From contig NC_022124.1 of assembly GCF_000163055.2 (NCBI RefSeq), positions 248,001 to 312,000 on the forward strand: 64,000 nt of DNA, read 5' to 3'. The position numbers and the translations under genes are program-made. The DNA is from Prevotella sp. oral taxon 299 str. F0039 (lineage in GTDB: Bacteria; Bacteroidota; Bacteroidia; Bacteroidales; Bacteroidaceae). Shown one piece after another: positions 1-64,000 of the stretch. The number at the start of each line of letters is the position of its first letter. Position 1 is the first letter of the stretch. The notes beneath the pieces are model-generated. The model saw nothing but the letters and a program-made list of their open reading frames with translations. It was not told where the DNA came from and ran no database searches.

Positions 1-918
1 CTCGTTCAGCCAATCGGTAAAGCCGTTTCGGATCTCGTCGATTTTGGCGTTTGCCATCTGTATGGCTTCGGTGTCCCGTACTTTGACTTCCTTTTCTCCG
101 ACCATGATTTTCTTGGTAATGTCGGGCGTCGTATTCAGCAGGGTGTGCTTCATCAGGGCAATGCCGTCGTAGCGACGATGTTGCCCCCGTACACAGAACC
201 TGTCCCAGATATTGGCATTGTGCATCCGTGCCTCCACAGAGTATTCGTCCGCACTTGAATTGTAGCGTATCATCACCTCCGTGTCGAAGAGGTACGAGGC
301 ATAGTCTGAGTAGAGATTTACGGGAATCCATCGCTCCCCGAAGTTGAAATCCAAGTCCACGAAGGGTATCGGTTCGGGAATGGCATCTTTCAGTGCCTGC
401 AAGGAGGCTTGCGCCCTTGTGTCTTCCGGATGCTCCAAAAGGTATTGTCCGATACGCTCCGAAGCGGCAACCACATTGCCCGATATGAACTTCTCGGCGA
501 TTTCATATTCTCCCTCCAAAGGATTGTAGTAAATCCTGTCGTGCAGCTCGAAGAGCATCTCTTCTTCGGAGATGTCAGGAAGCAAAGAGAGCATATACTC
601 GATGTCCACCGCTCCTAATTTATTGAGTGAAGCCGAGAGAGCCTCTTGGGCATTGCCCCCCTCTGTCACTTCGTGCAGGCTGAAAGAAACGGGCTGATGG
701 AAAATATCGGCTTTGAGCGTTTCTTTATCCACCTTCCGTTCCAAGAAGAGGATTTCCCTGCACATATCCCTACCAGCCAAAGCCAGACGCTTCCGCCACA
801 AAGGAGAGAGCCTGCGAGTGCAAGTACCACCCAAATTGATATTTTGTATCTCAGTTTCATCTTGTCTGATTTTTTTGATTTTATGCGGATTCCAGAGGTG
901 AGGAAGTTGAGTTTCCAT
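1..918 (-). pseudogene. 5'-truncated conjugative-transposon helicase/methylase gene
   Basis: The minus strand is open from about 990 to the left edge; an ATG sits at 918. From about 765 leftward the translation (GRDM, then KADIFHQPVSFSLHEVTE, then RIYYNPLEGEYEIAEKF, then NANIWDRFCVRGQ) matches, from memory, the middle of the roughly 1,900-residue N6-methylase/SNF2 helicase proteins carried by Bacteroidales conjugative transposons. In those proteins about 900 residues, including the methylase domain, precede this point. Here only about 50 unrecognised residues precede it, so the 5' half appears missing. GC content is visibly higher than in the core genes to the right. The gene continues beyond the window, so I cannot tell whether the rest is intact. 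I infer a remnant of an integrated conjugative element. Confidence 0.7.
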
Positions 919-1106
919 TTTAATATTCTCTGTCCTCGTGTTTCCGACATTTTTTTTATGCGTCTTTCCGTCGGGTCGGTCGTTTTCGTTTCAGGGGCGT
1001 AAAAAGGTAGGGCTTAGGACAAACAAGGTTTTACGGCGAGAATACTACCTGCAATGAAATGGAAGTGTGGAGATTGTCGTCTAAACGGCTTGCCGCCCCG
1101 ACCTTT

Positions 1107-1136
1107 TTTGTCCGTGAAAGCCCGGAACTACCTTTG
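1107..1136 (+). promoter_or_regulatory. Bacteroidota-type promoter in transposon DNA
   Basis: TTTG at 1107-1110 and TACCTTTG at 1129-1136 with 18 bases between them fit the Bacteroidota -33/-7 pattern. No convincing gene follows; only a 19-codon ORF (1162-1221) lies downstream. It probably once drove a transposon gene that is no longer present. From 1137 to 1261 I see nothing else. Confidence 0.45.
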
Positions 1137-1261
1137 CCGCTGACAACGAACAACCGATCCCGATGCGAATACTAGAATGGAACGTGGAGAGGAACACCGC
1201 AGAGGACAGAGCGGAAAAATGAAAGGCAGCCTGCACAAGAAGGACTGCCATAATCATGAGG

Positions 1262-1493
1262 AATAAGACGAAAAGAATGAAAACTATTGTCTGAACAGAC
1301 AACTATTAGAAAAGAAAAACGGAGAAAGTTTCGTCTTTCTCCGTAGATAGTATTACCTTTGCAATAGGTTATTCGAGTTATGCAAAGCGTTGTGTGTCAT
1401 TGCAGAAGATAGGTCGCTAAATCATTACCTGCTGAAAATCATAACTCATAAGGCTGTTCATAGCCAATTACTTAGACCTAAATGATAGATTTT
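1262..1493. repeat. Left copy of ~230-bp direct repeat flanking the defence island
   Basis: This segment is repeated in the same orientation at 8679-8907. The 186-base core (1308-1493) differs from 8722-8907 at about 12 positions by eye; the outer 50 bases are more diverged. The repeat contains a 10-bp perfect hairpin, a TACCTTTG box (1354-1361) and the last codons of the IS1595-type transposase, so it is probably the 3' end of an insertion sequence plus downstream DNA. Confidence 0.85.
1305..1344 (-). terminator. Rho-independent terminator downstream of IS1595 transposase
   Basis: ACGGAGAAAG (1319-1328) pairs perfectly with CTTTCTCCGT (1335-1344) across a six-base loop. On the minus strand the hairpin is followed by TTTTTCTTTTCT, so it terminates leftward transcription, about 115 bases past the transposase stop. 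Confidence 0.7.
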
Positions 1494-2285
1494 GTCTATA
1501 ATTTGATTGAATTTTGCCAATGGCGTTTTCTTTCGGGTATTGTATGTGAACTCAAACTCCGCACAGTATTTGGATAGATGCTCCTTACTTGGTCTGTGGT
1601 ATGTTCCCATTATTGACCGCTTCAAATGTGACCATGCACCCTCAATAGTATTTGTGTGTATCTTACCACGAACATATTCTTTACGCCCATGATTTACTAC
1701 ATCGTGTACATAGTCCGAGCATAGCTTAGTGTATGCCCACCATTCATCGCTGTTTATACGGGTTCCTTTCTTAACTCGTTTGTGGATAATTGGCTCTAAG
1801 GTTTTACGCTTAGCATTTGGTACAGGTGTAATGGATAAACGTCCACCACGCCGCCGTCCACCAACATACGTTTCATCAAGTTCTACTGTACCACGTAGCT
1901 GGTTATCGGAGTTACGATGTTCCAGCATATAACGAACCTTGTGTAATAAATACCAAGCGCTCTTTTGCGTGACACCGATAGTCTTGGACAACTCAATAGA
2001 GCTGATACCTTTCTTAGACAATGAAATCAGATAGAAAGTAAGAAACCATTTCTGTAACGGAATGTTTGAGTTCTCATAGATAGTACTCGTTGTTACTTTG
2101 AATTACTTTTTACAATGTGCGCACTTGAAAGTTTTCCCGTTTTCATAACGGTATATTTTCTGTGCGTTTCCACAATGCGGACAAGTTGGAGTATTACCCC
2201 ATCTTCGTTTCTCTAAATATTTTCTACAAGAATCCTCATCAGGAAACTGCTTAAAGAAATAGAATAAATTAGCGTTATTACTCAT
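1458..2285 (-). pseudogene. Degenerate IS1595-family transposase
   Basis: The N-terminal part (2103-2285) is a zinc ribbon, CPHCG then CAHC. It stops at a TAA codon where the family has CAA (Gln) in a CKKQF context; the same frame then continues without interruption as FKVTTSTIYENSNIPLQKWF into the ORF at 1458-2021. That ORF contains ELDETYVGGRRRGGR, NSDEWWAY, NHGRKEYVRG and HTNTIEGAWSHLKR, typical of IS1595 (ISPna2-like) DDE transposases. Compared with family members I recall, about 35 residues between YVGGRRRGGR and the KTLEPII segment are missing in frame. A point nonsense mutation plus an internal deletion indicate a dead element. The terminal inverted repeats could not be fixed by eye. 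Confidence 0.8.
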
Positions 2286-2742
2286 ATTTAACCGAATTTT
2301 ACTTGAAGTTACGAAAAAACGGGTAAATATCCAAGTGTTTGGTTAACAATTTCTTATGTTATTTTTATAGCGATAATCACTAAAATCAAAGCCGTATAAA
2401 GGTCTTATGAATGTCTGCAAATATGACCTTTGGTGTAGAAGCATCCACTCACAGACCTAAATACAGACTAATGTCCTACGCACGGAGAACATCCGAAAGC
2501 AACATTTACTTCAAACGGCATCACTGTTTCTTGTTGCTGCGAGAAGTTCCGAAAAGACACATTTGGGTTATAATAGTATATAATTACGCTTTATAAAAAC
2601 GAATTCTAAACATTACAAAGATAAACCATTGAATACACAAAATAAATGATATTGTTTTGAGTCTATTCAAAAATTTGCATTGAATTGTGTTGAGCGAAGA
2701 TTTTTCCTTAGCAAATAAATTGAGTTAAAATGCATCAACTCC
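2286..2742. other. Non-coding stretch between IS relic and defence operon
   Basis: No convincing gene is visible in this 457-base stretch. The part from about 2410 to 2530 is richer in GC than its surroundings and may be a leftover of mobile DNA; the remainder is AT-rich and leads into the operon promoter. Confidence 0.5.
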
Positions 2743-2772
2743 TTGGTTATAAAAAATAATTCATTAACTTTG
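2743..2772 (+). promoter_or_regulatory. Promoter of the HTH/GHKL/HNH/methylase operon
   Basis: TTGG at 2743-2746 and TAACTTTG at 2765-2772 (18 bases apart) match the Bacteroidota -33/-7 pattern. The predicted start of transcription is about 25-30 bases upstream of the ATG at 2805, so this promoter should serve the entire five-gene operon. Confidence 0.65.
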
Positions 2773-2804
2773 CATTGTAGTTTAATTTATTAGGATTTAC
2801 CGCT

Positions 2805-3002
2805 ATGAACAAAGACCTGAATAGGATTAAGATCGTCTTGGTAGAGAAGCACCTGACAAGCAAGTGGCTTGCGGAAAAGTTAGGCAAGTCAACATGTACT
2901 GTGAGCAAGTGGTGCTCTCAAAAGTCGCAGCCAGATTTGCAAAACATGAATCAGATTGCAACCCTGCTTGATGTGAAATTGAGCGAGCTTATTGTGGATT
3001 AA
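2805..3002 (+). CDS. XRE-family HTH regulator
   Basis: A 65-residue protein that is essentially a single Cro/C1-type helix-turn-helix. The pattern LTSKWLAEKLGKSTCTVSKWCSQKSQPDLQNMNQIATLLDV (residues about 17-58) shows the two helices, turn and recognition helix. It is the first gene of a tight plus-strand operon, 34 bases before the GHKL ATPase gene. Small XRE proteins at the head of restriction-modification operons commonly control methylase/nuclease timing, like C proteins; that role here is inference from position. The start is supported by the promoter 33 bases upstream and the absence of any longer frame. Confidence 0.8.
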   Translation: MNKDLNRIKIVLVEKHLTSKWLAEKLGKSTCTVSKWCSQKSQPDLQNMNQIATLLDVKLSELIVD

Positions 3003-3036
3003 CAGATATCTTTTCAAGTTGATTTAACGCATAACG

Positions 3037-5340
3037 ATGAATATTCCATTCGCAATATCGGCAAGAACAGCACATCTTATTGGCATGGAGAACTTTGCCA
3101 ATGCAGAAGGGGCTATTGTAGAACTGGTGAAGAATGCTTATGATGCGGACGCAGATACTTGCGTGGTAGTGGCAGATGTCCGAGAAAATAAGGCAGAATC
3201 CAAGCTGTTCATAATTGATAATGGTTCAGGAATGACTGATGAAATAATCATTAAGCATTGGATGACGATTGGTACAGATGATAAGCTTCTCAATACCCGT
3301 TCTTCAAATAAAAAGCGTGTTAAAAGTGGAGCAAAAGGTATTGGACGATTTGCCTTGAACAGATTAGGAGCTTCTGCAGAGATGTTGTCTTTTGCTTGTA
3401 GCGAGTTAGACAAAGGTTATGTATGGAATGTTGATTGGAAAAAATTTGACCAAGCACGTGTACTTTCGGATGTAGAGGCAAATTTAGATGTAATTACTAC
3501 TGACTTTTTGGTAGGTAGGCTTAATGAATATGGAATTGACAAATTGCCAATATATGACAAATTGATCTCTAAAACTTTTCATGGGACAATTCTTTGTATA
3601 TCCCATCTGAATGACGATTGGAATGACCATGCGCTGAATGAACTATTAAAGAACCTTGAAATGCTCATTCCTGCTGAATTGCAGACATCTTTTGGGTTGT
3701 ATCTGTATAAGATGCATGACTTACAGTGGAGTGGGAAGGTCAACCCGATGGAATATGAGGATTATGACTATAAAATTTCTGCTTGGTATGAAGGAGGACG
3801 CGAAATACAGATCAAGATTGAGAGAAATGAATTGAATTTGTCTAAACTCGAAACTCTTTACAGCAAAGTATTTCTGCGAGATGCGATGAAAGTGACACCG
3901 TATCGTTTAGAGGATTTCCGGAAAAGAGAAGTTTCTCAGACTATTCAAATAAACAACAAGGTTGATGCTGATTTGCTAGAACAAGTCGGCAAATTTGGAT
4001 TTACGTTCTTTTTTCTAAAAAATACATTAAAAGACGACCGAGACAAGGATGGAAATCAAAAATATCCATACAATTTATTTGACGAATCAGTCCGTACTCA
4101 TTGGCTCGACAGGTTTGGCGGCGTGCGTATCTATCGCGATGAATTCCGTGTCCGTCCGTACGGAGAGAACGGGGATGACTGGTTAGGTTTAGGTCGCAGG
4201 CAGGCAAAGAGTCCTGGTGGGGCTGGTCAAAAGATGGGTGGCTATAGAATCCGTCCAAATCAGATTGCTGGTATCGTTAAGATTTCGAGACTGACAAATG
4301 CGGCTTTCGAGGATAAGTCAAGTCGAGAGGGTATTCAGGAAAACGAGGCTTTCGCATTGTTCAAAAATCTGTTATTGCAGATAATCTCAGTTTTTGAACT
4401 TGATCGTAATACCGTCATGTACAATCTGTCGGAACTATATAAAGAAGAACATCCACAGACAACACGTGCAAAGGAGATTGCGTATAAAGCTCTTGACTCT
4501 AAAGTTGAAAATCTATCTAAAGAAGCGGAAGATTTAAAGATTCTTGCTGCAGATTATAAATCTCTGGAAACAGAACTCAGAGACAAGGAGGCAGAGCTCT
4601 CAATGCTTCGCGGACTGGCGAGCCTGGGAATATCTTCTGCAACATTTACTCATGAGCTCCGAAGCGTGATGATTCGCCTTTTACCGAGAAACGAATTACT
4701 TAAGAATATTCTTCTGCAATATCTGCCAGAAAACCAGTTTGAAGGAATGCGATTTGACAATCCTTATCAGGAGTTAAGAAATATGAAAATAGAAGACGAG
4801 AGGCTTTATAATTGGCTTCTTTATTCTTTAAATTCAATACGTCGAAGTAAAAGGGACTGGGTAGATATTGACTTGTCGAACTACCTTACTTTATTTATCG
4901 AATCTTGGAAACCTATTCTATTAAGAAAATCGATACATATAGACCTCCAAATAACAAACATGGATGGCATATTACTCAAAGGATTCGAAATGGATTTGGA
5001 TAGTATATTCAACAATTATGTAACAAATTCCATATCCGCATTCCTTAATTCAAATAAAAAGGAAAAAAAGATTTCAGTGAGTGTGAGCAATGACCATGGA
5101 TATGCTATAATAGACTTTATTGATAATGGTATTGGGCTTTCTCAAGAATATAGGAATAACCCTGATGTTATTTTTAATGCTTTTGAGACATCTACAGTGG
5201 ACAATCAGAATAATAAGATTGGTACTGGCATGGGATTGTTTATTGTGAAAGGCATTATCAGCAAATATCCAGATGCTTTGATTGCATTGCTGCCTGTTGA
5301 GACAGGGTTTGGAATAAGAACAATATTTAAAATCAAATGA
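3037..5340 (+). CDS. Dual-GHKL protein: Hsp90/MutL-like ATPase fused to histidine-kinase-like module
   Basis: This 767-residue soluble protein has no signal peptide or membrane segment. The N-terminus is a GHKL ATPase of the Hsp90/MutL/MORC type: N-box VELVKNAYDADA (E29, N33, D36), DNGSGM (61-66) and GAKGIGR (98-104). A middle region (about 150-470) is unassigned. A charged, probably coiled-coil stretch (about 475-525) leads to a histidine-kinase-like H-box, TFTHELRS, with H539. A second GHKL domain follows: N-box around NNYVTNS (659-665), DNGIG (696-700) and GTGMGLFIVK (729-738). The next gene overlaps by four bases (ATGA) and encodes a receiver protein, so phosphotransfer from H539 is a natural proposal. 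GHKL ATPases beside nucleases and methylases have, as I recall, been reported in predicted restriction systems; this fusion's function is not known to me. Kinase activity is inference. Confidence 0.85.
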   Translation: MNIPFAISARTAHLIGMENFANAEGAIVELVKNAYDADADTCVVVADVRENKAESKLFIIDNGSGMTDEIIIKHWMTIGTDDKLLNTRSSNKKRVKSGAKGIGRFALNRLGASAEMLSFACSELDKGYVWNVDWKKFDQARVLSDVEANLDVITTDFLVGRLNEYGIDKLPIYDKLISKTFHGTILCISHLNDDWNDHALNELLKNLEMLIPAELQTSFGLYLYKMHDLQWSGKVNPMEYEDYDYKISAWYEGGREIQIKIERNELNLSKLETLYSKVFLRDAMKVTPYRLEDFRKREVSQTIQINNKVDADLLEQVGKFGFTFFFLKNTLKDDRDKDGNQKYPYNLFDESVRTHWLDRFGGVRIYRDEFRVRPYGENGDDWLGLGRRQAKSPGGAGQKMGGYRIRPNQIAGIVKISRLTNAAFEDKSSREGIQENEAFALFKNLLLQIISVFELDRNTVMYNLSELYKEEHPQTTRAKEIAYKALDSKVENLSKEAEDLKILAADYKSLETELRDKEAELSMLRGLASLGISSATFTHELRSVMIRLLPRNELLKNILLQYLPENQFEGMRFDNPYQELRNMKIEDERLYNWLLYSLNSIRRSKRDWVDIDLSNYLTLFIESWKPILLRKSIHIDLQITNMDGILLKGFEMDLDSIFNNYVTNSISAFLNSNKKEKKISVSVSNDHGYAIIDFIDNGIGLSQEYRNNPDVIFNAFETSTVDNQNNKIGTGMGLFIVKGIISKYPDALIALLPVETGFGIRTIFKIK

Positions 5341-5975
5341 TTATGAGCGATAAAATTAGATTAGTCTATTTAGATGAGGAAGAAGGGTGGCAATCAATAG
5401 CCCATTCTCGACTGAAGAATGACTTTCAACTTCACATACCTCAATATATGCCTGATAATATAGAGGACATTTGGCGGGATGTATGCGAATTCGATGCTCA
5501 GGCTGTATTAATTGATTATCGCTTGAATAATACCGGCAAAGTATCGTATACTGGCGATGACGTTATACGTGAACTTCATCGACACAATAAACATCTACCA
5601 ATGTTTATTATAACATCGTATGAGGACAATGCACTGATAGAGTGTAAAGAAGCCCAAATTATCCGTGGTAAAGAATTGTTTGGCGACGCAAAGCAATACG
5701 AAAAGCTAAAAAGCATTATTACGGCAAATGTAAATAACTATAACAGCCGTAAAGCATCGGCTGAATATATAATCAAAAAGTTCCAAGATAAAGTCTCCAA
5801 GGGGGAGAACTTGACAAATGAAGAGTCTGCAACTAAATTTGAGACTGAACTTTACTTGTCTGAGTTAGATTTGGACAATAGCGTCCGCTCTGATTTGATT
5901 ACAAGCACATCAAATGATACATTGGAGGAATTATTGAAAGTCGCACAAAGTATTGTTAATTTGCACAAGAAGTAA
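5337..5975 (+). CDS. Stand-alone receiver (REC)-like protein
   Basis: 212 residues. The first about 120 read as a response-regulator receiver: acidic pocket D13-E14-E15 after strand 1 (IRLVYL), phospho-acceptor candidate D60 in AVLIDYRLN, T93/S94 in FIITSYED, and K112 in the last strand region. All canonical catalytic positions therefore seem to be present. The C-terminal 90 residues are helical and charged, with no DNA-binding or enzymatic motif I recognise. It overlaps the kinase-like gene by 4 bases and lies 3 bases before the HNH gene, so it is translationally tied to both. I infer that it relays the state of the kinase-like protein to the nuclease or methylase. A second ATG at 5343 is an equally possible start. 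Confidence 0.75.
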   Translation: MIMSDKIRLVYLDEEEGWQSIAHSRLKNDFQLHIPQYMPDNIEDIWRDVCEFDAQAVLIDYRLNNTGKVSYTGDDVIRELHRHNKHLPMFIITSYEDNALIECKEAQIIRGKELFGDAKQYEKLKSIITANVNNYNSRKASAEYIIKKFQDKVSKGENLTNEESATKFETELYLSELDLDNSVRSDLITSTSNDTLEELLKVAQSIVNLHKK

Positions 5976-5978
5976 GCT

Positions 5979-6563
5979 ATGATAGATTTCAGAAAAACAA
6001 CCCCCATTCGTCGGACATCAGTGCCGGAATATAAGACTCATAACGAATACAAGTCATTGTTGTGCGAAGATTTCCATCAACGCTGCGGTTATTGCGGAGA
6101 TCATGAATTCTTCAGGGACACTTATTACGAAGTTGACCACTTTGTCCCCCAAAAACTCCTTGTAAACATATCTCCTACAGAGTATTCTAATTTAGTTTAT
6201 TCATGCCGTTCTTGCAATAATTCTAAACGCGCAAAGTGGCCAACGAAGGATGAGAATATGCCGAATGATGGAAAGCAAGGTTTTATAGACCCTTGCGATG
6301 CTTCTTATGCAGAGCAATTTGAAAGACTGACAGATGGATCTATTCACTCTATAACTGATCTTGGTGATTGGATGTGGTCTGCACTTAACTTCGGAAATCC
6401 TGCTCATCGTGTGAAGTGGAGGTTGGAAGAAGTCAAAATTCTGCTCAAAGAGCTAGATGAAGTGATAATTGATTCGCTAGAGGAACTGAAAAATAAAGAC
6501 GAACTAAACAGATTATACCGCAAGTTAGAAGAACAGCTTAGGGGGAAACCAAACTTTTCCTAA
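5979..6563 (+). CDS. HNH endonuclease
   Basis: 194 residues with a clear zinc-supported HNH fold: CGYCG (C36, C39), EVDHFVP (D53, H54), YSNLVYSCRSCNNSKRAKWP (N71, C76, C79, N80, K83). The two CxxC knuckles bracket the beta-beta-alpha metal site, as in the McrA-like/TIGR02646-like HNH proteins common in defence loci. The C-terminal half (about 110-194) is helical and without recognised motif. Gaps are 3 bases to the receiver gene before and 3 bases to the methylase gene after. It is the only evident nuclease in the operon and is therefore the candidate DNA-cutting effector (inference). Confidence 0.85.
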   Translation: MIDFRKTTPIRRTSVPEYKTHNEYKSLLCEDFHQRCGYCGDHEFFRDTYYEVDHFVPQKLLVNISPTEYSNLVYSCRSCNNSKRAKWPTKDENMPNDGKQGFIDPCDASYAEQFERLTDGSIHSITDLGDWMWSALNFGNPAHRVKWRLEEVKILLKELDEVIIDSLEELKNKDELNRLYRKLEEQLRGKPNFS

Positions 6564-6566
6564 TTA

Positions 6567-8333
6567 ATGAACTCTCAAATCTTCACATATCTCAAACGAA
6601 AACGACTTACAGATACACGGACAGTAAATCGCCTTTTCGTGTCTTCTTTTGTATTGCTTAGTGATTTGATAATTAAGAATAATTATGTCATTAAGAGTTT
6701 ACTCATAGACAAAGAAGATGAAGATTTTGACTTGTTGCAGGAGTTTGTGTCCAAGATTCATCACTTCCATCCTGCACCGATGACAATAGAAGACATGATT
6801 AGCCTTTTCGAATTTGTCATTTCGCCGGCCGATCGCATTGTGACTGGAGCCGTCTATACACCTAAATACGTAAGGGAGAACATCATTGAGACTTGCTTAA
6901 AAATACCCAATGAACATTTACAACATATTCGTGTGGCAGATATTGCTTGTGGCTGTGGTGGTTTCTTGATGAATGTTGCATTATTCTTGCACAACAACAC
7001 AGGGAGGTCATTTTATGATATCTACCAAGAATCTGTATATGGAATTGATATCCAAGAGTATTCTGTGGAAAGAACAAAAATTTTACTTTCACTTTTAGCT
7101 TTGCTTCATGGAGAAGATTTGGACTTTGATTTCAATATTCTTCAAGCAAATACATTAAATTTTAACACTACAGAATGGAACCAGGACTACACACATTTTG
7201 ATGTTATTGTCGGCAATCCACCGTATGTCTGTTCGCGCAATGTAGATGCTACCACAAAGGAAAAGATGTTGCAATATGAAGTTTGCCTGTCAGGACATTC
7301 TGATTTGTATATTCCTTTTTTCCAAATAGCAACTGAAATGCTGAATGACGGTGGAAGATTGGGATTCATCACAATGAATAGTTTTATTCGTTCGGTCAAT
7401 GGCAGAGCTGTGCGGAATTATTTTTCTCGTGGCATTCATGATATTTCAATATTGGATTTTCGTGGCTACCAGGTTTTCCAAAAGAAAAGTACATATACAT
7501 GTCTTTTCTTCCTCACAAAGAATCAAGCGTCAGATACACTACATTACGCCGTTAATTTGAATGGAGATTTAAGTGCAACGCCAGAATATAATAATATCTT
7601 ATATAATCAACTTGATAACAAAAAAGGATGGAGACTAAATGATTTTGAAGCAGTACGCCAAATAGAGTCCATAGGAATTCCTATTGGCGAATATTGTCAT
7701 TTCCGCCACGGTATAGCAACACTCAGCAACAAGACTTACATATTCAAGCCTGTCGCGGAGGATGACAACTATTATTATTTGGAATCTAAAGATAAACGCT
7801 TCCCTATAGAAAAGGCAATATGCAGAAATGTCGTCAACTCCAACAAACTCAACTCAGAAGTTTCTTTTGAAAGCATTATCGAGAAACTGATTTTCCCGTA
7901 CTTCATTAACGAAGATCGAGCCACAATTATTGAGGAGTCAGTCATGAAGACCACTTTCCCTTATACTTATGCTTACCTCTCTTCCCAGCGCAAGCAACTT
8001 GCCGAGCGTGACAAAGGCAAGACAGACAAGTATCCCACATGGTATGCATACGGCAGAACTCAGTCGCTCATTATGCCAAGATATAAATTATTCTTCCCGA
8101 AGTTCGCAAACAAACCTCTTCATTGTGTTTTGAGAGGCGATGCAGACCTGTTGCTATACAATGGCATTGCATTTGTTAGCGACGACCTTGAAAAACTGCA
8201 AGTCCTGAAAAGCATTCTTGATAGTAATGTCTTTTGGAGCTATCTTGTCAAGAATGCAAAACCATACTCAACAGGATATTATTCACTGAGTGGAGTTGAT
8301 ATTAAAAATTTTTGTATTCCCTCTGTGAAATAG
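6567..8333 (+). CDS. N6-adenine-type DNA methyltransferase (TaqI/Eco57I-like)
   Basis: 588 residues. The motifs are in the gamma-class order: GAVYTP (94-99, motif X), ADIACGCGGFL (124-134, motif I, AdoMet loop), GIDI (159-162) and NPPY (217-220, catalytic motif IV), then SDLYIPFFQIA and GRLGFI. The region after about 350 resembles a TaqI-like target-recognition domain (inference from position and length). There is no fused nuclease motif at the N-terminus, so unlike type IIG enzymes cleavage would have to come from the HNH partner. It is the last gene of the operon, 3 bases behind the HNH gene; its end faces the convergent antitoxin-like gene. Expected product is m6A in host DNA. Confidence 0.88.
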   Translation: MNSQIFTYLKRKRLTDTRTVNRLFVSSFVLLSDLIIKNNYVIKSLLIDKEDEDFDLLQEFVSKIHHFHPAPMTIEDMISLFEFVISPADRIVTGAVYTPKYVRENIIETCLKIPNEHLQHIRVADIACGCGGFLMNVALFLHNNTGRSFYDIYQESVYGIDIQEYSVERTKILLSLLALLHGEDLDFDFNILQANTLNFNTTEWNQDYTHFDVIVGNPPYVCSRNVDATTKEKMLQYEVCLSGHSDLYIPFFQIATEMLNDGGRLGFITMNSFIRSVNGRAVRNYFSRGIHDISILDFRGYQVFQKKSTYTCLFFLTKNQASDTLHYAVNLNGDLSATPEYNNILYNQLDNKKGWRLNDFEAVRQIESIGIPIGEYCHFRHGIATLSNKTYIFKPVAEDDNYYYLESKDKRFPIEKAICRNVVNSNKLNSEVSFESIIEKLIFPYFINEDRATIIEESVMKTTFPYTYAYLSSQRKQLAERDKGKTDKYPTWYAYGRTQSLIMPRYKLFFPKFANKPLHCVLRGDADLLLYNGIAFVSDDLEKLQVLKSILDSNVFWSYLVKNAKPYSTGYYSLSGVDIKNFCIPSVK

Positions 8334-8409
8334 GAGAAGGGGGAATATGCCATAGACTAAAAGCTCTAAGAGATCTCATCCTTTCGATTCTTTGGAGATA
8401 TCCTATTTT

Positions 8410-8634
8410 TCATACGTCATAACCTTCTCGTTTCATCGGCACAAGACCACACTCCGAGCCGAAGAGTTCGAAGACTTTATTGACCTTATCAAGGCGTAGG
8501 GTGGTCTTGCCTTGCTCTAATTCTTGCACGAAACGTAGTCCCACTCCTGCTTTCTCGGAGAGGTCTACTTGTGTCAGTTTATATTTCTTGCGCATCTCCT
8601 TTACGTATTGCGCTATGATTGTCCTCGCGACCAT
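8410..8634 (-). CDS. Orphan HipB/Y4mF-type HTH antitoxin-like protein
   Basis: A 74-residue XRE domain protein: QYVKEMRKKYKLTQVDLSEKAGVGLRFVQELEQGKTTLRLDKVNKVFELFG, followed by a short tail. It closely resembles the Y4mF/HipB antitoxins that sit immediately upstream of a HipA-type kinase toxin in Bacteroidota. Here the downstream minus-strand DNA has only a 15-codon ORF overlapping the stop by ATGA, then the convergent methylase gene, so the toxin gene seems to have been lost. It is either a solitary regulator or a relic of a toxin-antitoxin pair. Confidence 0.75.
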   Translation of the reverse strand: MVARTIIAQYVKEMRKKYKLTQVDLSEKAGVGLRFVQELEQGKTTLRLDKVNKVFELFGSECGLVPMKREGYDV

Positions 8635-8678
8635 TTTATATCAATTGCTTGAAGTACCATACCCTCACAACAATGAAC

Positions 8679-8907
8679 AATAAGATGAAAATAGAATCAG
8701 CTGTCTGAATAGAGAGCCGTCAGAAAAGAAAAACGGAGAAAGTTTCGTCTTTCTCCGTAGATAGTATTACCTTTGCAATAGGTTATTCGAATTATGCAAA
8801 GCGTTGTATATCATTGCAGAAGATAGGTCGCTAAATCATTACCTACTGCATTTCATAACTCATTCGACTGTTGATAGCCAATTACTTAGACCTAAATAAT
8901 AGATTTT
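8679..8907. repeat. Right copy of the island-flanking direct repeat
   Basis: The counterpart of 1262-1493 in the same orientation, core 8722-8907. On the minus strand it still encodes the tail KIYYLGLSNWL of the IS1595 transposase (KIYHLGLSNWL in the left copy) before diverging, showing that a second copy of the element's end once lay here. It carries the same hairpin and TACCTTTG box (8768-8775). Confidence 0.85.
8725..8758 (-). terminator. Terminator hairpin in right repeat copy
   Basis: The same 10-bp stem as in the left copy (8733-8742 with 8749-8758), followed on the minus strand by a T-rich run. In this location no transposase frame feeds into it. Confidence 0.6.
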
Positions 8908-8944
8908 AGGATAAAAGAGGTTCGATTTATTTTAAACGAGCAAG

Positions 8945-9018
8945 TACTTTTGTAAAAAAAAATAGAGAATAGTAAGGATACATAGTTTAGAATTAGAGCT
9001 AACTATGTATCCTTTTTT
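8945..9018 (+). terminator. Strong rho-independent terminator preceded by a -7-like box
   Basis: AAGGATACATAGTT (8974-8987) pairs with AACTATGTATCCTT (9001-9014), followed by TTTTTT. A TACTTTTG box at 8945-8952 lies just upstream, which would give a transcript of only about 60 bases. The hairpin insulates the SemiSWEET gene from the island. I cannot tell a genuine small RNA from a chance box. Confidence 0.65.
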
Positions 9019-9084
9019 ATTGATTCAAATTATTATTTGCTATTATTTTGATAAATAAGGTAATAAAAATCAGGTGATTTGTTG

Positions 9085-9120
9085 TTTGTTTGGGTTGAAT
9101 ACACTTACTTTTGTAAGTGT
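9085..9120 (+). promoter_or_regulatory. SemiSWEET promoter with palindrome over the -7 box
   Basis: TACTTTTG at 9106-9113, with TTTG at 9085-9088 (17 bases apart). The -7 box sits inside a palindrome, ACACTTAC-TTTT-GTAAGTGT (9101-9120), with 8-bp perfect arms. Its position over the core promoter suggests a repressor operator, or it may be fortuitous. The predicted leader is about 100 bases. Confidence 0.55.
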
Positions 9121-9225
9121 AATAATGATGTGTTTATTTGGATATTAACTTTTGATATATAAGAAGTAGAAACGAAAATCATTATTAAAAAAGAGAAAAG
9201 AATAACAAAAGTATTAATGATGTAA

Positions 9226-9498
9226 ATGTTTAAGAAGATGACACAAGAAAAGTTTTTCGGTTTATTAGGTTGGGTCGGAATGGTGACTGCAGTACTTATG
9301 TATGTTTTTTACTTTCCACAAATACAGCAAAATCTTGCAGGAAACAAAGGAAGTTTTATTCAACCATTTATGGCTGGTGTTAACTGTACGCTTTGGGTAG
9401 CTTATGGTTTGTTCAAAAAAGAACGTGATTTACCTGTTGCTATTGCCAATTTTCCAGGTGTAGTATTTGGCTTTATTGCTGCATTTACGGCTCTATAA
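9226..9498 (+). CDS. SemiSWEET family sugar transporter
   Basis: 90 residues, three hydrophobic segments (about 14-33, 43-63, 70-90) and the PQ-loop motif YFPQIQQN (29-36), the hallmark of bacterial SemiSWEETs, which act as homodimers in the inner membrane and move sugars down their gradient. N53 and W57 in the second helix correspond to the substrate-site residues of the family. Monocistronic: an island terminator precedes it and a weak hairpin with T-run (about 9520-9557) follows. The substrate cannot be read from the sequence. An alternative start at 9238 (MTQEKF) is possible. Confidence 0.85.
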   Translation: MFKKMTQEKFFGLLGWVGMVTAVLMYVFYFPQIQQNLAGNKGSFIQPFMAGVNCTLWVAYGLFKKERDLPVAIANFPGVVFGFIAAFTAL

Positions 9499-9727
9499 AG
9501 ACAGAATAAATAAGGTATAATAATATAAGATCATTCGAGTTAGTACTTGATTGGTCTTTTTTTATGTCTAAAATAAAGTTTTTTGTGTTTGAATAAGTCT
9601 TTCGTCTTAAATAGAAGAGAAATCGAATTAGATAGAAGTGAAGGTGGGAAAGTAAGTTAAAACTTCACTTATAAATAGAAGAAAGCCCGTTTATAAAACT
9701 TCTTCATAATGAGATGAAATGCAAACA

Positions 9728-9806
9728 CATTGCTTTTGCATCTTGATAGTAGTGCTTTTATCTTGTAATAGCAATGCTTTTAGAAAGAAAAAGCATTGTT
9801 ATTTAT
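9728..9806. repeat. 22-base-period repeat cluster A
   Basis: Units begin at 9728, 9750, 9772 and 9794, exactly 22 bases apart, each opening with a variant of CATTGCTTTT. Unit junctions form palindromes near AAAAGCATTGCTTTT. It lies in the 442-base gap between converging genes; the rest of that gap (9558-9727) shows nothing I recognise. Confidence 0.8.
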
Positions 9807-9850
9807 TAAGATTTAGATAAAGACGGAGGTCGAAAGAGAGTGGGGGAACA

Positions 9851-9890
9851 ATAAAAAACGACCAGCTTTGCAGTGCAAATACTGGTCGTT
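9851..9890 (-). terminator. Terminator of the YtxH/holin-like operon
   Basis: AACGACCAG (9857-9865) pairs with CTGGTCGTT (9882-9890). On the minus strand it is followed by a run of Ts, 50 bases after the stop of the last operon gene. Confidence 0.75.
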
Positions 9891-9940
9891 ATCTTTTAAG
9901 TAGGATGAAATAGGTTGTTAAAACTTATTCGACAGCATCT

Positions 9941-10183
9941 TTATTTCTTGAATTTTCGGTATAATTTCCAACCAAGAATAACGCCATCTATTACGTTTGT
10001 TCCTAACGATATTGCGCTTTGAATACGTTGTGTTGGTGTTTTGGGGCCCGACTTTGCAGGCTTAAACAAACTATTCCACAAACGCTTTATTTCCTTTTCG
10101 TCAGTTTCTATCTGCTTGTTGAGCGCATCTTTGTATCCTTGTAGATCTCTTAATGAATTGTATTTCTTTATTCCTGTGTCCAT
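9941..10183 (-). CDS. Small conserved hypothetical protein of YtxH/holin-like operon
   Basis: 80 residues, charged and without signal peptide: a helical, possibly coiled N-terminal half (about 10-45) and a short moderately hydrophobic stretch (SAISLGTNVIDGVILGWKLY, about 57-76) before a basic end. It is the third gene of a minus-strand operon behind a YtxH protein and a holin-like membrane protein, 19 bases after the latter. I do not recognise the family; similar small proteins follow these two genes in other Bacteroidota, as I recall. A role in the envelope is inferred from its neighbours only. Confidence 0.6.
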   Translation of the reverse strand: MDTGIKKYNSLRDLQGYKDALNKQIETDEKEIKRLWNSLFKPAKSGPKTPTQRIQSAISLGTNVIDGVILGWKLYRKFKK

Positions 10184-10202
10184 TTTTATTGCATTTAAGA
10201 TT

Positions 10203-10553
10203 TTATTTGTCGATTAATAAATCTGCTAAAATCCTTACTAAAGGACGCTCTATCCATCTTCTTCTATTAAGAATACATAATAGGAATATAACTATATACA
10301 CACAAGTAACAGTTAAGAAGGCAAAACTTAAGCCGATAAATGTTGAAAGTGCATAGGCTATTGTGAATGAAAGATAGATAAGAACAAGCACTAAGATAAA
10401 TGAAAGGGTAAAGAACATTGCCATGATAGTGAATAATTTCACTATTTTTTCAGTGATGTCAATACGCCATAAATCACTTTTTGTGGCAATATATCGCTTT
10501 AGCACCTCAACAAGTTGTGCTATTGTTTCTATGTTTTGATCGTTAGAGAACAT
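10203..10553 (-). CDS. Phage-holin-family-like (DUF1469) inner-membrane protein
   Basis: 116 residues. A charged N-terminus (about 1-33) is followed by two long hydrophobic segments (about 39-70 and 73-98) and a basic tail, RRRWIERPLVRILADLL. This is the layout of the DUF1469/holin-X family, small membrane proteins often next to YtxH proteins and linked to envelope stress; they are not proven holins. It lies 7 bases after the YtxH gene and 19 before the small third gene, so the three are co-transcribed. Confidence 0.75.
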   Translation of the reverse strand: MFSNDQNIETIAQLVEVLKRYIATKSDLWRIDITEKIVKLFTIMAMFFTLSFILVLVLIYLSFTIAYALSTFIGLSFAFLTVTCVYIVIFLLCILNRRRWIERPLVRILADLLIDK

Positions 10554-10560
10554 GCTTTAA

Positions 10561-10782
10561 TTATCCTATAAGCTCTTCAGGAGCCGCATCTTTGATGTCG
10601 TCTACCAAGTCTTCTACTTGTTTGCGTGTAAGTTTAATGTTGTGTTTGTCTAAAAAGTCTTCTACTGCTCCAGTGAGTTTAGAGCGAGTATCTTTTCCTT
10701 TTTCAGGGGCAACTAACAAACCTAGTGTTGTACCTGCAATGGCTCCGCCAAGGAAAGCACATAAATAACCTAATGTCTTCAT
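10561..10782 (-). CDS. YtxH domain protein
   Basis: 73 residues: a glycine-rich hydrophobic N-terminus (LGYLCAFLGGAIAGTTLGLLVAP, about 3-25) ending in the LLVAPEKGKDTR motif typical of YtxH proteins, then an amphipathic tail. It is probably anchored in the inner membrane by its N-terminus. First gene of the three-gene operon; the -7 box is about 50 bases upstream. YtxH proteins are often stress-inducible in other bacteria; no direct regulatory evidence here. Confidence 0.8.
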   Translation of the reverse strand: MKTLGYLCAFLGGAIAGTTLGLLVAPEKGKDTRSKLTGAVEDFLDKHNIKLTRKQVEDLVDDIKDAAPEELIG

Positions 10783-10832
10783 TTCTTTTTTCTGTTTAAT
10801 TTTATTTTTTTTTCTTTGTTATACTGATAAGG

Positions 10833-10840
10833 CAAAGATA
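10833..10840 (-). promoter_or_regulatory. -7 box of YtxH operon
   Basis: On the minus strand TATCTTTG, matching TAnnTTTG, about 50 bases before the ATG. No clear -33 element is visible. Confidence 0.5.
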
Positions 10841-10957
10841 CAAAAATAAAGTGTTTGTTGTCCTTGTAAATATAAGTTTTTTACGAAAAACATAGCGATT
10901 TATTGTTGTTTAACAAACTTTATGTAGCTATCATTCAGTGTTTTATTATATATTTTG

Positions 10958-10965
10958 TACTTTCG
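10958..10965 (+). promoter_or_regulatory. -7-like box of SPOR lipoprotein gene
   Basis: TACTTTCG, one base off the TAnnTTTG pattern, 46 bases before the ATG. Confidence 0.4.
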
Positions 10966-11011
10966 CAAGAGAGTAAAACGACATTATTAATTTAAATGAG
11001 ATAAAAAGATT

Positions 11012-11500
11012 ATGAAGAAGAACATTCTATTTTGCGCTGGATTATGCGCTGTTTTAGCTCTTTCAAGTTGTAAATCAAGTGAAAGCGCATATAAAAAAGC
11101 TTACGAAAAGGCAAAAGCGCAAGAGCAAGCTCAAAATAATAGTTCATATAATAACAATACTCCAGTGGTAACACCTGTAGTAGAACAACCTGCAACACAA
11201 ACAACTGTAGTTACAAATACCGACAATGTTCCTGTAAGAACAGAGCGTGTAACCGTGGTTAATGGTGCTGGTTTAAAGAATTTTAGCGTAGTTGTAGGCT
11301 CTTTCTCATTGAAAGCAAATGCAGAAGGCTTGTTAAATAGACTCCGTTCTTCAGGTTATGATGCTCAATTAGGCTTCAATCAAGATCGTAATATGTATCG
11401 TGTTATCTCTTCAACATTCGATAATAAAGCTGATGCAGTACGTTCAAGAGACCAATTCCGTGCAACTTATCCAGATGCATGGTTATTGTTTAAGCAATAA
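11012..11500 (+). CDS. SPOR-domain lipoprotein
   Basis: 162 residues. Signal peptide with lipobox LALSSC (Cys about residue 20), a low-complexity linker rich in Q/N/T/V (about 35-80), and a C-terminal SPOR domain (about 88-162: FSVVVGSFSLKANAEGLLNRL, then YRVISSTFDNKADAVRSRDQF). SPOR domains bind denuded peptidoglycan at division septa, so a periplasmic cell-wall or division role is expected. It stands alone between the divergent YtxH operon and a terminator hairpin. Confidence 0.88.
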   Translation: MKKNILFCAGLCAVLALSSCKSSESAYKKAYEKAKAQEQAQNNSSYNNNTPVVTPVVEQPATQTTVVTNTDNVPVRTERVTVVNGAGLKNFSVVVGSFSLKANAEGLLNRLRSSGYDAQLGFNQDRNMYRVISSTFDNKADAVRSRDQFRATYPDAWLLFKQ

Positions 11501-11527
11501 GAAATAAGTAGTTTAAAGAATATATTG

Positions 11528-11571
11528 GCGGTTTGGCGTGTTGCTTTGTGATGTGTCGAACCGCTCTTTTT
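11528..11571 (+). terminator. Terminator after SPOR lipoprotein
   Basis: GCGGTTTG (11528-11535) pairs with CGAACCGC (11557-11564), with one G-U pair, followed by CTTTTTA. Confidence 0.6.
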
Positions 11572-11646
11572 ACTTATTATGTCGAAGTTCTTTAATACTT
11601 ATATTTCAAATTACGACATATCACAGCATAATTAAAAAGAAATACA

Positions 11647-12060
11647 TTGTCACGAATACTCGCAATAGACTATGGTCAGAAACGAACTGGCTTGGCAGTT
11701 ACCGACACTTTGCAGCTTATTGCTAATGGATTAGATACCATTCCCACGCATACGCTGTATGAGTTTTTATGTGCTTACATCGAAAAAGAGCCTGTTGAAA
11801 GAATAATAATAGGTCTTCCTCGACAAACAAACGGTCTTCCTAGCGAAAATATGAAGCGTATTGAGCCCTTTGTTGCACGTTGGAAAAAGCATCAACCCAA
11901 TGTTCCTATCGAGTATTACGATGAGCGTTTTACCTCAGTATTGGCGCATCGTGCAATGATTGATGGCGGTTTGAAGAAGAAAGCAAGGCAAGATAAAGCT
12001 CTTGTAGATAAGATTAGTGCAACAATTATATTGCAAGACTATCTAGAACACCGCCGATAA
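11647..12060 (+). CDS. ruvX: RuvX/YqgF Holliday-junction resolvase-like nuclease
   Basis: 137 residues beginning with the RNase H-like strand ILAIDYGQKRTGLAV (catalytic Asp in AIDYG), then IIIGLP, and a final YYDERFTSVLAHR motif; length and motifs fit YqgF/RuvX. The family processes Holliday junctions and 16S rRNA precursors. No ATG lies at the conserved N-terminus; the only reasonable start is TTG at 11647, giving MSRILAIDYG. Followed 21 bases later by def, the usual Bacteroidota order. Confidence 0.88.
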   Translation: MSRILAIDYGQKRTGLAVTDTLQLIANGLDTIPTHTLYEFLCAYIEKEPVERIIIGLPRQTNGLPSENMKRIEPFVARWKKHQPNVPIEYYDERFTSVLAHRAMIDGGLKKKARQDKALVDKISATIILQDYLEHRR

Positions 12061-12081
12061 ACAAATTAAAACAAATAGAAT

Positions 12082-12645
12082 ATGATATTACCCATATATG
12101 TTTATGGACAACCAGTGCTAAGAAAAGTTGCCCAAGACATCACTCCTGATTACCCTGAGTTAAAAGAATTGATAGCGAATATGTTTGAAACTATGGATAA
12201 TGCAGATGGCATTGGTCTTGCAGCTCCACAGATAGGACGTAGCATTCGCTTATCAGTTATCGACTTAGATGTGCTTAGTGAATACTATCCTGAATACAAA
12301 GGGTTCCGCAAAGCCTTTATCAATCCACACATTTTAGAGGTAGATGAAGAGAGTGAAATGCTGACTTCGGAAGAGGGTTGCTTGTCTATTCCAGGTATAC
12401 ACGAGAATGTTGACCGACGAACAAGAATACATGTGAAGTGGATGGACGAAGAGTTTACCGAGCACGATGAATGGATTGAGGGTTATCTTGCACGTGTAAT
12501 GCAACACGAGTTCGACCATCTTGATGGAGTTTTGTTCACAGATAGAATTTCACCTTTACGTAAACAGCTTGTAAAAAACAAGCTTACAGCAATGAGTAAA
12601 GGTAAATATCGTGCCGCATATCGCACCAAAGCAGCACAACGATAA
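12082..12645 (+). CDS. def: Peptide deformylase
   Basis: 187 residues with all three signature motifs: [10 protein letters not shown] (43-52), EEGCLSIPG (98-105; metal ligand C100) and QHEFDHLDG (141-149; ligands H142 and H146, catalytic E143). It removes the N-formyl group from nascent proteins at the ribosome. In an operon with ruvX upstream (21 bases) and the TPR protein downstream (10 bases). Confidence 0.97.
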
Positions 12646-12655
12646 ATAGCTTTCA

Positions 12656-14635
12656 ATGGCAATACGCAAAGTCTTCTTCCTTATTTTATTGTGTATTACA
12701 ACCTTAAAAACCTATGCACAATTCAATATTAATCGTCTAATAACAAGTGGAGAGATAGCTCTTCACTACGAAGACTATGTGCCTGCCATTCAATATTTCA
12801 ACAGAGTTATAGCCCTTAAGCCTCATCTTTACGTTCCATGGTATGATAGAGCCATCGCAAAATACTATCTAGACGATAATGTGGGGGCTGAAAACGACAT
12901 CACAGAAGCCATCAAATTGAATCCATATATCGATGGAATGTACGACTTAAGAGCGATAACTCGAATTCGACAAGCCAAGTATAAAGAAGCAATTGCCGAC
13001 TATAATAAAGCCATTTCGATCGACAATAGAAACAAAAACTATTGGATGAATCGTGCAATATGCCTTGTAAACGATAAACAATATGATGAGGCTCTATTAC
13101 AAACTGATTCTATTTCGAAGCGATGGCCAAAGGTTGCAACCACTTATTCGTTAAAAGCTGAGATCTATCTCAATAAGAAAGACACTCTAAAAGCCGAGAA
13201 GTGGCTCGATAAGAGTATTGAACTCGATGCTTTCGACGCTTCTAGTTGGCTTACAAAAGCCTATATCTCGTTATCTAGAAGGCAGTGGAAAGAGGCAGAT
13301 AAAGCCCTTTCTAAGTCGATACATCTCAAGCCTCAGAATGCCACTTTATATGTTAATCGAGCCCTTGCACGCATCAATATTAATAATCTTCGTGGTGCAA
13401 TGGACGATTATGATAAGGCACTTGAGTTACAACCCGATAACTTCTTGGCGCATTACAACCGAGGATTGCTTCGCATGCAACTAGGAGATGACAACCGAGC
13501 GATACTCGATTTTGATTATGTTATAAGTATAGAACCCAACAATATTCTTGCAATTTTCAACCGAGCAGTACTCTTAGACAAGACTGGAGATTTGAGAAAG
13601 GCCATTAAAGACTATACCACTGTAATTAATCAGTTCCCTAATTTCTGGACAGGACTTGCTTATCGTGCTCGTTGTTATCGTAGACTTGGTATGACAAACC
13701 TTGCAGAACTCGACGAATTTAAGATTTTCAAGGCTCAGATGAACAAGCATTTGGGAATTCAACAGCGATGGAGTTCAGCGAAACTAAAGGCTACTCGTAA
13801 GAGAAATGAAATCGACTTAGAAAAGTATAACCAACTTGTTGTGGAAGACGAGAATACTGTTGAACGAGAATACGATAGTGAATATCGTGGAAAGGTGCAA
13901 AACAAGAAGACCGATTTGGCATTTATGCCGATGTTCGAGATATCTTATCTGCCTTATAATAATGGTGTAAAGGCATTCACTCCTTTTGTTCTTGAGTTAG
14001 AACGGCTCAATAGTCCTCATGAAAATGCGCAACGAATGCAACTCACCTGCAATGCTATGGCATTAACAGAGAAGAGCTCGAAGACTTATTTTGCATTGGT
14101 AGATAACTTGTCTTTACAAATAGATAGCACCCGAAACGAGCGCAGTTTGTTGCCAAAATTGTTCCAAAGAGCCATTGCACACAGCGTTCTTCAAAACCCT
14201 GAAGCAGCTATTAATGACCTAACAACCATCGTTCAGGCAGATAGTTTAAATTGGTTAGCTTATTGGCAGTTGGCAGTTTGCCAAACAAACCTTAACGGAT
14301 TTAATGCCACAAAGGGTGTAGACACACGTTTACAAGCCTCCAAAGCACTATCATTCTTCGATAAAGCGGTGGACATTCAACCTAAAAATGCGTTCTTGTT
14401 ATACGACAGAGCCAACCTATATGTGTTGCTAAAAGAGAACAAAAAGGCGATAGACGATTATACAAAAGCCATTAATTTAGAGCCAGCTCTTGCCGAAGCC
14501 TATTATAATAGAGGTCTACTTTACTTGCAAGAAGGCAACATTCAAGATGCCACAACAAGTTTAAGTAAGGCAGGAGAACTAGGACTTTACAAAGCATATA
14601 GCGTGTTGAAACATTCGAAAGAGAAGAAAAAGTAA
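12656..14635 (+). CDS. Periplasmic/surface TPR-repeat protein
   Basis: 659 residues. A signal peptide (residues 1-21, ending KTYAQ) is followed by tandem tetratricopeptide repeats covering about 30-360 and again about 480-655, each recognisable by W/Y-G/A-A and P patterns (for example YYNRGLLYLQEGNIQDATTSL near the end). A non-repeat linker (about 365-480) separates the two blocks. TPR arrays are protein-protein scaffolds; the partner is unknown. It follows def by 10 bases, an arrangement conserved in Bacteroidota as I recall. Confidence 0.88.
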   Translation: MAIRKVFFLILLCITTLKTYAQFNINRLITSGEIALHYEDYVPAIQYFNRVIALKPHLYVPWYDRAIAKYYLDDNVGAENDITEAIKLNPYIDGMYDLRAITRIRQAKYKEAIADYNKAISIDNRNKNYWMNRAICLVNDKQYDEALLQTDSISKRWPKVATTYSLKAEIYLNKKDTLKAEKWLDKSIELDAFDASSWLTKAYISLSRRQWKEADKALSKSIHLKPQNATLYVNRALARININNLRGAMDDYDKALELQPDNFLAHYNRGLLRMQLGDDNRAILDFDYVISIEPNNILAIFNRAVLLDKTGDLRKAIKDYTTVINQFPNFWTGLAYRARCYRRLGMTNLAELDEFKIFKAQMNKHLGIQQRWSSAKLKATRKRNEIDLEKYNQLVVEDENTVEREYDSEYRGKVQNKKTDLAFMPMFEISYLPYNNGVKAFTPFVLELERLNSPHENAQRMQLTCNAMALTEKSSKTYFALVDNLSLQIDSTRNERSLLPKLFQRAIAHSVLQNPEAAINDLTTIVQADSLNWLAYWQLAVCQTNLNGFNATKGVDTRLQASKALSFFDKAVDIQPKNAFLLYDRANLYVLLKENKKAIDDYTKAINLEPALAEAYYNRGLLYLQEGNIQDATTSLSKAGELGLYKAYSVLKHSKEKKK

Positions 14636-14687
14636 ATTTCTTCTCTTTCTTTTTTATTCTCATCACTTTTCTTTCTTCCTCTAAAAT

Positions 14688-14770
14688 CAATTCTTTTGCC
14701 TTGCAAACTCATTGCTTTTAGCCTTCAATTGCATTGCTTTTGAAGGGCAATAACAATGATAATAAAAGCA
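14688..14770. repeat. 22-base-period repeat cluster B
   Basis: Units begin at 14688, 14710, 14732 and 14754, in exact 22-base register; the two central ones open with CATTGCTTTT. Located between the TPR gene and the fabI promoter. Confidence 0.78.
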
Positions 14771-14795
14771 TGTTTTATCGTTTAAGCACATTTTT

Positions 14796-14827
14796 CTTGC
14801 AAGTGAGCAATAAAAGTAGTACTTTTG
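14796..14827 (+). promoter_or_regulatory. fabI promoter
   Basis: CTTG (14796-14799) and TACTTTTG (14820-14827), 20 bases apart. Transcription would start only about 15-20 bases ahead of the ATG at 14852, which rules out the upstream TTG start. Confidence 0.6.
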
Positions 14828-14851
14828 TGCCATTATTTATCATACAAAAAT

Positions 14852-15709
14852 ATGGCATACAATTTATTAAAAGGTAAACGTGGAATTATTTTCGGTGCAT
14901 TGAACGATATGTCAATAGCATGGAAAGTAGCAGAAAGATGCGTAGAAGAAGGAGCAACTATAGCACTAAGTAATACAGAAATGGCACTTAGAATGGGTGA
15001 AGTAGACGAGCTTGCTAAGAAACTTAATGCCCCTGTAATTGCTGCTGATGCAACCAACTATGAAGATCTAGAAAACGTATTTACCAAAGCACAAGAACTA
15101 TTGGGAGGTAAAATCGACTTTGTTTTACACTCTATTGGTATGAGTCCTAACGTTCGTAAACGTAGAACTTATGACGATTTAGATTATAATTGGCTCAACA
15201 AAACACTTGATATCTCTGCAATCTCATTTCATAAAATGCTACAAGCAGCTAAAAAACTTGATGCAATTGCAGAATATGGTTCAGTTGTTGCATTAACTTA
15301 CGTAGCTTCTCATCGTACATTCTTTGGTTATAACGACATGGCAGATGCTAAAAGTTTGTTAGAAAGCATTGGAAGAAGCTTTGGTTATATATATGGTCGT
15401 GAGAAAAATGTTCGTATTAATACCATTTCTCAATCGCCAACTCCAACAACAGCAGGTAAAGGTATTAAGGATATTGATGATATGATGGACTTTGCAGATA
15501 AGATGTCGCCATTAGGAAACGCATCTGCTGACGATTGTGCAGACTATTGTGTAACTCTATTTAGCGACTTAACACGTAAAGTTACTATGCAAACACTCTT
15601 CCATGATGGTGGATTCTCTAACATGGGTATGAGCTTACGTGCAATGAATCAATATAGCAAAGACTTAACTCCATTTGAAGACGAAAACGGAAAAGTGATT
15701 TATGGATAA
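14852..15709 (+). CDS. fabI: Enoyl-[acyl-carrier-protein] reductase (NADH), FabI type
   Basis: 285 residues of the SDR fold. FabI-type nucleotide loop in GIIFGALNDMSIAWKVAERC, LHSIGMSP in the middle, catalytic Y160-x6-K167 in YNDMADAKSLLES, and a C-terminal HDGGFSNMGMS. It catalyses the last reduction of each fatty-acid elongation cycle. The start ATGGCATAC at 14852 gives the family's usual N-terminus MAYNLLKGKRG; a frame extended to 14825 would start with TTG inside the promoter. Monocistronic, with its own promoter and terminator. Confidence 0.93.
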   Translation: MAYNLLKGKRGIIFGALNDMSIAWKVAERCVEEGATIALSNTEMALRMGEVDELAKKLNAPVIAADATNYEDLENVFTKAQELLGGKIDFVLHSIGMSPNVRKRRTYDDLDYNWLNKTLDISAISFHKMLQAAKKLDAIAEYGSVVALTYVASHRTFFGYNDMADAKSLLESIGRSFGYIYGREKNVRINTISQSPTPTTAGKGIKDIDDMMDFADKMSPLGNASADDCADYCVTLFSDLTRKVTMQTLFHDGGFSNMGMSLRAMNQYSKDLTPFEDENGKVIYG

Positions 15710-15757
15710 TCAACTCTTCTTTTTTATGGCTATTGGATGGTAGCAATAGAATAATAA

Positions 15758-15800
15758 GAAACTCCACTATGGATATACATTAGTGGGGTTTCTTTTATTT
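15758..15800 (+). terminator. fabI terminator
   Basis: GAAACTCCACTA (15758-15769) pairs with TAGTGGGGTTTC (15781-15792) allowing a G-U pair, followed by TTTTATTT. Confidence 0.75.
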
Positions 15801-15837
15801 GGTAAATAAGCTGTTAAAAATATAACTCGTTTTTCTT

Positions 15838-15990
15838 TGACATAAGTTTGATGAATTTGTGAGCAATACTTGTCGTGAAGATGTAGAACAATGTTTCAAT
15901 CATACGCTTTCTTCTTATTAATTAAAAGTTTATATTGACGATGCTTTTATTTCAACTCGTGATAGAAGGAAGTATTAAAAGTTGTATGAA
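15838..15990 (+). pseudogene. Short relic of an IS256-family transposase
   Basis: The DNA matches part of the relic at 21650-21780: the REDVEQ-like stretch (cgtgaagatgtagaaca) and the YIDDAFISTRDR stretch corresponding to the catalytic YIDATFI region of IS256 transposases. It has stop codons and no open frame. The rest of 15801-16197 contains nothing else recognisable. Confidence 0.65.
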
Positions 15991-16197
15991 AGAGAATTGG
16001 TGTTGTGAGTCACCTTATAAAAGGAGTTCACTGAAGATAATGGCTTATACAAATGAAAAGGCGAGGGGGTGACAAAATTTGATAGGATGCTATCTGATAC
16101 ATTTCAATGAATAGAGTATACATATCAGTTGTGTCTCTTTCCCTCAAGTATGAAGGGTTAATCAATATTATAAAAATGAATTGTGAAAAGATCTTGC

Positions 16198-16205
16198 TAT
16201 CTTTG
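16198..16205 (+). promoter_or_regulatory. -7 box of M48 peptidase gene
   Basis: TATCTTTG, a full match to TAnnTTTG, 33 bases before the ATG at 16238. This placement supports 16238 as the original start codon. Confidence 0.55.
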
Positions 16206-16237
16206 TAACCAATAAACATTATAAATAAAAAGCAACA

Positions 16238-17052
16238 ATGAAATATCTAAATTCTTTTATGCTCTATTATTAGTAGTATTAATTACATCTTGTGGAACAA
16301 CAAATAGAGTGCCTATTACTGGAAGAAAACAAAGTCTATTGGTATCGGAACAACAAATTTTATCGCTTAGCAATCAGCAATATAAAGAATATATGTCTTC
16401 AGCTAAGCGTTCAACAAATGTGACTAATACTGAAATGGTTAAAAAAGTGGGTCGACGTTTGGCAGATGCTGTAACTTCTTATCTAAATGCTAATGGTATG
16501 GGGAGTGAAGTGAAAAACTATATTTGGGAATTTAATTTAGTGCAAGAGAAAAGTGCTAATGCCTTCTGTATGCCTGGAGGAAAGATTGTTGTGAATGAAG
16601 GAATATTGCCATTAACTCAAACAGAAGCTGGATTAGCTGTGGTTTTAGGTCACGAGATAGCTCATGCAGTGGCTAAACATGCAATGGAAAGAATGAGTAT
16701 ACAGATCAAACAACAATATGGAGCTAAGATATTAGGAACAGTTCTAGGTGCAGTTGGAACAACATCGGGCGTTTCTAATATTGCGCAATTAGGATTTGGG
16801 TTAGGAAGTAAATTGTCTTCTCTTCATTATTCTCGTAAAAATGAAAGCGAAGCAGATTATATGGGACTCGTTTTTGCAGCTATGGCAGGATATAACCCAC
16901 AAGTGGCAATAGACTTCTGGAAGCGTATGGCAGCATCAAATAATAGTAGTACACCTGCATTTTTGAGTAGTCACCCTTCTGATGCTAAACGTATTGCAGA
17001 TATACAAAAACTACTTCCATCCGTGATGAAGTATTATAATAATAAAAAATAA
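16238..17052 (+). pseudogene. M48-family metalloprotease lipoprotein, signal peptide frameshifted
   Basis: The mature part is intact: zinc site HEIAH (16651-16665), third ligand in NESEADYMG, and SSHPSDAKRI, as in M48 proteases of the BepA/LoiP kind that act on outer-membrane proteins in the periplasm. The frame upstream of 16309 reads ALLLVVLITSC followed by GTTNRV, a perfect lipoprotein signal and lipobox, but its ATG at 16238 is out of frame: ATGAAATATCTAAATTC has three A at 16249-16251 where four would restore MKYLKFFYALLLVVLITSC. As written, translation from 16238 ends after 11 codons; a GTG at 16309 could start a cytoplasmic form lacking the signal. This may be a true mutation, phase variation in a short run, or a sequencing error. 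Confidence 0.8.
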
Positions 17053-17494
17053 TTTTGAAAAAAGAGGTCGAAGATCTGTGGTATATTGTAATACTATTGA
17101 AGAATTCAAACTAAACCTCATTCTTCGCTATAAAATAATATTTTGGATCGTTTTACCTAATATAAGAATTGTAGAAGTTTTTCAAAAAGTAATTAGAGCG
17201 AAAGGAAAGAAAATAGACTTCAATAAAACTAAAAGATTTAGCGATATCAAGTCTTAATAACTTAATTGCTCTTTTGAAATAAATGCAAAAACTTGCTTTT
17301 CCTTTAAACTGAAGACGTTCAAGATTTAGCCTTAATGTATTTTACTTTGATAAAATATTGGTATTGACACTTTATGAAGAGAAGAGTCATGAAAATAAAA
17401 TAATAAAGGATTAAAGCAATAGACGTTGTTATTATATTTCTTGTGTAGATATAATAAATGTATAATAAAATAATGCACTCTCAAAATAAAATAC
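17053..17494. other. Gene-free stretch before thrS
   Basis: AT-rich DNA with stops in every frame. I see no gene, structured element or 22-base repeat in it. Confidence 0.5.
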
Positions 17495-17502
17495 TAATTT
17501 TG
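17495..17502 (+). promoter_or_regulatory. thrS -7 box
   Basis: TAATTTTG, matching TAnnTTTG, 29 bases before the ATG of thrS. No T-box or long leader is visible. Confidence 0.5.
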
Positions 17503-17531
17503 TGCGTGATAAAAATAAAAACTAATTTGTT

Positions 17532-19496
17532 ATGGTTAAAATTACATTCCCAGATGGCTCTGTTCGTGAATACGAAGCAGGTGTAACTGGTCTTCAAATC
17601 GCAGAGAGTATATCGCCAGCTCTCGCTCGTGACGTTGTATCTTGCGGGGTTAACGGCGAAACGACCGAATTAAATATGCCTATAAACAGCGATGCTACTA
17701 TTGCGCTTTATAAGTTTGATGACCCTGAAGGTAAGAAAACATTCTGGCACTCATCGGCGCACTTGTTGGCAGAAGCATTGCAAGAGCTTTATCCTGGTAT
17801 TCAATTCGGATTCGGTCCTGCTATTGAAAACGGTTTCTTCTATGACGTAATGACAAAAGATGGCGTTTCTATTAGCGAAAACGACTTTCCAAAAATCGAA
17901 GAAAAAATGCGTGAATTGGCTAAGAAAAACGAACCTATCGTGCGTAAAGACATATCTAAGGCAGATGCATTAAAAGAGTTCTCTGCTGATGGACAGGAAT
18001 ATAAATGTGAACACATCGACCTAGATTTAGAGGATGGAACAATCTCTACATACACTCAAGGTGCGTTTACCGACTTGTGTAGAGGTCCACACCTTATGTC
18101 GACAGGAGCAATTAAAGCCATCAAACTAACAAGTGTTGCAGGTGCTTTCTGGCGTGGTGATGCTGAAAAAGACCAAATGACACGTATTTATGGTATCACT
18201 TTCCCAAAGAAAAAGATGCTTGATGAATATCTTTTAATGATTGAAGAAGCTAAGAAAAGAGACCATAGAAAGATTGGAAAAGAGATGGAACTCTTTATGT
18301 TCTCAGACAGAGTGGGTAAGGGTATGCCTATTTGGTTGCCTAAAGGAACCGAACTTCGTTTGAGACTTCAAGACATGTTGCGTAAGATTCAAAAACGTTT
18401 TGGATATCAAGAGGTGATGTGTCCTGTATTAGGAGGAAAGAACTTGTATGTAACATCAGGACACTATGCACATTATAGTAAGGATGCTTTCCGTCCAATC
18501 ACAACTCCAGAAGAAGGCGAAGAATATATGCTTAAGCCAATGAACTGCCCTCATCATTGTGAAGTATTCGCATGGAAACCACGTTCTTACAAAGATCTTC
18601 CTTTGAGAATATCTGAGTTTGGAAACGTGTATCGTTATGAAAAGAGTGGTGAGTTGCATGGTTTAACACGTGTAAGAGCATTTACTCAAGACGATGCTCA
18701 CATCTTCTGTCGTCCAGAACAAGTGAAGAACGAGTTCTTAAGAGTTATGGATATTATTCAAGCAGTGCTTAAAATATTCGACTTTAAGAACTTTGAAGCA
18801 CAAATTTCTCTACGTGATCCTAACAATAAAGAGAAGTATATTGGAAGTGATGAGGCTTGGCATGAAGCAGAACAAGCTATTATTGATGCTTGTAAAGAAA
18901 AGGGCTTGACTGCAAAATCAGAGCTCGGAGAAGCTGCTTTCTATGGTCCTAAACTCGACTTTATGATTAAAGACGCTATTGGACGTCGTTGGCAGTTGGG
19001 TACAATTCAAGTAGATTACAATCTTCCACAACGTTTCAAGCTAGAATATACCGACGAAGATAATCAAAAGAAGACTCCTGTGATGATTCACCGTGCTCCT
19101 TTTGGATCGTTAGAGCGTTTCACTGCAGTATTAATAGAGCACACAGCAGGTCACTTCCCATTATGGTTAACACCAGATCAAGTGGCAATCTTGCCTATAT
19201 CTGAGAAGTATAACGACTATGCTCGTGAGGTTGCTAGATTCTTTGATAATAACGGAGTGCGTGCAACAATCGACGATAGAAATGAGAAGATCGGTAGAAA
19301 GATTCGTGATAACGAGTTGAAACGAGTTCCTTACATGGTGATTGTTGGAGAAAAAGAATCGGCAGAAGGTCTTGTTTCAATGCGTAAGCAAGGTGGTGGA
19401 GAGCAAGCTACTATGACTCAACAAGAATTTGTAGACAGAGTAAATGGCGAAGTTGCTGAAATGTTAGAGGCAACAAATATTCACCCACAAGATTAA
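17532..19496 (+). CDS. thrS: Threonine-tRNA ligase
   Basis: 654 residues, a full-length class II synthetase. TGS domain (about 1-62, [17 protein letters not shown]), the SAD editing-type domain with [11 protein letters not shown] (HxxxH) and CRGPH, the catalytic core with MNCPHHC (zinc Cys), [35 protein letters not shown] (motif 2) and [11 protein letters not shown] (motif 3), and the anticodon-binding domain at the end ([14 protein letters not shown] onward). It charges tRNA-Thr. Upstream of infC-rpmI-rplT as in many bacteria, but infC has its own promoter here. Confidence 0.97.
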
Positions 19497-19614
19497 AAAT
19501 ACATTAAGAAACATACATATTTCTACCTTATATATAATATAAGAGAGGGAGAGTTACTAAGAACTCATTCTCAAAGAGATATCTATGTTTCTTATGATAA
19601 TATCTATATAAAAA

Positions 19615-19646
19615 TTTGGACAATAAGAATAAAAGAGTTAACTTTG
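19615..19646 (+). promoter_or_regulatory. infC-rpmI-rplT promoter
   Basis: TTTG (19615-19618) and TAACTTTG (19639-19646) exactly 20 bases apart: one of the best consensus promoters in the window. Transcription should start close to the infC start codon. Confidence 0.75.
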
Positions 19647-19671
19647 CACTCGCTCATTATAAAATAGTTGA

Positions 19672-20364
19672 ATGAAGAATGACAAAATGACCAATCAGTA
19701 CCGCGTGAATGAGCAAATTCGCGCTAGGGAAGTACGTATTGTAAGCGACGGTGGAGCTGAAGTTATGCCTACACGTCAAGCGTTAGAACTTGCAAGACAG
19801 CAAGGAGTTGATCTTGTTGAGATATCTCCTAATGCTCAACCGCCAGTTTGTCGAATCATAGACTATTCAAAGTTTCTTTATCAACAGAAGAAACATCAAA
19901 AGGAAATGAAGCAAAAACAAGCTAAAGTTGATATCAAAGAAATTCGCTTCGGACCTCAAACCGATGAGCACGATTATCAATTTAAGCTTAAACATGCTAA
20001 GGAATTTCTTAACGGAGGCAATAAAGTTCGTGCTTATGTGTTCTTCCGTGGACGTTCAATCTTATTCAAAGAACAAGGAGAAGTGTTGCTACTTCGCTTT
20101 GCAAACGACCTCGAAGAATATGCAAAGGTAGAACAATTACCAAAGTTAGATGGCAAAAAGATGTTTTTATACCTCACTCCAAAGAAAGCAGGAGTGGTGA
20201 AAAAGAGCCAACAAAAAATGGATCGTGAACGTCGAGAGGCTGAAGCAAGTGCTGCTGCTAAAGAGCAAAAAGAAAATGAAATTGCTGCAAATGGAGGCTT
20301 ATTCGCTAATGCAAAAGGCGGAGACAGCGCTCTAAAGAAACTTGCAAGCGAAGAATCTGAATAA
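19672..20364 (+). CDS. infC: Translation initiation factor IF-3
   Basis: 230 residues. N-terminal domain [19 protein letters not shown] and [25 protein letters not shown], lysine-rich linker, C-terminal domain [41 protein letters not shown] charged tail of about 40 residues (from about 185) extends beyond the E. coli length, as is usual in Bacteroidota. It binds the 30S subunit and controls initiator-tRNA selection. ATG at 19672 or 19687 could start it; both are ordinary, unlike the rare AUU start of E. coli infC, so that autoregulation is not expected. Confidence 0.95.
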
Positions 20365-20382
20365 GAAATTTTATAAAACTAG

Positions 20383-20412
20383 GTGCGTAACGCCCGGTAT
20401 ATGCGTTGCCAC
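20383..20412 (+). promoter_or_regulatory. Stable hairpin in infC-rpmI spacer
   Basis: GTG-C-GTAACGC (20383-20393) pairs with GCGTTGCCAC (20403-20412), leaving one bulged C and a nine-base loop. No T-run follows, so it is not a terminator. Its place between infC and rpmI suggests a ribosomal-protein (L20-type) control element or an mRNA processing site; this is inference. Confidence 0.45.
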
Positions 20413-20444
20413 TGTAATATATTAATTCATTAAATAATAAAAAA

Positions 20445-20642
20445 ATGCCAAAAGTTAAAACTAACTCGGGAGCTAAAAAGAGATTTAAGTTCACCGGAAC
20501 AGGTAAGATTAAAAGACGTCGTGCTTATCATCGTCACATCTTAACAAAGAAGACTAAGAAGCAAAAGAGAAATCTTACACATCAAACAGTAGTAGATAGT
20601 TCAGACATAAAGCAAGTTAAAGACTTGTTACGTCTTCGTTAA
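20445..20642 (+). CDS. rpmI: 50S ribosomal protein L35
   Basis: 65 residues, highly basic: [37 protein letters not shown], the L35 signature. It lies between infC and rplT in the universal order. The preceding spacer of 80 bases carries a hairpin. Confidence 0.96.
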
Positions 20643-20679
20643 TTAACTTTTTAGTAATCACATTTAAAGAAAGAAAACT

Positions 20680-21024
20680 ATGCCAAGATCAGTAAATCAT
20701 GTTGCATCTAAAGCAAGAAGAACTAGAATCTTAAAGCTTACTAAAGGTTATTTTGGTGCAAGAAAGAATGTTTGGACAGTAGCAAAGAATACCTGGGAAA
20801 AAGGTTTAACTTATGCTTATCGTGACCGTAGAAATAAGAAACGTAACTTCCGTTCATTGTGGATACAACGTATCAACGCTGCTGCTCGTTTAGAGAATAT
20901 GACTTATTCAACTCTAATGGGTGCTTTACACAAAGCTGGAATCGAAATCAATCGTAAAGTTCTTGCTGACTTAGCGGTTAACAATCCAGAAGCTTTCAAA
21001 GCAATTGTTGATAAAGTTAAGTAA
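20680..21024 (+). CDS. rplT: 50S ribosomal protein L20
   Basis: 114 residues: [36 protein letters not shown] and [24 protein letters not shown], diagnostic for L20, an early 23S rRNA-binding assembly protein and, in other bacteria, the autoregulator of its own operon. Last gene of the operon, followed by a strong terminator. Confidence 0.97.
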
Positions 21025-21070
21025 AGACACTGACGCTTTCAAGTTACATTGTTAGCGATAAAATAATAAA

Positions 21071-21100
21071 AGACACTTCATTTTATGAGGTGTCTTTTTT
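21071..21100 (+). terminator. infC-rpmI-rplT terminator
   Basis: AGACACTTCAT (21071-21081) pairs with ATGAGGTGTCT (21085-21095) with one G-U pair, followed by TTTTT. Confidence 0.8.
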
Positions 21101-21280
21101 GTTTGTGTTATATAAGTAGTGCCTCTTAAAAGGTATTTACCTGAACTAGGAATAAGTCTCACACAACATTTCTGTTGGTGTTTAGTACTACACCTCGGTA
21201 GTGTACTAAAAAGAAAGAGTGTAAGTCCATTACGCCATATTTTCTTATATTTGTATAAGTAAAAAGAAAATAACAAAAAT

Positions 21281-22178
21281 GGAACTAACACATTCACAAA
21301 TGTCGGAGATTATTTCTGATTACACAAATAGTAGTGAGGGTTTTGTAACTCTTCAGGCTTTAATTATGAATTCTTTAATGAATCATGAACGTAAATTATT
21401 TGTTAGAGAACATGCATATGAACAATGTAGTGTCTTTCGTTCTTGCCGTTGATGTAGTCATGACTTTGAGTTTTCTCTTCATATTCCCCGTAGTCGTAGC
21501 GGCAATTTCTATTCTGTTCTTTTAGGTTTTATGCGTAGCGAAAGCAAAGAGCGTGCAAAGTTATTCTATCTACTTTATACCAAAGGTCTCCCTACAGAAC
21601 AGATAGGTGACATATCTGATGTAATTTGTGGACGGACTTATAGTAAACAACAAGTGTCTTATTTGGGCACCAATTACCGTGAAGATGTTGAGCAATGGCT
21701 TAATTGTAGACTTTCTTCTCATTATTTAGCCATTTATATTGATGCTACTTTCATTGCAATTCGCAGAGATAAACACGTTTTAAAGAAGCTTATAATACCC
21801 TTTTAGAGGGGGGAGAAGATGGAAGTAGGGAGGTGTTAAACGTTCTAAACCACTCCACTGAAGGGGCTATATGCTGGAACGAAGCGCTTGAGGCATTAAA
21901 AGAAAGAGTAGTAACTCAAATAGATTTAGTGGTATCGGATGTACTTCAAGGAATAGAGAACGTCAAGTTTCACATCAGTTTTGCGTTGCTCATGTGAAGC
22001 TACAAATACTAAATTGTGCCTCTTATAAAGACAAGCCACAGATGTCAGAAGAACTCTATGAGTTATTTACTTTGGAAAATAAATTGTTGAAATCTTTGTC
22101 AGGATATTAACAATTTATTACTTTTGTAGCCAGATGGGAAAAAGAATACCCTATATTAAAGAAGTATAAAGAAACATA
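21281..22178 (+). pseudogene. Decayed IS256-family transposase
   Basis: Pieces of a transposase can be read in order through several frame changes: MELTHSQMSEIISDYTNSSEG; HIPRSRSGNFYSVLLGFMRSES; TKGLPTEQIGDISDVICGRTYSKQQVS; the catalytic YIDATFIAIRRDKHV; then, after a shift near 21780, KEAYNTLLEGGEDGSREVLNVLNHSTEG, IDLVVSDVLQGIENV, and FCVAHVKLQILN. At least three frameshifts and several stops are present, and the C-terminal third with the final catalytic Glu is absent. Only fragments remain open, the longest at 21531-21806. The left end of the element probably lies in 21100-21280. Confidence 0.85.
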
Positions 22179-22244
22179 GCTTACTTTACTTCTATCTGAA
22201 CTTTCCTATACAAGTACAAAGGTGCATATATACGTACAATTTTA

Positions 22245-23276
22245 ATGAAAAGATATACATCGCTCACTAAGGTCATAGCTAGAACATCATTATTAGCAAT
22301 TCCTTTTATCTTCCTACTTACTATTTATTTCGTAAAGGATCCCAATATGGTTTTGCGAGAGTATGAAGATTACGACCATCCTGTGCTTAAACAACAACAT
22401 GTTGGATATATTATGTGGCATAAATTCCTTAAATATAATCCTCAGAAACATTACGATTCTTATATTCTGGGTTCGTCTTCTACAGCCGCTTTTCTCTGTA
22501 AAGAATGGAGTAAACACATTCAAGGAACACCTATAAGAATAGCAAGTTTCGAAGAAGGATTATACGAAACTTATGCTAAGATGAAAGCTTTAGATACCAT
22601 GAAAGGGCAAAAAATAAAGAACGTGCTTATCATAACAGAACCTCGTTTATTAGCTTTTACAAACCCACGAGTGGGCATTATGCATGCCATCTCTCCTGAG
22701 ATATGTGCTATGAGCAAGTTTGATTTTCAACTAACATATATAAAAAGTTTCTTAAAATTTAATATTTACTATCCTTACATCAAGTTTCTCTTTACTGGAG
22801 AGTATGGAAAATCTGGAAGAGACCCAATCAACAATGGAGTAAAATGCTTAATAAAATACACCAATGATGCTGAAGATGCAGGAAGGGTAGATAGATTTAT
22901 TGAAGAAAAAGGATTTCAAGCTTTCTACGAAACGCATAAAGATAATTTCATAGCTTGCAAAAACAGAACGCCTAAGATGTTACCTGCTATATTAAAGAAG
23001 CCACAAATAGAAATGCTAAAAGCATTAAAACGGATAGTAGATAAGCATCATACTAATTTTAAATTTATATTAGTGCCAGGCTTTAATCAAGATTATATGA
23101 ATGATAAAGACTTTGCCATTTTGCAACAAACATTAGGTAAAGAGAATGTGTTTTCTTACGAATTAAATGTTCATAAAGAACTTAATAAAATAGAAAACTT
23201 TTACGATGCAGGACATTTCCGCCAACGTGTCGGAAGATATATATTAAATGATGTATATGGAAATAGAAATAGATAG
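22245..23276 (+). CDS. Membrane-anchored SGNH-like hydrolase/acyltransferase (putative)
   Basis: 343 residues: an N-terminal signal anchor (about 11-29, TSLLAIPFIFLLTIYF) and a soluble domain. YILGSSST (about 73-80) is placed like the serine-nucleophile block of SGNH/DHHW-type proteins, and FYDAGHFRQRVGRYIL near the C-terminus supplies a DxxH pair in the typical order. Such proteins modify polysaccharides and often partner an MBOAT acyltransferase, but none is next to it here. It stands alone between an IS256 relic and an ABC-F gene. The SGNH assignment rests on these two motifs only. Confidence 0.55.
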   Translation: MKRYTSLTKVIARTSLLAIPFIFLLTIYFVKDPNMVLREYEDYDHPVLKQQHVGYIMWHKFLKYNPQKHYDSYILGSSSTAAFLCKEWSKHIQGTPIRIASFEEGLYETYAKMKALDTMKGQKIKNVLIITEPRLLAFTNPRVGIMHAISPEICAMSKFDFQLTYIKSFLKFNIYYPYIKFLFTGEYGKSGRDPINNGVKCLIKYTNDAEDAGRVDRFIEEKGFQAFYETHKDNFIACKNRTPKMLPAILKKPQIEMLKALKRIVDKHHTNFKFILVPGFNQDYMNDKDFAILQQTLGKENVFSYELNVHKELNKIENFYDAGHFRQRVGRYILNDVYGNRNR

Positions 23277-23301
23277 GGTTTAAGAGTAGATCTTACAGTT
23301 T

Positions 23302-23336
23302 ATTATAACGTGAATTCGTAGAACTCACGTTATAAT
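23302..23336. other. 12-bp perfect hairpin after SGNH-like gene
   Basis: ATTATAACGTGA (23302-23313) pairs with TCACGTTATAAT (23325-23336). No T-run follows on either strand; it is either a transcript-end stabiliser or a protein-binding palindrome. Confidence 0.5.
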
Positions 23337-23526
23337 AGATATGATTTTTAGAAAGGATATTAAAAGACAAATAAATAAACAAAAGAAATTGAATCTTATA
23401 CAATTTTTAGGTTAGTAACCCTTTTGTAAGAACTCTCTCCCTCCTCTTCAAATTCTTCTAAGCAGTTCTTTAAATAAGTTCCATGGGCTTACCATTTTAA
23501 ACCCTTATTTTCTTATACATAAAAAG

Positions 23527-23621
23527 CAGTGCTTTTGGCTTACAATCTCATTGCTTTTACCCTTCAATTTCATAGCTTTTACCTAGCAAAAACATAGCTT
23601 TTGCACTGCCCTCACATCACC
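23527..23621. repeat. 22-base-period repeat cluster C
   Basis: Units begin at 23527, 23549, 23571, 23593 and (degenerate) 23615, in exact 22-base register, with CAGTGCTTTT, CATTGCTTTT and CATAGCTTTT openings. The rest of the 500-base gap contains only the hairpin to the left and the promoter to the right. Confidence 0.8.
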
Positions 23622-23710
23622 CTATGAAAATAAAGTTCATCATCAATTCTTAAAAAAATAAATATCTAATCCTTGAAGTCTTACAAATTGCAATCTATTT
23701 GCCTTATTGT

Positions 23711-23741
23711 TTTGTGATTAGGATGTTTCTTTCTAACTTTG
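23711..23741 (+). promoter_or_regulatory. Promoter of ABC-F gene
   Basis: TTTG (23711-23714) and TAACTTTG (23734-23741), 19 bases apart. Confidence 0.7.
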
Positions 23742-23779
23742 TATGCACTTTCAATAACATGTAAATAGTAAATAAAAGA

Positions 23780-25714
23780 ATGATATCTGTAGAAGGGTTA
23801 AAGGTTGAGTTTAGCGCAAAGCCATTGTTTCAAGATGTGAGTTTCGTTGTGAATGACAAAGACCGAATAGCATTAGTGGGAAAGAATGGAGCAGGAAAGT
23901 CAACAATGTTGAAGATACTTTGCGGTCTTCAGAAACCCGATGCAGGCGTTGTTGCCGTGCCAAACGACACAACCATTGGCTATCTTCCACAGGTTATGCA
24001 TCTTACCGACGACACAACTCTTCGAGAAGAAACACGCAAAGCCTTTGCAGATGTGTTGAAACAGAAAGAGCGAGTTGCCAAAATGGAGCGTGAGTTGGCA
24101 GAAAGAACCGACTACGATAGTGAGAGTTATATGGAGTTAGTAGAGAAATTCTCTCACGAACACGATCGTTTTATGTTACTCGGAGCCGACAATTACGAAG
24201 CTGAATTAGAACGAACCCTTCTTGGATTGGGCTTTAATAAAACCGATTTCGAGCGTCCCACCTCTGAATTTAGTGGCGGTTGGCGTATGAGAATCGAGCT
24301 TGCAAAGATCTTATTGCAACGCCCCGACGTCTTATTACTCGACGAACCCACCAACCACCTCGATATAGAAAGTATCCAATGGCTCGAGCAATTCCTCGTG
24401 CAATCAGCCAAAGCACTCGTTTTAGTGAGTCACGATAGAGCGTTTATCAATAACGTAACCAATCGAACTCTTGAAATTTCGTGCGGAAGAACGGTAGACT
24501 ATAAGGTGAAATACGACGAATATCTCGTTCTAAGAGCAGAGCGCAGAGCGCAGCAGTTGCGAGCTTATGAGAACCAACAGAAAGAGATTGCCGACATAAA
24601 AGACTTCATCGAGAAGTTCCGCTACAAAGCAACAAAGGCAGTACAGGTGCAGAGTCGCATCAAACAACTCGAAAAAATCGTACCTATTGAGATAGACGAG
24701 GTAGACACATCTGCCCTTCGTTTAAAGTTCCCCCCATGCCTTCGCAGTGGCGATTACCCCGTTATTTGCGACGAAGTGCAAAAGAATTATGGCGCACACA
24801 CCGTCTTTAGTAACGTCAATCTCACCATTAAACGAGGTGAAAAAGTAGCTTTCGTGGGTAAGAATGGAGAGGGAAAATCTACGTTGGTGAAGTGTATTAT
24901 GAACGAAATACCATTCGATGGTGAACTGAAAGTGGGTCATAACGTTCAGATAGGTTATTTTGCTCAGAACCAAGCACAGCTGTTAGACGAGTCGTTGTCG
25001 GTATTCGAAACCATCGACAATGTAGCTAAAGGCGACATTCGTTTGCGTATTAACGACATTCTTGGTGCCTTTATGTTTGGCGGAGAGGCGTCAGATAAGA
25101 AAGTAAAGGTGCTAAGTGGGGGCGAAAGAACACGTTTGGCAATGATAAAACTCTTGCTCGAACCTGTCAATTTGTTGATACTCGACGAGCCAACTAACCA
25201 CCTCGACCTCGTTTCTAAAGAAGTCCTTAAAGAGGCAATAAAGGCGTTCGATGGCACTGCCATCATCGTTTCGCACGATAGAGAGTTCCTCGATGGATTA
25301 GTAGAGAAGGTTTATGAGTTTGGAGAAGGAAAGGTGAGAGAGCATTTAGGTGGTATTTACGACTTCTTACAATCGAAGAAAATTGATTCACTTGCAACGC
25401 TAGAACTCAGTAAAAACGTGTCTGTACCCGAGCCAGAGCCTGTAGAAAAGACCGAGAATAAGCTAAATTACGCAGAAAGAAAGGAACTACAAAAGCAGTT
25501 AAGCCGAATCGAAAAGGCGATAAAAGAAACCGAAAAAGATATAGAACAATACGAAACACGGGTGAAAGAGCTTGAAGAAATCCTCTTAAAACCCGAACAT
25601 GCGTCGGACATGGGCTTGATAAACGAATATACAAACATCACTGCCCAACTCGAAAAAGCCAACGAAAAATGGCTCGAATTGTCTGAAGAAAAAGAGCAAA
25701 TCAATATCGATTAG
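23780..25714 (+). CDS. ABC-F family ATPase (Uup/EttA-like)
   Basis: 644 residues with two ABC domains and no membrane segment. Domain 1: Walker A GKNGAGKST (34-42), signature SGGWRMR, Walker B LLLDEPTNHLD. Domain 2: Walker A GKNGEGKST (about 360), signature LSGGERTR, Walker B LLILDEPTNHLD. The linker between the domains and a C-terminal coiled coil (about 555-644, rich in E/K) are as in Uup-type ABC-F proteins. These act on the ribosome or on DNA-associated processes; whether this one is a housekeeping or antibiotic-resistance type cannot be settled here, though length and coiled coil favour Uup. Confidence 0.9.
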   Translation: MISVEGLKVEFSAKPLFQDVSFVVNDKDRIALVGKNGAGKSTMLKILCGLQKPDAGVVAVPNDTTIGYLPQVMHLTDDTTLREETRKAFADVLKQKERVAKMERELAERTDYDSESYMELVEKFSHEHDRFMLLGADNYEAELERTLLGLGFNKTDFERPTSEFSGGWRMRIELAKILLQRPDVLLLDEPTNHLDIESIQWLEQFLVQSAKALVLVSHDRAFINNVTNRTLEISCGRTVDYKVKYDEYLVLRAERRAQQLRAYENQQKEIADIKDFIEKFRYKATKAVQVQSRIKQLEKIVPIEIDEVDTSALRLKFPPCLRSGDYPVICDEVQKNYGAHTVFSNVNLTIKRGEKVAFVGKNGEGKSTLVKCIMNEIPFDGELKVGHNVQIGYFAQNQAQLLDESLSVFETIDNVAKGDIRLRINDILGAFMFGGEASDKKVKVLSGGERTRLAMIKLLLEPVNLLILDEPTNHLDLVSKEVLKEAIKAFDGTAIIVSHDREFLDGLVEKVYEFGEGKVREHLGGIYDFLQSKKIDSLATLELSKNVSVPEPEPVEKTENKLNYAERKELQKQLSRIEKAIKETEKDIEQYETRVKELEEILLKPEHASDMGLINEYTNITAQLEKANEKWLELSEEKEQINID

Positions 25715-25835
25715 GCAGAAAGAGCGGGTATCTCATTCGCAGAAATATGCTTACTCCTTATTCAATATTCCGAAAAATAAAAACAAAACAATACGACATT
25801 GCCCCGCAAAGGCAGGTTCATTAAATTAGAAAAGT

Positions 25836-27875
25836 ATGAAAACAAAAAGATTAATTGCAGCTATGATGATAGCTTCATCATCTGTTGTCGGTATGGCACA
25901 AACGCAGTTAGAATCTGGAATCGACCTCACTAACATGGATTTAACTGCAAATCCTGCAACCGATTTTTATCAATATGCAACTGGTGGATGGCAAAAAAAG
26001 CATCCATTACCTGCTGCTTATTCTCGTTATGGTAGCTTCGATCAACTTCAAGAAGATAACAATAAGCGCATAAATGATATCTTGAGTGACCTGCTTAAGA
26101 ACACTTATGCAGAAGGAAGTATTGAAAGAAAGTTGAGCGACTTCTACAAATTGGCGATGGACTCAACACGCAGAGATAAAGAAGGTGTTGCTCCTGTAAC
26201 TCCATTGTTAAAGAAAATCGACGCATTGAAGAGCGTTCCCGAGTTCATAAAGCTACAAATGCAATATGCAGCGTTTTCATTTGGCGTGCCTTTTGACGCA
26301 AGTTTCAATGCCGATGAGCGCAATGCTTCGATGAACATACTTTATCTTTATCAAGGAGGACTTACCCTTGGACAAAAGGAATACTATCTAGATAAAGACA
26401 AAGCAACAGTAGATATTCGTGAAGCTTATAAGAAACATATTGTTAAAATGTTCCAACTCTTCGGCTTTAATGCTGCTCAAGCAAAGGCAAAAGGCGAGGC
26501 TGTACTTCGTTTTGAAACTGCTCTTGCAAAGTTTTCAAAGAGTAGTACTGAGCTAAGAGATGTGGAAGCGAACTACAACAAGATGACTTTTGCTCAGTTT
26601 AAGGCTAAATATCCAAACCTACCTGTTGAGGCTTTGCTCAATGCAGAGGGTATTAAATCGGCTTATTTCCAAACTCTTGTTGTCGGACAACCAGCCTTCT
26701 TCGCTGGCTTAAACAAGTTGGTTACAACATGGAACCTAGCAGATCGCAAAGCATATATGCAGTGGAGTGTTATCAATAGCTCAACAGGTTATTTGAGTAG
26801 TGCAGTAGAAGCAGAGCATTTCGACTTCTTTGGCAAGACAATGCGTGGAAAAAAAGAAAATTTCCCATTGTGGAAGCGTTCTACTTCACAAGTAGAAGCG
26901 GTGATGGGAGAGGCACTTGGACGTATCTATTGCGAGCGTTTCTTCCCCGCTTCGTCTAAAACTCGTATGGAAGAGTTGGTGAAGAACCTACAAATTGCAT
27001 TGGCTGAACGTATTAAAGAACAAGACTGGATGACCGCAAAGACTAAAGAAGCGGCTCTAGACAAATTGAATTCGTTCTATGTAAAGATTGGTTATCCTAA
27101 AAAATGGAAAGACATGTCGGGATTAACCATCAAGCCATCATCGTCATATTACGATAATGTAATGCAATGTGTGCTCTACTGGAACAACAAAACAATTGAA
27201 GAAAAGGCAGGCAAACCTGTTGATAAAGACGAGTGGTTGATGACTCCTCAAACTGTAAATGCATATTATAACCCAACCACAAACGAGATCTGTTTCCCTG
27301 CAGGTATCCTTCAAAGACCTTTCTTTGACCCCAAAGCAGACGACGCTTTCAACTATGGTGCGATCGGAGTAGTGATTGGTCATGAGATGACTCACGGCTT
27401 TGATGATCAAGGAAGACACTATGATAAGAATGGAAACATGAGCGATTGGTGGACAGCAGACGATGCAAAGAACTTCGATGCACGTGCAACCGATTACGCA
27501 AACTTCTTCTCTAATATCAAAGTGTTGCCCGACTTGAATGCTAACGGACGTTTCACTCTTGGCGAAAACCTTGCCGATCATGGTGGTCTTGAAGTGGCTT
27601 TCGCTGCTTTCGAAAATGTAAATAAGAAAGAAAATCTACCTGTTATCGATGGTTTAACACCCGAACAACGTTTCTTCGTTGCTTATTCTGGTGTGTGGGC
27701 AGGTAACATTACAGAGAAAGAAATACGCAGTAGAACAAAGAGCGACCCTCACTCTCTTGGTCAATGGCGTGTTAATGGTGCTCTTCCTCACATCAATGCT
27801 TGGTATAAAGCCTTTGGAGTAAAAGACGGAGATGCGCTTTTCTTGCCTGAAAGTAAACGCTTGAAATTGTGGTAA
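25836..27875 (+). CDS. M13-family metallopeptidase (PepO/neprilysin type)
   Basis: 679 residues with a signal peptide (about 1-21, ending VVGMAQ). Catalytic zinc site HEMTH (H516, E517, H520) and third ligand in ENLADHGG (E577, with D581), NAYYNPTTNEICFPAGIL before it, and the closing RVNGALPHINAWYKAF, all diagnostic for M13 endopeptidases. It cuts oligopeptides in the periplasm or at the surface; in oral relatives (P. gingivalis PepO) such enzymes process host peptides. Monocistronic with a strong terminator. Confidence 0.93.
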   Translation: MKTKRLIAAMMIASSSVVGMAQTQLESGIDLTNMDLTANPATDFYQYATGGWQKKHPLPAAYSRYGSFDQLQEDNNKRINDILSDLLKNTYAEGSIERKLSDFYKLAMDSTRRDKEGVAPVTPLLKKIDALKSVPEFIKLQMQYAAFSFGVPFDASFNADERNASMNILYLYQGGLTLGQKEYYLDKDKATVDIREAYKKHIVKMFQLFGFNAAQAKAKGEAVLRFETALAKFSKSSTELRDVEANYNKMTFAQFKAKYPNLPVEALLNAEGIKSAYFQTLVVGQPAFFAGLNKLVTTWNLADRKAYMQWSVINSSTGYLSSAVEAEHFDFFGKTMRGKKENFPLWKRSTSQVEAVMGEALGRIYCERFFPASSKTRMEELVKNLQIALAERIKEQDWMTAKTKEAALDKLNSFYVKIGYPKKWKDMSGLTIKPSSSYYDNVMQCVLYWNNKTIEEKAGKPVDKDEWLMTPQTVNAYYNPTTNEICFPAGILQRPFFDPKADDAFNYGAIGVVIGHEMTHGFDDQGRHYDKNGNMSDWWTADDAKNFDARATDYANFFSNIKVLPDLNANGRFTLGENLADHGGLEVAFAAFENVNKKENLPVIDGLTPEQRFFVAYSGVWAGNITEKEIRSRTKSDPHSLGQWRVNGALPHINAWYKAFGVKDGDALFLPESKRLKLW

Positions 27876-27905
27876 ATCACCCCTAATTTTAGCTAAAACA
27901 ATACA

Positions 27906-27953
27906 AGAAGTTCTTCACTGGCTATGTGGCTGGCGAAGAACTTCTGCTTTTTT
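27906..27953 (+). terminator. Terminator after M13 peptidase
   Basis: AGAAGTTCTTC (27906-27916) pairs perfectly with GAAGAACTTCT (27935-27945), followed by GCTTTTTT. Confidence 0.8.
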
Positions 27954-28119
27954 ATATCATAATCTCTGCTTAGGAAGGAGGGGAAAAGTGCCTAATGAGA
28001 GGTTGAAAGTTCGTCAAGCTATCTCTATTCTTCTGGTAAATAAAACTCATTTACCCACTTCCTTCAATCTTATATTGTTCCATCTACCATCTCGCTTTTA
28101 TCCTTTTGAAAATCAAGAG

Positions 28120-28245
28120 CAATCGAAGCTAAAAGAATGCTTATTGTTTTTACCTTGTAAAAGCAATGATATTGCCCGGTAAAAGCATTGCAATTAGTAA
28201 TCAAAGTCAATGTTATTACAGGTGAAAAGCATAGCTTTTAGAAAC
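28120..28245. repeat. 22-base-period repeat cluster D
   Basis: Units begin at 28120 (degenerate), 28142, 28164, 28186, 28208 and 28230, all 22 bases apart; this is the longest and most diverged array in the window. It lies in the 578-base gap before the U32 gene; 27954-28119 holds nothing I recognise. Confidence 0.78.
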
Positions 28246-28309
28246 GATGTAAAATGTTGTTGTTAAGTAACATTAGCGTCGCAAATCGAAAAATGTCAGT
28301 TTTTTTTCG

Positions 28310-28317
28310 TAAGTTTG
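28310..28317 (+). promoter_or_regulatory. -7 box of U32 gene
   Basis: TAAGTTTG, matching TAnnTTTG, giving a leader of about 130 bases before the ATG at 28454. Confidence 0.45.
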
Positions 28318-28453
28318 CACATTAGAAGGTCACTATTTAGACGTAGAAAAACAAAGAAAAGAAACCTTTTCTTGAGCTCACAAACGTATTGCAGAGTCCA
28401 ACTCGTTTTCTTTTAGCACAAAACAAATAACAAATTAAGACAAAAACATTGAT

Positions 28454-30301
28454 ATGCGACCACTAGAATTGCTTGCCCCTGCAAAGAATTTAGAAACAGG
28501 TATTGCCGCCATAGAGCATGGTGCAGATGCCATTTACATAGGTGCAGAGCAGCTAGGAGCACGTTCGGCAGCAGGAAACTCAGTAGAAGACATTGCCCAA
28601 TTGTGCCAATATGCTAAGCAGTTCGGTGTGAAAGTGTATGTAACCCTTAATGTTATTGTTTACGAACACGAGATAGATTATTGCCAAAAGCTCATCACAC
28701 AGCTTTATAATGCAGGTGTCGACGCTCTAATTGTACAAGATATGGGCGTGTTAAAAATGGATATTCCGCCCATAGAGCTACATGCTTCCACTCAAACCGA
28801 TAACAGAACGGCAGACAAAGTGTCGTGGCTTAAATCCTTAGGTTTTGCTCGTGTGGTGCTAGCTCGTGAACTTTCGCTCGACGCCATCAAAGCCATTCAC
28901 AAACAAGAGCCTGATGTTGAGCTAGAAGTATTTGTGCATGGAGCCCTTTGTGTGAGCTATTCAGGTGTGTGTTATGTATCTCAGCATAGCTTTGGACGCA
29001 GTGCAAACAGAGGAGAATGTGCTCAATTCTGTCGTATGAGCTTTGATCTTGTAGACTCAGACGATAGAGAAATAGAACATCAACGACACCTTTTGTCGCT
29101 TAAAGACATGTGTCGTATCAACGAATTAGAACAACTTGCCGATGCAGGAGCAACATCGTTCAAGATAGAAGGACGACTAAAAGACGTGTCATACGTTAAG
29201 AATGTTGTTTCAGCTTATCGCAAAAAGTTAGATAAAGTGATTGCGGCTCACCCCGAAAAGTATTGCCGTGCATCGCTAGGAGTAGTGAAACACAGCTTCG
29301 ACCCCAATCTCAATAAAACCTTTAATCGAGGTTTTACCACCTATTTCTTGCATCAACGAGACAACAAAATCGCTTCGTTCGACACCCCCAAAGCCATTGG
29401 TGAGCCAGTGGGAAAGGTGAAAGACGTGCGCAATAACTATTTTGTGGTGGCAGGAGTAGCATCGTTTGCCAATGGAGATGGCTTGTGTTTTATGAACAAC
29501 GACAACAAGTTAGAGGGCTTTAGGGTGAATAGAGTAGAGGGAAATAAGCTCTTTCCATTTAAAATGCCACGTGATTTAAAGTCGGGAGTTTATCTCTTTA
29601 GAAACAACGACGAGGCATTTGAAAAGGTATTGTCAAAGCCCACAGCAGTGCGTAAGATTGCTCTTTCAATGCAGTTTGCCACCACTTCAGGTGGGTTTGC
29701 ACTCACCTTGCAGGCGGAAGGCTATGACACTGCGAGAGTGGAGCGTGACTTTCAGCACGAAGCGGCACGACAAAACCAGTATGACAACATTGTAAAACAA
29801 TTGTCGAAACTAGGTAATACCATCTTCGAAGCAGGCAAAATCGATATAGAACACGAAGCGCAAAGTCTTTTTGTTCCATCTAGTTTGCTCGCAGATATGC
29901 GTCGTGAGGCTCTAGAACAATTCAAACCACACGACAATAGACGATTAAGACAAAAAGCAAAAGTAAGTGGTTGCAGTGTAAATCTGCAATGGCAAAAAGA
30001 ATATAAGGCATTCCCTTACACCTATAACATTGCCAACAGCTTGGCAACAACCTTCTATAAAGAACAGGGTTTGAAAGATCCTGAAGAGGCATTTGAGGTG
30101 AAAGGTGACAAAAATGTGCCCCAATCGTTATTGATGCAGTGCAAACATTGCATTCGATATTCGTTAGGTCACTGTGTGGTTCATGGTGGGGTGGCTCCTA
30201 AATGGAAAGAGCCATTGTATTTGAAGCTATCCGATGGACGCAAATTTAGACTGCAATTCGATTGCTCACAATGTCAAATGAACATCTATGCAAATAGTTA
30301 A
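28454..30301 (+). CDS. U32-family protein (RlhA/TrhP-like)
   Basis: 615 residues beginning with the U32 signature MRPLELLAPAKNLETGIAAIEHGADAIYIGA and containing the cysteine block GVCYVSQHSFGRSANRGECAQFCRM (about 174-198). A second cysteine cluster is at the C-terminus (CKHCIRYSLGHC and CSQCQMN). U32 proteins once called collagenases are now known in several cases to be Fe-S dependent RNA hydroxylases (TrhP on tRNA, RlhA on 23S rRNA); length fits the RlhA/YdcP group. The last 14 bases overlap the next gene, so the two are translationally coupled. Confidence 0.85.
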   Translation: MRPLELLAPAKNLETGIAAIEHGADAIYIGAEQLGARSAAGNSVEDIAQLCQYAKQFGVKVYVTLNVIVYEHEIDYCQKLITQLYNAGVDALIVQDMGVLKMDIPPIELHASTQTDNRTADKVSWLKSLGFARVVLARELSLDAIKAIHKQEPDVELEVFVHGALCVSYSGVCYVSQHSFGRSANRGECAQFCRMSFDLVDSDDREIEHQRHLLSLKDMCRINELEQLADAGATSFKIEGRLKDVSYVKNVVSAYRKKLDKVIAAHPEKYCRASLGVVKHSFDPNLNKTFNRGFTTYFLHQRDNKIASFDTPKAIGEPVGKVKDVRNNYFVVAGVASFANGDGLCFMNNDNKLEGFRVNRVEGNKLFPFKMPRDLKSGVYLFRNNDEAFEKVLSKPTAVRKIALSMQFATTSGGFALTLQAEGYDTARVERDFQHEAARQNQYDNIVKQLSKLGNTIFEAGKIDIEHEAQSLFVPSSLLADMRREALEQFKPHDNRRLRQKAKVSGCSVNLQWQKEYKAFPYTYNIANSLATTFYKEQGLKDPEEAFEVKGDKNVPQSLLMQCKHCIRYSLGHCVVHGGVAPKWKEPLYLKLSDGRKFRLQFDCSQCQMNIYANS

Positions 30302-31298
30302 GAAAATATCAAATAAGGCATCTTTGTTATTGTTTTTATTGGTGTTGCTTTGTAGTTCGTGCTATCATCAAAACACAAAGAATATCAATGAAAACCTATT
30401 GGATAGTGTTGGGCAGAATGATAGCTCACATTTTAAATCCGTACATCATTATAGTCAGAACTATAACTTTGTGGTTAAAGCCGATTCTTTGGTACTTTCT
30501 AAACAACAACCCGAAGAAACATTGTCGGATTTGCAGTCAGATTCGCTGGTGGTATATAAGAATAATCATTTGGTTGTGGCAGATATTCGCATTATGTCTG
30601 TGGATAGTATCGATTCAGTATGGGTGCAAGTGGCTCGAGATCAGCAAACTTTTGGCTGGATACACGAGAGCAAACTTCTTCCAAATGTAGTGCCCGACGA
30701 CCCTATATCGCTATTTATATCCACCTTTTCAGATATCCATCTTTTGGTATTCTTAGTGATTATAGTACTCATCTCGGTGTATTATATCATGCGAAAGCTA
30801 TTGAGTGGCAGTCTACCTATCGTGCATCTGCGGGATATTAATTCTATTTATCCCACCTTGTTAGTGCTTTTAGTGGCTACATCGGCAACCTTTTATGCCT
30901 CAATTCAGCTCTTTTCACCTCAAATTTGGCATCATTTCTACTTTCACCCGACGCTTAATCCTTTTTCAGTTCCATTGCCTTTAAACCTTTTCTTACTATC
31001 TATTTGGGCAATATTATTAATTGGTTTGGCAGCGATAGACGATGTTCGCCACCTTTTACCCTTAGGCGATGCAGTGTTGTATCTATGCGGTTTAGCAGCA
31101 GTGTGTGCCGTTAACTATATCGTCTTTAGTGTTTCTACTTTGTATTACATAGGTTATCCACTTCTTATATTATATGTTTATTGGGCAATAAAACGCTATA
31201 TCAAGATGCCAAGAATAAAGTTTGTGTGTGGAAACTGCGGTATGCCACTCGAAAAAAATAAACGTTGTAAGCACTGCGGCGCATTAAATGAGGAGTAA
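30288..31298 (+). CDS. Membrane protein with C-terminal zinc ribbon (unrecognised)
   Basis: 336 residues. Lipoprotein-like signal (LLLFLLVLLCSSC, Cys about residue 25), an extracytoplasmic stretch (about 25-140), then five or so hydrophobic segments between about 145 and 305, and a final zinc ribbon CGNCG then CKHCG (about 315-331). A lipobox followed by several membrane helices is unusual, so the first segment may simply be a membrane anchor. The N-terminal soluble part has an SH3-like look (WVQVARDQQTFGWIHESKL). It overlaps the U32 gene by 14 bases. Function unknown. Confidence 0.7.
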   Translation: MQIVKKISNKASLLLFLLVLLCSSCYHQNTKNINENLLDSVGQNDSSHFKSVHHYSQNYNFVVKADSLVLSKQQPEETLSDLQSDSLVVYKNNHLVVADIRIMSVDSIDSVWVQVARDQQTFGWIHESKLLPNVVPDDPISLFISTFSDIHLLVFLVIIVLISVYYIMRKLLSGSLPIVHLRDINSIYPTLLVLLVATSATFYASIQLFSPQIWHHFYFHPTLNPFSVPLPLNLFLLSIWAILLIGLAAIDDVRHLLPLGDAVLYLCGLAAVCAVNYIVFSVSTLYYIGYPLLILYVYWAIKRYIKMPRIKFVCGNCGMPLEKNKRCKHCGALNEE

Positions 31299-31311
31299 AT
31301 CAGGGTGTAAC

Positions 31312-31412
31312 ATCCTCATAAAATAGGATCTTTTTAGAGGGTTAAATCACTTATTATCAGTAATATCCTCATAAAATAGGATTTTATAAAGTATGGTATT
31401 TTTGTAATTTTG
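31312..31412 (+). promoter_or_regulatory. Twin 18-bp inverted repeats and promoter of the porphyrin cluster
   Basis: The sequence ATCCTCATAAAATAGGAT occurs identically at 31312-31329 and 31365-31382 (53 bases apart); each copy is itself an inverted repeat ATCCT-N8-AGGAT. The second copy ends just before the -33 position of a promoter whose -7 box is TAATTTTG (31405-31412). Two identical dyads immediately upstream of a TonB-receptor operon look like operators; an iron or haem regulator is an obvious but unproven candidate. Confidence 0.6.
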
Positions 31413-31444
31413 CACCCATATTATATAAACAAAAATATTATTAT

Positions 31445-33511
31445 ATGCTTAATTCCATTTTATTATTAGCAAATCTCATTGGGGCAGGCATCCCTAATGA
31501 AATGGATACAACTGTTTTTAGGACTGTTGGACTTAACGAAGTTACTATCGTTGAATTAAAAAAGAGTAAAGAGAATCTCGCAACTAATTCTGTTTCAGTT
31601 GTTGATAGTGGCTTTATCAAGCATCATGAATTACAAAGTCTTACAGAGTTAACAGCTGTTGTTCCTAACTTCTACATGCCCGAATATGGCTCAAAGCAAA
31701 ACACTCCAGTTTATATTCGTGGTGTTGGAGCTAAGACAAAGGGCTCTGCTGTAGGCTTTTATGTTGATGGAATACCTCATTTTGAGAACTCTTCATTCGA
31801 TGTAGACATGTCTAATGTGGCTTCTGTAATGGTATTTCGTGGTCCACAAGGTACCCTTTATGGACGTAATGCTATAGGAGGAATTATCGATGTCAGTACA
31901 ATTTCTCCTTTAGTATATCAAGGAACACAGTTCAAATTGGGTTATGGTAGTCATAATGACGCTTTATTTCAGTTCTCACACTATGACAAGTTAGGCTCTA
32001 AAGTGGGCTATTCTGTGGCAGGAGGATATCATTATAACGATGGCTTTCATCGCAATATATTCACCAATCAATATGCCGATCAGTTGAAAGATGCTTATGG
32101 ACGTGTGGGGTTGATGTGGCTATTGAATAATAAATGGTTTCTTCGTGTTAATTCAATGCTCGACTATTCTAATCAAGGAGGATATCCTTATGGCAAATAT
32201 AACCGTCTAACTGGTGAAACTGAAGCTGTTAATTACAATCGATATAGCAGCTATCGTCGTCTACTTTCAACCTCAGGACTCAACATTCGCTATGCGGGTG
32301 AGAACGTAAGTTTTAGTAGTCAGACAGCATTCCAATATATACGAGATCGACAAGGCATTGACCAAGACTTTACAGCAAACGATACATACTTTGTAAAGAA
32401 CCGCTTAATGCAAACCATGTTGAGCCAAGAATTCATCTTAAAGTCGAATAATAACTCACGATACCAATGGCTTTGGGGTGCTTTTGCAATGACTCAGCAT
32501 ATCAATAATACGGTAGAAACACAATATATCACTAAAGATAATGCCTTTCCAACGAACTATCGAATTCCAGTTAATGCACTTGCATTGTATCACCAATCAA
32601 TAATTAAATTGTTTTCGGGCTTTAGTTTCATTGCAGGGTTGCGTTGGGATTATGAACATTCGACCCTTAATTACTTGAGAGAGACCTACCAATTAAGTAC
32701 AAATGGGGCACGTAAAGAGGTGAAGAACGTTAATAGTTCATTGCATTTTAATCAAATAACGCCTAAATTTGCCTTGCAATATCAAGACGAACGCAATAAT
32801 AATACCTATTATTTCTCTGTAACTAGAGGCTATAAGGCAGGTGGTTTCAATCAAACTTTCCAAAAAGAAGAAGAGACAAGCTATGATCCTGAATACAATT
32901 GGAACTACGAATTGGGCGGAAAAATGAATATATTGAAAGATAAACTCTATGCAGAAGCGTCACTTTATTATATCGACTGGCGTAAACAACAAGTGAATCA
33001 AACTGTTCCAGGCGTTGGAAATGTCATTCATAATGCAGGACATTCGAGCAGTAAAGGATTTGAATTGGCTTTGAATAGCTCGCCTTTGAAGAACTTAAAC
33101 ATTGCTATTTCGTATGGATATACCTATGCAAAGTTCATAGAATATCAGAAATCGGCAAAATTAAACTATTCGGGTAATATGCTTCCAATGGTTCCTCGCA
33201 ACACATTGTCATGCTCGGCAAGTTACACTTTATATCCTTCTCGCACCCCATTTATCGACAAAATCGTGTTAACTGCAGGTTTAACAGGACTCGGAAAGAT
33301 ATATTGGGCAGAGGATAATGAGGTTGCTCAGAACTTTTATGCATTGCTAAACGCTAAGATAAGCATAACAAGTGGAATATTTACATGGGAATGTTGGGGT
33401 AAAAATATTACCGATACGCATTATAATGTATATTGTTTCAAGTCGTCTGCAGACTATGCTCAAGTTGGAAAACCAGCTTATTTTGGTACTTCTTTGCTTG
33501 TTAAATTCTAA
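31445..33511 (+). CDS. TonB-dependent outer-membrane receptor
   Basis: 688 residues. Short signal-like N-terminus, plug domain (about 45-155; TPVYIRGVGAKTKGSAVGFYVDGIP and VASVMVFRGPQGTLYGRNAIGGIIDV are classical plug motifs), then a 22-strand barrel ending in the aromatic residue pattern YFGTSLLVKF. There is no N-terminal carboxypeptidase-like extension, so this is an iron/porphyrin-type rather than SusC-type receptor. First gene of a cluster with an MFS carrier, hemN and hemG, suggesting a tetrapyrrole or siderophore-like ligand (inference). Confidence 0.9.
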   Translation: MLNSILLLANLIGAGIPNEMDTTVFRTVGLNEVTIVELKKSKENLATNSVSVVDSGFIKHHELQSLTELTAVVPNFYMPEYGSKQNTPVYIRGVGAKTKGSAVGFYVDGIPHFENSSFDVDMSNVASVMVFRGPQGTLYGRNAIGGIIDVSTISPLVYQGTQFKLGYGSHNDALFQFSHYDKLGSKVGYSVAGGYHYNDGFHRNIFTNQYADQLKDAYGRVGLMWLLNNKWFLRVNSMLDYSNQGGYPYGKYNRLTGETEAVNYNRYSSYRRLLSTSGLNIRYAGENVSFSSQTAFQYIRDRQGIDQDFTANDTYFVKNRLMQTMLSQEFILKSNNNSRYQWLWGAFAMTQHINNTVETQYITKDNAFPTNYRIPVNALALYHQSIIKLFSGFSFIAGLRWDYEHSTLNYLRETYQLSTNGARKEVKNVNSSLHFNQITPKFALQYQDERNNNTYYFSVTRGYKAGGFNQTFQKEEETSYDPEYNWNYELGGKMNILKDKLYAEASLYYIDWRKQQVNQTVPGVGNVIHNAGHSSSKGFELALNSSPLKNLNIAISYGYTYAKFIEYQKSAKLNYSGNMLPMVPRNTLSCSASYTLYPSRTPFIDKIVLTAGLTGLGKIYWAEDNEVAQNFYALLNAKISITSGIFTWECWGKNITDTHYNVYCFKSSADYAQVGKPAYFGTSLLVKF

Positions 33512-33518
33512 TGAATAG

Positions 33519-34766
33519 ATGAATTCAAACCACACAGAATATATCAATCGGCATCAAGGGAACGTCTTTACGCTTTGTACTTTCTTTTGTTTGTACATTG
33601 CACAAGCCGTTCCCTCGAGCTTTCTTTCAACGGCATTACAAGTGTTAATGCGTGAGAATAACTTCTCATTAACCACTATTGGACTCTTACAATTAGTGAA
33701 ACTGCCTTGGATTATCAAGTTTCTTTGGGCGCCAATGGTCGACAGACGATGTGTAACAGTAAACGATTATAAGCGCACCATCATTGTTTCTGAGTTGATA
33801 TATGCTGCACTTTTACTTACAATAGGCTTCTTGCACGTTTCAACCGATATTTATTTTATCATTTTTTTAGTAGTGCTTTCACTTGTAACATCAGGCACTC
33901 AAGACGTTGCTACCGATGCTTTAGCAGTGCTAACTTTCAAGAAAAGCGATAAAAGTATGGTGAATAGCATGCAATCTATGGGTAGTTTTGGAGGAGCATT
34001 GCTAGGAGGTGGAGTGCTATTAATGGCTCTACATCGCTATGGTTGGCAAACCGTTTTACCCTTTTTATCCATCTTTGTGCTTATCGCCTTATTGCCATTG
34101 CTTTTCAATAAGAATCTTACTATCAGTGAGAAAGCCCAAGAAACAAAGGCAAAGAAAGTCGATTTTCTTTGGTTTTTCACCCAGAAAGGCATTTGGAAGC
34201 AAATCATTTTCCTTGTAATATACTATGCTGGAATCTTCGGTACCTTATCTCTTTTGCGCTCATTCCTTGTAGACCATGGCTATAATATGAAGGAAATAGG
34301 CTTGATTAGTGGTGTATTAGGAACTGGAGTAGCCTTTTTTGCATCGTGGGGAGCAGGCTTTTTTGTGCGAAAATATGGAGTTTTCAAAGCCAGAATCGCC
34401 TTTGCGTGCGTTATTCTCATCACCACCCTCTACTTTTTCTTAATGCTTTCCGACACCATCACAACGCTTCGGGTTTGCATTGGTGTTGCTCTTTTGTGGG
34501 CAACTTACGGCATGTGCACCATAGTAGTGTATGTTTCGTCGATGGAAAGGGTACGACCTGGTAGAGAAGGAACCGACTTTACCATTCAAACAGTTATCAC
34601 ACACCTTAGCGGAATGATGATGGCTGTGGTCTCAGGAGCCATTGCTCAGCACTATGGTTACCGCCTTTTCTTTGCCTTTGAGATAGCAATTGCGCTAGCA
34701 TCTCTTGTTTATATTCTCTTAGTTTTCAAGCAGAAGGAAACCAATAATGAACGAACAAGTAATTAA
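33519..34766 (+). CDS. MFS transporter, AmpG/RhtX-FptX-like
   Basis: 415 residues with about 12 hydrophobic segments. The start FFCLYIAQAVPSSFLSTALQVLMRENNFSLTTIGLLQLVKLPWIIKFLWAPMVDR matches, from memory, the RhtX/FptX siderophore transporters and the related AmpG permeases. It sits in the inner membrane, 7 bases after the TonB receptor gene and overlapping hemN by 20 bases. As its partner genes make protoporphyrin from coproporphyrinogen, I infer import of a porphyrin or chelate across the inner membrane. Confidence 0.85.
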   Translation: MNSNHTEYINRHQGNVFTLCTFFCLYIAQAVPSSFLSTALQVLMRENNFSLTTIGLLQLVKLPWIIKFLWAPMVDRRCVTVNDYKRTIIVSELIYAALLLTIGFLHVSTDIYFIIFLVVLSLVTSGTQDVATDALAVLTFKKSDKSMVNSMQSMGSFGGALLGGGVLLMALHRYGWQTVLPFLSIFVLIALLPLLFNKNLTISEKAQETKAKKVDFLWFFTQKGIWKQIIFLVIYYAGIFGTLSLLRSFLVDHGYNMKEIGLISGVLGTGVAFFASWGAGFFVRKYGVFKARIAFACVILITTLYFFLMLSDTITTLRVCIGVALLWATYGMCTIVVYVSSMERVRPGREGTDFTIQTVITHLSGMMMAVVSGAIAQHYGYRLFFAFEIAIALASLVYILLVFKQKETNNERTSN

Positions 34767-36117
34767 AAAATATAATATTCCCGTTCCAAGATACACGAGT
34801 TATCCGCCAGCAAACTACTTTAAAGAGCTCAACGACACCGACTATCTCTCGGCAGTAGATGCTTCTAACGATGCAAATAGAAACCATGTGTCTTTTTATT
34901 TGCATATTCCTTATTGCAATCATCTATGCCATTATTGCGGATGTAACTCGTATGCGATGGCAAAAGGACAACAAGTAGATAAGTATGTAGAGGCTTTACA
35001 TCGTGAAATAGATATCGTTGCGGCTCACATCGACAAAGCCAATAGACGCATATCTCAAATTCATTATGGTGGAGGAAGTCCCACATCACTGCCCATTCAC
35101 TATGTTAAAGAGTTAAATGAGCACATGTTATCGTTGATGCCCACCATCGAAAAACCCGAGATAGCCATTGAGTGTCATCCAGGATATCTCAATGAAAGCG
35201 ATTGGAATGCATTGTGCGAATGTGGCTTTACACGTTATAGTTTGGGCATACAAGATTTCAATAACGATGTATTAAAGGCAGTAAACCGACTCCCTTCGCT
35301 TCTTCCTGTATCCGAAATACTTTCTATTTTAAGAGCACATCAAGCCACAATCAATATGGATTTCTTGTTTGGTTTGCCCTTACAAACCCCTGAAAGCTTC
35401 GAAAAAACAATGCAAATGGCAGTAGAAATGCAGCCCGACCGCCTCGTAACCTTTAGTTATGGACACGTTCCATGGGTACATAAGCGTCAATTAATACTCG
35501 AGAAGCTTGGCTTACCCACTGCAGATGTAAAGCAAGATATGATGAACCGTGCTATTAACGTATTGCATTCAGCAGGTTATAGAAGTATTGGTATGGACCA
35601 TTTTGTAAAGCCTAACGACGAACTAAGTGTAGCATTAGATTCTAAACAGCTACATCGTAACTTCCAAGGTTATTGCACTCTGCGCACAACTGGGCAGGTT
35701 TACGCCTTTGGAGTAACGGGAATCAGTCAGCTAGGCAATGCTTATGCGCAAAATGGACGCAATATTTCGAAGTATATTGATTCGATATTAAATGACAACA
35801 ATTTAGATATTGAACGAGGATATATCCTCTCTTCGCAAGAACAAGTGGTGCGAGAAGTGATCGAAACCATGATGTGTAACAACGAGATAGAGTGGAATAA
35901 ACTTTCAAAAGAATTGAATTTATCGGTAGAAAGCATACAAGCCACCCTAAACTATGATGTACTTAAATTGCAAGAGATGGCGAACGATGGTTTAATAACC
36001 ATGACAGAACAGGGCATAAGCATGACAACAAGTGGCTCACCATTCGTTAGAAACGTTGTAGCTTTGCTCGATCCGTTGATGAAAAACAATAACAAACAAT
36101 ATTCAAAGCCTATTTAA
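34747..36117 (+). CDS. hemN: Oxygen-independent coproporphyrinogen III oxidase
   Basis: 456 residues, radical SAM enzyme: HIPYCNHLCHYCGCN with the CxxxCxxC cluster ligands C57, C61 and C64 plus the additional HemN cysteine C66, then QIHYGGGSPTSLP, and the C-terminal HemN domain. The first residues YNIPVPRYTSYPPANYF form the HemN-specific N-terminal arm, separating it from HemW. It converts coproporphyrinogen III to protoporphyrinogen IX without oxygen, in the cytoplasm. Overlaps the MFS gene by 20 bases and abuts hemG with no gap. Confidence 0.93.
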   Translation: MNEQVIKKYNIPVPRYTSYPPANYFKELNDTDYLSAVDASNDANRNHVSFYLHIPYCNHLCHYCGCNSYAMAKGQQVDKYVEALHREIDIVAAHIDKANRRISQIHYGGGSPTSLPIHYVKELNEHMLSLMPTIEKPEIAIECHPGYLNESDWNALCECGFTRYSLGIQDFNNDVLKAVNRLPSLLPVSEILSILRAHQATINMDFLFGLPLQTPESFEKTMQMAVEMQPDRLVTFSYGHVPWVHKRQLILEKLGLPTADVKQDMMNRAINVLHSAGYRSIGMDHFVKPNDELSVALDSKQLHRNFQGYCTLRTTGQVYAFGVTGISQLGNAYAQNGRNISKYIDSILNDNNLDIERGYILSSQEQVVREVIETMMCNNEIEWNKLSKELNLSVESIQATLNYDVLKLQEMANDGLITMTEQGISMTTSGSPFVRNVVALLDPLMKNNNKQYSKPI

Positions 36118-37509
36118 ATGAACATAGAACGAAAAGAATATACGAAAGATATTGTTGTGATTGGGGCTGGCATAACAGGCTTAACCACTGCTTATTGGTT
36201 GAAAAAAGGAGGAAAAGACGTTGAGGTGCTTGAGAAAGAAGAGCGTTTTGGCGGTCAAATTCATACCTTTCACGTTGATGGTTACTTGTTCGAAAGCGGA
36301 CCAAATACAGGTGTTTTATCATCTCCAGAGGCGGTAGAACTGTTCAATAGCATTGCAGCCGATTGCCAAGTGGATATTGCTCGCAGTTCGGCTAAACGCA
36401 GATTGGTTTGGAAAAAAGACAGCTTTACAGTCCTTCCCACCTCTCTTTCAACTGCAATAACAACGCCCTTGTTTACAACTTACGACAAGTTGCGTATCTT
36501 AGGAGAGCCTTTCAGAGCAAAAGGCAGTGATCCTAACGAGTCAGTAGCCGACATGGTGAAGAGAAGACTGGGCAAATCGTATTATAATTACGCCGTAGAT
36601 CCATTCATTGCAGGCATCTATGCAGGCGATCCCACAAAGCTCATCACTCGCTATGCCTTACCAAAGCTCTATCAATTAGAGCAAAACTATGGTAGTTTTA
36701 TACGTGGAGCGATCAAGAAAGCCAAAGAGAAAAAGACTGAAAGAGAGCGTCTTGCCACTAAAGATGTATTTTCTCCCAGTCACGGAATGGAGCAAATTAT
36801 TAAGGCTTTAGCCAAGAATATTGGTGAAAAAAATATTGTTCTTGGAGCCAATAATCTTAGTGTTGCGCCCCAAGAGGATGGCTCTTATTCAGTGACCTAT
36901 ACCAATTCGCAAGGCAATGAGTGTGTGGTTAGAGCTAATAAGGTCATTACAACTTGTGGAGCTTACGCCCTTCCGCAAGTCCTTCCCTTTGTAACTGAGA
37001 AAGAAAAGCAGGCACTTAGTAATTTAACTTATGCGCCAGTGGTTCAGGTGGGCGTTGGAATTAAGTATGTAAACAACCGCACATTGAATGCATTTGGAGG
37101 CTTAGTGCCCACTATTGAACGGCAAAAGCTACTCGGAGTGTTGTTTACTTCGGCTTGTTTCGATAACCGTGCGCCCCAAAATAGCACCACGTTGTCGTTT
37201 TTCTTGGGTGGAATGAAAGATCAAGATATGGTGAATAAAAGCGATGAAGAGATTGTTTCGCTTGTGAAAGACGCTATTCATCGTATGCTAAAAGTGCCCA
37301 ATGACATTGAAATAGAGGCGATAAAGATTTCGAGACATCAACGAGCAATACCTCAATATTGGGCAAATACAGAAGAAAGAATAAAGGCTGTGCAAGCTGT
37401 TGAACAACGATATAAAGGCTTAATTGTGGCTGGAAACCTTCGAGATGGTATCGGAGTAGCTGACAGAATTAAGCAAGGAACGTTGGTTGCACAAAGTATT
37501 TTAGGGTGA
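36118..37509 (+). CDS. hemG: Protoporphyrinogen oxidase (FAD type)
   Basis: 463 residues. N-terminal dinucleotide-binding motif VVIGAGITGLTTAYWLKK (14-31) and EKEERFGGQIHT, PPO-type features YNYAVDPFIAGIYAGDP and a C-terminal FAD contact GLIVAGNLRDGIGVADRI. Oxidises protoporphyrinogen IX to protoporphyrin IX (HemY/PPOX type; Bacteroidota entries usually carry the symbol hemG). It begins at the base after the hemN stop codon. No ferrochelatase gene follows; a terminator closes the cluster. Confidence 0.9.
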   Translation: MNIERKEYTKDIVVIGAGITGLTTAYWLKKGGKDVEVLEKEERFGGQIHTFHVDGYLFESGPNTGVLSSPEAVELFNSIAADCQVDIARSSAKRRLVWKKDSFTVLPTSLSTAITTPLFTTYDKLRILGEPFRAKGSDPNESVADMVKRRLGKSYYNYAVDPFIAGIYAGDPTKLITRYALPKLYQLEQNYGSFIRGAIKKAKEKKTERERLATKDVFSPSHGMEQIIKALAKNIGEKNIVLGANNLSVAPQEDGSYSVTYTNSQGNECVVRANKVITTCGAYALPQVLPFVTEKEKQALSNLTYAPVVQVGVGIKYVNNRTLNAFGGLVPTIERQKLLGVLFTSACFDNRAPQNSTTLSFFLGGMKDQDMVNKSDEEIVSLVKDAIHRMLKVPNDIEIEAIKISRHQRAIPQYWANTEERIKAVQAVEQRYKGLIVAGNLRDGIGVADRIKQGTLVAQSILG

Positions 37510-37512
37510 ATT

Positions 37513-37538
37513 TGAACTTTTTCAAGTTCACCTTTTTT
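37513..37538 (+). terminator. Terminator of porphyrin cluster
   Basis: TGAACTT (37513-37519) pairs with AAGTTCA (37524-37530), followed by CCTTTTTT, directly after the hemG stop. A single 22-base-repeat-like unit (CATAGCTTTT, 37558) lies just downstream. Confidence 0.65.
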
Positions 37539-37584
37539 CGTTCTTCTCTTGCAATAGCATAGCTTTTAAAAAAGCATTCATTCG

Positions 37585-37616
37585 TTTGGATAGATAATTG
37601 AAAAGTAATACTTTTG
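37585..37616 (+). promoter_or_regulatory. Promoter of DAHP synthase/chorismate mutase gene
   Basis: TTTG (37585-37588) and TACTTTTG (37609-37616), exactly 20 bases apart; predicted leader about 20 bases. Confidence 0.7.
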
Positions 37617-37644
37617 CAAAATAAAGACAGATTTATATAGAAGA

Positions 37645-38712
37645 ATGAGTAAAAACACCGAATTAGATATACTTCCATTACCATTTTTTAATGAAACAGA
37701 GCACCCAACTCTTATAGCTGGACCATGTAGTGCAGAAACTTTAGAACAAGTTTTGCAAACTGCTCATGAGCTAAAACAAATGGGTTGCCGTGTGTTTCGT
37801 GCAGGAGTGTGGAAGCCCCGCACCAAACCTGGAGGCTTTGAGGGTAATGGTTGCAAAGCACTTCCTTGGATTTTAGAAGCTAAAAGGCAAACAGACATGC
37901 TCACAGCAGTAGAAGTTGCCACCCCAGAACATGTGGAACAGGCTTTGAAATACGAGGTCGATATATTGTGGATTGGCGCAAGAACCACCACTAATCCATT
38001 CGCAGTGCAAGCCATAGCCGATGCACTGGAAGGCAATAAAGATATTTGTTTGTTGGTGAAAAACCCTATAAATCCCGACATAGAGCTATGGATTGGAGCT
38101 TTAGAGCGTTTCAATCGTGCAGGAATAAAGCATTTAGCAGCTGTTCATAGAGGCTTTTCGAGCTATCAAAGTCAAACCTATCGCAACCTGCCTATGTGGC
38201 AAATTCCCATCGAGTTGCGTAGAAGAATACCGCAATTGCCCATCATTTGCGACCCAAGTCACATCGGTGGAAAGCGCAATCTCATAGCACCTCTTTCGCA
38301 ACAAGCCCTCGATTTAGGTTTCGATGGATTGATGATTGAAAGTCATTGCAACCCAACCGAGGCGTGGAGTGATGCTGCTCAGCAGGTTACCCCTTGCCAA
38401 TTGCAAGATATTATCAATGGTTTGGTGTTGCGAAACAATTGCGACATCACTGAAGATATTCATTTATTGCGCACCCAAATAGACGAACTCGATAAACAAT
38501 TGTTGCACCTATTGGCAGAACGAATGGGCATTTCGAGGCAGATTGGTAAGTATAAGAAAGAGAAGAAGATGACTGTTTTACAGACACTTCGATATAAAGA
38601 ACTGCTCGATAGCAGATGTGCTCAAGGCAAAGCGATGGGGCTTAACGATGAGTTTGTTACCAAAATATTCGAAGCTGTGCACGAAGAAAGTATCGAACAG
38701 CAAATGTTATAG
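37645..38712 (+). CDS. Bifunctional DAHP synthase / chorismate mutase
   Basis: 355 residues. The N-terminal about 265 form a type I (KDO8P-like) DAHP synthase: LIAGPCSAET, GVWKPRTKPGGFEG, WIGARTT, LLVKNP, HRGF and DPSHIGGKR. The C-terminal 85 residues are an AroQ chorismate mutase (IHLLRTQIDELDKQLLHLLAERMGISRQIGKYKKEKK). The fusion couples the first step of aromatic biosynthesis with the branch to prephenate, where the mutase domain may give feedback control. Own promoter; followed by a repeat cluster. Confidence 0.92.
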   Translation: MSKNTELDILPLPFFNETEHPTLIAGPCSAETLEQVLQTAHELKQMGCRVFRAGVWKPRTKPGGFEGNGCKALPWILEAKRQTDMLTAVEVATPEHVEQALKYEVDILWIGARTTTNPFAVQAIADALEGNKDICLLVKNPINPDIELWIGALERFNRAGIKHLAAVHRGFSSYQSQTYRNLPMWQIPIELRRRIPQLPIICDPSHIGGKRNLIAPLSQQALDLGFDGLMIESHCNPTEAWSDAAQQVTPCQLQDIINGLVLRNNCDITEDIHLLRTQIDELDKQLLHLLAERMGISRQIGKYKKEKKMTVLQTLRYKELLDSRCAQGKAMGLNDEFVTKIFEAVHEESIEQQML

Positions 38713-38766
38713 ACCCTATCCTCAATCCCTTTATTTTAGGCACATTATAGAGTTGTCTTGTAAAAG

Positions 38767-38850
38767 CATTGCTATTGCATCTCAATAGCGATGCTTTTGC
38801 ATGTTAATAGCATTCCTTTTGCAAGTAAAAAGCAATGCTTTTGTTTTGTG
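38767..38850. repeat. 22-base-period repeat cluster E
   Basis: Units begin at 38767, 38789, 38811 and 38833, exactly 22 bases apart; the last reads CAATGCTTTTG. It lies in the 312-base gap before ruvA; no promoter is evident in the remaining AT-rich part. Confidence 0.8.
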
Positions 38851-39024
38851 ATTTATTTACAATTAAAATATAATATCTTGTTAATAAGTCTATAATTATA
38901 CAATCTTGCGTTGTAAGAAAAATGCAAAAATAAGGCATAAAACTTCGATTTACACCATATTAATATGCAATAAAGCCCGAAAAAGCACGTTATAGCTAGT
39001 GTATATACATTTTTTCTGAGTTTT

Positions 39025-39639
39025 ATGATCGAATATATCAAAGGAGATTTAGCAGAGATTACACCCGCTTTAGCCGTTATTGAGACTGCAGGTGTGGGCT
39101 ATGCTTTAAATATTTCGTTAACAACATATAGCGCAATACAAGGTAAAGAAGAAGTAAAACTTTATGTTCACGAGGCTTTAGTTACAGGGGGTAGAGACGA
39201 TTCTTACACCCTTTATGGCTTTGCAACAAAGCAAGAACGAGAGCTTTATCGTCTTCTTATCACCGTTTCGGGCGTTGGTGCCAATACTGCTCGCATGATT
39301 TTGTCGTCTATCTCGCCTGCCGAATTGTGCAACGTGATAGCTAGTGGCGACGAAAGAATGTTGAAAAGCGTGAAAGGTATTGGCTTAAAAACAGCGCAGC
39401 GCATTATTGTTGACTTGAAAGATAAGATATTATCGAGCGGTATTGCTACCGAGTTTAAGGTAGGAAACGACTCGAATGCAACCATAGATTCAGCCGTGAA
39501 AGACGAAGCTGTGGGTGCTTTAACGATGTTAGGATTCTCTCCTGCACCTTCAGCTAAAGTGGTTTCAGAGATATTAAAGAACGAACCTACATTGCCAGTA
39601 GAGCAAGTTGTTAAGCTAGCTCTTAAACAAATTAAATGA
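39025..39639 (+). CDS. ruvA: Holliday junction branch-migration protein RuvA
   Basis: 204 residues: OB-fold N-terminus ([31 protein letters not shown]), double helix-hairpin-helix ([15 protein letters not shown] and [20 protein letters not shown]), a linker, and the C-terminal domain III ([11 protein letters not shown]). RuvA tetramers hold the junction for the RuvB motor; ruvB is not in this window. The stop overlaps the sprA start (ATGA), a coupling seen in other Bacteroidota as I recall. Confidence 0.95.
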
Positions 39640-42600
39640 GAAAACTAAGGTATTCTTCGATAACAGTTGTAGCTATGCTTGTTTTGAGTATAGCTGCTTA
39701 TGCTGTATCTATGCCTTTAGCTCAACGACCACACACAAAAAAGCCACAGAAAAAGACTGAAACAACAACCCCAAAGTTGCCGAAACCCAATGCGATCAAG
39801 GCGCAACCCATTATTGCAAACGATGATACCATACCAGATTCGCTACTTCATTCTCGTTGGAAAATACAGAAAACAACTCCATTAAGCGAACAAGACTTGT
39901 CTAAAAACGCAATGGATTTGAACGTTCCAGCCAATGTTAAGCCCACTATTACATACAACGACACTATCGGTCGCTATATTATCGGTGCAAAGATGGGCGG
40001 ATCTTATATAACAGCTCCAATCATGATGGGTAGTGACGAGTATATGAAATGGAGCGAAAAGAAAGTAATGGCGGACTTTTTCCGTAAGAAAAACGACGAA
40101 ATTTACCAACAAAAGGGTAAAGAAAAGTTCGATTTCACCAACATGCACTTTGATCTTGGTCCTGCAGAGAAGATCTTTGGTCCTGGAGGAGTGGTGATAA
40201 AAACACAGGGTTCTACTGAAGTGAAGTTTGGAGCAACCGTTAAAAACATCGAAAACCCATCGTTGCCCATTCGTAATAGAAAAACAACTAAGTTCGATTT
40301 TGAAGAAAAAATCAATCTAAGTGTTAACGGAAAGGTGGGCGATAAGGTCAATCTTAACCTCAATTACAATACCGATGCTACCTTTGATTTCGATGCTCAG
40401 AACCTCAAACTCAAGTATGATGGTAAGGAAGATGAAATCATTAAGTTGGTAGAAGCAGGTAATGTGTCGTTCCCAGCCAATTCTTCTTTGATAAAAGGAG
40501 CAAGTTCTTTGTTTGGTATTCGCACCGACATGCAATTCGGAAAGCTTAAACTTCAGATGGTTGCGTCGCAAAAGAAGTCGACAACTAAAAGCGTTTCGTC
40601 GAGAGGAGGGGTGCAATTAACTCCCTTTGAGATAGATGCTGCCAATTATGAAGAAAATAAACACTTCTTTCTTTCAAAGTATTTCCACGACAAATACGAC
40701 GAGGGTATGCGCTCGTTGCCTAACCTTTTAACAGGAATAAAAATCAATAGAGTAGAGGTTTGGGTAACAAACAGACAAGGAAACACCAACAACACCCGTG
40801 ATATTATTGCCCTTACCGACCTTGGAGAGAACCAAAGTGTGAGCAATAGTATATGGACCACCACTGCAATGGCAGTGCCTTCGAACAATGCTAACACCGA
40901 ATATGGAGCTATGGTGTCTACTTATTCAGCGGCAAGAGACATCAATCAAACCACAACAGTGTTAGAAGGTATTCCTAATTTCATTGCAGGTAACGACTAT
41001 GAAAAGCTTGAAAGCGCACGATTACTAACCTCGAGCGAGTATGAAGTGAATACTGCTTTGGGCTATATCTCATTGAAAACCAATTTAACTACCGACCAAG
41101 TGTTGGCAGTTGCATACGAATACACCTACGGAGGCGTTACTTATCAGGTGGGAGAGTTCGCAAGTGACGTTACAACAGATACGAGTAAAGCTTTGTTTGT
41201 GAAGTCTTTGAAGAACACAGACAATAACCCTTCGCAAGGAAACTGGCGTTTGATGATGAAAAACGTTTATGCCATAGCATCGAGCATCGAGCGTGATAAG
41301 TTCAAGTTAGACGTGAAATATCAAAGCGACACCACTGGTGTTTATCTTACATATATTCCTGAACAGCAGGTTAAAAGCACTCCTCTTATCCGCTTATTAG
41401 GCGCAGATCGATTGGATAATAACAATCGTCCGCACCCCAATGGCTACTTCGATTTCGTAGAAGGATTTACGGTTAACAACGGAAGAGTGTTCTTCCCCGT
41501 TACCGAACCTTTTGGAGATTATTTGTATAAGTATCTTGTTGCAAAGGGAGTTAGTGCGGCAAAGGCTCAGAAATACGCCTTTACTGAGTTGTATGACTCA
41601 ACTAAAACGGTTGCAAAACAAATAGCCGAGAAAGATAAGTTTATGCTTATGGGACAATATCGAGGCACTAATGCAAACGTAATTAGTTTGGGAGCATTCA
41701 ACGTACCACAAGGTTCTGTGGTGGTAACTGCAGGCGGTGTTACCCTAAGAGAAGGCACAGATTATAGCGTTGACTATAATTCTGGAGAAGTAACGATATT
41801 AAATCAAAGTATTATAGACGCTGGAACAGCTGTAAATGTGTCGTTAGAAAGCAACACAGACTTTGCTCAACAGCGCAAAACGATGTTTGGTTTGAATTGG
41901 GAATACAACTTCTCTAAAGACTTTCAACTAAGCGGAACGCTACAACATCTATCAGAACAAGCTCTTACAACCAAAGTAAATATGGGATCAGAGCCTTTAA
42001 ATAACACTTTATGGGGTGTGAATGTCACTTGGAAAAAGGAAAGTCAATGGCTTACAAATATGCTCGATAAATTGCCTTTTGTACGTCTTACACAACCTTC
42101 TTATATCTCTTTTAAAGGCGAATTTGCCCACTTAATAGCAGGACAAAGCCACAATACACAAGACAATGCCTCGTATCTTGATGATTTTGAAAATACAAAA
42201 AGCACTATAGATATTAGCTCTCCATCGTCTTGGGTGATATCTTCTGTGCCCTCAACTCTACCCGAACAGGCAGATAGAACAACTCTTGCGAGTGGTTATA
42301 ACCGCTCTTTAATGGCATGGTATAACATCGATCCGCTCTTTACTCGTCGTAGTAGTTCGCTAACTCCATCACATATCAAAGGCGATTTGAATCAGCTTTC
42401 AAACCATTATGTGCGTGAGGTGTATGCAAGAGAATTGTTCCCTAATCGCAATCAGAATAGTTATAGCGGCTCATTGTCTACTTTACCCATTCTAAACATC
42501 GCTTATTATCCTAGCGAACGTGGTCCTTATAACTTTACTACCGACCTCAATAGCGACGGAACTCTAAAACAACCTGAACGTCGTTGGGCTGGTATGATGC

Positions 42601-45600
42601 GTCGATTAGATACCAGTGACTTTGAAACTGCAAACATTGAATATGTCGAATTTTGGATGCTTGACCCCTTCTTGTATAGCAATAAGCAGGCAAATGCGTC
42701 AGATTATGGTGGTGACTTCTATATCAACCTGGGTGAAATAAGCGAAGATATCTTACGAGATGGTAAGAAATTCTATGAAAGCGGTATGCCTGTTGATGGC
42801 TCAAATAGCTTTACAACAACTCAATGGGGAAAGATTCCGAACCAAGCAACCACAACTTATGCATTCGCAACAAGCAGTGGTTCGAGAGCACTTCAAGACG
42901 TTGGATACAATGGTTTGACTGATAAAGAGGAGCAATCGTTCTCTTCTTACCAATCATTCCTTAACGGGGTGCGTTCTATTGTCACACCTGCTGTGTTAGA
43001 TTCTATACAAAACGACCCTGCAAACGATAATTATCACTATTTCAGAGGATCGGATTTTGATCGTATTCAGGCTCCTATTTTGTATCGATATAAGCGCATT
43101 AATAACCCACAAGGAAACTCTCCAGACTCTGATTCACGCAATGAAAGCTATGACACTTCATACAAAACGACTCCAGACGTTGAGGATATCAATCAAGACT
43201 ACACCTTGAATGAGTATGAAAAGTATTACCAATACCGCATATCTTTGCGTCCTTCGGACATGATTGTGGGTCGAAACTTCATCGTAGACAAGCGAGAAGC
43301 ATCGCCAAAGCTCCAAAATGGACAAGAAGAGCATGTTACTTGGTATCAATTCCGTATTCCAGTGCGTGAGTTTGAACGTCGAGTTGGCGGAATAAACGAT
43401 TTCACTAGTATTCGATTTATGCGTATGTTTCTCACCAATTTCAAGAAACCTATCGTTATTCGCATGGGAAATCTCAACCTTGTGCGTGGAGATTGGAGAG
43501 TGTATGAGCAGAACTTAGATAACGTTGCGGGTTCTGGTAGAATGAATGTAAGTGCTGTTAGCATCGAAGAAAACAATGATAAAGAGCCTGTAAACTATAT
43601 TCTTCCACCAGGAATACGCCGTGGACAAGACCCAACTCAACCACAATTGGTAGAGAACAATGAGCAAGCTTTGGATATTGTAGTAAACAATTTGAGTCCC
43701 AATGAATCGAAAGCTGTTTATAAAAACGTATTTGTTGATGTTCGACAATATAATCGTTTGCAGCTATTTGCGCATGCTAATGCTTTTGAAAACAATGTAA
43801 CTTCGCTCGAAGACAATCAACTTGCATTGTTTGTACGCTTAGGAAGCGACTATAAAAGCAACTACTATGAATATGAAATTCCTTTGAAACTCACTCCAAA
43901 GGGCAAATATAGCAGTAATTCTACCAACGATTCACGTATTGTTTGGCCAGAAGAAAACATGCTAGATATATCCTTATCTGCCTTAACCAACCTGAAAAAA
44001 GAGCGTAATATTGCCAAATCAGAGGGCAGAGCATCGTATAATCAACCCTATTCAACATACGATAGCGGTAAACCTAACAACAAACTCACTATCATGGGTA
44101 ACCCTTCTTTGGGCGAAGTGAAGACCCTTATTATCGGAGTTCGTAACAAAGCGGGAGCCGTTAAGAGTGGAGAAGTGTGGGTAAATGAGCTTCGTTTGCG
44201 TGATTATAACAACAATGGAGGTTGGGCTGCACAAGGAAATTTGAACCTACAGTTATCTGATTTAGGTACAGTTAATATGCAAGGACGTTATGTTTCTGAA
44301 GGATTTGGAGGGCTAGAAGAAGGTGTTAATCAGCGAGCAAAAGACAATTCAAAGAACTATAGCATTACAACTAGCGTAGAGTTAGGTAAGTTCTTCCCTG
44401 AAAAAGCAAAGGTTTCGGCTCCTCTTTACTACTCTGTTACACATGAAGAGACCCGTCCTAAGTACAATCCGCTTGATACTGATCTTCTATTAAATGAGAG
44501 TTTAGAATCAACTAAGAATAAAGTAGAGCGTGATTCGATTGAAAGTATTGCAGTAACGAAGACAGTTAACACCAATTTCTCATTGTCTAATGTGCGTGTA
44601 GGCATTCAAAATCAACGCCATCCAATGCCTTATGACCCTGCAAACTTCACCTTTTCGTATAGTCATTCACATAGAAATACAACAGGACACACTACAGTTT
44701 ATGAGAAAGAAGATAACTGGCGAGGTTCAATGAACTATAATTGGACTCCTGTTTATAAGCCTTTTGAACCATTTAAGAATATCAAGAATCGTTCAAAGTG
44801 GCTCGACTTGTTTCGCAGATTTGGCTTAAATTGGTTGCCACAGAGTGTTTCTTTTGGCTCAGAGATGGTTAGAAACTACTATGAATTGCAAGAAAGAGAG
44901 ATGGAAACCTTATCTTCTACAGGGCTACCGCTCACTTTTAATCGCCAATTCTTATGGAATAGAGATTTTACATTACGTTGGGATTTAACGCAAAATATTC
45001 ATTTTAATTTCCAAAGTGCTACCAATTCGGAGATTGAAGAGCCCTACACACCAGTGAATAAGGATCTTTATCCAGATCGTTACCATGCTTGGAAGGACTC
45101 AGTGTGGACAAGTATCAAGAAATTTGGAAAGCCTTTGAGTTACAATCAGTCATTAACACTTTCTTATCAGCTTCCTCTTAATCTTATTCCTGCATTTAAT
45201 TGGATCAATAGTGATATTAGTTACAATGCCACTTACAATTGGACAAGAGGTAGTGAGACCACAAATGGGGCTTTTCTTGGTAACACAATTGTTAACACAA
45301 GGGTGCTAAATATCAATGGAACCTTTAACATGGAGCGTCTATATAATAACATTCCGTTCTTGAAAAAGGCAAATGATCGATTCAATAAGATGGCAAATCG
45401 CTCTGTAGAAAGAAAGAAAAAGATTGACGATAAGAAGCTTGTTAAAGATAAAAAAGATGCGAAAATAGAAGAACTGAAACGCAATCTTCCTAAGAATCAA
45501 CGTAGTTTTGAGCAAGAAATAACATTGCTTCCCGACACAACCATACAAGTAGTGCACAGCAAAAACACCAAGCGTTTGATGGTAGTAGCACGTACTGAGA

Positions 45601-47204
45601 ACGGAAAGCTATTTAAGTTGAAGTATAGAAAGATAGGCTCTAATGGCTTAAAGATCACCAATAAGGTAGATAGTGCGCAAAAGTTGAAGATCACCATCAC
45701 ACCAAAAGAACCTTTAGATAATAAGGATTGGTATAAAACAACACAAAGCTTAGCTCGTTTGTTGATGATGGTTCGCAATGTAAATATAAGCTATCGCAGT
45801 CAATATGGAATGGCATTGCCAGGTTTCCGTCCTACAATTGGAGCTGCATTTGGGCAAACTCGCAATATAGGAGTAATGTCTCCAGGTCTTGATTTCGCCT
45901 TTGGAGCCATCGACGACTCATATATTGATAAGGCATTACGTAACAATTGGTTGGTAGTGAATGATTCAATAGCAACACCTGCCACCACCAATAGTACCGA
46001 AGACCTACAAATTAGAGCCACATTAGAGCCTATAAAGAATTTAAAGATAGATTTACATGCAACTCGATTGACCAACAAAACGAAGAATATTCAATACATG
46101 TATGCAGGCAGACCCACAACAGAAAGCGGCTCATTCACCATGACAACGCTTGCTATTAAGTCGGCATTCGGCGGTAGTGGAAACGCTTCAAATGGCTATT
46201 ATAGTGCTTCTTTCGATCGATTCTGTAACTCTTTAGATGCCTTCCGTGATAAAGTAGAGGCGCAATATGTGGGCAGTATCTACCCAAGTGGAACGATATA
46301 TGCAGGTCAAACCTTTAATCCTACCAACGGAAGTGTGAACAAATACAGCTCAGATGTGCTTATTCCAGCCTTTCTTTCAAGCTATACAAGTAGCGGAAGA
46401 GGCTCTCTAAAGATATTCCCAACGCTTTCTCAGTTGTTACCCAACTGGACATTGCGTTACAGTGGCTTATCTCAATTGCCTTGGTTTAGAGATGTTTTCA
46501 AGAGTGTTAACATCAATCACAGCTATAAAAGCTTGTTTGCTATTGGCTCATACAGCTCGTTTAGTACTTATCAAGAATACATGAACGGACTCGGTTTCAT
46601 TACAGATGCCACCACAAATGCGCCTGTTCCAAGTAGTAGATATAACGTATCGATGGTGAGTATCAATGAGTCGTTCTCGCCATTGCTGGGTGTTGATGTT
46701 ACATTTAACAACAACTTAACAACTCGTTTAGAGTATCGTACTACCCGAGTACTAAGTCTAAGCACCACAAGTGTGCAGATTAACGAGGCAACAAGTAACG
46801 ACTGGGTTTTGGGAATAGGTTATCGTATCAACGATTTTAAGCCCTTTGGATGGGGCGCACCCATACGAAAAAAGACTAAATCAAAGAGCAAAAACACTGC
46901 AAATGCAAATAACTCAGGTTCTAAAACCACATCGGGTGTAAACAATAACCTCAACCTTCGATTGGATGTTAGCTATCGAAAGCAAGCTGCAATCAGTAGA
47001 GATATCATGTCAAAGACAAGTAATGCGAGCATGGGTAACACCGCTTTCAAACTCAGTTTCATGGCAGATTACACCTTCTCACGCCTCATTACAATGAGTT
47101 TCTACTACGATCGACAAACCAATGTTCCGCTTTTGTCTAACAATAGCTATCCAACTACCACACAAGACTTTGGTTTGAGCATGAAATTCTCGCTCACTCG
47201 CTAA
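39636..47204 (+). CDS. sprA: Type IX secretion translocon / gliding protein SprA
   Basis: 2,522 residues, the expected size for SprA (Sov in Porphyromonas). Signal peptide (about 1-28), then long stretches of alternating beta-strand pattern; [37 protein letters not shown] (about 117-153) and the final [23 protein letters not shown] with a terminal aromatic/Arg end are as in the 36-strand outer-membrane barrel. Its presence implies a type IX system that exports proteins with C-terminal CTD signals. It starts within the ruvA stop codon. A lysine-rich interruption at about 1,925-1,955 looks like a soluble loop. Confidence 0.93.
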
Positions 47205-47323
47205 CATCTTCCTGTGTAGATGGCAGGTAATGATTTGTTTTTTATAAAGAAGAAAGTCTTTCAATAAAATGCAATATGATTGAAAATGAATGTCATAAAA
47301 GGCATCATTTATTTATTTCTTGT

Positions 47324-47331
47324 TATATTTG
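47324..47331 (+). promoter_or_regulatory. -7 box of ATPase/DUF4435 pair
   Basis: TATATTTG, matching TAnnTTTG, 43 bases before the ATG at 47375; the pair therefore has its own promoter, separate from sprA. Confidence 0.5.
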
Positions 47332-47374
47332 TAACACGACAGCTATATACTTTTAATCTTCTAAACATAGAACA

Positions 47375-48190
47375 ATGATGACACCAGTAAACTATATTAC
47401 TCAAATAGAAATCGATTCGTTATGGGATAACAATAAACATATTGTGTGGGACCTTAACGAACGTGTGAATATATTAAGTGGAATAAATGGTGTTGGCAAA
47501 ACAACCATTCTAAATAAGCTTATTAAGTGCATTCTAAACTTTAATAAAACAGGTGCTCTGCAACATCAAGGTGTAAGCCTAAAGGTTGTTCCGAACGATG
47601 CAAATACCATTCGTTTTGGTGTAATAAGGTCGTTCGATAAACCTCTTCCGCATGCAGATGAGCTGTTGCGTAACACGGGATTGTGGGTGAGTGAGCTTGA
47701 TAAACAGCTTTATGAGCTACAAAGACAATATCTCAACTATCAGGTAAATATAGGCAATAAGATGATAGAAGTGTTGCAAAGTGGTTCTGCAACAGCCACA
47801 GAAGAGGCGCAACAGCTGGCACAACCTAAAACACTTTTCCAAAATATCATCGACAAATTGTTTGCCGACACAGGCAAAACCATTATTAGAACCGCAAATG
47901 AAGTACTCTTTAAGATGGGTAATCGTCAGTTAGATGTGCATTGCTTGTCGAGTGGAGAAAAGCAAATTTTGATTATTTTGCTCACCGTTTTGGTAGAGAA
48001 CAACAAGTCTTTTATTCTTCTTATGGACGAGCCTGAAGCCAGTTTGCATGTAGATTGGCAACAACAACTCATTCAACTCATTTTGCAACTCAATCCCAAT
48101 GTGCAAATAATTCTTTCTACACACTCTCCAGCAGTTATCATGAATGGTTGGATTGATTGTGTAACCGAGGTGAACGATATCGTGAAATAA
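47375..48190 (+). CDS. ABC/SMC-type AAA ATPase (AriA/OLD-like, short)
   Basis: 271 residues, soluble. Walker A GINGVGKT (36-43), ABC signature LSSGEKQ (191-197), Walker B FILLMDEPEASLH (213-225; D218, E219) and H-loop STHSP (248-252). A short helical stretch (about 105-160) replaces the long arm of SMC proteins. This is the AAA_15/AAA_21 architecture found in OLD, PARIS AriA and Abi systems, but considerably shorter than the AriA proteins I recall (over 400 residues). Partner gene starts 11 bases downstream, as in two-gene ATPase/TOPRIM defence operons. Confidence 0.8.
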   Translation: MMTPVNYITQIEIDSLWDNNKHIVWDLNERVNILSGINGVGKTTILNKLIKCILNFNKTGALQHQGVSLKVVPNDANTIRFGVIRSFDKPLPHADELLRNTGLWVSELDKQLYELQRQYLNYQVNIGNKMIEVLQSGSATATEEAQQLAQPKTLFQNIIDKLFADTGKTIIRTANEVLFKMGNRQLDVHCLSSGEKQILIILLTVLVENNKSFILLMDEPEASLHVDWQQQLIQLILQLNPNVQIILSTHSPAVIMNGWIDCVTEVNDIVK

Positions 48191-48201
48191 CCCTTTGAAG
48201 C

Positions 48202-49194
48202 ATGGCTAGAACCCTTCTAAACAATATCAATAGCAACTATTTCAATGCGCTAAATGCTTTGAAAGGCAAGACACATAGGGAACGAATTGTGGCTTATGTA
48301 GAGAGTTATGATGATGTTTCTTTTTGGAGAAACATTCTCGATGCTTATGAAAACGATAAGCGTTATTTTGAAGTGATGTTGCCTTCGCATCAGAATTTAA
48401 CCAAAGGTAAAAAGCAAGTCTTGGCAAATTTATTACAAGAGAATATGGGTGAACACATGATTGCGTGTGTAGATGCCGACTACGACTATCTTCTTCAAGG
48501 TGTAACTCCCACTTCTCGCACAGTGGTTAACAATGCTTTTGTGTTGCACACCTATGCTTATGCCATCGAAAACCTACAATGTTATGCCCCATCGTTGCAT
48601 CGTTTGTGTGTAATGGCAACCCTCAACGATCGCAATTCATTTAATTTCGAGCAGTTTTTAGAAAGCTATTCAAGAATTATTTATCCTCTGTTTGTGTGGA
48701 ATATATGGCATTATAGAAAGTTAAAGTATAAAGACTTTTCGATGAGCGACCTACTTTCGATTATTGATTTGGGCTCTATTGATTTGCGAAATGTATCGAA
48801 GAGCCTCGAACAAGTAGAGCTTAGAGTGAATAAAAAGGTGGAGAGTTTACAACAACATCTGCCCCATGCGCTAAAAGAATATGAGGAATTAAAAGAACAA
48901 TTGCATCGGTTAGGCGTTAATAAAGACAACACCTACTTATATATACAAGGGCATTTCCTTTTTGATAATATTGTTTTGCCTTTGCTAAAGCAGGTGTGCG
49001 CTGAGTTAAGAACTGAGCGAGAACGAGAGATTATGCGTCGAGCTGTGCACGATGTACAATACAATAACGAGCTGTCGGGCTACAAACATAGTGTAGAAGA
49101 TGTGCAACTGCTTTTAAAAAGAAATACAGGATTTATGCAAAGCGATATTTATCAAAGGATAAACGATGATGTGAGGCGAATATTAAAGATATAA
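48202..49194 (+). CDS. DUF4435/TOPRIM-like protein (AriB-like)
   Basis: 330 residues. IVAYVESYDDVSFWRNIL (E34) and MIACVDADYDYLL (D91, D93, D95) form the E...DxD arrangement of a TOPRIM nuclease, within the region typical of DUF4435. C-terminal half helical with a charged coiled-coil-like stretch (about 205-250). The gene follows the ATPase gene by 11 bases and ends in a bidirectional terminator. In PARIS the DUF4435 protein AriB is the effector nuclease released by the ATPase AriA; that role here is inference by analogy. Confidence 0.75.
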   Translation: MARTLLNNINSNYFNALNALKGKTHRERIVAYVESYDDVSFWRNILDAYENDKRYFEVMLPSHQNLTKGKKQVLANLLQENMGEHMIACVDADYDYLLQGVTPTSRTVVNNAFVLHTYAYAIENLQCYAPSLHRLCVMATLNDRNSFNFEQFLESYSRIIYPLFVWNIWHYRKLKYKDFSMSDLLSIIDLGSIDLRNVSKSLEQVELRVNKKVESLQQHLPHALKEYEELKEQLHRLGVNKDNTYLYIQGHFLFDNIVLPLLKQVCAELRTEREREIMRRAVHDVQYNNELSGYKHSVEDVQLLLKRNTGFMQSDIYQRINDDVRRILKI

Positions 49195-49217
49195 ATAGAG
49201 GTGTAATATAAAAAGAA

Positions 49218-49254
49218 AAATCCTTAGAACAACATGAGTTCTAAGGATTTTTTA
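49218..49254. terminator. Bidirectional terminator between converging genes
   Basis: AAATCCTTAGAAC (49218-49230) pairs with GTTCTAAGGATTT (49238-49250), with T-runs on both sides when read in each direction. It serves both the ATPase pair and the beta-barrel gene. Confidence 0.8.
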
Positions 49255-49282
49255 TGTTTACTTATTTATGTTGTCTACTTAA

Positions 49283-49759
49283 TTATAGGCTATAAACAAC
49301 ACCTACGCTAAGAACAAGCTCGTTAGAACCACCAACAAGTTGGATTTTTGGTTCAGCATTTAGCTTAACTTTGTCGTTTAATTGATAGTCAACTCCACCA
49401 CCAAGGTTTACACCTAGTTTACCAGTGCTTACGTTATTTGCACCTGCAAGCAAATTGTCAACGTGTGCAGTAGCATGTAAATAAGTTAAACCAGCAAGTG
49501 GATAAAGGGTAAAGCCGTTACCTACAGGGAAAAGATATTGTGCATTTGCGTTAAGATCCCATCCTGAAACGTTGTTTGTTTGGAAGTAATAGTTGAACGA
49601 AGCAGCTCCTCTAATTTCTTTAGTGAAGTTGTAACGACCTTGAACACCAAGACCAAAGTTACCAGAATCTGTTCTAAATAAACCGTGAACTCCAAGTTCT
49701 TGTGCGCTTGCAAAAGTGCTAACTAGTGCAAAAAACGCCATGAAAATAATTTTCTTCAT
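49283..49759 (-). CDS. Small outer-membrane beta-barrel protein
   Basis: 158 residues with a clean signal peptide (1-19, ending FASAQ) and a repeating beta-hairpin pattern (FGLGVQGRYNFTKEIRGAASFNYYF, WDLNANAQYLFPVGNGFTLYPLAGLTYLHA, LGVNLGGGVDYQL) that suggests an eight-stranded barrel of the OmpA/OmpW size. It has a broken paralogue less than 1 kb away. Promoter box on the minus strand at 49906-49913. Confidence 0.85.
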   Translation of the reverse strand: MKKIIFMAFFALVSTFASAQELGVHGLFRTDSGNFGLGVQGRYNFTKEIRGAASFNYYFQTNNVSGWDLNANAQYLFPVGNGFTLYPLAGLTYLHATAHVDNLLAGANNVSTGKLGVNLGGGVDYQLNDKVKLNAEPKIQLVGGSNELVLSVGVVYSL

Positions 49760-49905
49760 TGTTTTTTGTTTTTAGGGGTTAAAAGTATTTATATATAAAA
49801 ATATCATTTTTTATTGATTTTGTGATATTATCCTGTTGCTAATAATTAAGGAGAAATTTATAAATGTTACATTATAATTCTTCATTATTTCCTCAAAATT
49901 CGTTG

Positions 49906-49913
49906 CAAAGATA
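49906..49913 (-). promoter_or_regulatory. -7 box of beta-barrel gene
   Basis: TATCTTTG on the minus strand, about 145 bases before the ATG. The long leader makes the plus-strand frame drawn across it (49864-50118) unlikely to be a gene. Confidence 0.5.
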
Positions 49914-50150
49914 CATATTTATATCTTATAAACAACTTTTTGTCTATATTTTTTATATAAATACTTTTTGTGAAGCAACATTTATGTTGCTAATAATCAT
50001 GTTGTGTTGGATATTTATAATACTGATATTGCTAATTTATAGTTTATATCTTAATTATAACTATAAGAAAAAGAAAGCAGATCGCAGTGCTCTTTTTAGT
50101 GATGTTTTTTTCTATTGAAAAACAACATAAATAAGGTTATATCAAAAAAG

Positions 50151-50235
50151 CATTGCTTTTGGGTTACAATAGCAATGCTTTTAGCATGTAAACTCAGTGC
50201 TTTTATAAGGCAATAACACTGCTTTTACGTGTGAA
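50151..50235. repeat. 22-base-period repeat cluster F
   Basis: Units begin at 50151, 50173, 50195 and 50217, exactly 22 bases apart, opening CATTGCTTTT, CAATGCTTTT, CAGTGCTTTT and CACTGCTTTT: the cleanest array in the window. Confidence 0.85.
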
Positions 50236-50264
50236 TGATATTTTCTTTATCTTTAGACTTGATG

Positions 50265-50702
50265 TTAAATCTTAAACAATACACCAAAACCTAGAATCAT
50301 TTGGTTATAATGTCTAATTAGTTGAAACTTGGGATCGAAGTTCAATTTCATGTTGTTGTTAATTGAATAGTCGATTCCTCCTCCTAAGTTAATACCCAAT
50401 TTGCTGTAGTTGCGTGTGTGATAAAAGGTTAAACCCGCAAGAGGGTAGAGGGTAAACTTGCTGCTTTTGGGGAACAAGTAGTGCACATCTGTATTGATAT
50501 TCCATGCCCAACCTTCGTAGTTTGCAAAGAGATAGTCGAACGAAGCCGCTCCTCTAAATTGTTTTTCGAGCATTGTTCTACTTTTGATGCCTAACCCTAA
50601 TTGATCTAAGTCGGTGCCATATACCATCTGACCGCCTACCTCTTATCCAAAAGCAAGGCTACTTGTGATGGCAAAAAGTACCATTAAAAGAAATTTTCTC
50701 AT
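50265..50702 (-). pseudogene. Beta-barrel paralogue broken at the signal-peptide junction
   Basis: From the ATG at 50702 the frame reads a 19-residue signal peptide (MRKFLLMVLFAITSSLAFG) and then TAA at 50645-50643, exactly where the intact paralogue has Q (ASAQ). The same frame continues EVGGQMVYGTDLDQLGLGIKS to the stop at 50265, with GGAASFDYLF-like, YPLAGLTFYHT and LGINLGGGIDYSI segments aligning with the neighbour at 49283-49759. A single CAA-to-TAA change therefore separates signal and mature parts. The internal ATG at 50627 would give a product without export signal. Confidence 0.82.
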
Positions 50703-50797
50703 TATTGTTTATATTTGATTTTTTAGTTATATCACTTTTGTTCTCATTTCAAAGCAATGTGCTTTTTAATATATTGAGTAAACAAAATAATGCTTTT

Positions 50798-51199
50798 CTA
50801 CATAATGCCCAATAGTTCTATATCGAAAATAAGGGTAGAATTAGCCGGAATACCAGGCTGAGAGAAGCGTCCGTAGCCACAGTTGGCAGGCAAATAAATC
50901 TCCCATCGGTCGCCAACCGACATGTGTCCAAGAGCAATAATCCAGCCTTCAATCAAGTCACTCAGCCGCATTGCCAATGGAGCACCACCTCTACTGCTGT
51001 CGAATTTCTTTCCATTGATGGTGTAACCAGAATAATGTGCGGTGATAATGTTGCGTGGAGTGGGGTGCTTATCGTTTTTTTCTGCACTTTTAATTACCTT
51101 ATAATAAATGCCTTTTGCAAGTGGTTTCACTCCTTCTTCCTTACTCTTTTCTTCCAGCCAAGCAAGGTTTTTAGCTGCATATTCTTTTTTATTTGCCAT
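50798..51199 (-). CDS. FKBP-type peptidyl-prolyl cis-trans isomerase
   Basis: 133 residues. FKBP core: ITAHYSGYTINGKKFDSS, then LIEGWIIALGHMSVGDRWEIYLPANCGYG and IPANSTLIFDIELLGI. The N-terminal about 45 residues are helical, as in Mip/FkpA-like proteins, but no signal peptide is present, so it should be cytoplasmic. Own transcription unit on the minus strand. Confidence 0.9.
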   Translation of the reverse strand: MANKKEYAAKNLAWLEEKSKEEGVKPLAKGIYYKVIKSAEKNDKHPTPRNIITAHYSGYTINGKKFDSSRGGAPLAMRLSDLIEGWIIALGHMSVGDRWEIYLPANCGYGRFSQPGIPANSTLIFDIELLGIM

Positions 51200-51342
51200 T
51201 GTTATAATTGTATTCGCTGTTCACATCAAACAGATATTATTCACATTAATAACGACATTTTTTGTTGTTTTATTACTGTTTGATAGTGATATAAAGCAAA
51301 ACCTTCTTTTATTATATGATAAAATAAAAGGTGGTTGTTATA

Positions 51343-51765
51343 TTATAGTTCAGCTTCCTTGTCCCATTCGTCAAGTAGGTTCACTTTGTCCTCTCTATAA
51401 GGGCTATCTTCTTTTGTTGGTTTAACTAAGAAATAAAGTAGAATAGCCCCACCTATATAAGGAATCAAGCCAATGAAATAGTAAGTTCCTGGCTTGCCAA
51501 TGTCGTGTAATCGGCGTACTGTTGCACATATAGAAGCAGGTAATATGCAGAGATAGAATAAGGCTAAGACTACAAGAAATAGTGTACCTGCTGTGCCATC
51601 GCTATGAGATCCTGTACCTACAGTGAGTATTGAGAAAGAAATAATCAATGCAAATGCAGCTAAAAAATTGAAGAGTGCGAAGTACCAATATTCACTTCTT
51701 GATGCAGTTCCTTTGAGTGTGAACGACTTTCTGAAACAGGTTTGAATAGATTCTGTAAATGTCAT
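51343..51765 (-). CDS. DUF805 inner-membrane protein
   Basis: 140 residues: FTLKGTASRSEYWYFALFNFLAAFALII (DUF805 N-terminal motif R-x-x-YW), followed by hydrophobic segments and the family motif ATVRRLHDIGKPGTYYFIGLIPYIGGAILLYFLVKPT. Three to four membrane helices. Function of the family is unknown. 51766-52062 upstream contains no gene or recognisable structure. Confidence 0.85.
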   Translation of the reverse strand: MTFTESIQTCFRKSFTLKGTASRSEYWYFALFNFLAAFALIISFSILTVGTGSHSDGTAGTLFLVVLALFYLCILPASICATVRRLHDIGKPGTYYFIGLIPYIGGAILLYFLVKPTKEDSPYREDKVNLLDEWDKEAEL

Positions 51766-52062
51766 GATCGTGATTTTTTATTAATTAATAATTGTTTTTA
51801 AGTTCTAAATGGTTTAATCCTGTTATAAATCGTTTACAAAGGAAGGTTAACCCCTCTACATTTCGTTATAAGAAAGACCATTTATTGCGCAAAAATAACA
51901 AAAAAAACTAAAACCATCCAATTGAAAATCTACTAATTTCACATTTCTGTTCCTATTCTATTTCTAGAAAAACTCTATATCTTATCAAAGCTATCAAACC
52001 ACATTTTATACAATACTTGCGTGTAATCGACAATCAAATGCTTTTCTTTCTCGTTGTAAAAG

Positions 52063-52145
52063 CATTGATATTGCAACCTAAAAGCAATGCAATTACCCTC
52101 TAAAAGCAATGCTTTTGGTGAATAAAGTCGATGCTTTTGCTTTGT
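52063..52145. repeat. 22-base-period repeat cluster G
   Basis: Units begin at 52063, 52085, 52107 and 52129, exactly 22 bases apart; an additional out-of-register AAATGCTTTT is at about 52036. It lies in the 640-base gap between divergent genes. Confidence 0.8.
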
Positions 52146-52246
52146 GGTTATCTATCTTTCTAAAAATAAACAAGTTAGCCATGTCGAGCAATCACAGAAA
52201 AAGAGTTTTATTGTAGACGAACCACTATTATATAAAATAAATAATG

Positions 52247-52254
52247 TATATTTG
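52247..52254 (+). promoter_or_regulatory. -7 box upstream of small membrane protein gene
   Basis: TATATTTG, matching TAnnTTTG; the leader to the ATG at 52409 would be about 145 bases. Confidence 0.45.
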
Positions 52255-52408
52255 CAAAACAATACGACTATTATCCCTTATTCGATGCGACGACAAAGAA
52301 AAATGATGAAAAACAATTCATAAGATAATAGTTGTAAGATGAAATTGATAAGCCAATATGCTCTTTTAGGATATTGGAAAAATAGTAAAAACAGATAAAT
52401 ATAGAACA

Positions 52409-52726
52409 ATGAAAAAAGAATTTGGAAAATGGTTGATAGATGTTGCAAAGTTAGTTGCAGCAGGTTCACTCATAATAGCATGTGCAGGATTTAGCAATAC
52501 ATCAGTAGTGTGTTTAGTAGTTTTATGCTTACTAAGCATTGTAGTGTTTGTTATAGGTTGTTCTTTGCAAAAAGATAATCGCCCCAAACGATTCGACAAT
52601 AAGCCAAAGAGAAATAACAATAGAGAGAAAAAGAACAACGCAGAAGGTAACAAGCCAAACCAACAACGCAACAAAAAACGTGCTACCTACACCGAGCATG
52701 TGCCCAACGAAATAACAGTAGATTAG
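52409..52726 (+). CDS. Small two-helix membrane protein with basic tail (DUF6722-like)
   Basis: 105 residues. KKEFGKWLIDVAKLVAAGSLIIACAGF and SVVCLVVLCLLSIVVFVIGCSL form two membrane helices (about 11-28 and 33-51), then a long N/K/R-rich tail to the end. The helical part resembles small Bacteroidota proteins grouped as DUF6722 (from memory). The basic disordered tail may touch nucleic acid or the membrane surface; no function known. It precedes clpS by 93 bases. Confidence 0.6.
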   Translation: MKKEFGKWLIDVAKLVAAGSLIIACAGFSNTSVVCLVVLCLLSIVVFVIGCSLQKDNRPKRFDNKPKRNNNREKKNNAEGNKPNQQRNKKRATYTEHVPNEITVD

Positions 52727-52819
52727 TTTTTTAAGATAAACGACACCACTATTGATGTCTGAAAAGTGAAGCGTTCTATGCTTGAGGCATGTTGATTGAA
52801 TAAAGAGAATAGTGCTATT

Positions 52820-53125
52820 ATGGCAAAAGTAAACGAAAAGGTAAAAGATAAAATAAACCAAAAGATATCCGAACCACGCAAATACAAAATCTTGATGTAT
52901 AACGATGAGGTTACAACAATGGATTTTGTGGTTCATTTATTGATGCATGTTTTTAATAAAAACAAAGCCGTTGCCTATGAGCTGATGATGACTATTCACC
53001 AAAAAGGCAGTGCCCTTGTGGGCGTTTATAGCTATGATGTGGCTCAAACAAAGATGGAACAGGCAAAAGAAATAATAGCTCATTCGGGCTTTCCGTTGGT
53101 TATTAAATGCCTAATAGACAAGTAA
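52820..53125 (+). CDS. clpS: ATP-dependent Clp protease adaptor ClpS
   Basis: 101 residues from the ATG at 52820 (MAKVNEKV). Core YKILMYNDEVTTMDFVVHLLMHVFNKNKAVAYELMMTIHQKGSALVGVYSYDVAQTKMEQA contains the N-degron pocket elements (NDE..T-M, H in MTIHQKG). ClpS delivers proteins with destabilising N-terminal residues to ClpA. A frame extended to a TTG at 52796 is not needed. clpA starts 127 bases downstream. Confidence 0.92.
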   Translation: MAKVNEKVKDKINQKISEPRKYKILMYNDEVTTMDFVVHLLMHVFNKNKAVAYELMMTIHQKGSALVGVYSYDVAQTKMEQAKEIIAHSGFPLVIKCLIDK

Positions 53126-53252
53126 ACAAAGGCAAAAGCCTGCAAAACAAAGTGGCAAAGAACAGCTGTTAAACAATGAAACACTGTGCGTTGCCTTTTG
53201 TTTGATGTGATGTTAAAAAGAATGTGGGTGTTAAAAACAAGCTAATAAGCGT

Positions 53253-55613
53253 ATGTCAACTGAACAAGAGAATGTTTTATTTACAGGAAATGTAGACCTC
53301 GGGGTATCGAAACTCGCTGCAATTGGAGCCGAAAAGGCGGTTGCTTTGAAACACGAATATGTGCTTCCAGAGCATTTAGTGGTGGAGTTTGTAGAGCATT
53401 TGCTGTTGATTTATCCCGAACTAAGAGAATATGTCGACCTGAAAAGCCTAAGAACTCAAACCAAAGAATATTTAAAATCGCTCGAAAAAGTAAAGAAAAT
53501 CGATATCGAACACCTTGCCATTTCAATGCAAACAAAGACGTGGTTGATTGGAACGGCAGAAGAACTGGTAGAAAATGGCAATGTAATAGATTTTTATCTT
53601 GTTCTCTTTCGCAACTTCATGTCGTTGAAAGACTCGTATGCTTTATATTTTTTCGACCAGTCGTTAAATATCTCTCTTCAAGAATTTTATAGTAAACTGA
53701 AACACCAACACTTTCTTCAATTTGAAGAAAACGATGATGATAGCGACCCAATAGATTGGGATGAGAACGATGCTTATGCATCTGGTAGTTTCGAGGAAGA
53801 TATGGATAGCTCCTTTGCAGAGCGTGAACAAGAAGCCAACGACAAATGGGAAAACTATGTAGTGTGCCTCAATGATATGGTAAAAAAGCGCAATCCTTTA
53901 GTTGGAAGAACTGAAGAATTAGAGCGAACAATAGAGGTTTTATGTCGCAAAGACAAGAATAATGCACTGCATATAGGGGAGCCTGGAGTTGGAAAAACAG
54001 CCCTTATCATGGGTTTGGTGCGTCGAATAGAAGAGAAGAAAGTGCCCCTTCGCCTTTTAAATAGTAAGGTGTATCAAATTGATATGGCAGATATCATTGC
54101 TGGAACTCATTATAGAGGCGAGTTTGAAGAACGCTTTAAAAAGGTACTTTCGGGTATTGCTAAAAACGAAAATAGTATTCTTTATATAGACGAAATACAT
54201 ACAATTGTGGGTACAGGAGCGATAGATGACAGCTCGTTAGATGCTTCAAACATACTTAAACCCTATCTTGCAGAAGGCTCAATACGCATTGTTGGTGCCA
54301 CCACTTACGAAGAGTTTAACCGCTATTTGGCAAAGAACAAGAGCTTGGTGCGTCGCTTTCAACAGATAGATATAAAAGAACCCACAGTTGAAGAGGCTGT
54401 AGATATTCTCGAAGGAATAAAGAAAGGCTATGCCAACTATCATAATGTGTCGTATAGTAAAGACATCATTCGATATATAGTAGAGAATTCTCATAAGCAC
54501 ATTTCTAACAGATTCTTACCCGATAAAGCCATCGATTTGCTTGATGAGGCAGGTGCAAAGCTGGCAAAAGGAATGTCGAAAGACGATAAACCCCTTGCCG
54601 TTACGAAGCCTTTGATAGACGAAATTATGGCAAAGGTGTGTAAGATAGATGCCAAAGCATTGAAAGACAATAATAATGATAGTCTTATTGACCTAAAAGA
54701 ACGCATTTTAAGTATGGTTTATGGGCAAGATGAGGCTGTTGAAAAGGTGGTAGAAGCAGTGCATACAGCCAAGGCAGGTCTGATAGATGACGACAAACCA
54801 CTGGCAAGTTTGCTGTTTGTTGGACCTACAGGAGTGGGAAAAACAGAGGTGGCAAGGGTGCTTGCGCATGAGATGGGTGTTGAGTTGGTGCGCTTTGATA
54901 TGAGCGAATATGCCGAAAAACATTCCGTTGCAAAACTCATTGGTGCCCCTTCTGGATATGTAGGGTATGAAGATGGCGGACTATTAACAGACGCTATACG
55001 TAAGACTCCCAATTGTGTTTTGTTGTTAGATGAGGTAGAAAAGGCGCATAGCGACATCTATAACATTCTCTTACAGGTTATGGATTATGCACGATTAACC
55101 GACAATAAAGGCAATAAAGCCGACTTTCGTAACGTTGTTTTGATATTAACCAGTAATATTGGAGCGCAATATGCCCACCAAGCCAACGTGGGATTTGCAG
55201 GCAATGTCACTTCGGGTCAAGCCATGTTAACACAGGTGAAGAAAGCGTTTAAGCCCGAGTTTATCAATCGTTTGTCGTCTATTGTGGTATTTAACGATAT
55301 GGATAAGCCCATGGCAGAGCGCATCTTACATAAGAAAGTGGCAGCTTTGGCTTTGAAACTAAAGGCAAAGAAAATAGATCTTCAACTCGATTCAGAGGCT
55401 CAAGAATGGCTTTTGAAGAAAGGAATGACCAAGAAATATGGTGCAAGAGAGTTCGATAGAGTGATAACTCGTGCTCTAAAGCCTTTATTAACTCGAGAGA
55501 TTTTGTTTGGAAAACTTCAAAAAGGCGGTTTGGCAACTGTGACATTAGAAAACAACGAGTTGGCTATTGTTGTGAAAAAGTCTTCTACAAAAGGCGCAAA
55601 AACCTCTAAATAA
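53253..55613 (+). CDS. clpA: ATP-dependent Clp protease ATP-binding subunit ClpA
   Basis: 786 residues. N-terminal Clp-N repeat region (about 1-150), D1 AAA+ with Walker A GEPGVGKT (about 242-249) and ILYIDEIHTIVG, D2 with GPTGVGKT (about 522-530), LLLDEVEKAH and a C-terminal Clp-D2 domain. An acidic insertion EENDDDSDPIDWDEND (about 158-173) follows the N-domain. Without the ClpB middle domain and next to clpS it is ClpA, the unfoldase that feeds ClpP. clpP is not in this window. Confidence 0.93.
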   Translation: MSTEQENVLFTGNVDLGVSKLAAIGAEKAVALKHEYVLPEHLVVEFVEHLLLIYPELREYVDLKSLRTQTKEYLKSLEKVKKIDIEHLAISMQTKTWLIGTAEELVENGNVIDFYLVLFRNFMSLKDSYALYFFDQSLNISLQEFYSKLKHQHFLQFEENDDDSDPIDWDENDAYASGSFEEDMDSSFAEREQEANDKWENYVVCLNDMVKKRNPLVGRTEELERTIEVLCRKDKNNALHIGEPGVGKTALIMGLVRRIEEKKVPLRLLNSKVYQIDMADIIAGTHYRGEFEERFKKVLSGIAKNENSILYIDEIHTIVGTGAIDDSSLDASNILKPYLAEGSIRIVGATTYEEFNRYLAKNKSLVRRFQQIDIKEPTVEEAVDILEGIKKGYANYHNVSYSKDIIRYIVENSHKHISNRFLPDKAIDLLDEAGAKLAKGMSKDDKPLAVTKPLIDEIMAKVCKIDAKALKDNNNDSLIDLKERILSMVYGQDEAVEKVVEAVHTAKAGLIDDDKPLASLLFVGPTGVGKTEVARVLAHEMGVELVRFDMSEYAEKHSVAKLIGAPSGYVGYEDGGLLTDAIRKTPNCVLLLDEVEKAHSDIYNILLQVMDYARLTDNKGNKADFRNVVLILTSNIGAQYAHQANVGFAGNVTSGQAMLTQVKKAFKPEFINRLSSIVVFNDMDKPMAERILHKKVAALALKLKAKKIDLQLDSEAQEWLLKKGMTKKYGAREFDRVITRALKPLLTREILFGKLQKGGLATVTLENNELAIVVKKSSTKGAKTSK

Positions 55614-55629
55614 ACAGCTTTGAGTTGCG

Positions 55630-56307
55630 ATGATATTTCGTTTAAATAAAGAAATAGAATTTCCCAATCCACGTTATGGCGAGCCAGACGGATTGTTTGC
55701 GGTGGGCGGTAACTTGTCTATTGATCGCCTAATATTGGCTTATAGCTATGGAATATTCCCGTGGTATGGATTTAGAGAGCGTCCAGAAATAATGTGGTAT
55801 TGCCCATTAAAACGCTTTGTTATATTCCCCGATGAGATACATATCTCTCATTCTATGCGCAAAGTGATTAGAGATAACCGCTATAAAATAACCCTCAACA
55901 CAGCTTTCGATGATGTTATTCGGAATTGTAGTGAATTGAGAATTAACGAAAGGGGAGCGTGGTTAGGTCCTGATATCATTAAAGCCTATACCGAACTGCA
56001 TAAAGAAGGCTTTGCAATGAGCGTTGAAGTGTGGGACGATGAGAAACTGGTTGGGGGCTTATATGGCGTAGTTCTCGATGGAGATGTATTTGGAGAGAGT
56101 ATGTTTTCGCTCGTTCCCAATGCCAGTAAGTTAGCTCTTATTGCACTTGCGAAGTTTGTTAAGCAGATGGGAGGAAGCATAATAGATTGCCAATTCGAAA
56201 CTCCTCACCTCAAATCAATGGGTGGACGCTATATAGATTACGACGAATATATTGATTTACTGGGCGTTTCTGTTCCGCATGTCGACGAAGAAGAACCCTT
56301 AGAATAA
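55630..56307 (+). CDS. aat: Leucyl/phenylalanyl-tRNA-protein transferase
   Basis: 225 residues with Aat hallmarks: FPNPRYGEPDGLFAVGGNLS, YSYGIFPWY, IMWYCPLKRFVI, FGESMFS and IDCQFETPHLKSMGGR. It adds Leu or Phe to proteins with N-terminal Arg/Lys, creating N-degrons that ClpS recognises. It starts 16 bases after clpA, so all three N-end-rule components are linked, and is followed 15 bases later by a GH20 gene. Confidence 0.95.
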   Translation: MIFRLNKEIEFPNPRYGEPDGLFAVGGNLSIDRLILAYSYGIFPWYGFRERPEIMWYCPLKRFVIFPDEIHISHSMRKVIRDNRYKITLNTAFDDVIRNCSELRINERGAWLGPDIIKAYTELHKEGFAMSVEVWDDEKLVGGLYGVVLDGDVFGESMFSLVPNASKLALIALAKFVKQMGGSIIDCQFETPHLKSMGGRYIDYDEYIDLLGVSVPHVDEEEPLE

Positions 56308-56322
56308 ATAAACATAAATGAT

Positions 56323-58401
56323 ATGAAAGTAAACCTTAAATTTTTATTACACATCTTTTTAGGGGCATTTTTAATGCTTGCAAAGCCTATTGAGGCACAT
56401 AATGTGTTGCCACAACCACAATCGTTGCAAACCAATAACGAGCAGTTTGTGTTGAATAGCAACACTGTTGTTGCCACAAACCTTAAAGGTGAGGCACGAA
56501 CACGCATTGCTGACGCTGTGAAAGAATTGTTTCCACAAGTGAAGAAACAAGGAAGTGCAGGTAAAAAACGTAATGTTATCAACATCAAGGTTACAGGAAC
56601 AGAGCGTGATGTGGAGCAAATAGCTTCTAATAAAACATTCCAATCATATCAATTAAATGTAAATAAGAACGGGGTTTTTATCGTTTCGCCTACTGAGGCA
56701 GGCGCTTTTTATGCGCTTCAAACACTTGTTGGACTTCAAAAAGCTCCTAATACGCTACAAGGTTGCGCTGTGGTTGATGAGCCAAGATTTAACTGGCGTG
56801 GCTATATGATAGACTGCTCACGTCACTATTGGACTCCTGCTTTTATCAAAAAGCAAATCGACATGATGGCACATTTCAAGCTCAATCGCCTTCATCTACA
56901 TATGGTTGATGGAGCAGGTTGGCGTATTCAGGTGGATAGCTACCCACTATTGACACAAAAAACAGCTTATCGTACATCGTCAGACTGGAACAAATGGTGG
57001 ATAGGTGGCGAGAGAACGTTTTGCGAAAGTAATGCACCTGGGGCTTATGGAGGCTTTTATACCAAGCAAGAGCTAAGAGATATTGTGGCTTATGCGGCGA
57101 AAAAGCACATCGTTGTTTTGCCCGAAATAGAAATGCCAGGGCACAGTGAAGAGGTGACTTATGCTTATCCTGAATTAGGTTGCACAGGAAAACCTTATAC
57201 TTGTGCAGACCTTTGTGTAGGAAACGAGGCTACTTTCACCTTTTTAACAAAGGTGTTAGACGAGATTTTAGAGATATTCCCTTCTCACTACATTCATATT
57301 GGTGGCGACGAAGCGGTGCAAGAGCAATGGAAAACTTGTCCTAAATGTCAAAAGAGAATGAAGGACGAAGGCTTAAAAACTACCCATGAGTTGCAAAGCT
57401 ATATGATTTCACGCATGGGAAAATATCTTAATAGCAAAGGAAGAGCCTTTATTGGTTGGGACGAAATTATGGAAGGCGGTCTTGCTGCCAATGCTTCTGT
57501 GATGTCGTGGCGTGGATATGAGGCTGGATTAAGAGCTGCTAAATCGGGTCATCACGTTGTTATGACTCCTGTAAACTATTGCTATTTAGATTATTATCAA
57601 GACAATCCAACTACCGAACCACAAGCAATGGGAGGATATGTGCCATTAAATAAGGTGTATGAATACGACCCTGTGCCAGACAATATCAAAGGAACCAAGA
57701 CCGAAGAGTTTATTGATGGTATTCAAGGTAACTTGTGGACTGAGTTCGTGAGCGAGCCTTCTCATCTTGAATATATGACTTATCCTCGTTTACTTGCTAT
57801 CGCTGAAACGGGTTGGACACGCAACAAACCTTCATTTGATAACTTTAAAAACAGAGTGATTGCTTCTACTTATTATATGAAGAGTAAGAACTTTAATCCT
57901 TATAACGTAGAAGAAGCAGATAAACCACGTGTAGAATCGGTTGAACCTATTCAACATGAGGCTATTGGTAAGAAAGTGATTTATGTAACAAAGCCTGCAA
58001 GTAAGTATAATGGGGTGGGCGAATTGACCTTAGTTGATGGTAAACGAGGCACTTGGAGCTATACAGATGGTTGTTGGCAAGGCTTTAGTAGTGAAGGTAG
58101 AATGGAGGTAATTATTGATATGGGTAAAGAAACTGCTATTCAAAATATCAGCGCAGAGTTTATGCAATTCTTGGAACCATGGGTGCACATGCCTTCTAAT
58201 ATCACTATTTATACTTCGGATGACAATGTGAACTATCAGCTTTTAAGCGATGAGGCAATTGCTCCTAGCGATGAAAAGTATTTCATAAGAAATTATGAAT
58301 GGACAGGAAATGCTAAGACAAGATATATTAAATATGTGGCAAAAGTGGCTAAACAAGACTGCTGGGTGTTTACAGATGAAATTATAATCAATAAAAAGTA
58401 G
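56323..58401 (+). CDS. GH20 beta-N-acetylhexosaminidase
   Basis: 692 residues with signal peptide (about 1-25, ending PIEAH). GH20b domain (about 28-150), catalytic TIM barrel (about 155-505) with WRGYMIDCSRHYW, HLHMVDGAGWRI, PEIEMPGHS and the catalytic pair D329-E330 in HIGGDEAV, then a C-terminal beta-rich region (about 545-692) of F5/8-type carbohydrate-binding appearance. It removes terminal GlcNAc/GalNAc from glycans in the periplasm or at the surface. Only 15 bases separate it from aat, so read-through is likely although function is unrelated. Confidence 0.93.
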   Translation: MKVNLKFLLHIFLGAFLMLAKPIEAHNVLPQPQSLQTNNEQFVLNSNTVVATNLKGEARTRIADAVKELFPQVKKQGSAGKKRNVINIKVTGTERDVEQIASNKTFQSYQLNVNKNGVFIVSPTEAGAFYALQTLVGLQKAPNTLQGCAVVDEPRFNWRGYMIDCSRHYWTPAFIKKQIDMMAHFKLNRLHLHMVDGAGWRIQVDSYPLLTQKTAYRTSSDWNKWWIGGERTFCESNAPGAYGGFYTKQELRDIVAYAAKKHIVVLPEIEMPGHSEEVTYAYPELGCTGKPYTCADLCVGNEATFTFLTKVLDEILEIFPSHYIHIGGDEAVQEQWKTCPKCQKRMKDEGLKTTHELQSYMISRMGKYLNSKGRAFIGWDEIMEGGLAANASVMSWRGYEAGLRAAKSGHHVVMTPVNYCYLDYYQDNPTTEPQAMGGYVPLNKVYEYDPVPDNIKGTKTEEFIDGIQGNLWTEFVSEPSHLEYMTYPRLLAIAETGWTRNKPSFDNFKNRVIASTYYMKSKNFNPYNVEEADKPRVESVEPIQHEAIGKKVIYVTKPASKYNGVGELTLVDGKRGTWSYTDGCWQGFSSEGRMEVIIDMGKETAIQNISAEFMQFLEPWVHMPSNITIYTSDDNVNYQLLSDEAIAPSDEKYFIRNYEWTGNAKTRYIKYVAKVAKQDCWVFTDEIIINKK

Positions 58402-58432
58402 GTTTTTAAAGGCACCATTTTAGATAAAAAAG

Positions 58433-58477
58433 AAAGACTCTCCGTTTGCAAAATCTAGCAACTGGAGAGTCTTTTTT
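58433..58477. terminator. Terminator after GH20 gene
   Basis: AAAGACTCTCC (58433-58443) pairs with GGAGAGTCTTT (58464-58474), with T-runs in both directions; it separates the GH20 gene from the converging small ORF. Confidence 0.8.
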
Positions 58478-58538
58478 ATGTCCTATTATTTAGGAAATAT
58501 AATGTTTTAAAACTTTGTTTAGAATTGAAGTGTGATGT

Positions 58539-58703
58539 TTAAAAAATCTTTCCGGAGTCTCTAATCACATCGCTATCATCTATAGACAGTGTGGGATTCT
58601 TGGGTTTGTTTTTGCCGTCTGAAGCTGCAAGTAAATCCATCTCGTTAAGTAATTGATACACTTCAGAAAGTGGTTGAATGTAATTTGAGTTTTTTCTTTT
58701 CAT
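58539..58703 (-). CDS. 54-residue small protein, unrecognised
   Basis: A complete short frame, ATG at 58703 to TAA at 58539. The product starts MKRKNSNYIQPLSEVYQLLNE and continues with MDLLAASDG, then K/N/P- and D/S-rich residues to the end. The opening Y-x-x-P pattern followed by LLAAS recalls a set of short Bacteroidota proteins of unknown function, beginning MKK..Y..P and containing LLAAS, which I know only loosely. It lies in an otherwise empty 470-base gap between converging GH20 terminator and manA. No signal peptide or membrane segment. Confidence 0.55.
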   Translation of the reverse strand: MKRKNSNYIQPLSEVYQLLNEMDLLAASDGKNKPKNPTLSIDDSDVIRDSGKIF

Positions 58704-58809
58704 ATTTTATTGATTGATAAAATGTATGTGAAATAGTTTGTAAACGTTCAAAAATTATAATTGTACCTAATTATATTATAATGTTATCCTTATTCGCTTG
58801 AAAAGTAAG

Positions 58810-58850
58810 ATACAAAGCCACTCTTAAAAGAACTAATCGTGGCTTTGTAT
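58810..58850 (-). terminator. Hairpin downstream of manA
   Basis: ATACAAAGCCAC (58810-58821) pairs perfectly with GTGGCTTTGTAT (58839-58850), 22 bases after the manA stop on the minus strand. The T-rich sequence after it is interrupted, so termination is likely but not certain. Confidence 0.55.
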
Positions 58851-58871
58851 TAAGAGAAACGTATGTTACGA

Positions 58872-59834
58872 TTATACGTATGTTTCGAGGAACTTGATAT
58901 TTCCTGTTACCTTAACTTCGCTTGTTGTTGCTGGGAAAAGAATGGTTTCGCCCTCGCAAAGAGTGGTTGTGTTTCCCTCGTTGTCGGTTATTTCCCCACT
59001 ACCTTTCAAACCAATGAAGATAACAAAGCTGTCGAGCTCAGAATAATCTAAAGTCATTGGCTCGTTAAGGTCATATACGGCAGTTGTGAAATAAGGACAT
59101 TCTACAAGTGCAACACCTTCATTTTTCACTGGAGTATACTCGGTTCTGTAGTTTGGTTCTACGTTGTAATCGATACATTCTGCAGCTTCTTCGGTGTGTA
59201 ACTCACGATAGTTGCCGTCTTTATCCTTACGTTTAAAGTCGTAAATGCGGTATGTTACATCTGAAGTTTGTTGGATTTCTGCCAAGAAACAGCCAGTTCC
59301 AATACTGTGAATACGACCTGCAGGTAAGAAGAAACAATCGCCTTCTTTTACCTTATATTCTGCAATCGCTTCGGTAATGGTGTCGTCTTCAACCATTTGC
59401 TTGTATTGTTCAGGAGTGATTTTCTCTTTCATTCCTGCACGAAGCTTAGCATTTTCGTCGCTATCCATAATGTACCACATTTCTGTTTTACCACGAAGTT
59501 TACCACGTTTTTGCGCAAGTTCGTCTGTTGGGTGTACTTGAATAGATAGTTCTTGACGTGCATCGATGAACTTAATGAGTAGAGGGAAGTCGTTACCAAA
59601 ACGTTTATAGTTAGCTTCTCCTACAAGTTTTCCCTTTAATTCGTCAACAAGTTCGTTCAATCTTTTACCCTTGAATTCACCCTCAGATACAACGGTTTCG
59701 TTCCCTTTTACACCCGAAATTTCCCAGCTTTCGCCAACTTGCGTGAGGTCGCTGTTAAGGTGTTTAAATGGAATAATTTTCTCTCCGCCCCATAAGGTTT
59801 GAACAAGTAAGGGATTAAATTTTATTGGTTGCAT
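58872..59834 (-). CDS. manA: Mannose-6-phosphate isomerase, class I
   Basis: 320 residues: MQPIKFNPLLVQTLWGGEKI, zinc ligands in QVHPTDELA (Q-x-H), GKTEMWYIM (Glu) and LPAGRIHSIG (His), i.e. the short Bacillus-type class I enzyme. Interconverts mannose-6-phosphate and fructose-6-phosphate in the cytoplasm, linking mannose use with glycan precursor supply. Its promoter (TACTTTTG on the minus strand, 59903-59896) is about 65 bases upstream. Confidence 0.93.
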   Translation of the reverse strand: MQPIKFNPLLVQTLWGGEKIIPFKHLNSDLTQVGESWEISGVKGNETVVSEGEFKGKRLNELVDELKGKLVGEANYKRFGNDFPLLIKFIDARQELSIQVHPTDELAQKRGKLRGKTEMWYIMDSDENAKLRAGMKEKITPEQYKQMVEDDTITEAIAEYKVKEGDCFFLPAGRIHSIGTGCFLAEIQQTSDVTYRIYDFKRKDKDGNYRELHTEEAAECIDYNVEPNYRTEYTPVKNEGVALVECPYFTTAVYDLNEPMTLDYSELDSFVIFIGLKGSGEITDNEGNTTTLCEGETILFPATTSEVKVTGNIKFLETYV

Positions 59835-59895
59835 AAAATGTATGTGTTTTTAATTTATTTTATGAAGTTATATTTCGTTATTTTTATACTGAAAT

Positions 59896-59903
59896 CAAAA
59901 GTA
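59896..59903 (-). promoter_or_regulatory. manA -7 box
   Basis: TACTTTTG on the minus strand, matching TAnnTTTG, in the divergent region shared with the DUF177 operon. The remaining sequence to 60100 shows no other structure. Confidence 0.5.
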
Positions 59904-60101
59904 CTACATTTTTATGAGACGAACAAAGAAAATATAATTATTTAGATATTGAAGGCCGTTTTGTGTCTTCGAATATAACATATTTATAAATAGAAGGGCG
60001 CAAGAATTCCATAAAACATAAAAACAGCACTCAAAATAGTAAATAATTGCAACTTTAATAGTCAGTGAAGGGCTAACGATGATATTTTTTTTGCTAAATG
60101 A

Positions 60102-60131
60102 TTTTCATATCAGAAAATATTTGTAACTTTG
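60102..60131 (+). promoter_or_regulatory. Promoter of DUF177-rpmF-fabH operon
   Basis: TAACTTTG at 60124-60131 with TTTT at 60102-60105 as a weak -33. The start codon at 60139 lies only 8 bases past the -7 box, so the mRNA is predicted to be leaderless or nearly so, or a second promoter exists. Confidence 0.5.
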
Positions 60132-60138
60132 CAACCAA

Positions 60139-60663
60139 ATGATTAGTTTGAAAGAGTTTAATATTGATCTCAAAGCTCTAAGTGACGGAAAAACCGTTCG
60201 TAGCTACACAATCAACGATGGTTTCTTTGAAACTCTCGATACTCTTGATGTGAAAGGAGGCAATCTAGATGCCGAAGTTATAATACATCGCACTTCTAGT
60301 TACTTTGAACTCGGCTTCAAAATCAAAGGTAATGTGGTGGTGTCTTGCGATAAATGCTTAGACGATATGTCACAACCTATCGACACAGAAGCAAAACTAT
60401 TAGTCCGCTTTGGACATGAATACTCTGAAGAAGATGAACTCGTTATCGTTGCAGAAGATGAACCTTTTCTCGATGTTTCGTGGTTTATTTATGAGTTTAT
60501 ACAGCTAAACATTCCAATCAAGCATGTGCACGCACCTGGTAAATGTAATCCTGCTATGATCAAGATGTTGCAAGAACACTCCACCACCCGAAGTAGTGGA
60601 CGGGATGAAGAAGTTGCTATTGACCCTCGTTGGAGTAAATTGAACGAATTAAAAAACAAATAA
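60139..60663 (+). CDS. DUF177 (YceD-like) protein
   Basis: 174 residues. The family core is the cysteine pair VVSCDKCLDDMSQPIDTEAKLLVRF (about 68-92) and LDVSWFIYEFIQLNIPIKHVHAPGKC (about 111-136). DUF177/YceD proteins nearly always precede rpmF; in plants a homologue is needed for 23S rRNA maturation, so ribosome assembly is a fair guess. Eighteen bases separate it from rpmF. Confidence 0.88.
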   Translation: MISLKEFNIDLKALSDGKTVRSYTINDGFFETLDTLDVKGGNLDAEVIIHRTSSYFELGFKIKGNVVVSCDKCLDDMSQPIDTEAKLLVRFGHEYSEEDELVIVAEDEPFLDVSWFIYEFIQLNIPIKHVHAPGKCNPAMIKMLQEHSTTRSSGRDEEVAIDPRWSKLNELKNK

Positions 60664-60681
60664 ATTAAACATTAAAACAAA

Positions 60682-60867
60682 ATGGCACATCCTAAAAGAA
60701 GACAGTCTAAGACTCGTACACGTAAAAGAAGAACTCATGATGGTGCAGTAGCACCAACACTTGCAGTATGCTCAACTTGTGGTTCTTACTATGTTTACCA
60801 CACAGTTTGTCCATCATGTGGAACCTATAGAGGTAAGATTGCTATCGTTAAGGAAACCGCTGAATAA
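60682..60867 (+). CDS. rpmF: 50S ribosomal protein L32
   Basis: 61 residues: MAHPKRRQSKTRTRKRRTHDG, then zinc-type cysteines CSTCG and CPSCG (the zinc-binding, C+ form of L32). Its stop codon overlaps the fabH start by one base (TAATG), coupling ribosome and lipid gene expression as in many bacteria. plsX, often between them elsewhere, is absent here. Confidence 0.96.
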   Translation: MAHPKRRQSKTRTRKRRTHDGAVAPTLAVCSTCGSYYVYHTVCPSCGTYRGKIAIVKETAE

Positions 60868-61880
60868 TGGGAAAGATTAATGCTGTCATTACAGGTGTTG
60901 GCGGTTACGTTCCTGACTACATCCTTACTAATGAGGAGTTGTCAAGAATGGTTGACACAAGTGATGAGTGGATTATGGCTCGTGTGGGCATAAAAGAACG
61001 CCGAATCCTAAAAGAAGAAGGTCTAGGAACAAGCTATTTAGCTCGTAAAGCAGCTAAACAACTTTTGAAGAAAACTGGAACAGATCCTCAAGAAATCGAT
61101 GCCCTTATTGTTGCAACAACAACTCCTGACTATAAGTTTCCATCAACTGCATCTATTGTATTAGGAAAACTAGGCTTGACTAATGCGTTTGCATACGATT
61201 TAGAAGCTGCTTGCTGTGGTTTTATGTATGCTCTCAGTCAAGCATGTACTATGGTTGAAAGTGGTAGATGCAAAAAAGTTATCGTGATAGGTGCCGATAA
61301 AATGTCTTCAATAGTAGACTATACAGATCGCCAAACATGCGTTCTTTTCGGTGATGGAGCTGCTGGAGTGCTTGTAGAAGCATCTGAAGAAGACTATGGT
61401 ATGCAAGATTTCTACTTTAGAACAGATGGAAAAGGCCTTCCTTTCCTTCATCTAAAGGCTGGTGGAAGTGTATGTCCTACATCTAAATTCACTGTAGATC
61501 ATCATCTACATTATTTGTTCCAAGATGGTAGACCCGTGTTCCGTTGCGCTGTAACAGACATGAGTAATGATGTGATGGAAGTGCTTAAACGCAATAATCT
61601 CACTGCAGATGATATCAGTTGGGTTGTTCCTCATGAAGCAAACCTACGTATTATCGAAGCAGTAGCTAAGCGTGCAGAGCTTTCTCTTGACAAAGTTGCA
61701 GTAAACATTGAGCACTATGGTAATACAAGTGCAGCAACTATCCCATTAGCTTTATGGGATTTTGAAAGCAAACTAAAGAAAGGTGACAATATTATCTTCA
61801 CCGCATTCGGTGCAGGATTCGTTCATGGAGCATCTTACTTTAAGTGGGCTTACGATGGAAATGCTGTGGCTTCAAAGTGA
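60867..61880 (+). CDS. fabH: 3-oxoacyl-[acyl-carrier-protein] synthase III
   Basis: 337 residues. Thiolase fold with ITGVGGYVPDYILTNEEL at the start, catalytic Cys in DLEAACCGFMYAL, His in VVPHEANLRI and Asn in EHYGNTSAATIP: the C-H-N triad. It starts fatty-acid synthesis by condensing acetyl-CoA with malonyl-ACP. Overlaps rpmF by one base; a terminator follows. Confidence 0.95.
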   Translation: MGKINAVITGVGGYVPDYILTNEELSRMVDTSDEWIMARVGIKERRILKEEGLGTSYLARKAAKQLLKKTGTDPQEIDALIVATTTPDYKFPSTASIVLGKLGLTNAFAYDLEAACCGFMYALSQACTMVESGRCKKVIVIGADKMSSIVDYTDRQTCVLFGDGAAGVLVEASEEDYGMQDFYFRTDGKGLPFLHLKAGGSVCPTSKFTVDHHLHYLFQDGRPVFRCAVTDMSNDVMEVLKRNNLTADDISWVVPHEANLRIIEAVAKRAELSLDKVAVNIEHYGNTSAATIPLALWDFESKLKKGDNIIFTAFGAGFVHGASYFKWAYDGNAVASK

Positions 61881-61905
61881 TATTAATAATCATAAATAGA
61901 ATAAG

Positions 61906-61942
61906 AAACGCATCCTTTATAATAAAGTGTATGCGTTTTTTT
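61906..61942 (+). terminator. Terminator after fabH
   Basis: AAACGCAT (61906-61913) pairs with ATGCGTTT (61931-61938), followed by further Ts. It falls inside the longest frame of era, which shows that era starts further down. Confidence 0.75.
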
Positions 61943-61986
61943 GTTCATACGAATTTCTTTATTCTTGTAATATAAATCAAAGTAGA

Positions 61987-62868
61987 ATGCATAAAGCAGG
62001 TTTTGTTAATATTGTTGGCAATCCCAATGTTGGTAAGAGTACCTTAATGAACCTCTTAGTAGGCGAGAAGATCTCGATAGCGACATTCAAAGCGCAGACA
62101 ACTCGTCATCGCATTATGGGCATTGTCAATACAGAAGATATGCAAATCGTATTTTCTGATACCCCAGGAGTACTCAAACCAAACTATCGTTTGCAAGAAA
62201 GTATGTTGGCATTTTCAGAGTCTGCGCTCACAGATGCAGACATCTTATTATATGTAACCGATGTTATTGAGAACCCAGAGAAGAACATCGAATTCTTAGA
62301 AAAGGTGCAACATCTTGATATCCCCATCATTCTATTGATCAATAAGATAGACATGTCTGACCAAAAGACCTTGGGTTCATTGGTTGAAAAATGGCATTCT
62401 CTACTTCCAAAGGCAGAGATCTTGCCCCTTTCAGCACTTAATAAGTTTGGCGTAGACATTCTATTAAACAGAATAAAGGATTTACTTCCCGACTCACCTC
62501 CATTCTTTGATAAAGACCAATTAACAGATAAACCAGCCCGTTTCTTTGTTAGTGAAATCATAAGAGAAAAAATTTTGCTTTTTTATGACAAAGAAATTCC
62601 CTATTCAGTAGAGGTTCGTGTGGAAGAATTTAAAGAAGATTCTAAACTCATTCGCATTAGAGTTATAATCTATGTAGAACGAAACAGCCAGAAAGGGATT
62701 ATCATTGGGCACCAAGGTGTTGCGCTAAAGAAAGTTAGTAGCGAAGCAAGAAAGTCATTAGAGCGTTTCTTTGGAAAGAAGATATACTTAGAGATATTCG
62801 TTAAAGTGGATAAAGACTGGCGCAGTTCTCAAAAAGAGTTAGATAGTTTTGGCTATAACCCGGAGTAA
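61987..62868 (+). CDS. era: GTPase Era
   Basis: 293 residues from the ATG at 61987 ([20 protein letters not shown]). G1 GNPNVGKS, G3 DTPG, G4 NKID, and a C-terminal KH domain (VEERNSQKGIIIGHQG-like, ending WRSSQKELDSFGY). It binds the 3' end of 16S rRNA during 30S assembly. A 20-residue longer frame begins at 61927 but overlaps the fabH terminator and lacks family similarity. Confidence 0.94.
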   Translation: MHKAGFVNIVGNPNVGKSTLMNLLVGEKISIATFKAQTTRHRIMGIVNTEDMQIVFSDTPGVLKPNYRLQESMLAFSESALTDADILLYVTDVIENPEKNIEFLEKVQHLDIPIILLINKIDMSDQKTLGSLVEKWHSLLPKAEILPLSALNKFGVDILLNRIKDLLPDSPPFFDKDQLTDKPARFFVSEIIREKILLFYDKEIPYSVEVRVEEFKEDSKLIRIRVIIYVERNSQKGIIIGHQGVALKKVSSEARKSLERFFGKKIYLEIFVKVDKDWRSSQKELDSFGYNPE

Positions 62869-62895
62869 GAAAGCTCCACAATAAAACATTATAAT

Positions 62896-64000
62896 ATGGC
62901 AAATTTAGTAGCAATTGTTGGACGTCCAAATGTAGGAAAGTCTACATTGTTCAACCGATTAACCAAAACTCGCAGTGCTATTGTTAGCGATACAGCGGGA
63001 ACAACACGTGATAGACAGTATGGAAAGGTGGATTGGAACGGTAGAGAGTTCTCCATTGTAGATACTGGCGGATGGGTTGTTAACTCTGAAGATATATTCG
63101 AAGACGCTATAAGAAGACAGGTTCTTATTGCTACAGAGGAAGCAAATCTTGTGTTATTTGTTGTTGATGTGCAAACAGGACTTACCGATTGGGATGAAGA
63201 TGTTGCACAAATTCTTCGTAAGTCGAAAGTTCCCATCATCTTAGTTGTAAATAAAGTAGACAAGAACGAGCAACAATACGATGCTGCAGAATTCTATTCA
63301 CTTGGTTTAGGCGAGCCTTTCTGCATCAGTTCATCAACTGGTAGCGGTACAGGTGACTTGCTCGACGAGGTGATTAACAACCTTAAAGCAGAAGTAGATG
63401 AAAGTCTTGAAGACGGAATTCCACGCTTTGCGGTGGTAGGAAGACCTAATGCTGGTAAGAGTAGTATCATCAATGCCTTCATGGGAGAAGACAGAAACAT
63501 CGTTACTGAGATTGCTGGTACAACCCGAGATAGTATCTACACACGCTTTGATAAGTTCGGTTTCGACTTCTATCTCGTTGATACTGCAGGTATTAGACGT
63601 AAGAATAAGGTTACAGAAGACCTCGAATTCTACTCCGTTATGCGCAGTATCAGAGCCATAGAAAACTCAGATGTTTGTATTTTGATGATCGATGCAACAA
63701 GAGGTATTGAGACTCAAGACATGAATATCTTCCAGTTAATTCAACGAAACAATAAGTCTTTGGTGGTAGTGGTGAATAAATGGGACCTTGTTCCCGATAA
63801 AGATCAAAAGGTGATCACCACCTTCGAGACCGCAATTCGCAAGAGAATGGCTCCATTTACCGACTTCCCAATTATCTTTGCATCTGCACTCACCAAGCAA
63901 CGAATATTCAAAGTGCTCGAAACAGCTAAACAAGTTTATCTCAACAGAAAAGCTCATGTGGGTACATCGAAGTTGAATGAGGTAATGCTTCCATTGATAG
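62896..64000 (+). CDS. der: GTPase Der (EngA), 3' end beyond window
   Basis: The first 368 codons are present. Two tandem G domains: GRPNVGKST (9-17) with DTGGW and NKVDK; and GRPNAGKSS with DTAGIRRK and NKWD in the second. The linker between them is acidic. The C-terminal KH-like domain begins near the edge and is cut off. Der is needed for 50S assembly. It starts 27 bases after era, presumably co-transcribed. Confidence 0.95.

Follow-up and report, generated by a model that had tools for sequence, protein, structure and literature searches.

An operon in the stretch of DNA analysed here (64,000 nucleotides, hereafter the window) encodes a kinase and a receiver protein directly beside an HNH nuclease and an N6-adenine DNA methylase (Table 1), which raises the question of what a phosphorelay would be doing inside a restriction-like operon. 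We lean, with modest confidence, towards reading it as a mobile restriction-modification-like defence cassette whose nuclease is gated by an intracellular His-Asp phosphorelay. What speaks for this reading, as judged from sequences and structural models, is the set of parts, their intact catalytic residues, their linkage, the co-variation of the kinase-receiver-HNH trio and the exchange of the methylase. The arrangement suggests that cutting happens only after the kinase-receiver switch has sensed something about DNA.

Table 1. Features of the operon and its surroundings, in window coordinates
Feature	Position	Strand	Basis or remark
IS1595/ISXO2-type transposase spread over two ORFs (187 aa, carrying PF12762; 60 aa)	1458-2285	-	adjoins the left side of the cassette
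Cassette shared with Bacteroides caecigallinarum (L053, L054), ~5.65 kb, 87% DNA identity	2708..8362	+	blastn
Possible Bacteroidota-type promoter, TTG-N19-TAnnTTTG	2743..2772	+	pattern scan
XRE/Cro-type HTH protein, 65 aa, optional regulator	2805..3002	+	PF13443 34.9 bits, PF01381 33.5 bits
Kinase, 767 aa	3037..5340	+	Pfam HATPase_c_3 and HATPase_c
H539 codon, predicted phospho-accepting His of the H-box	4651..4653	+	H in 89/90 rows, 1 gap
Receiver protein, long helical C-terminus	5337..5975 (start 5337; 5343 by relatives)	+	
Phospho-acceptor Asp codon	5514..5516	+	D in 89/90 rows, 1 gap
HNH nuclease, 194 aa, related to PtuB/TIGR02646 HNH proteins	5979..6563	+	PF01844 38.7 bits
H54 codon, predicted catalytic His of the HNH nuclease	6138..6140	+	residue conservation
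N6-adenine DNA methylase, 588 aa, gamma-type order	6567..8333	+	PF07669 96.3 bits, PF02384 74.8 bits

The earlier note had described a five-gene operon with gaps of 34, -4, 3 and 3 bases, and this was borne out: all five ORFs are open at the coordinates of Table 1, each with an ATG start and a single stop. The positions it gave for H539, D60 (counted from ATG 5337), H54 and the methylase NPPY motif (residues 217-220) also held. The possible promoter resembles the Bacteroidota consensus; the scan of the window gave five matches against 2.0 expected and 5 of 100 shuffles reached five, a weak signal by itself. By eye, a similar promoter-like motif is present at the equivalent place upstream of the operon in two relatives (L054 and L055). 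A scan for sigma-70-type promoters was uninformative, with 25 matches against 21.4 expected. The genome that holds the window comprises 2.48 Mb in two contigs, and its nearest DNA and proteins come from Bacteroides/Prevotella-type Bacteroidota. The transposase to the left of the cassette is probably broken. Directly to the right lies a gene for a 74-aa XRE/HipB-like HTH protein (8410-8634, minus strand) that points toward the cassette; no partner for it was identified.

We collected 89 related loci by alignment to the kinase only, and the HNH and receiver profiles were built from the genes co-located with it. Four loci came from 395 phylum-wide genomes (five of which, own genome included, match the kinase below 1e-100), 80 were the best of 446 relatives on GTDB contigs and five lay on viral contigs. 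The tallies that follow thereby cover relatives at ~34-92% identity, with one viral locus, L137, at 28%; they include several near-copies and one record present twice (L033 and L078), leaving 88 distinct kinases in 90 rows. A receiver gene follows the kinase in 89 of 89 loci, immediately so in 88, the kinase of the other (L101) being two ORFs. The HNH gene is present in 86 loci, immediately adjacent in 85, and the three loci that have none (L071, L086 and L092) stop at a contig edge. A methylase-sized ORF lies downstream of the HNH gene in 80 loci. An Eco57I-type methylase is found upstream in L132, L136 and L137, and in L069 one is placed upstream by a local profile; the methylase of L116 is split, and the contig of L120 ends 143 bases past the HNH gene. 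An N6/N4-type methylase is adjacent in all 85 loci with room for one. Gene order and strand of the four genes are constant across the 89 loci, and spacing is at most 60 bases between kinase and receiver in 87 of 89, between receiver and HNH in 84 of 86 and between HNH and methylase in 79 of the 80 downstream cases. The earlier note would have been refuted by homologues that failed to co-occur, and they co-occur across phyla. The grouping is not due to chance, and the four-gene core is real and widespread. Some copies are fragmentary (the HNH of L070, the receiver of L089, the kinase of L101 and the methylase of L116); these come from draft assemblies and are possibly assembly errors.

The XRE gene was also counted as part of the set in the earlier note. 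It is indeed present in the window operon, but an XRE-family HTH gene lies upstream of the core in only 19 of the 89 loci, and L055, a relative at 90-92% identity, lacks the HTH gene and keeps the four-gene core. We rejected it as a core component on these grounds. The HTH gene is a loose part of the operon, and the conserved core consists of kinase, receiver, HNH nuclease and methylase.

The core is also mobile, coherent and conserved across several phyla. The best 80 of the 446 relatives were distributed over Bacteroidota (64), Campylobacterota (4), Bacillota (2) and six further phyla (one each), with four carrying no phylum. The match to L055 by blastn spans 2697-2829 and 3021-8320, the latter at 89.6% identity, and when window positions 1-14000 were compared by blastn with L053, L054 and L055 nothing matched outside the cassette. 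Among 100 sampled genomes of the same genus, own included, seven had some match to the HNH protein; in the other six, the match was 30-33% identity over 70-112 residues, in other proteins. A complete operon is annotated on a Bacteroides finegoldii plasmid, next to genes for an integrase and for a toxin-antitoxin pair of the MqsR type, and another on a Salipiger profundus plasmid, with the four genes annotated as sensor histidine kinase, hypothetical protein, HNH endonuclease and N-6 DNA methylase. No tRNA integration site was found in window positions 1-14000. Near the cassettes of two other loci are genes of a kind seen in defence islands, an AAA_13 protein (PF13166) at 7554-9902 of L130 and an McrB-like protein (PF12102 and AAA_5) at 14044-16794 of L132.

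The kinase itself is a fusion of two modules. Its N-terminus (residues ~6-465) is a MORC/MutL/Hsp90-like GHKL plus S5 module of the paraMORC/MORC type, for which Morc3 is the best fold match (VIA-align). Its C-terminus (~508-767) is a DHp plus HATPase_c histidine-kinase module, in which H539 aligns with the histidine of the HELR motif in 5uht/2c2a. The H-box histidine and the N, G1 and G2 residues that define a two-component kinase are present, with N660, N664, G698, G729, G731 and G733 each found in 89 of 90 kinase rows and D696 in 88. The weakest part of the structural model is 522-537, just before H539, where pLDDT is below 50. With phmmer, the window kinase alone had no match in the PDB at 1e-3; a 57-member kinase profile finds histidine kinases and MORC3 there. 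A search of the phage collection gave two weak matches, at 22.9% and 27.1% identity. Iyer and coworkers described in 2008 MORC/paraMORC GHKL plus S5 ATPases that are encoded with methylases and nucleases, HNH nucleases included (PMC2292703). The cassette has in common with those operons a GHKL plus S5 ATPase beside a methylase and a nuclease, but it lacks a helicase and adds the fused histidine-kinase module and an encoded receiver; no mention of a receiver was found in the text examined.

Similar to the kinase, the receiver protein retains the residues expected of its class, namely the acidic pair, the phospho-acceptor Asp, the Thr and the Lys. Depending on which ATG is taken as the start, the phospho-acceptor is D60 (5337), D59 (5340) or D58 (5343), and the start of close relatives corresponds to ATG 5343. 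Among the 90 rows, D12 is present in 86, E13 in 84, D59 in 89, T92 in 88 and K111 in 86; D12 is replaced by E in three, and K111 is replaced in two and missing in two. Since Pfam Response_reg scores 21.3 bits on the window receiver, below its curated cut-off of 30.2, it is the conserved residues and the predicted fold that identify the protein as a receiver. Collectively, the residues and models support well a His-Asp relay from kinase to receiver. The two-component-like parts proposed in the earlier note are thus in place, with the kinase and receiver residues intact and nearly invariant.

Such a relay could also belong to an ordinary two-component regulator that sets the expression of a type II HNH-methylase pair, for example by holding the nuclease back when the cassette reaches a new host, with the HNH nuclease constitutive and site-specific. 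Expression in restriction-modification operons has to be timed, the window and 19 of the 89 loci have an XRE protein upstream, and there is precedent in CapK/CapS, where a GHKL kinase regulates transcription of a defence operon (PMC13373217); a 2021 in silico study likewise suggests that signalling controls restriction-modification directly or indirectly (PMC8011034). However, neither a winged HTH nor any other recognised DNA-binding fold is present in the receiver model, whose C-terminal part, hardly covered by the fold search, consists of long helices, and the regulation of one operon needs no MORC-like DNA-clamp module on the kinase. We regard transcriptional control as unlikely.

Within the HNH nuclease, H54, N71 and N80 are each conserved in 86 of 87 rows with one gap, and one cysteine pair is absent from roughly one third of them (C39 and C79 are each present in 58 of 87). 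The nearest PADLOC match to the protein is the PtuB1 profile (E 1.1e-15), and TIGR02646 matches below its cut-off (E 4.9e-6). The methylase matches adenine methylases in the PDB with a best E of 1.7e-19, and BseCI at 3.6e-13. Nuclease and methylase genes lie in one operon, as in type II restriction-modification, and the restriction-like pairing proposed in the earlier note is upheld.

The same nuclease could serve an abortive-infection or addiction device, in which the receiver restrains the HNH protein until infection or damage activates the kinase, the freed nuclease then cuts host DNA and growth stops, and the methylase protects partly or sets the trigger. PtuB and the HNH effectors associated with retrons are among the relatives of the HNH protein. 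A close mechanistic parallel is VapKSC: single-stranded DNA activates its GHKL kinase, which phosphorylates VapS and so frees the VapC nuclease (PMC13373217). As portrayed there, VapKSC and CapK/CapS have in common with the cassette a GHKL kinase and partner that control a nuclease or defence operon, but they use a STAS partner, phosphoserine and a PIN RNase with no methylase, whereas the cassette has a receiver Asp, an HNH nuclease and a DNA methylase. VapKSC is the nearest worked-out mechanistic parallel. A methylase adjacent in every one of the 85 loci that have room is nevertheless beyond what an abortive device needs and is a hallmark of self/non-self marking, so that we consider this explanation improbable.

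The gating of a nuclease by the relay should be viewed together with the behaviour of the methylase. A Pfam scan of 77 methylases (76 loci and the window), which left out four near-copies that cluster with scanned ones, assigned 76 to Eco57I and one to N6_N4_Mtase. The methylases form two large classes, of 44 (window included) and 36 members, and one singleton; the second is the one with the M.Eco57I C-terminal domain, PF22837 matching 33 of the 77 members. In a quick tree built from 74 kinase rows (7 of 81 dropped; SH-aLRT support, several long branches), the methylase class label changes 10 times, nine of them forced by starred branches, compared with 24.5 in shuffles, which indicates that methylase swaps were repeated though not random. 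The tree puts the number of methylase exchanges at about nine or more, a rough minimum. Pairwise distances at 70 loci (11 of 81 rows left out) correlate well within the trio (kinase-receiver r 0.88, kinase-HNH 0.75, receiver-HNH 0.78) and poorly with the methylase (kinase 0.21, receiver 0.18, HNH 0.12); even within one methylase class the correlation with the trio is 0.20-0.38. For example, L077 and L074 are 66% identical in the kinase, 53% in the receiver and 62% in the HNH protein, and 19% in the methylase. L077 and L078 are 61% identical in the kinase; the methylases of L074 and L078 belong to the other class than that of L077 and are 18-19% identical to it. Co-variation of the trio may reflect co-transfer, for which the methylase acts as an internal control since it moves with the operon but does not follow the other three.

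In a classical type II system, exchange of the methylase would be lethal except where both methylases protect the same site or where site selection is not made by the nuclease itself. Within each class, the recognition halves of the cassette methylases show the same degree of conservation as the catalytic halves, and the C-terminal halves are not hypervariable (in class A, pairwise identity across the final 200 residues averages 46-55%). Consequently both classes may mark one shared site, and the conserved recognition halves lean towards one fixed site per class. For the same reason, we did not take the weak correlation between kinase and methylase to prove that specificity is set by the methylase. 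Recognition halves that are not diversified, as they are in many restriction families, point to a possible house-keeping or epigenetic-switch role. This conservation would also suit an epigenetic or repair module in which the MORC/MutL-like kinase reads methylation and controls nicking repair or a replication checkpoint and not phage defence; MutL-type modules do act with methylation-directed nicking (PMC2292703). The patchy and mobile distribution, the plasmid and viral-contig copies and the repeated methylase exchange argue against such a module, which we judge very improbable.

Returning to the phosphorelay-gated cassette, the mechanism that we infer would run as follows. The methylase would mark the host copies of the target site. 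The ATP-driven MORC/MutL-like N-terminal clamp of the kinase, as the putative sensor, would engage DNA and read its state, with unmethylated sites, ends or foreign replicating DNA as candidate triggers. Closure of the clamp would pair two C-terminal kinase modules, leading to phosphorylation of H539 and transfer of the phosphate to the receiver Asp (D58/D60). The phospho-receiver would then act on the HNH nuclease rather than on a promoter, activating or releasing it via the long C-terminal helices, and the released nuclease would cut invading DNA, the presumed defence outcome, or host DNA if unrestrained. More tentatively, and with somewhat less than even confidence, we propose that restriction is licensed by phosphorylation, the MORC/MutL-like clamp and histidine kinase turning DNA state into a His-Asp signal that switches on the HNH nuclease. 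The inherited trio is found with methylases of two unrelated classes (once of a third). Under this proposal, a single fixed site would be marked by both classes, or else the target of the nuclease would be dictated by the methylase or clamp and not by recognition of its own. Should the relay gate the nuclease, it would represent two-component signalling at the enzyme level, free of a second messenger, within a restriction system, and it would supply a testable function for the MORC-like ATPases that have stood without one in restriction operons since 2008. The receiver Asp and the kinase His offer single-residue handles on phosphotransfer control of restriction, and methylase exchange against a constant trio makes the location of target specificity directly testable.

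Several known systems have elements in common with the cassette. Detocs pairs a kinase and a receiver in phage defence, its effector being an ATP-cleaving phosphorylase. The likeness lies in the kinase and receiver pair; no Detocs-type phosphorylase was matched by Pfam among the five cassette proteins at E 1. With Septu PtuB and retron-associated HNH proteins the cassette has the HNH nuclease family in common, and PADLOC and Pfam profiles detected no PtuA-type ATPase gene in the operon such as Septu has. HgiDII/BbrUII-type and C5-methylase/GHKL operons likewise place a GHKL ATPase beside a methylase; the HgiDII/BbrUII-type NCBIfam match to kinase residues 11-118 is weak (49.8 bits against a cut-off of 550), and at 16 distant GHKL loci (L037-L052) no neighbour matched the cassette receiver or HNH protein (blastp 1e-3). 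Distant loci in the range L037-L050 encode shorter dual-GHKL proteins (~700-770 aa) by C5 methylases (confirmed for L037 and L042), and 362-463-aa proteins follow the dual-GHKL gene; four were scanned and had no Pfam match, and these proteins are candidates for unrecognised restriction or receiver proteins.

The closest published arrangement is that of Bellieny-Rabelo (2021), who reported in silico HEF_HK (PF19191)/Response_reg_2 (PF19192) pairs beside restriction-modification genes (PMC8011034). In the portion of that paper available, the only experimental data are the expression data that prompted the study, and the neighbours are mainly C5 methylases upstream and Vsr downstream, whereas the present cassette has a constant HNH nuclease and an N6/N4-type methylase. 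Common to both are a HATPase_c_3, H-box and HATPase_c protein by a receiver-like protein and the restriction-modification neighbourhood; as in an HEF_HK-like pair, kinase and receiver are adjacent, with conserved His and Asp. PF19191 matched 0 of 57 cassette kinases at E 0.01 (33 of 90 were left out owing to the size limit of the scan) and nothing in the genome of the window at E 10. PF19192 matched 0 of 85 receivers at E 0.01 (those of L071, L078, L089 and L092 were left out), and nothing in that genome at E 10; the model passes its cut-off in 4 of 198 genomes and is able to find loci elsewhere. A profile comparison of the cassette kinases with four kinases from PF19192 loci gave E 1.8e-46 over 704 columns, so that they are homologous over their length. 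The receivers were barely alignable (12% probability, 46 columns), and the Response_reg_2 proteins of four Bacteroidota loci are 528-575 aa compared with ~210 for cassette receivers. We did not file the kinase under HEF_HK, given that neither PF19191 nor PF19192 matched. By these profile comparisons, the cassette is a related but separate family from HEF_HK/Response_reg_2, and the principle has already been published in silico.

The earlier note knew of no named system for this gene set. That view stands insofar as no named system in the PADLOC 2023 single-protein profiles fits (only generic type II methylase, PtuB/HNH and REase_II matches were returned), and it needs correction in that a close counterpart had already appeared in 2021 (PMC8011034). 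No description of the cassette gene set was identified in the open-licence PMC literature. HATPase and REC are listed among the domains of eight predicted, unvalidated systems in the legend of DefensePredictor Fig. 6F (PMC13092281), and on the strength of that legend the figure may include a relative of the cassette.

In the four Bacteroidota loci with PF19192 proteins (L153-L156), an unrecognised effector may be contained in the ~350 residues that lie outside the receiver-like part. On the Campylobacter coli plasmid pTet_BCH-10879 (L159), a sensor kinase 28.8% identical is followed by a 331-aa response regulator, with a C5 methylase gene on the opposite strand; conjugative Campylobacter plasmids thus carry, as annotated, a further variant.
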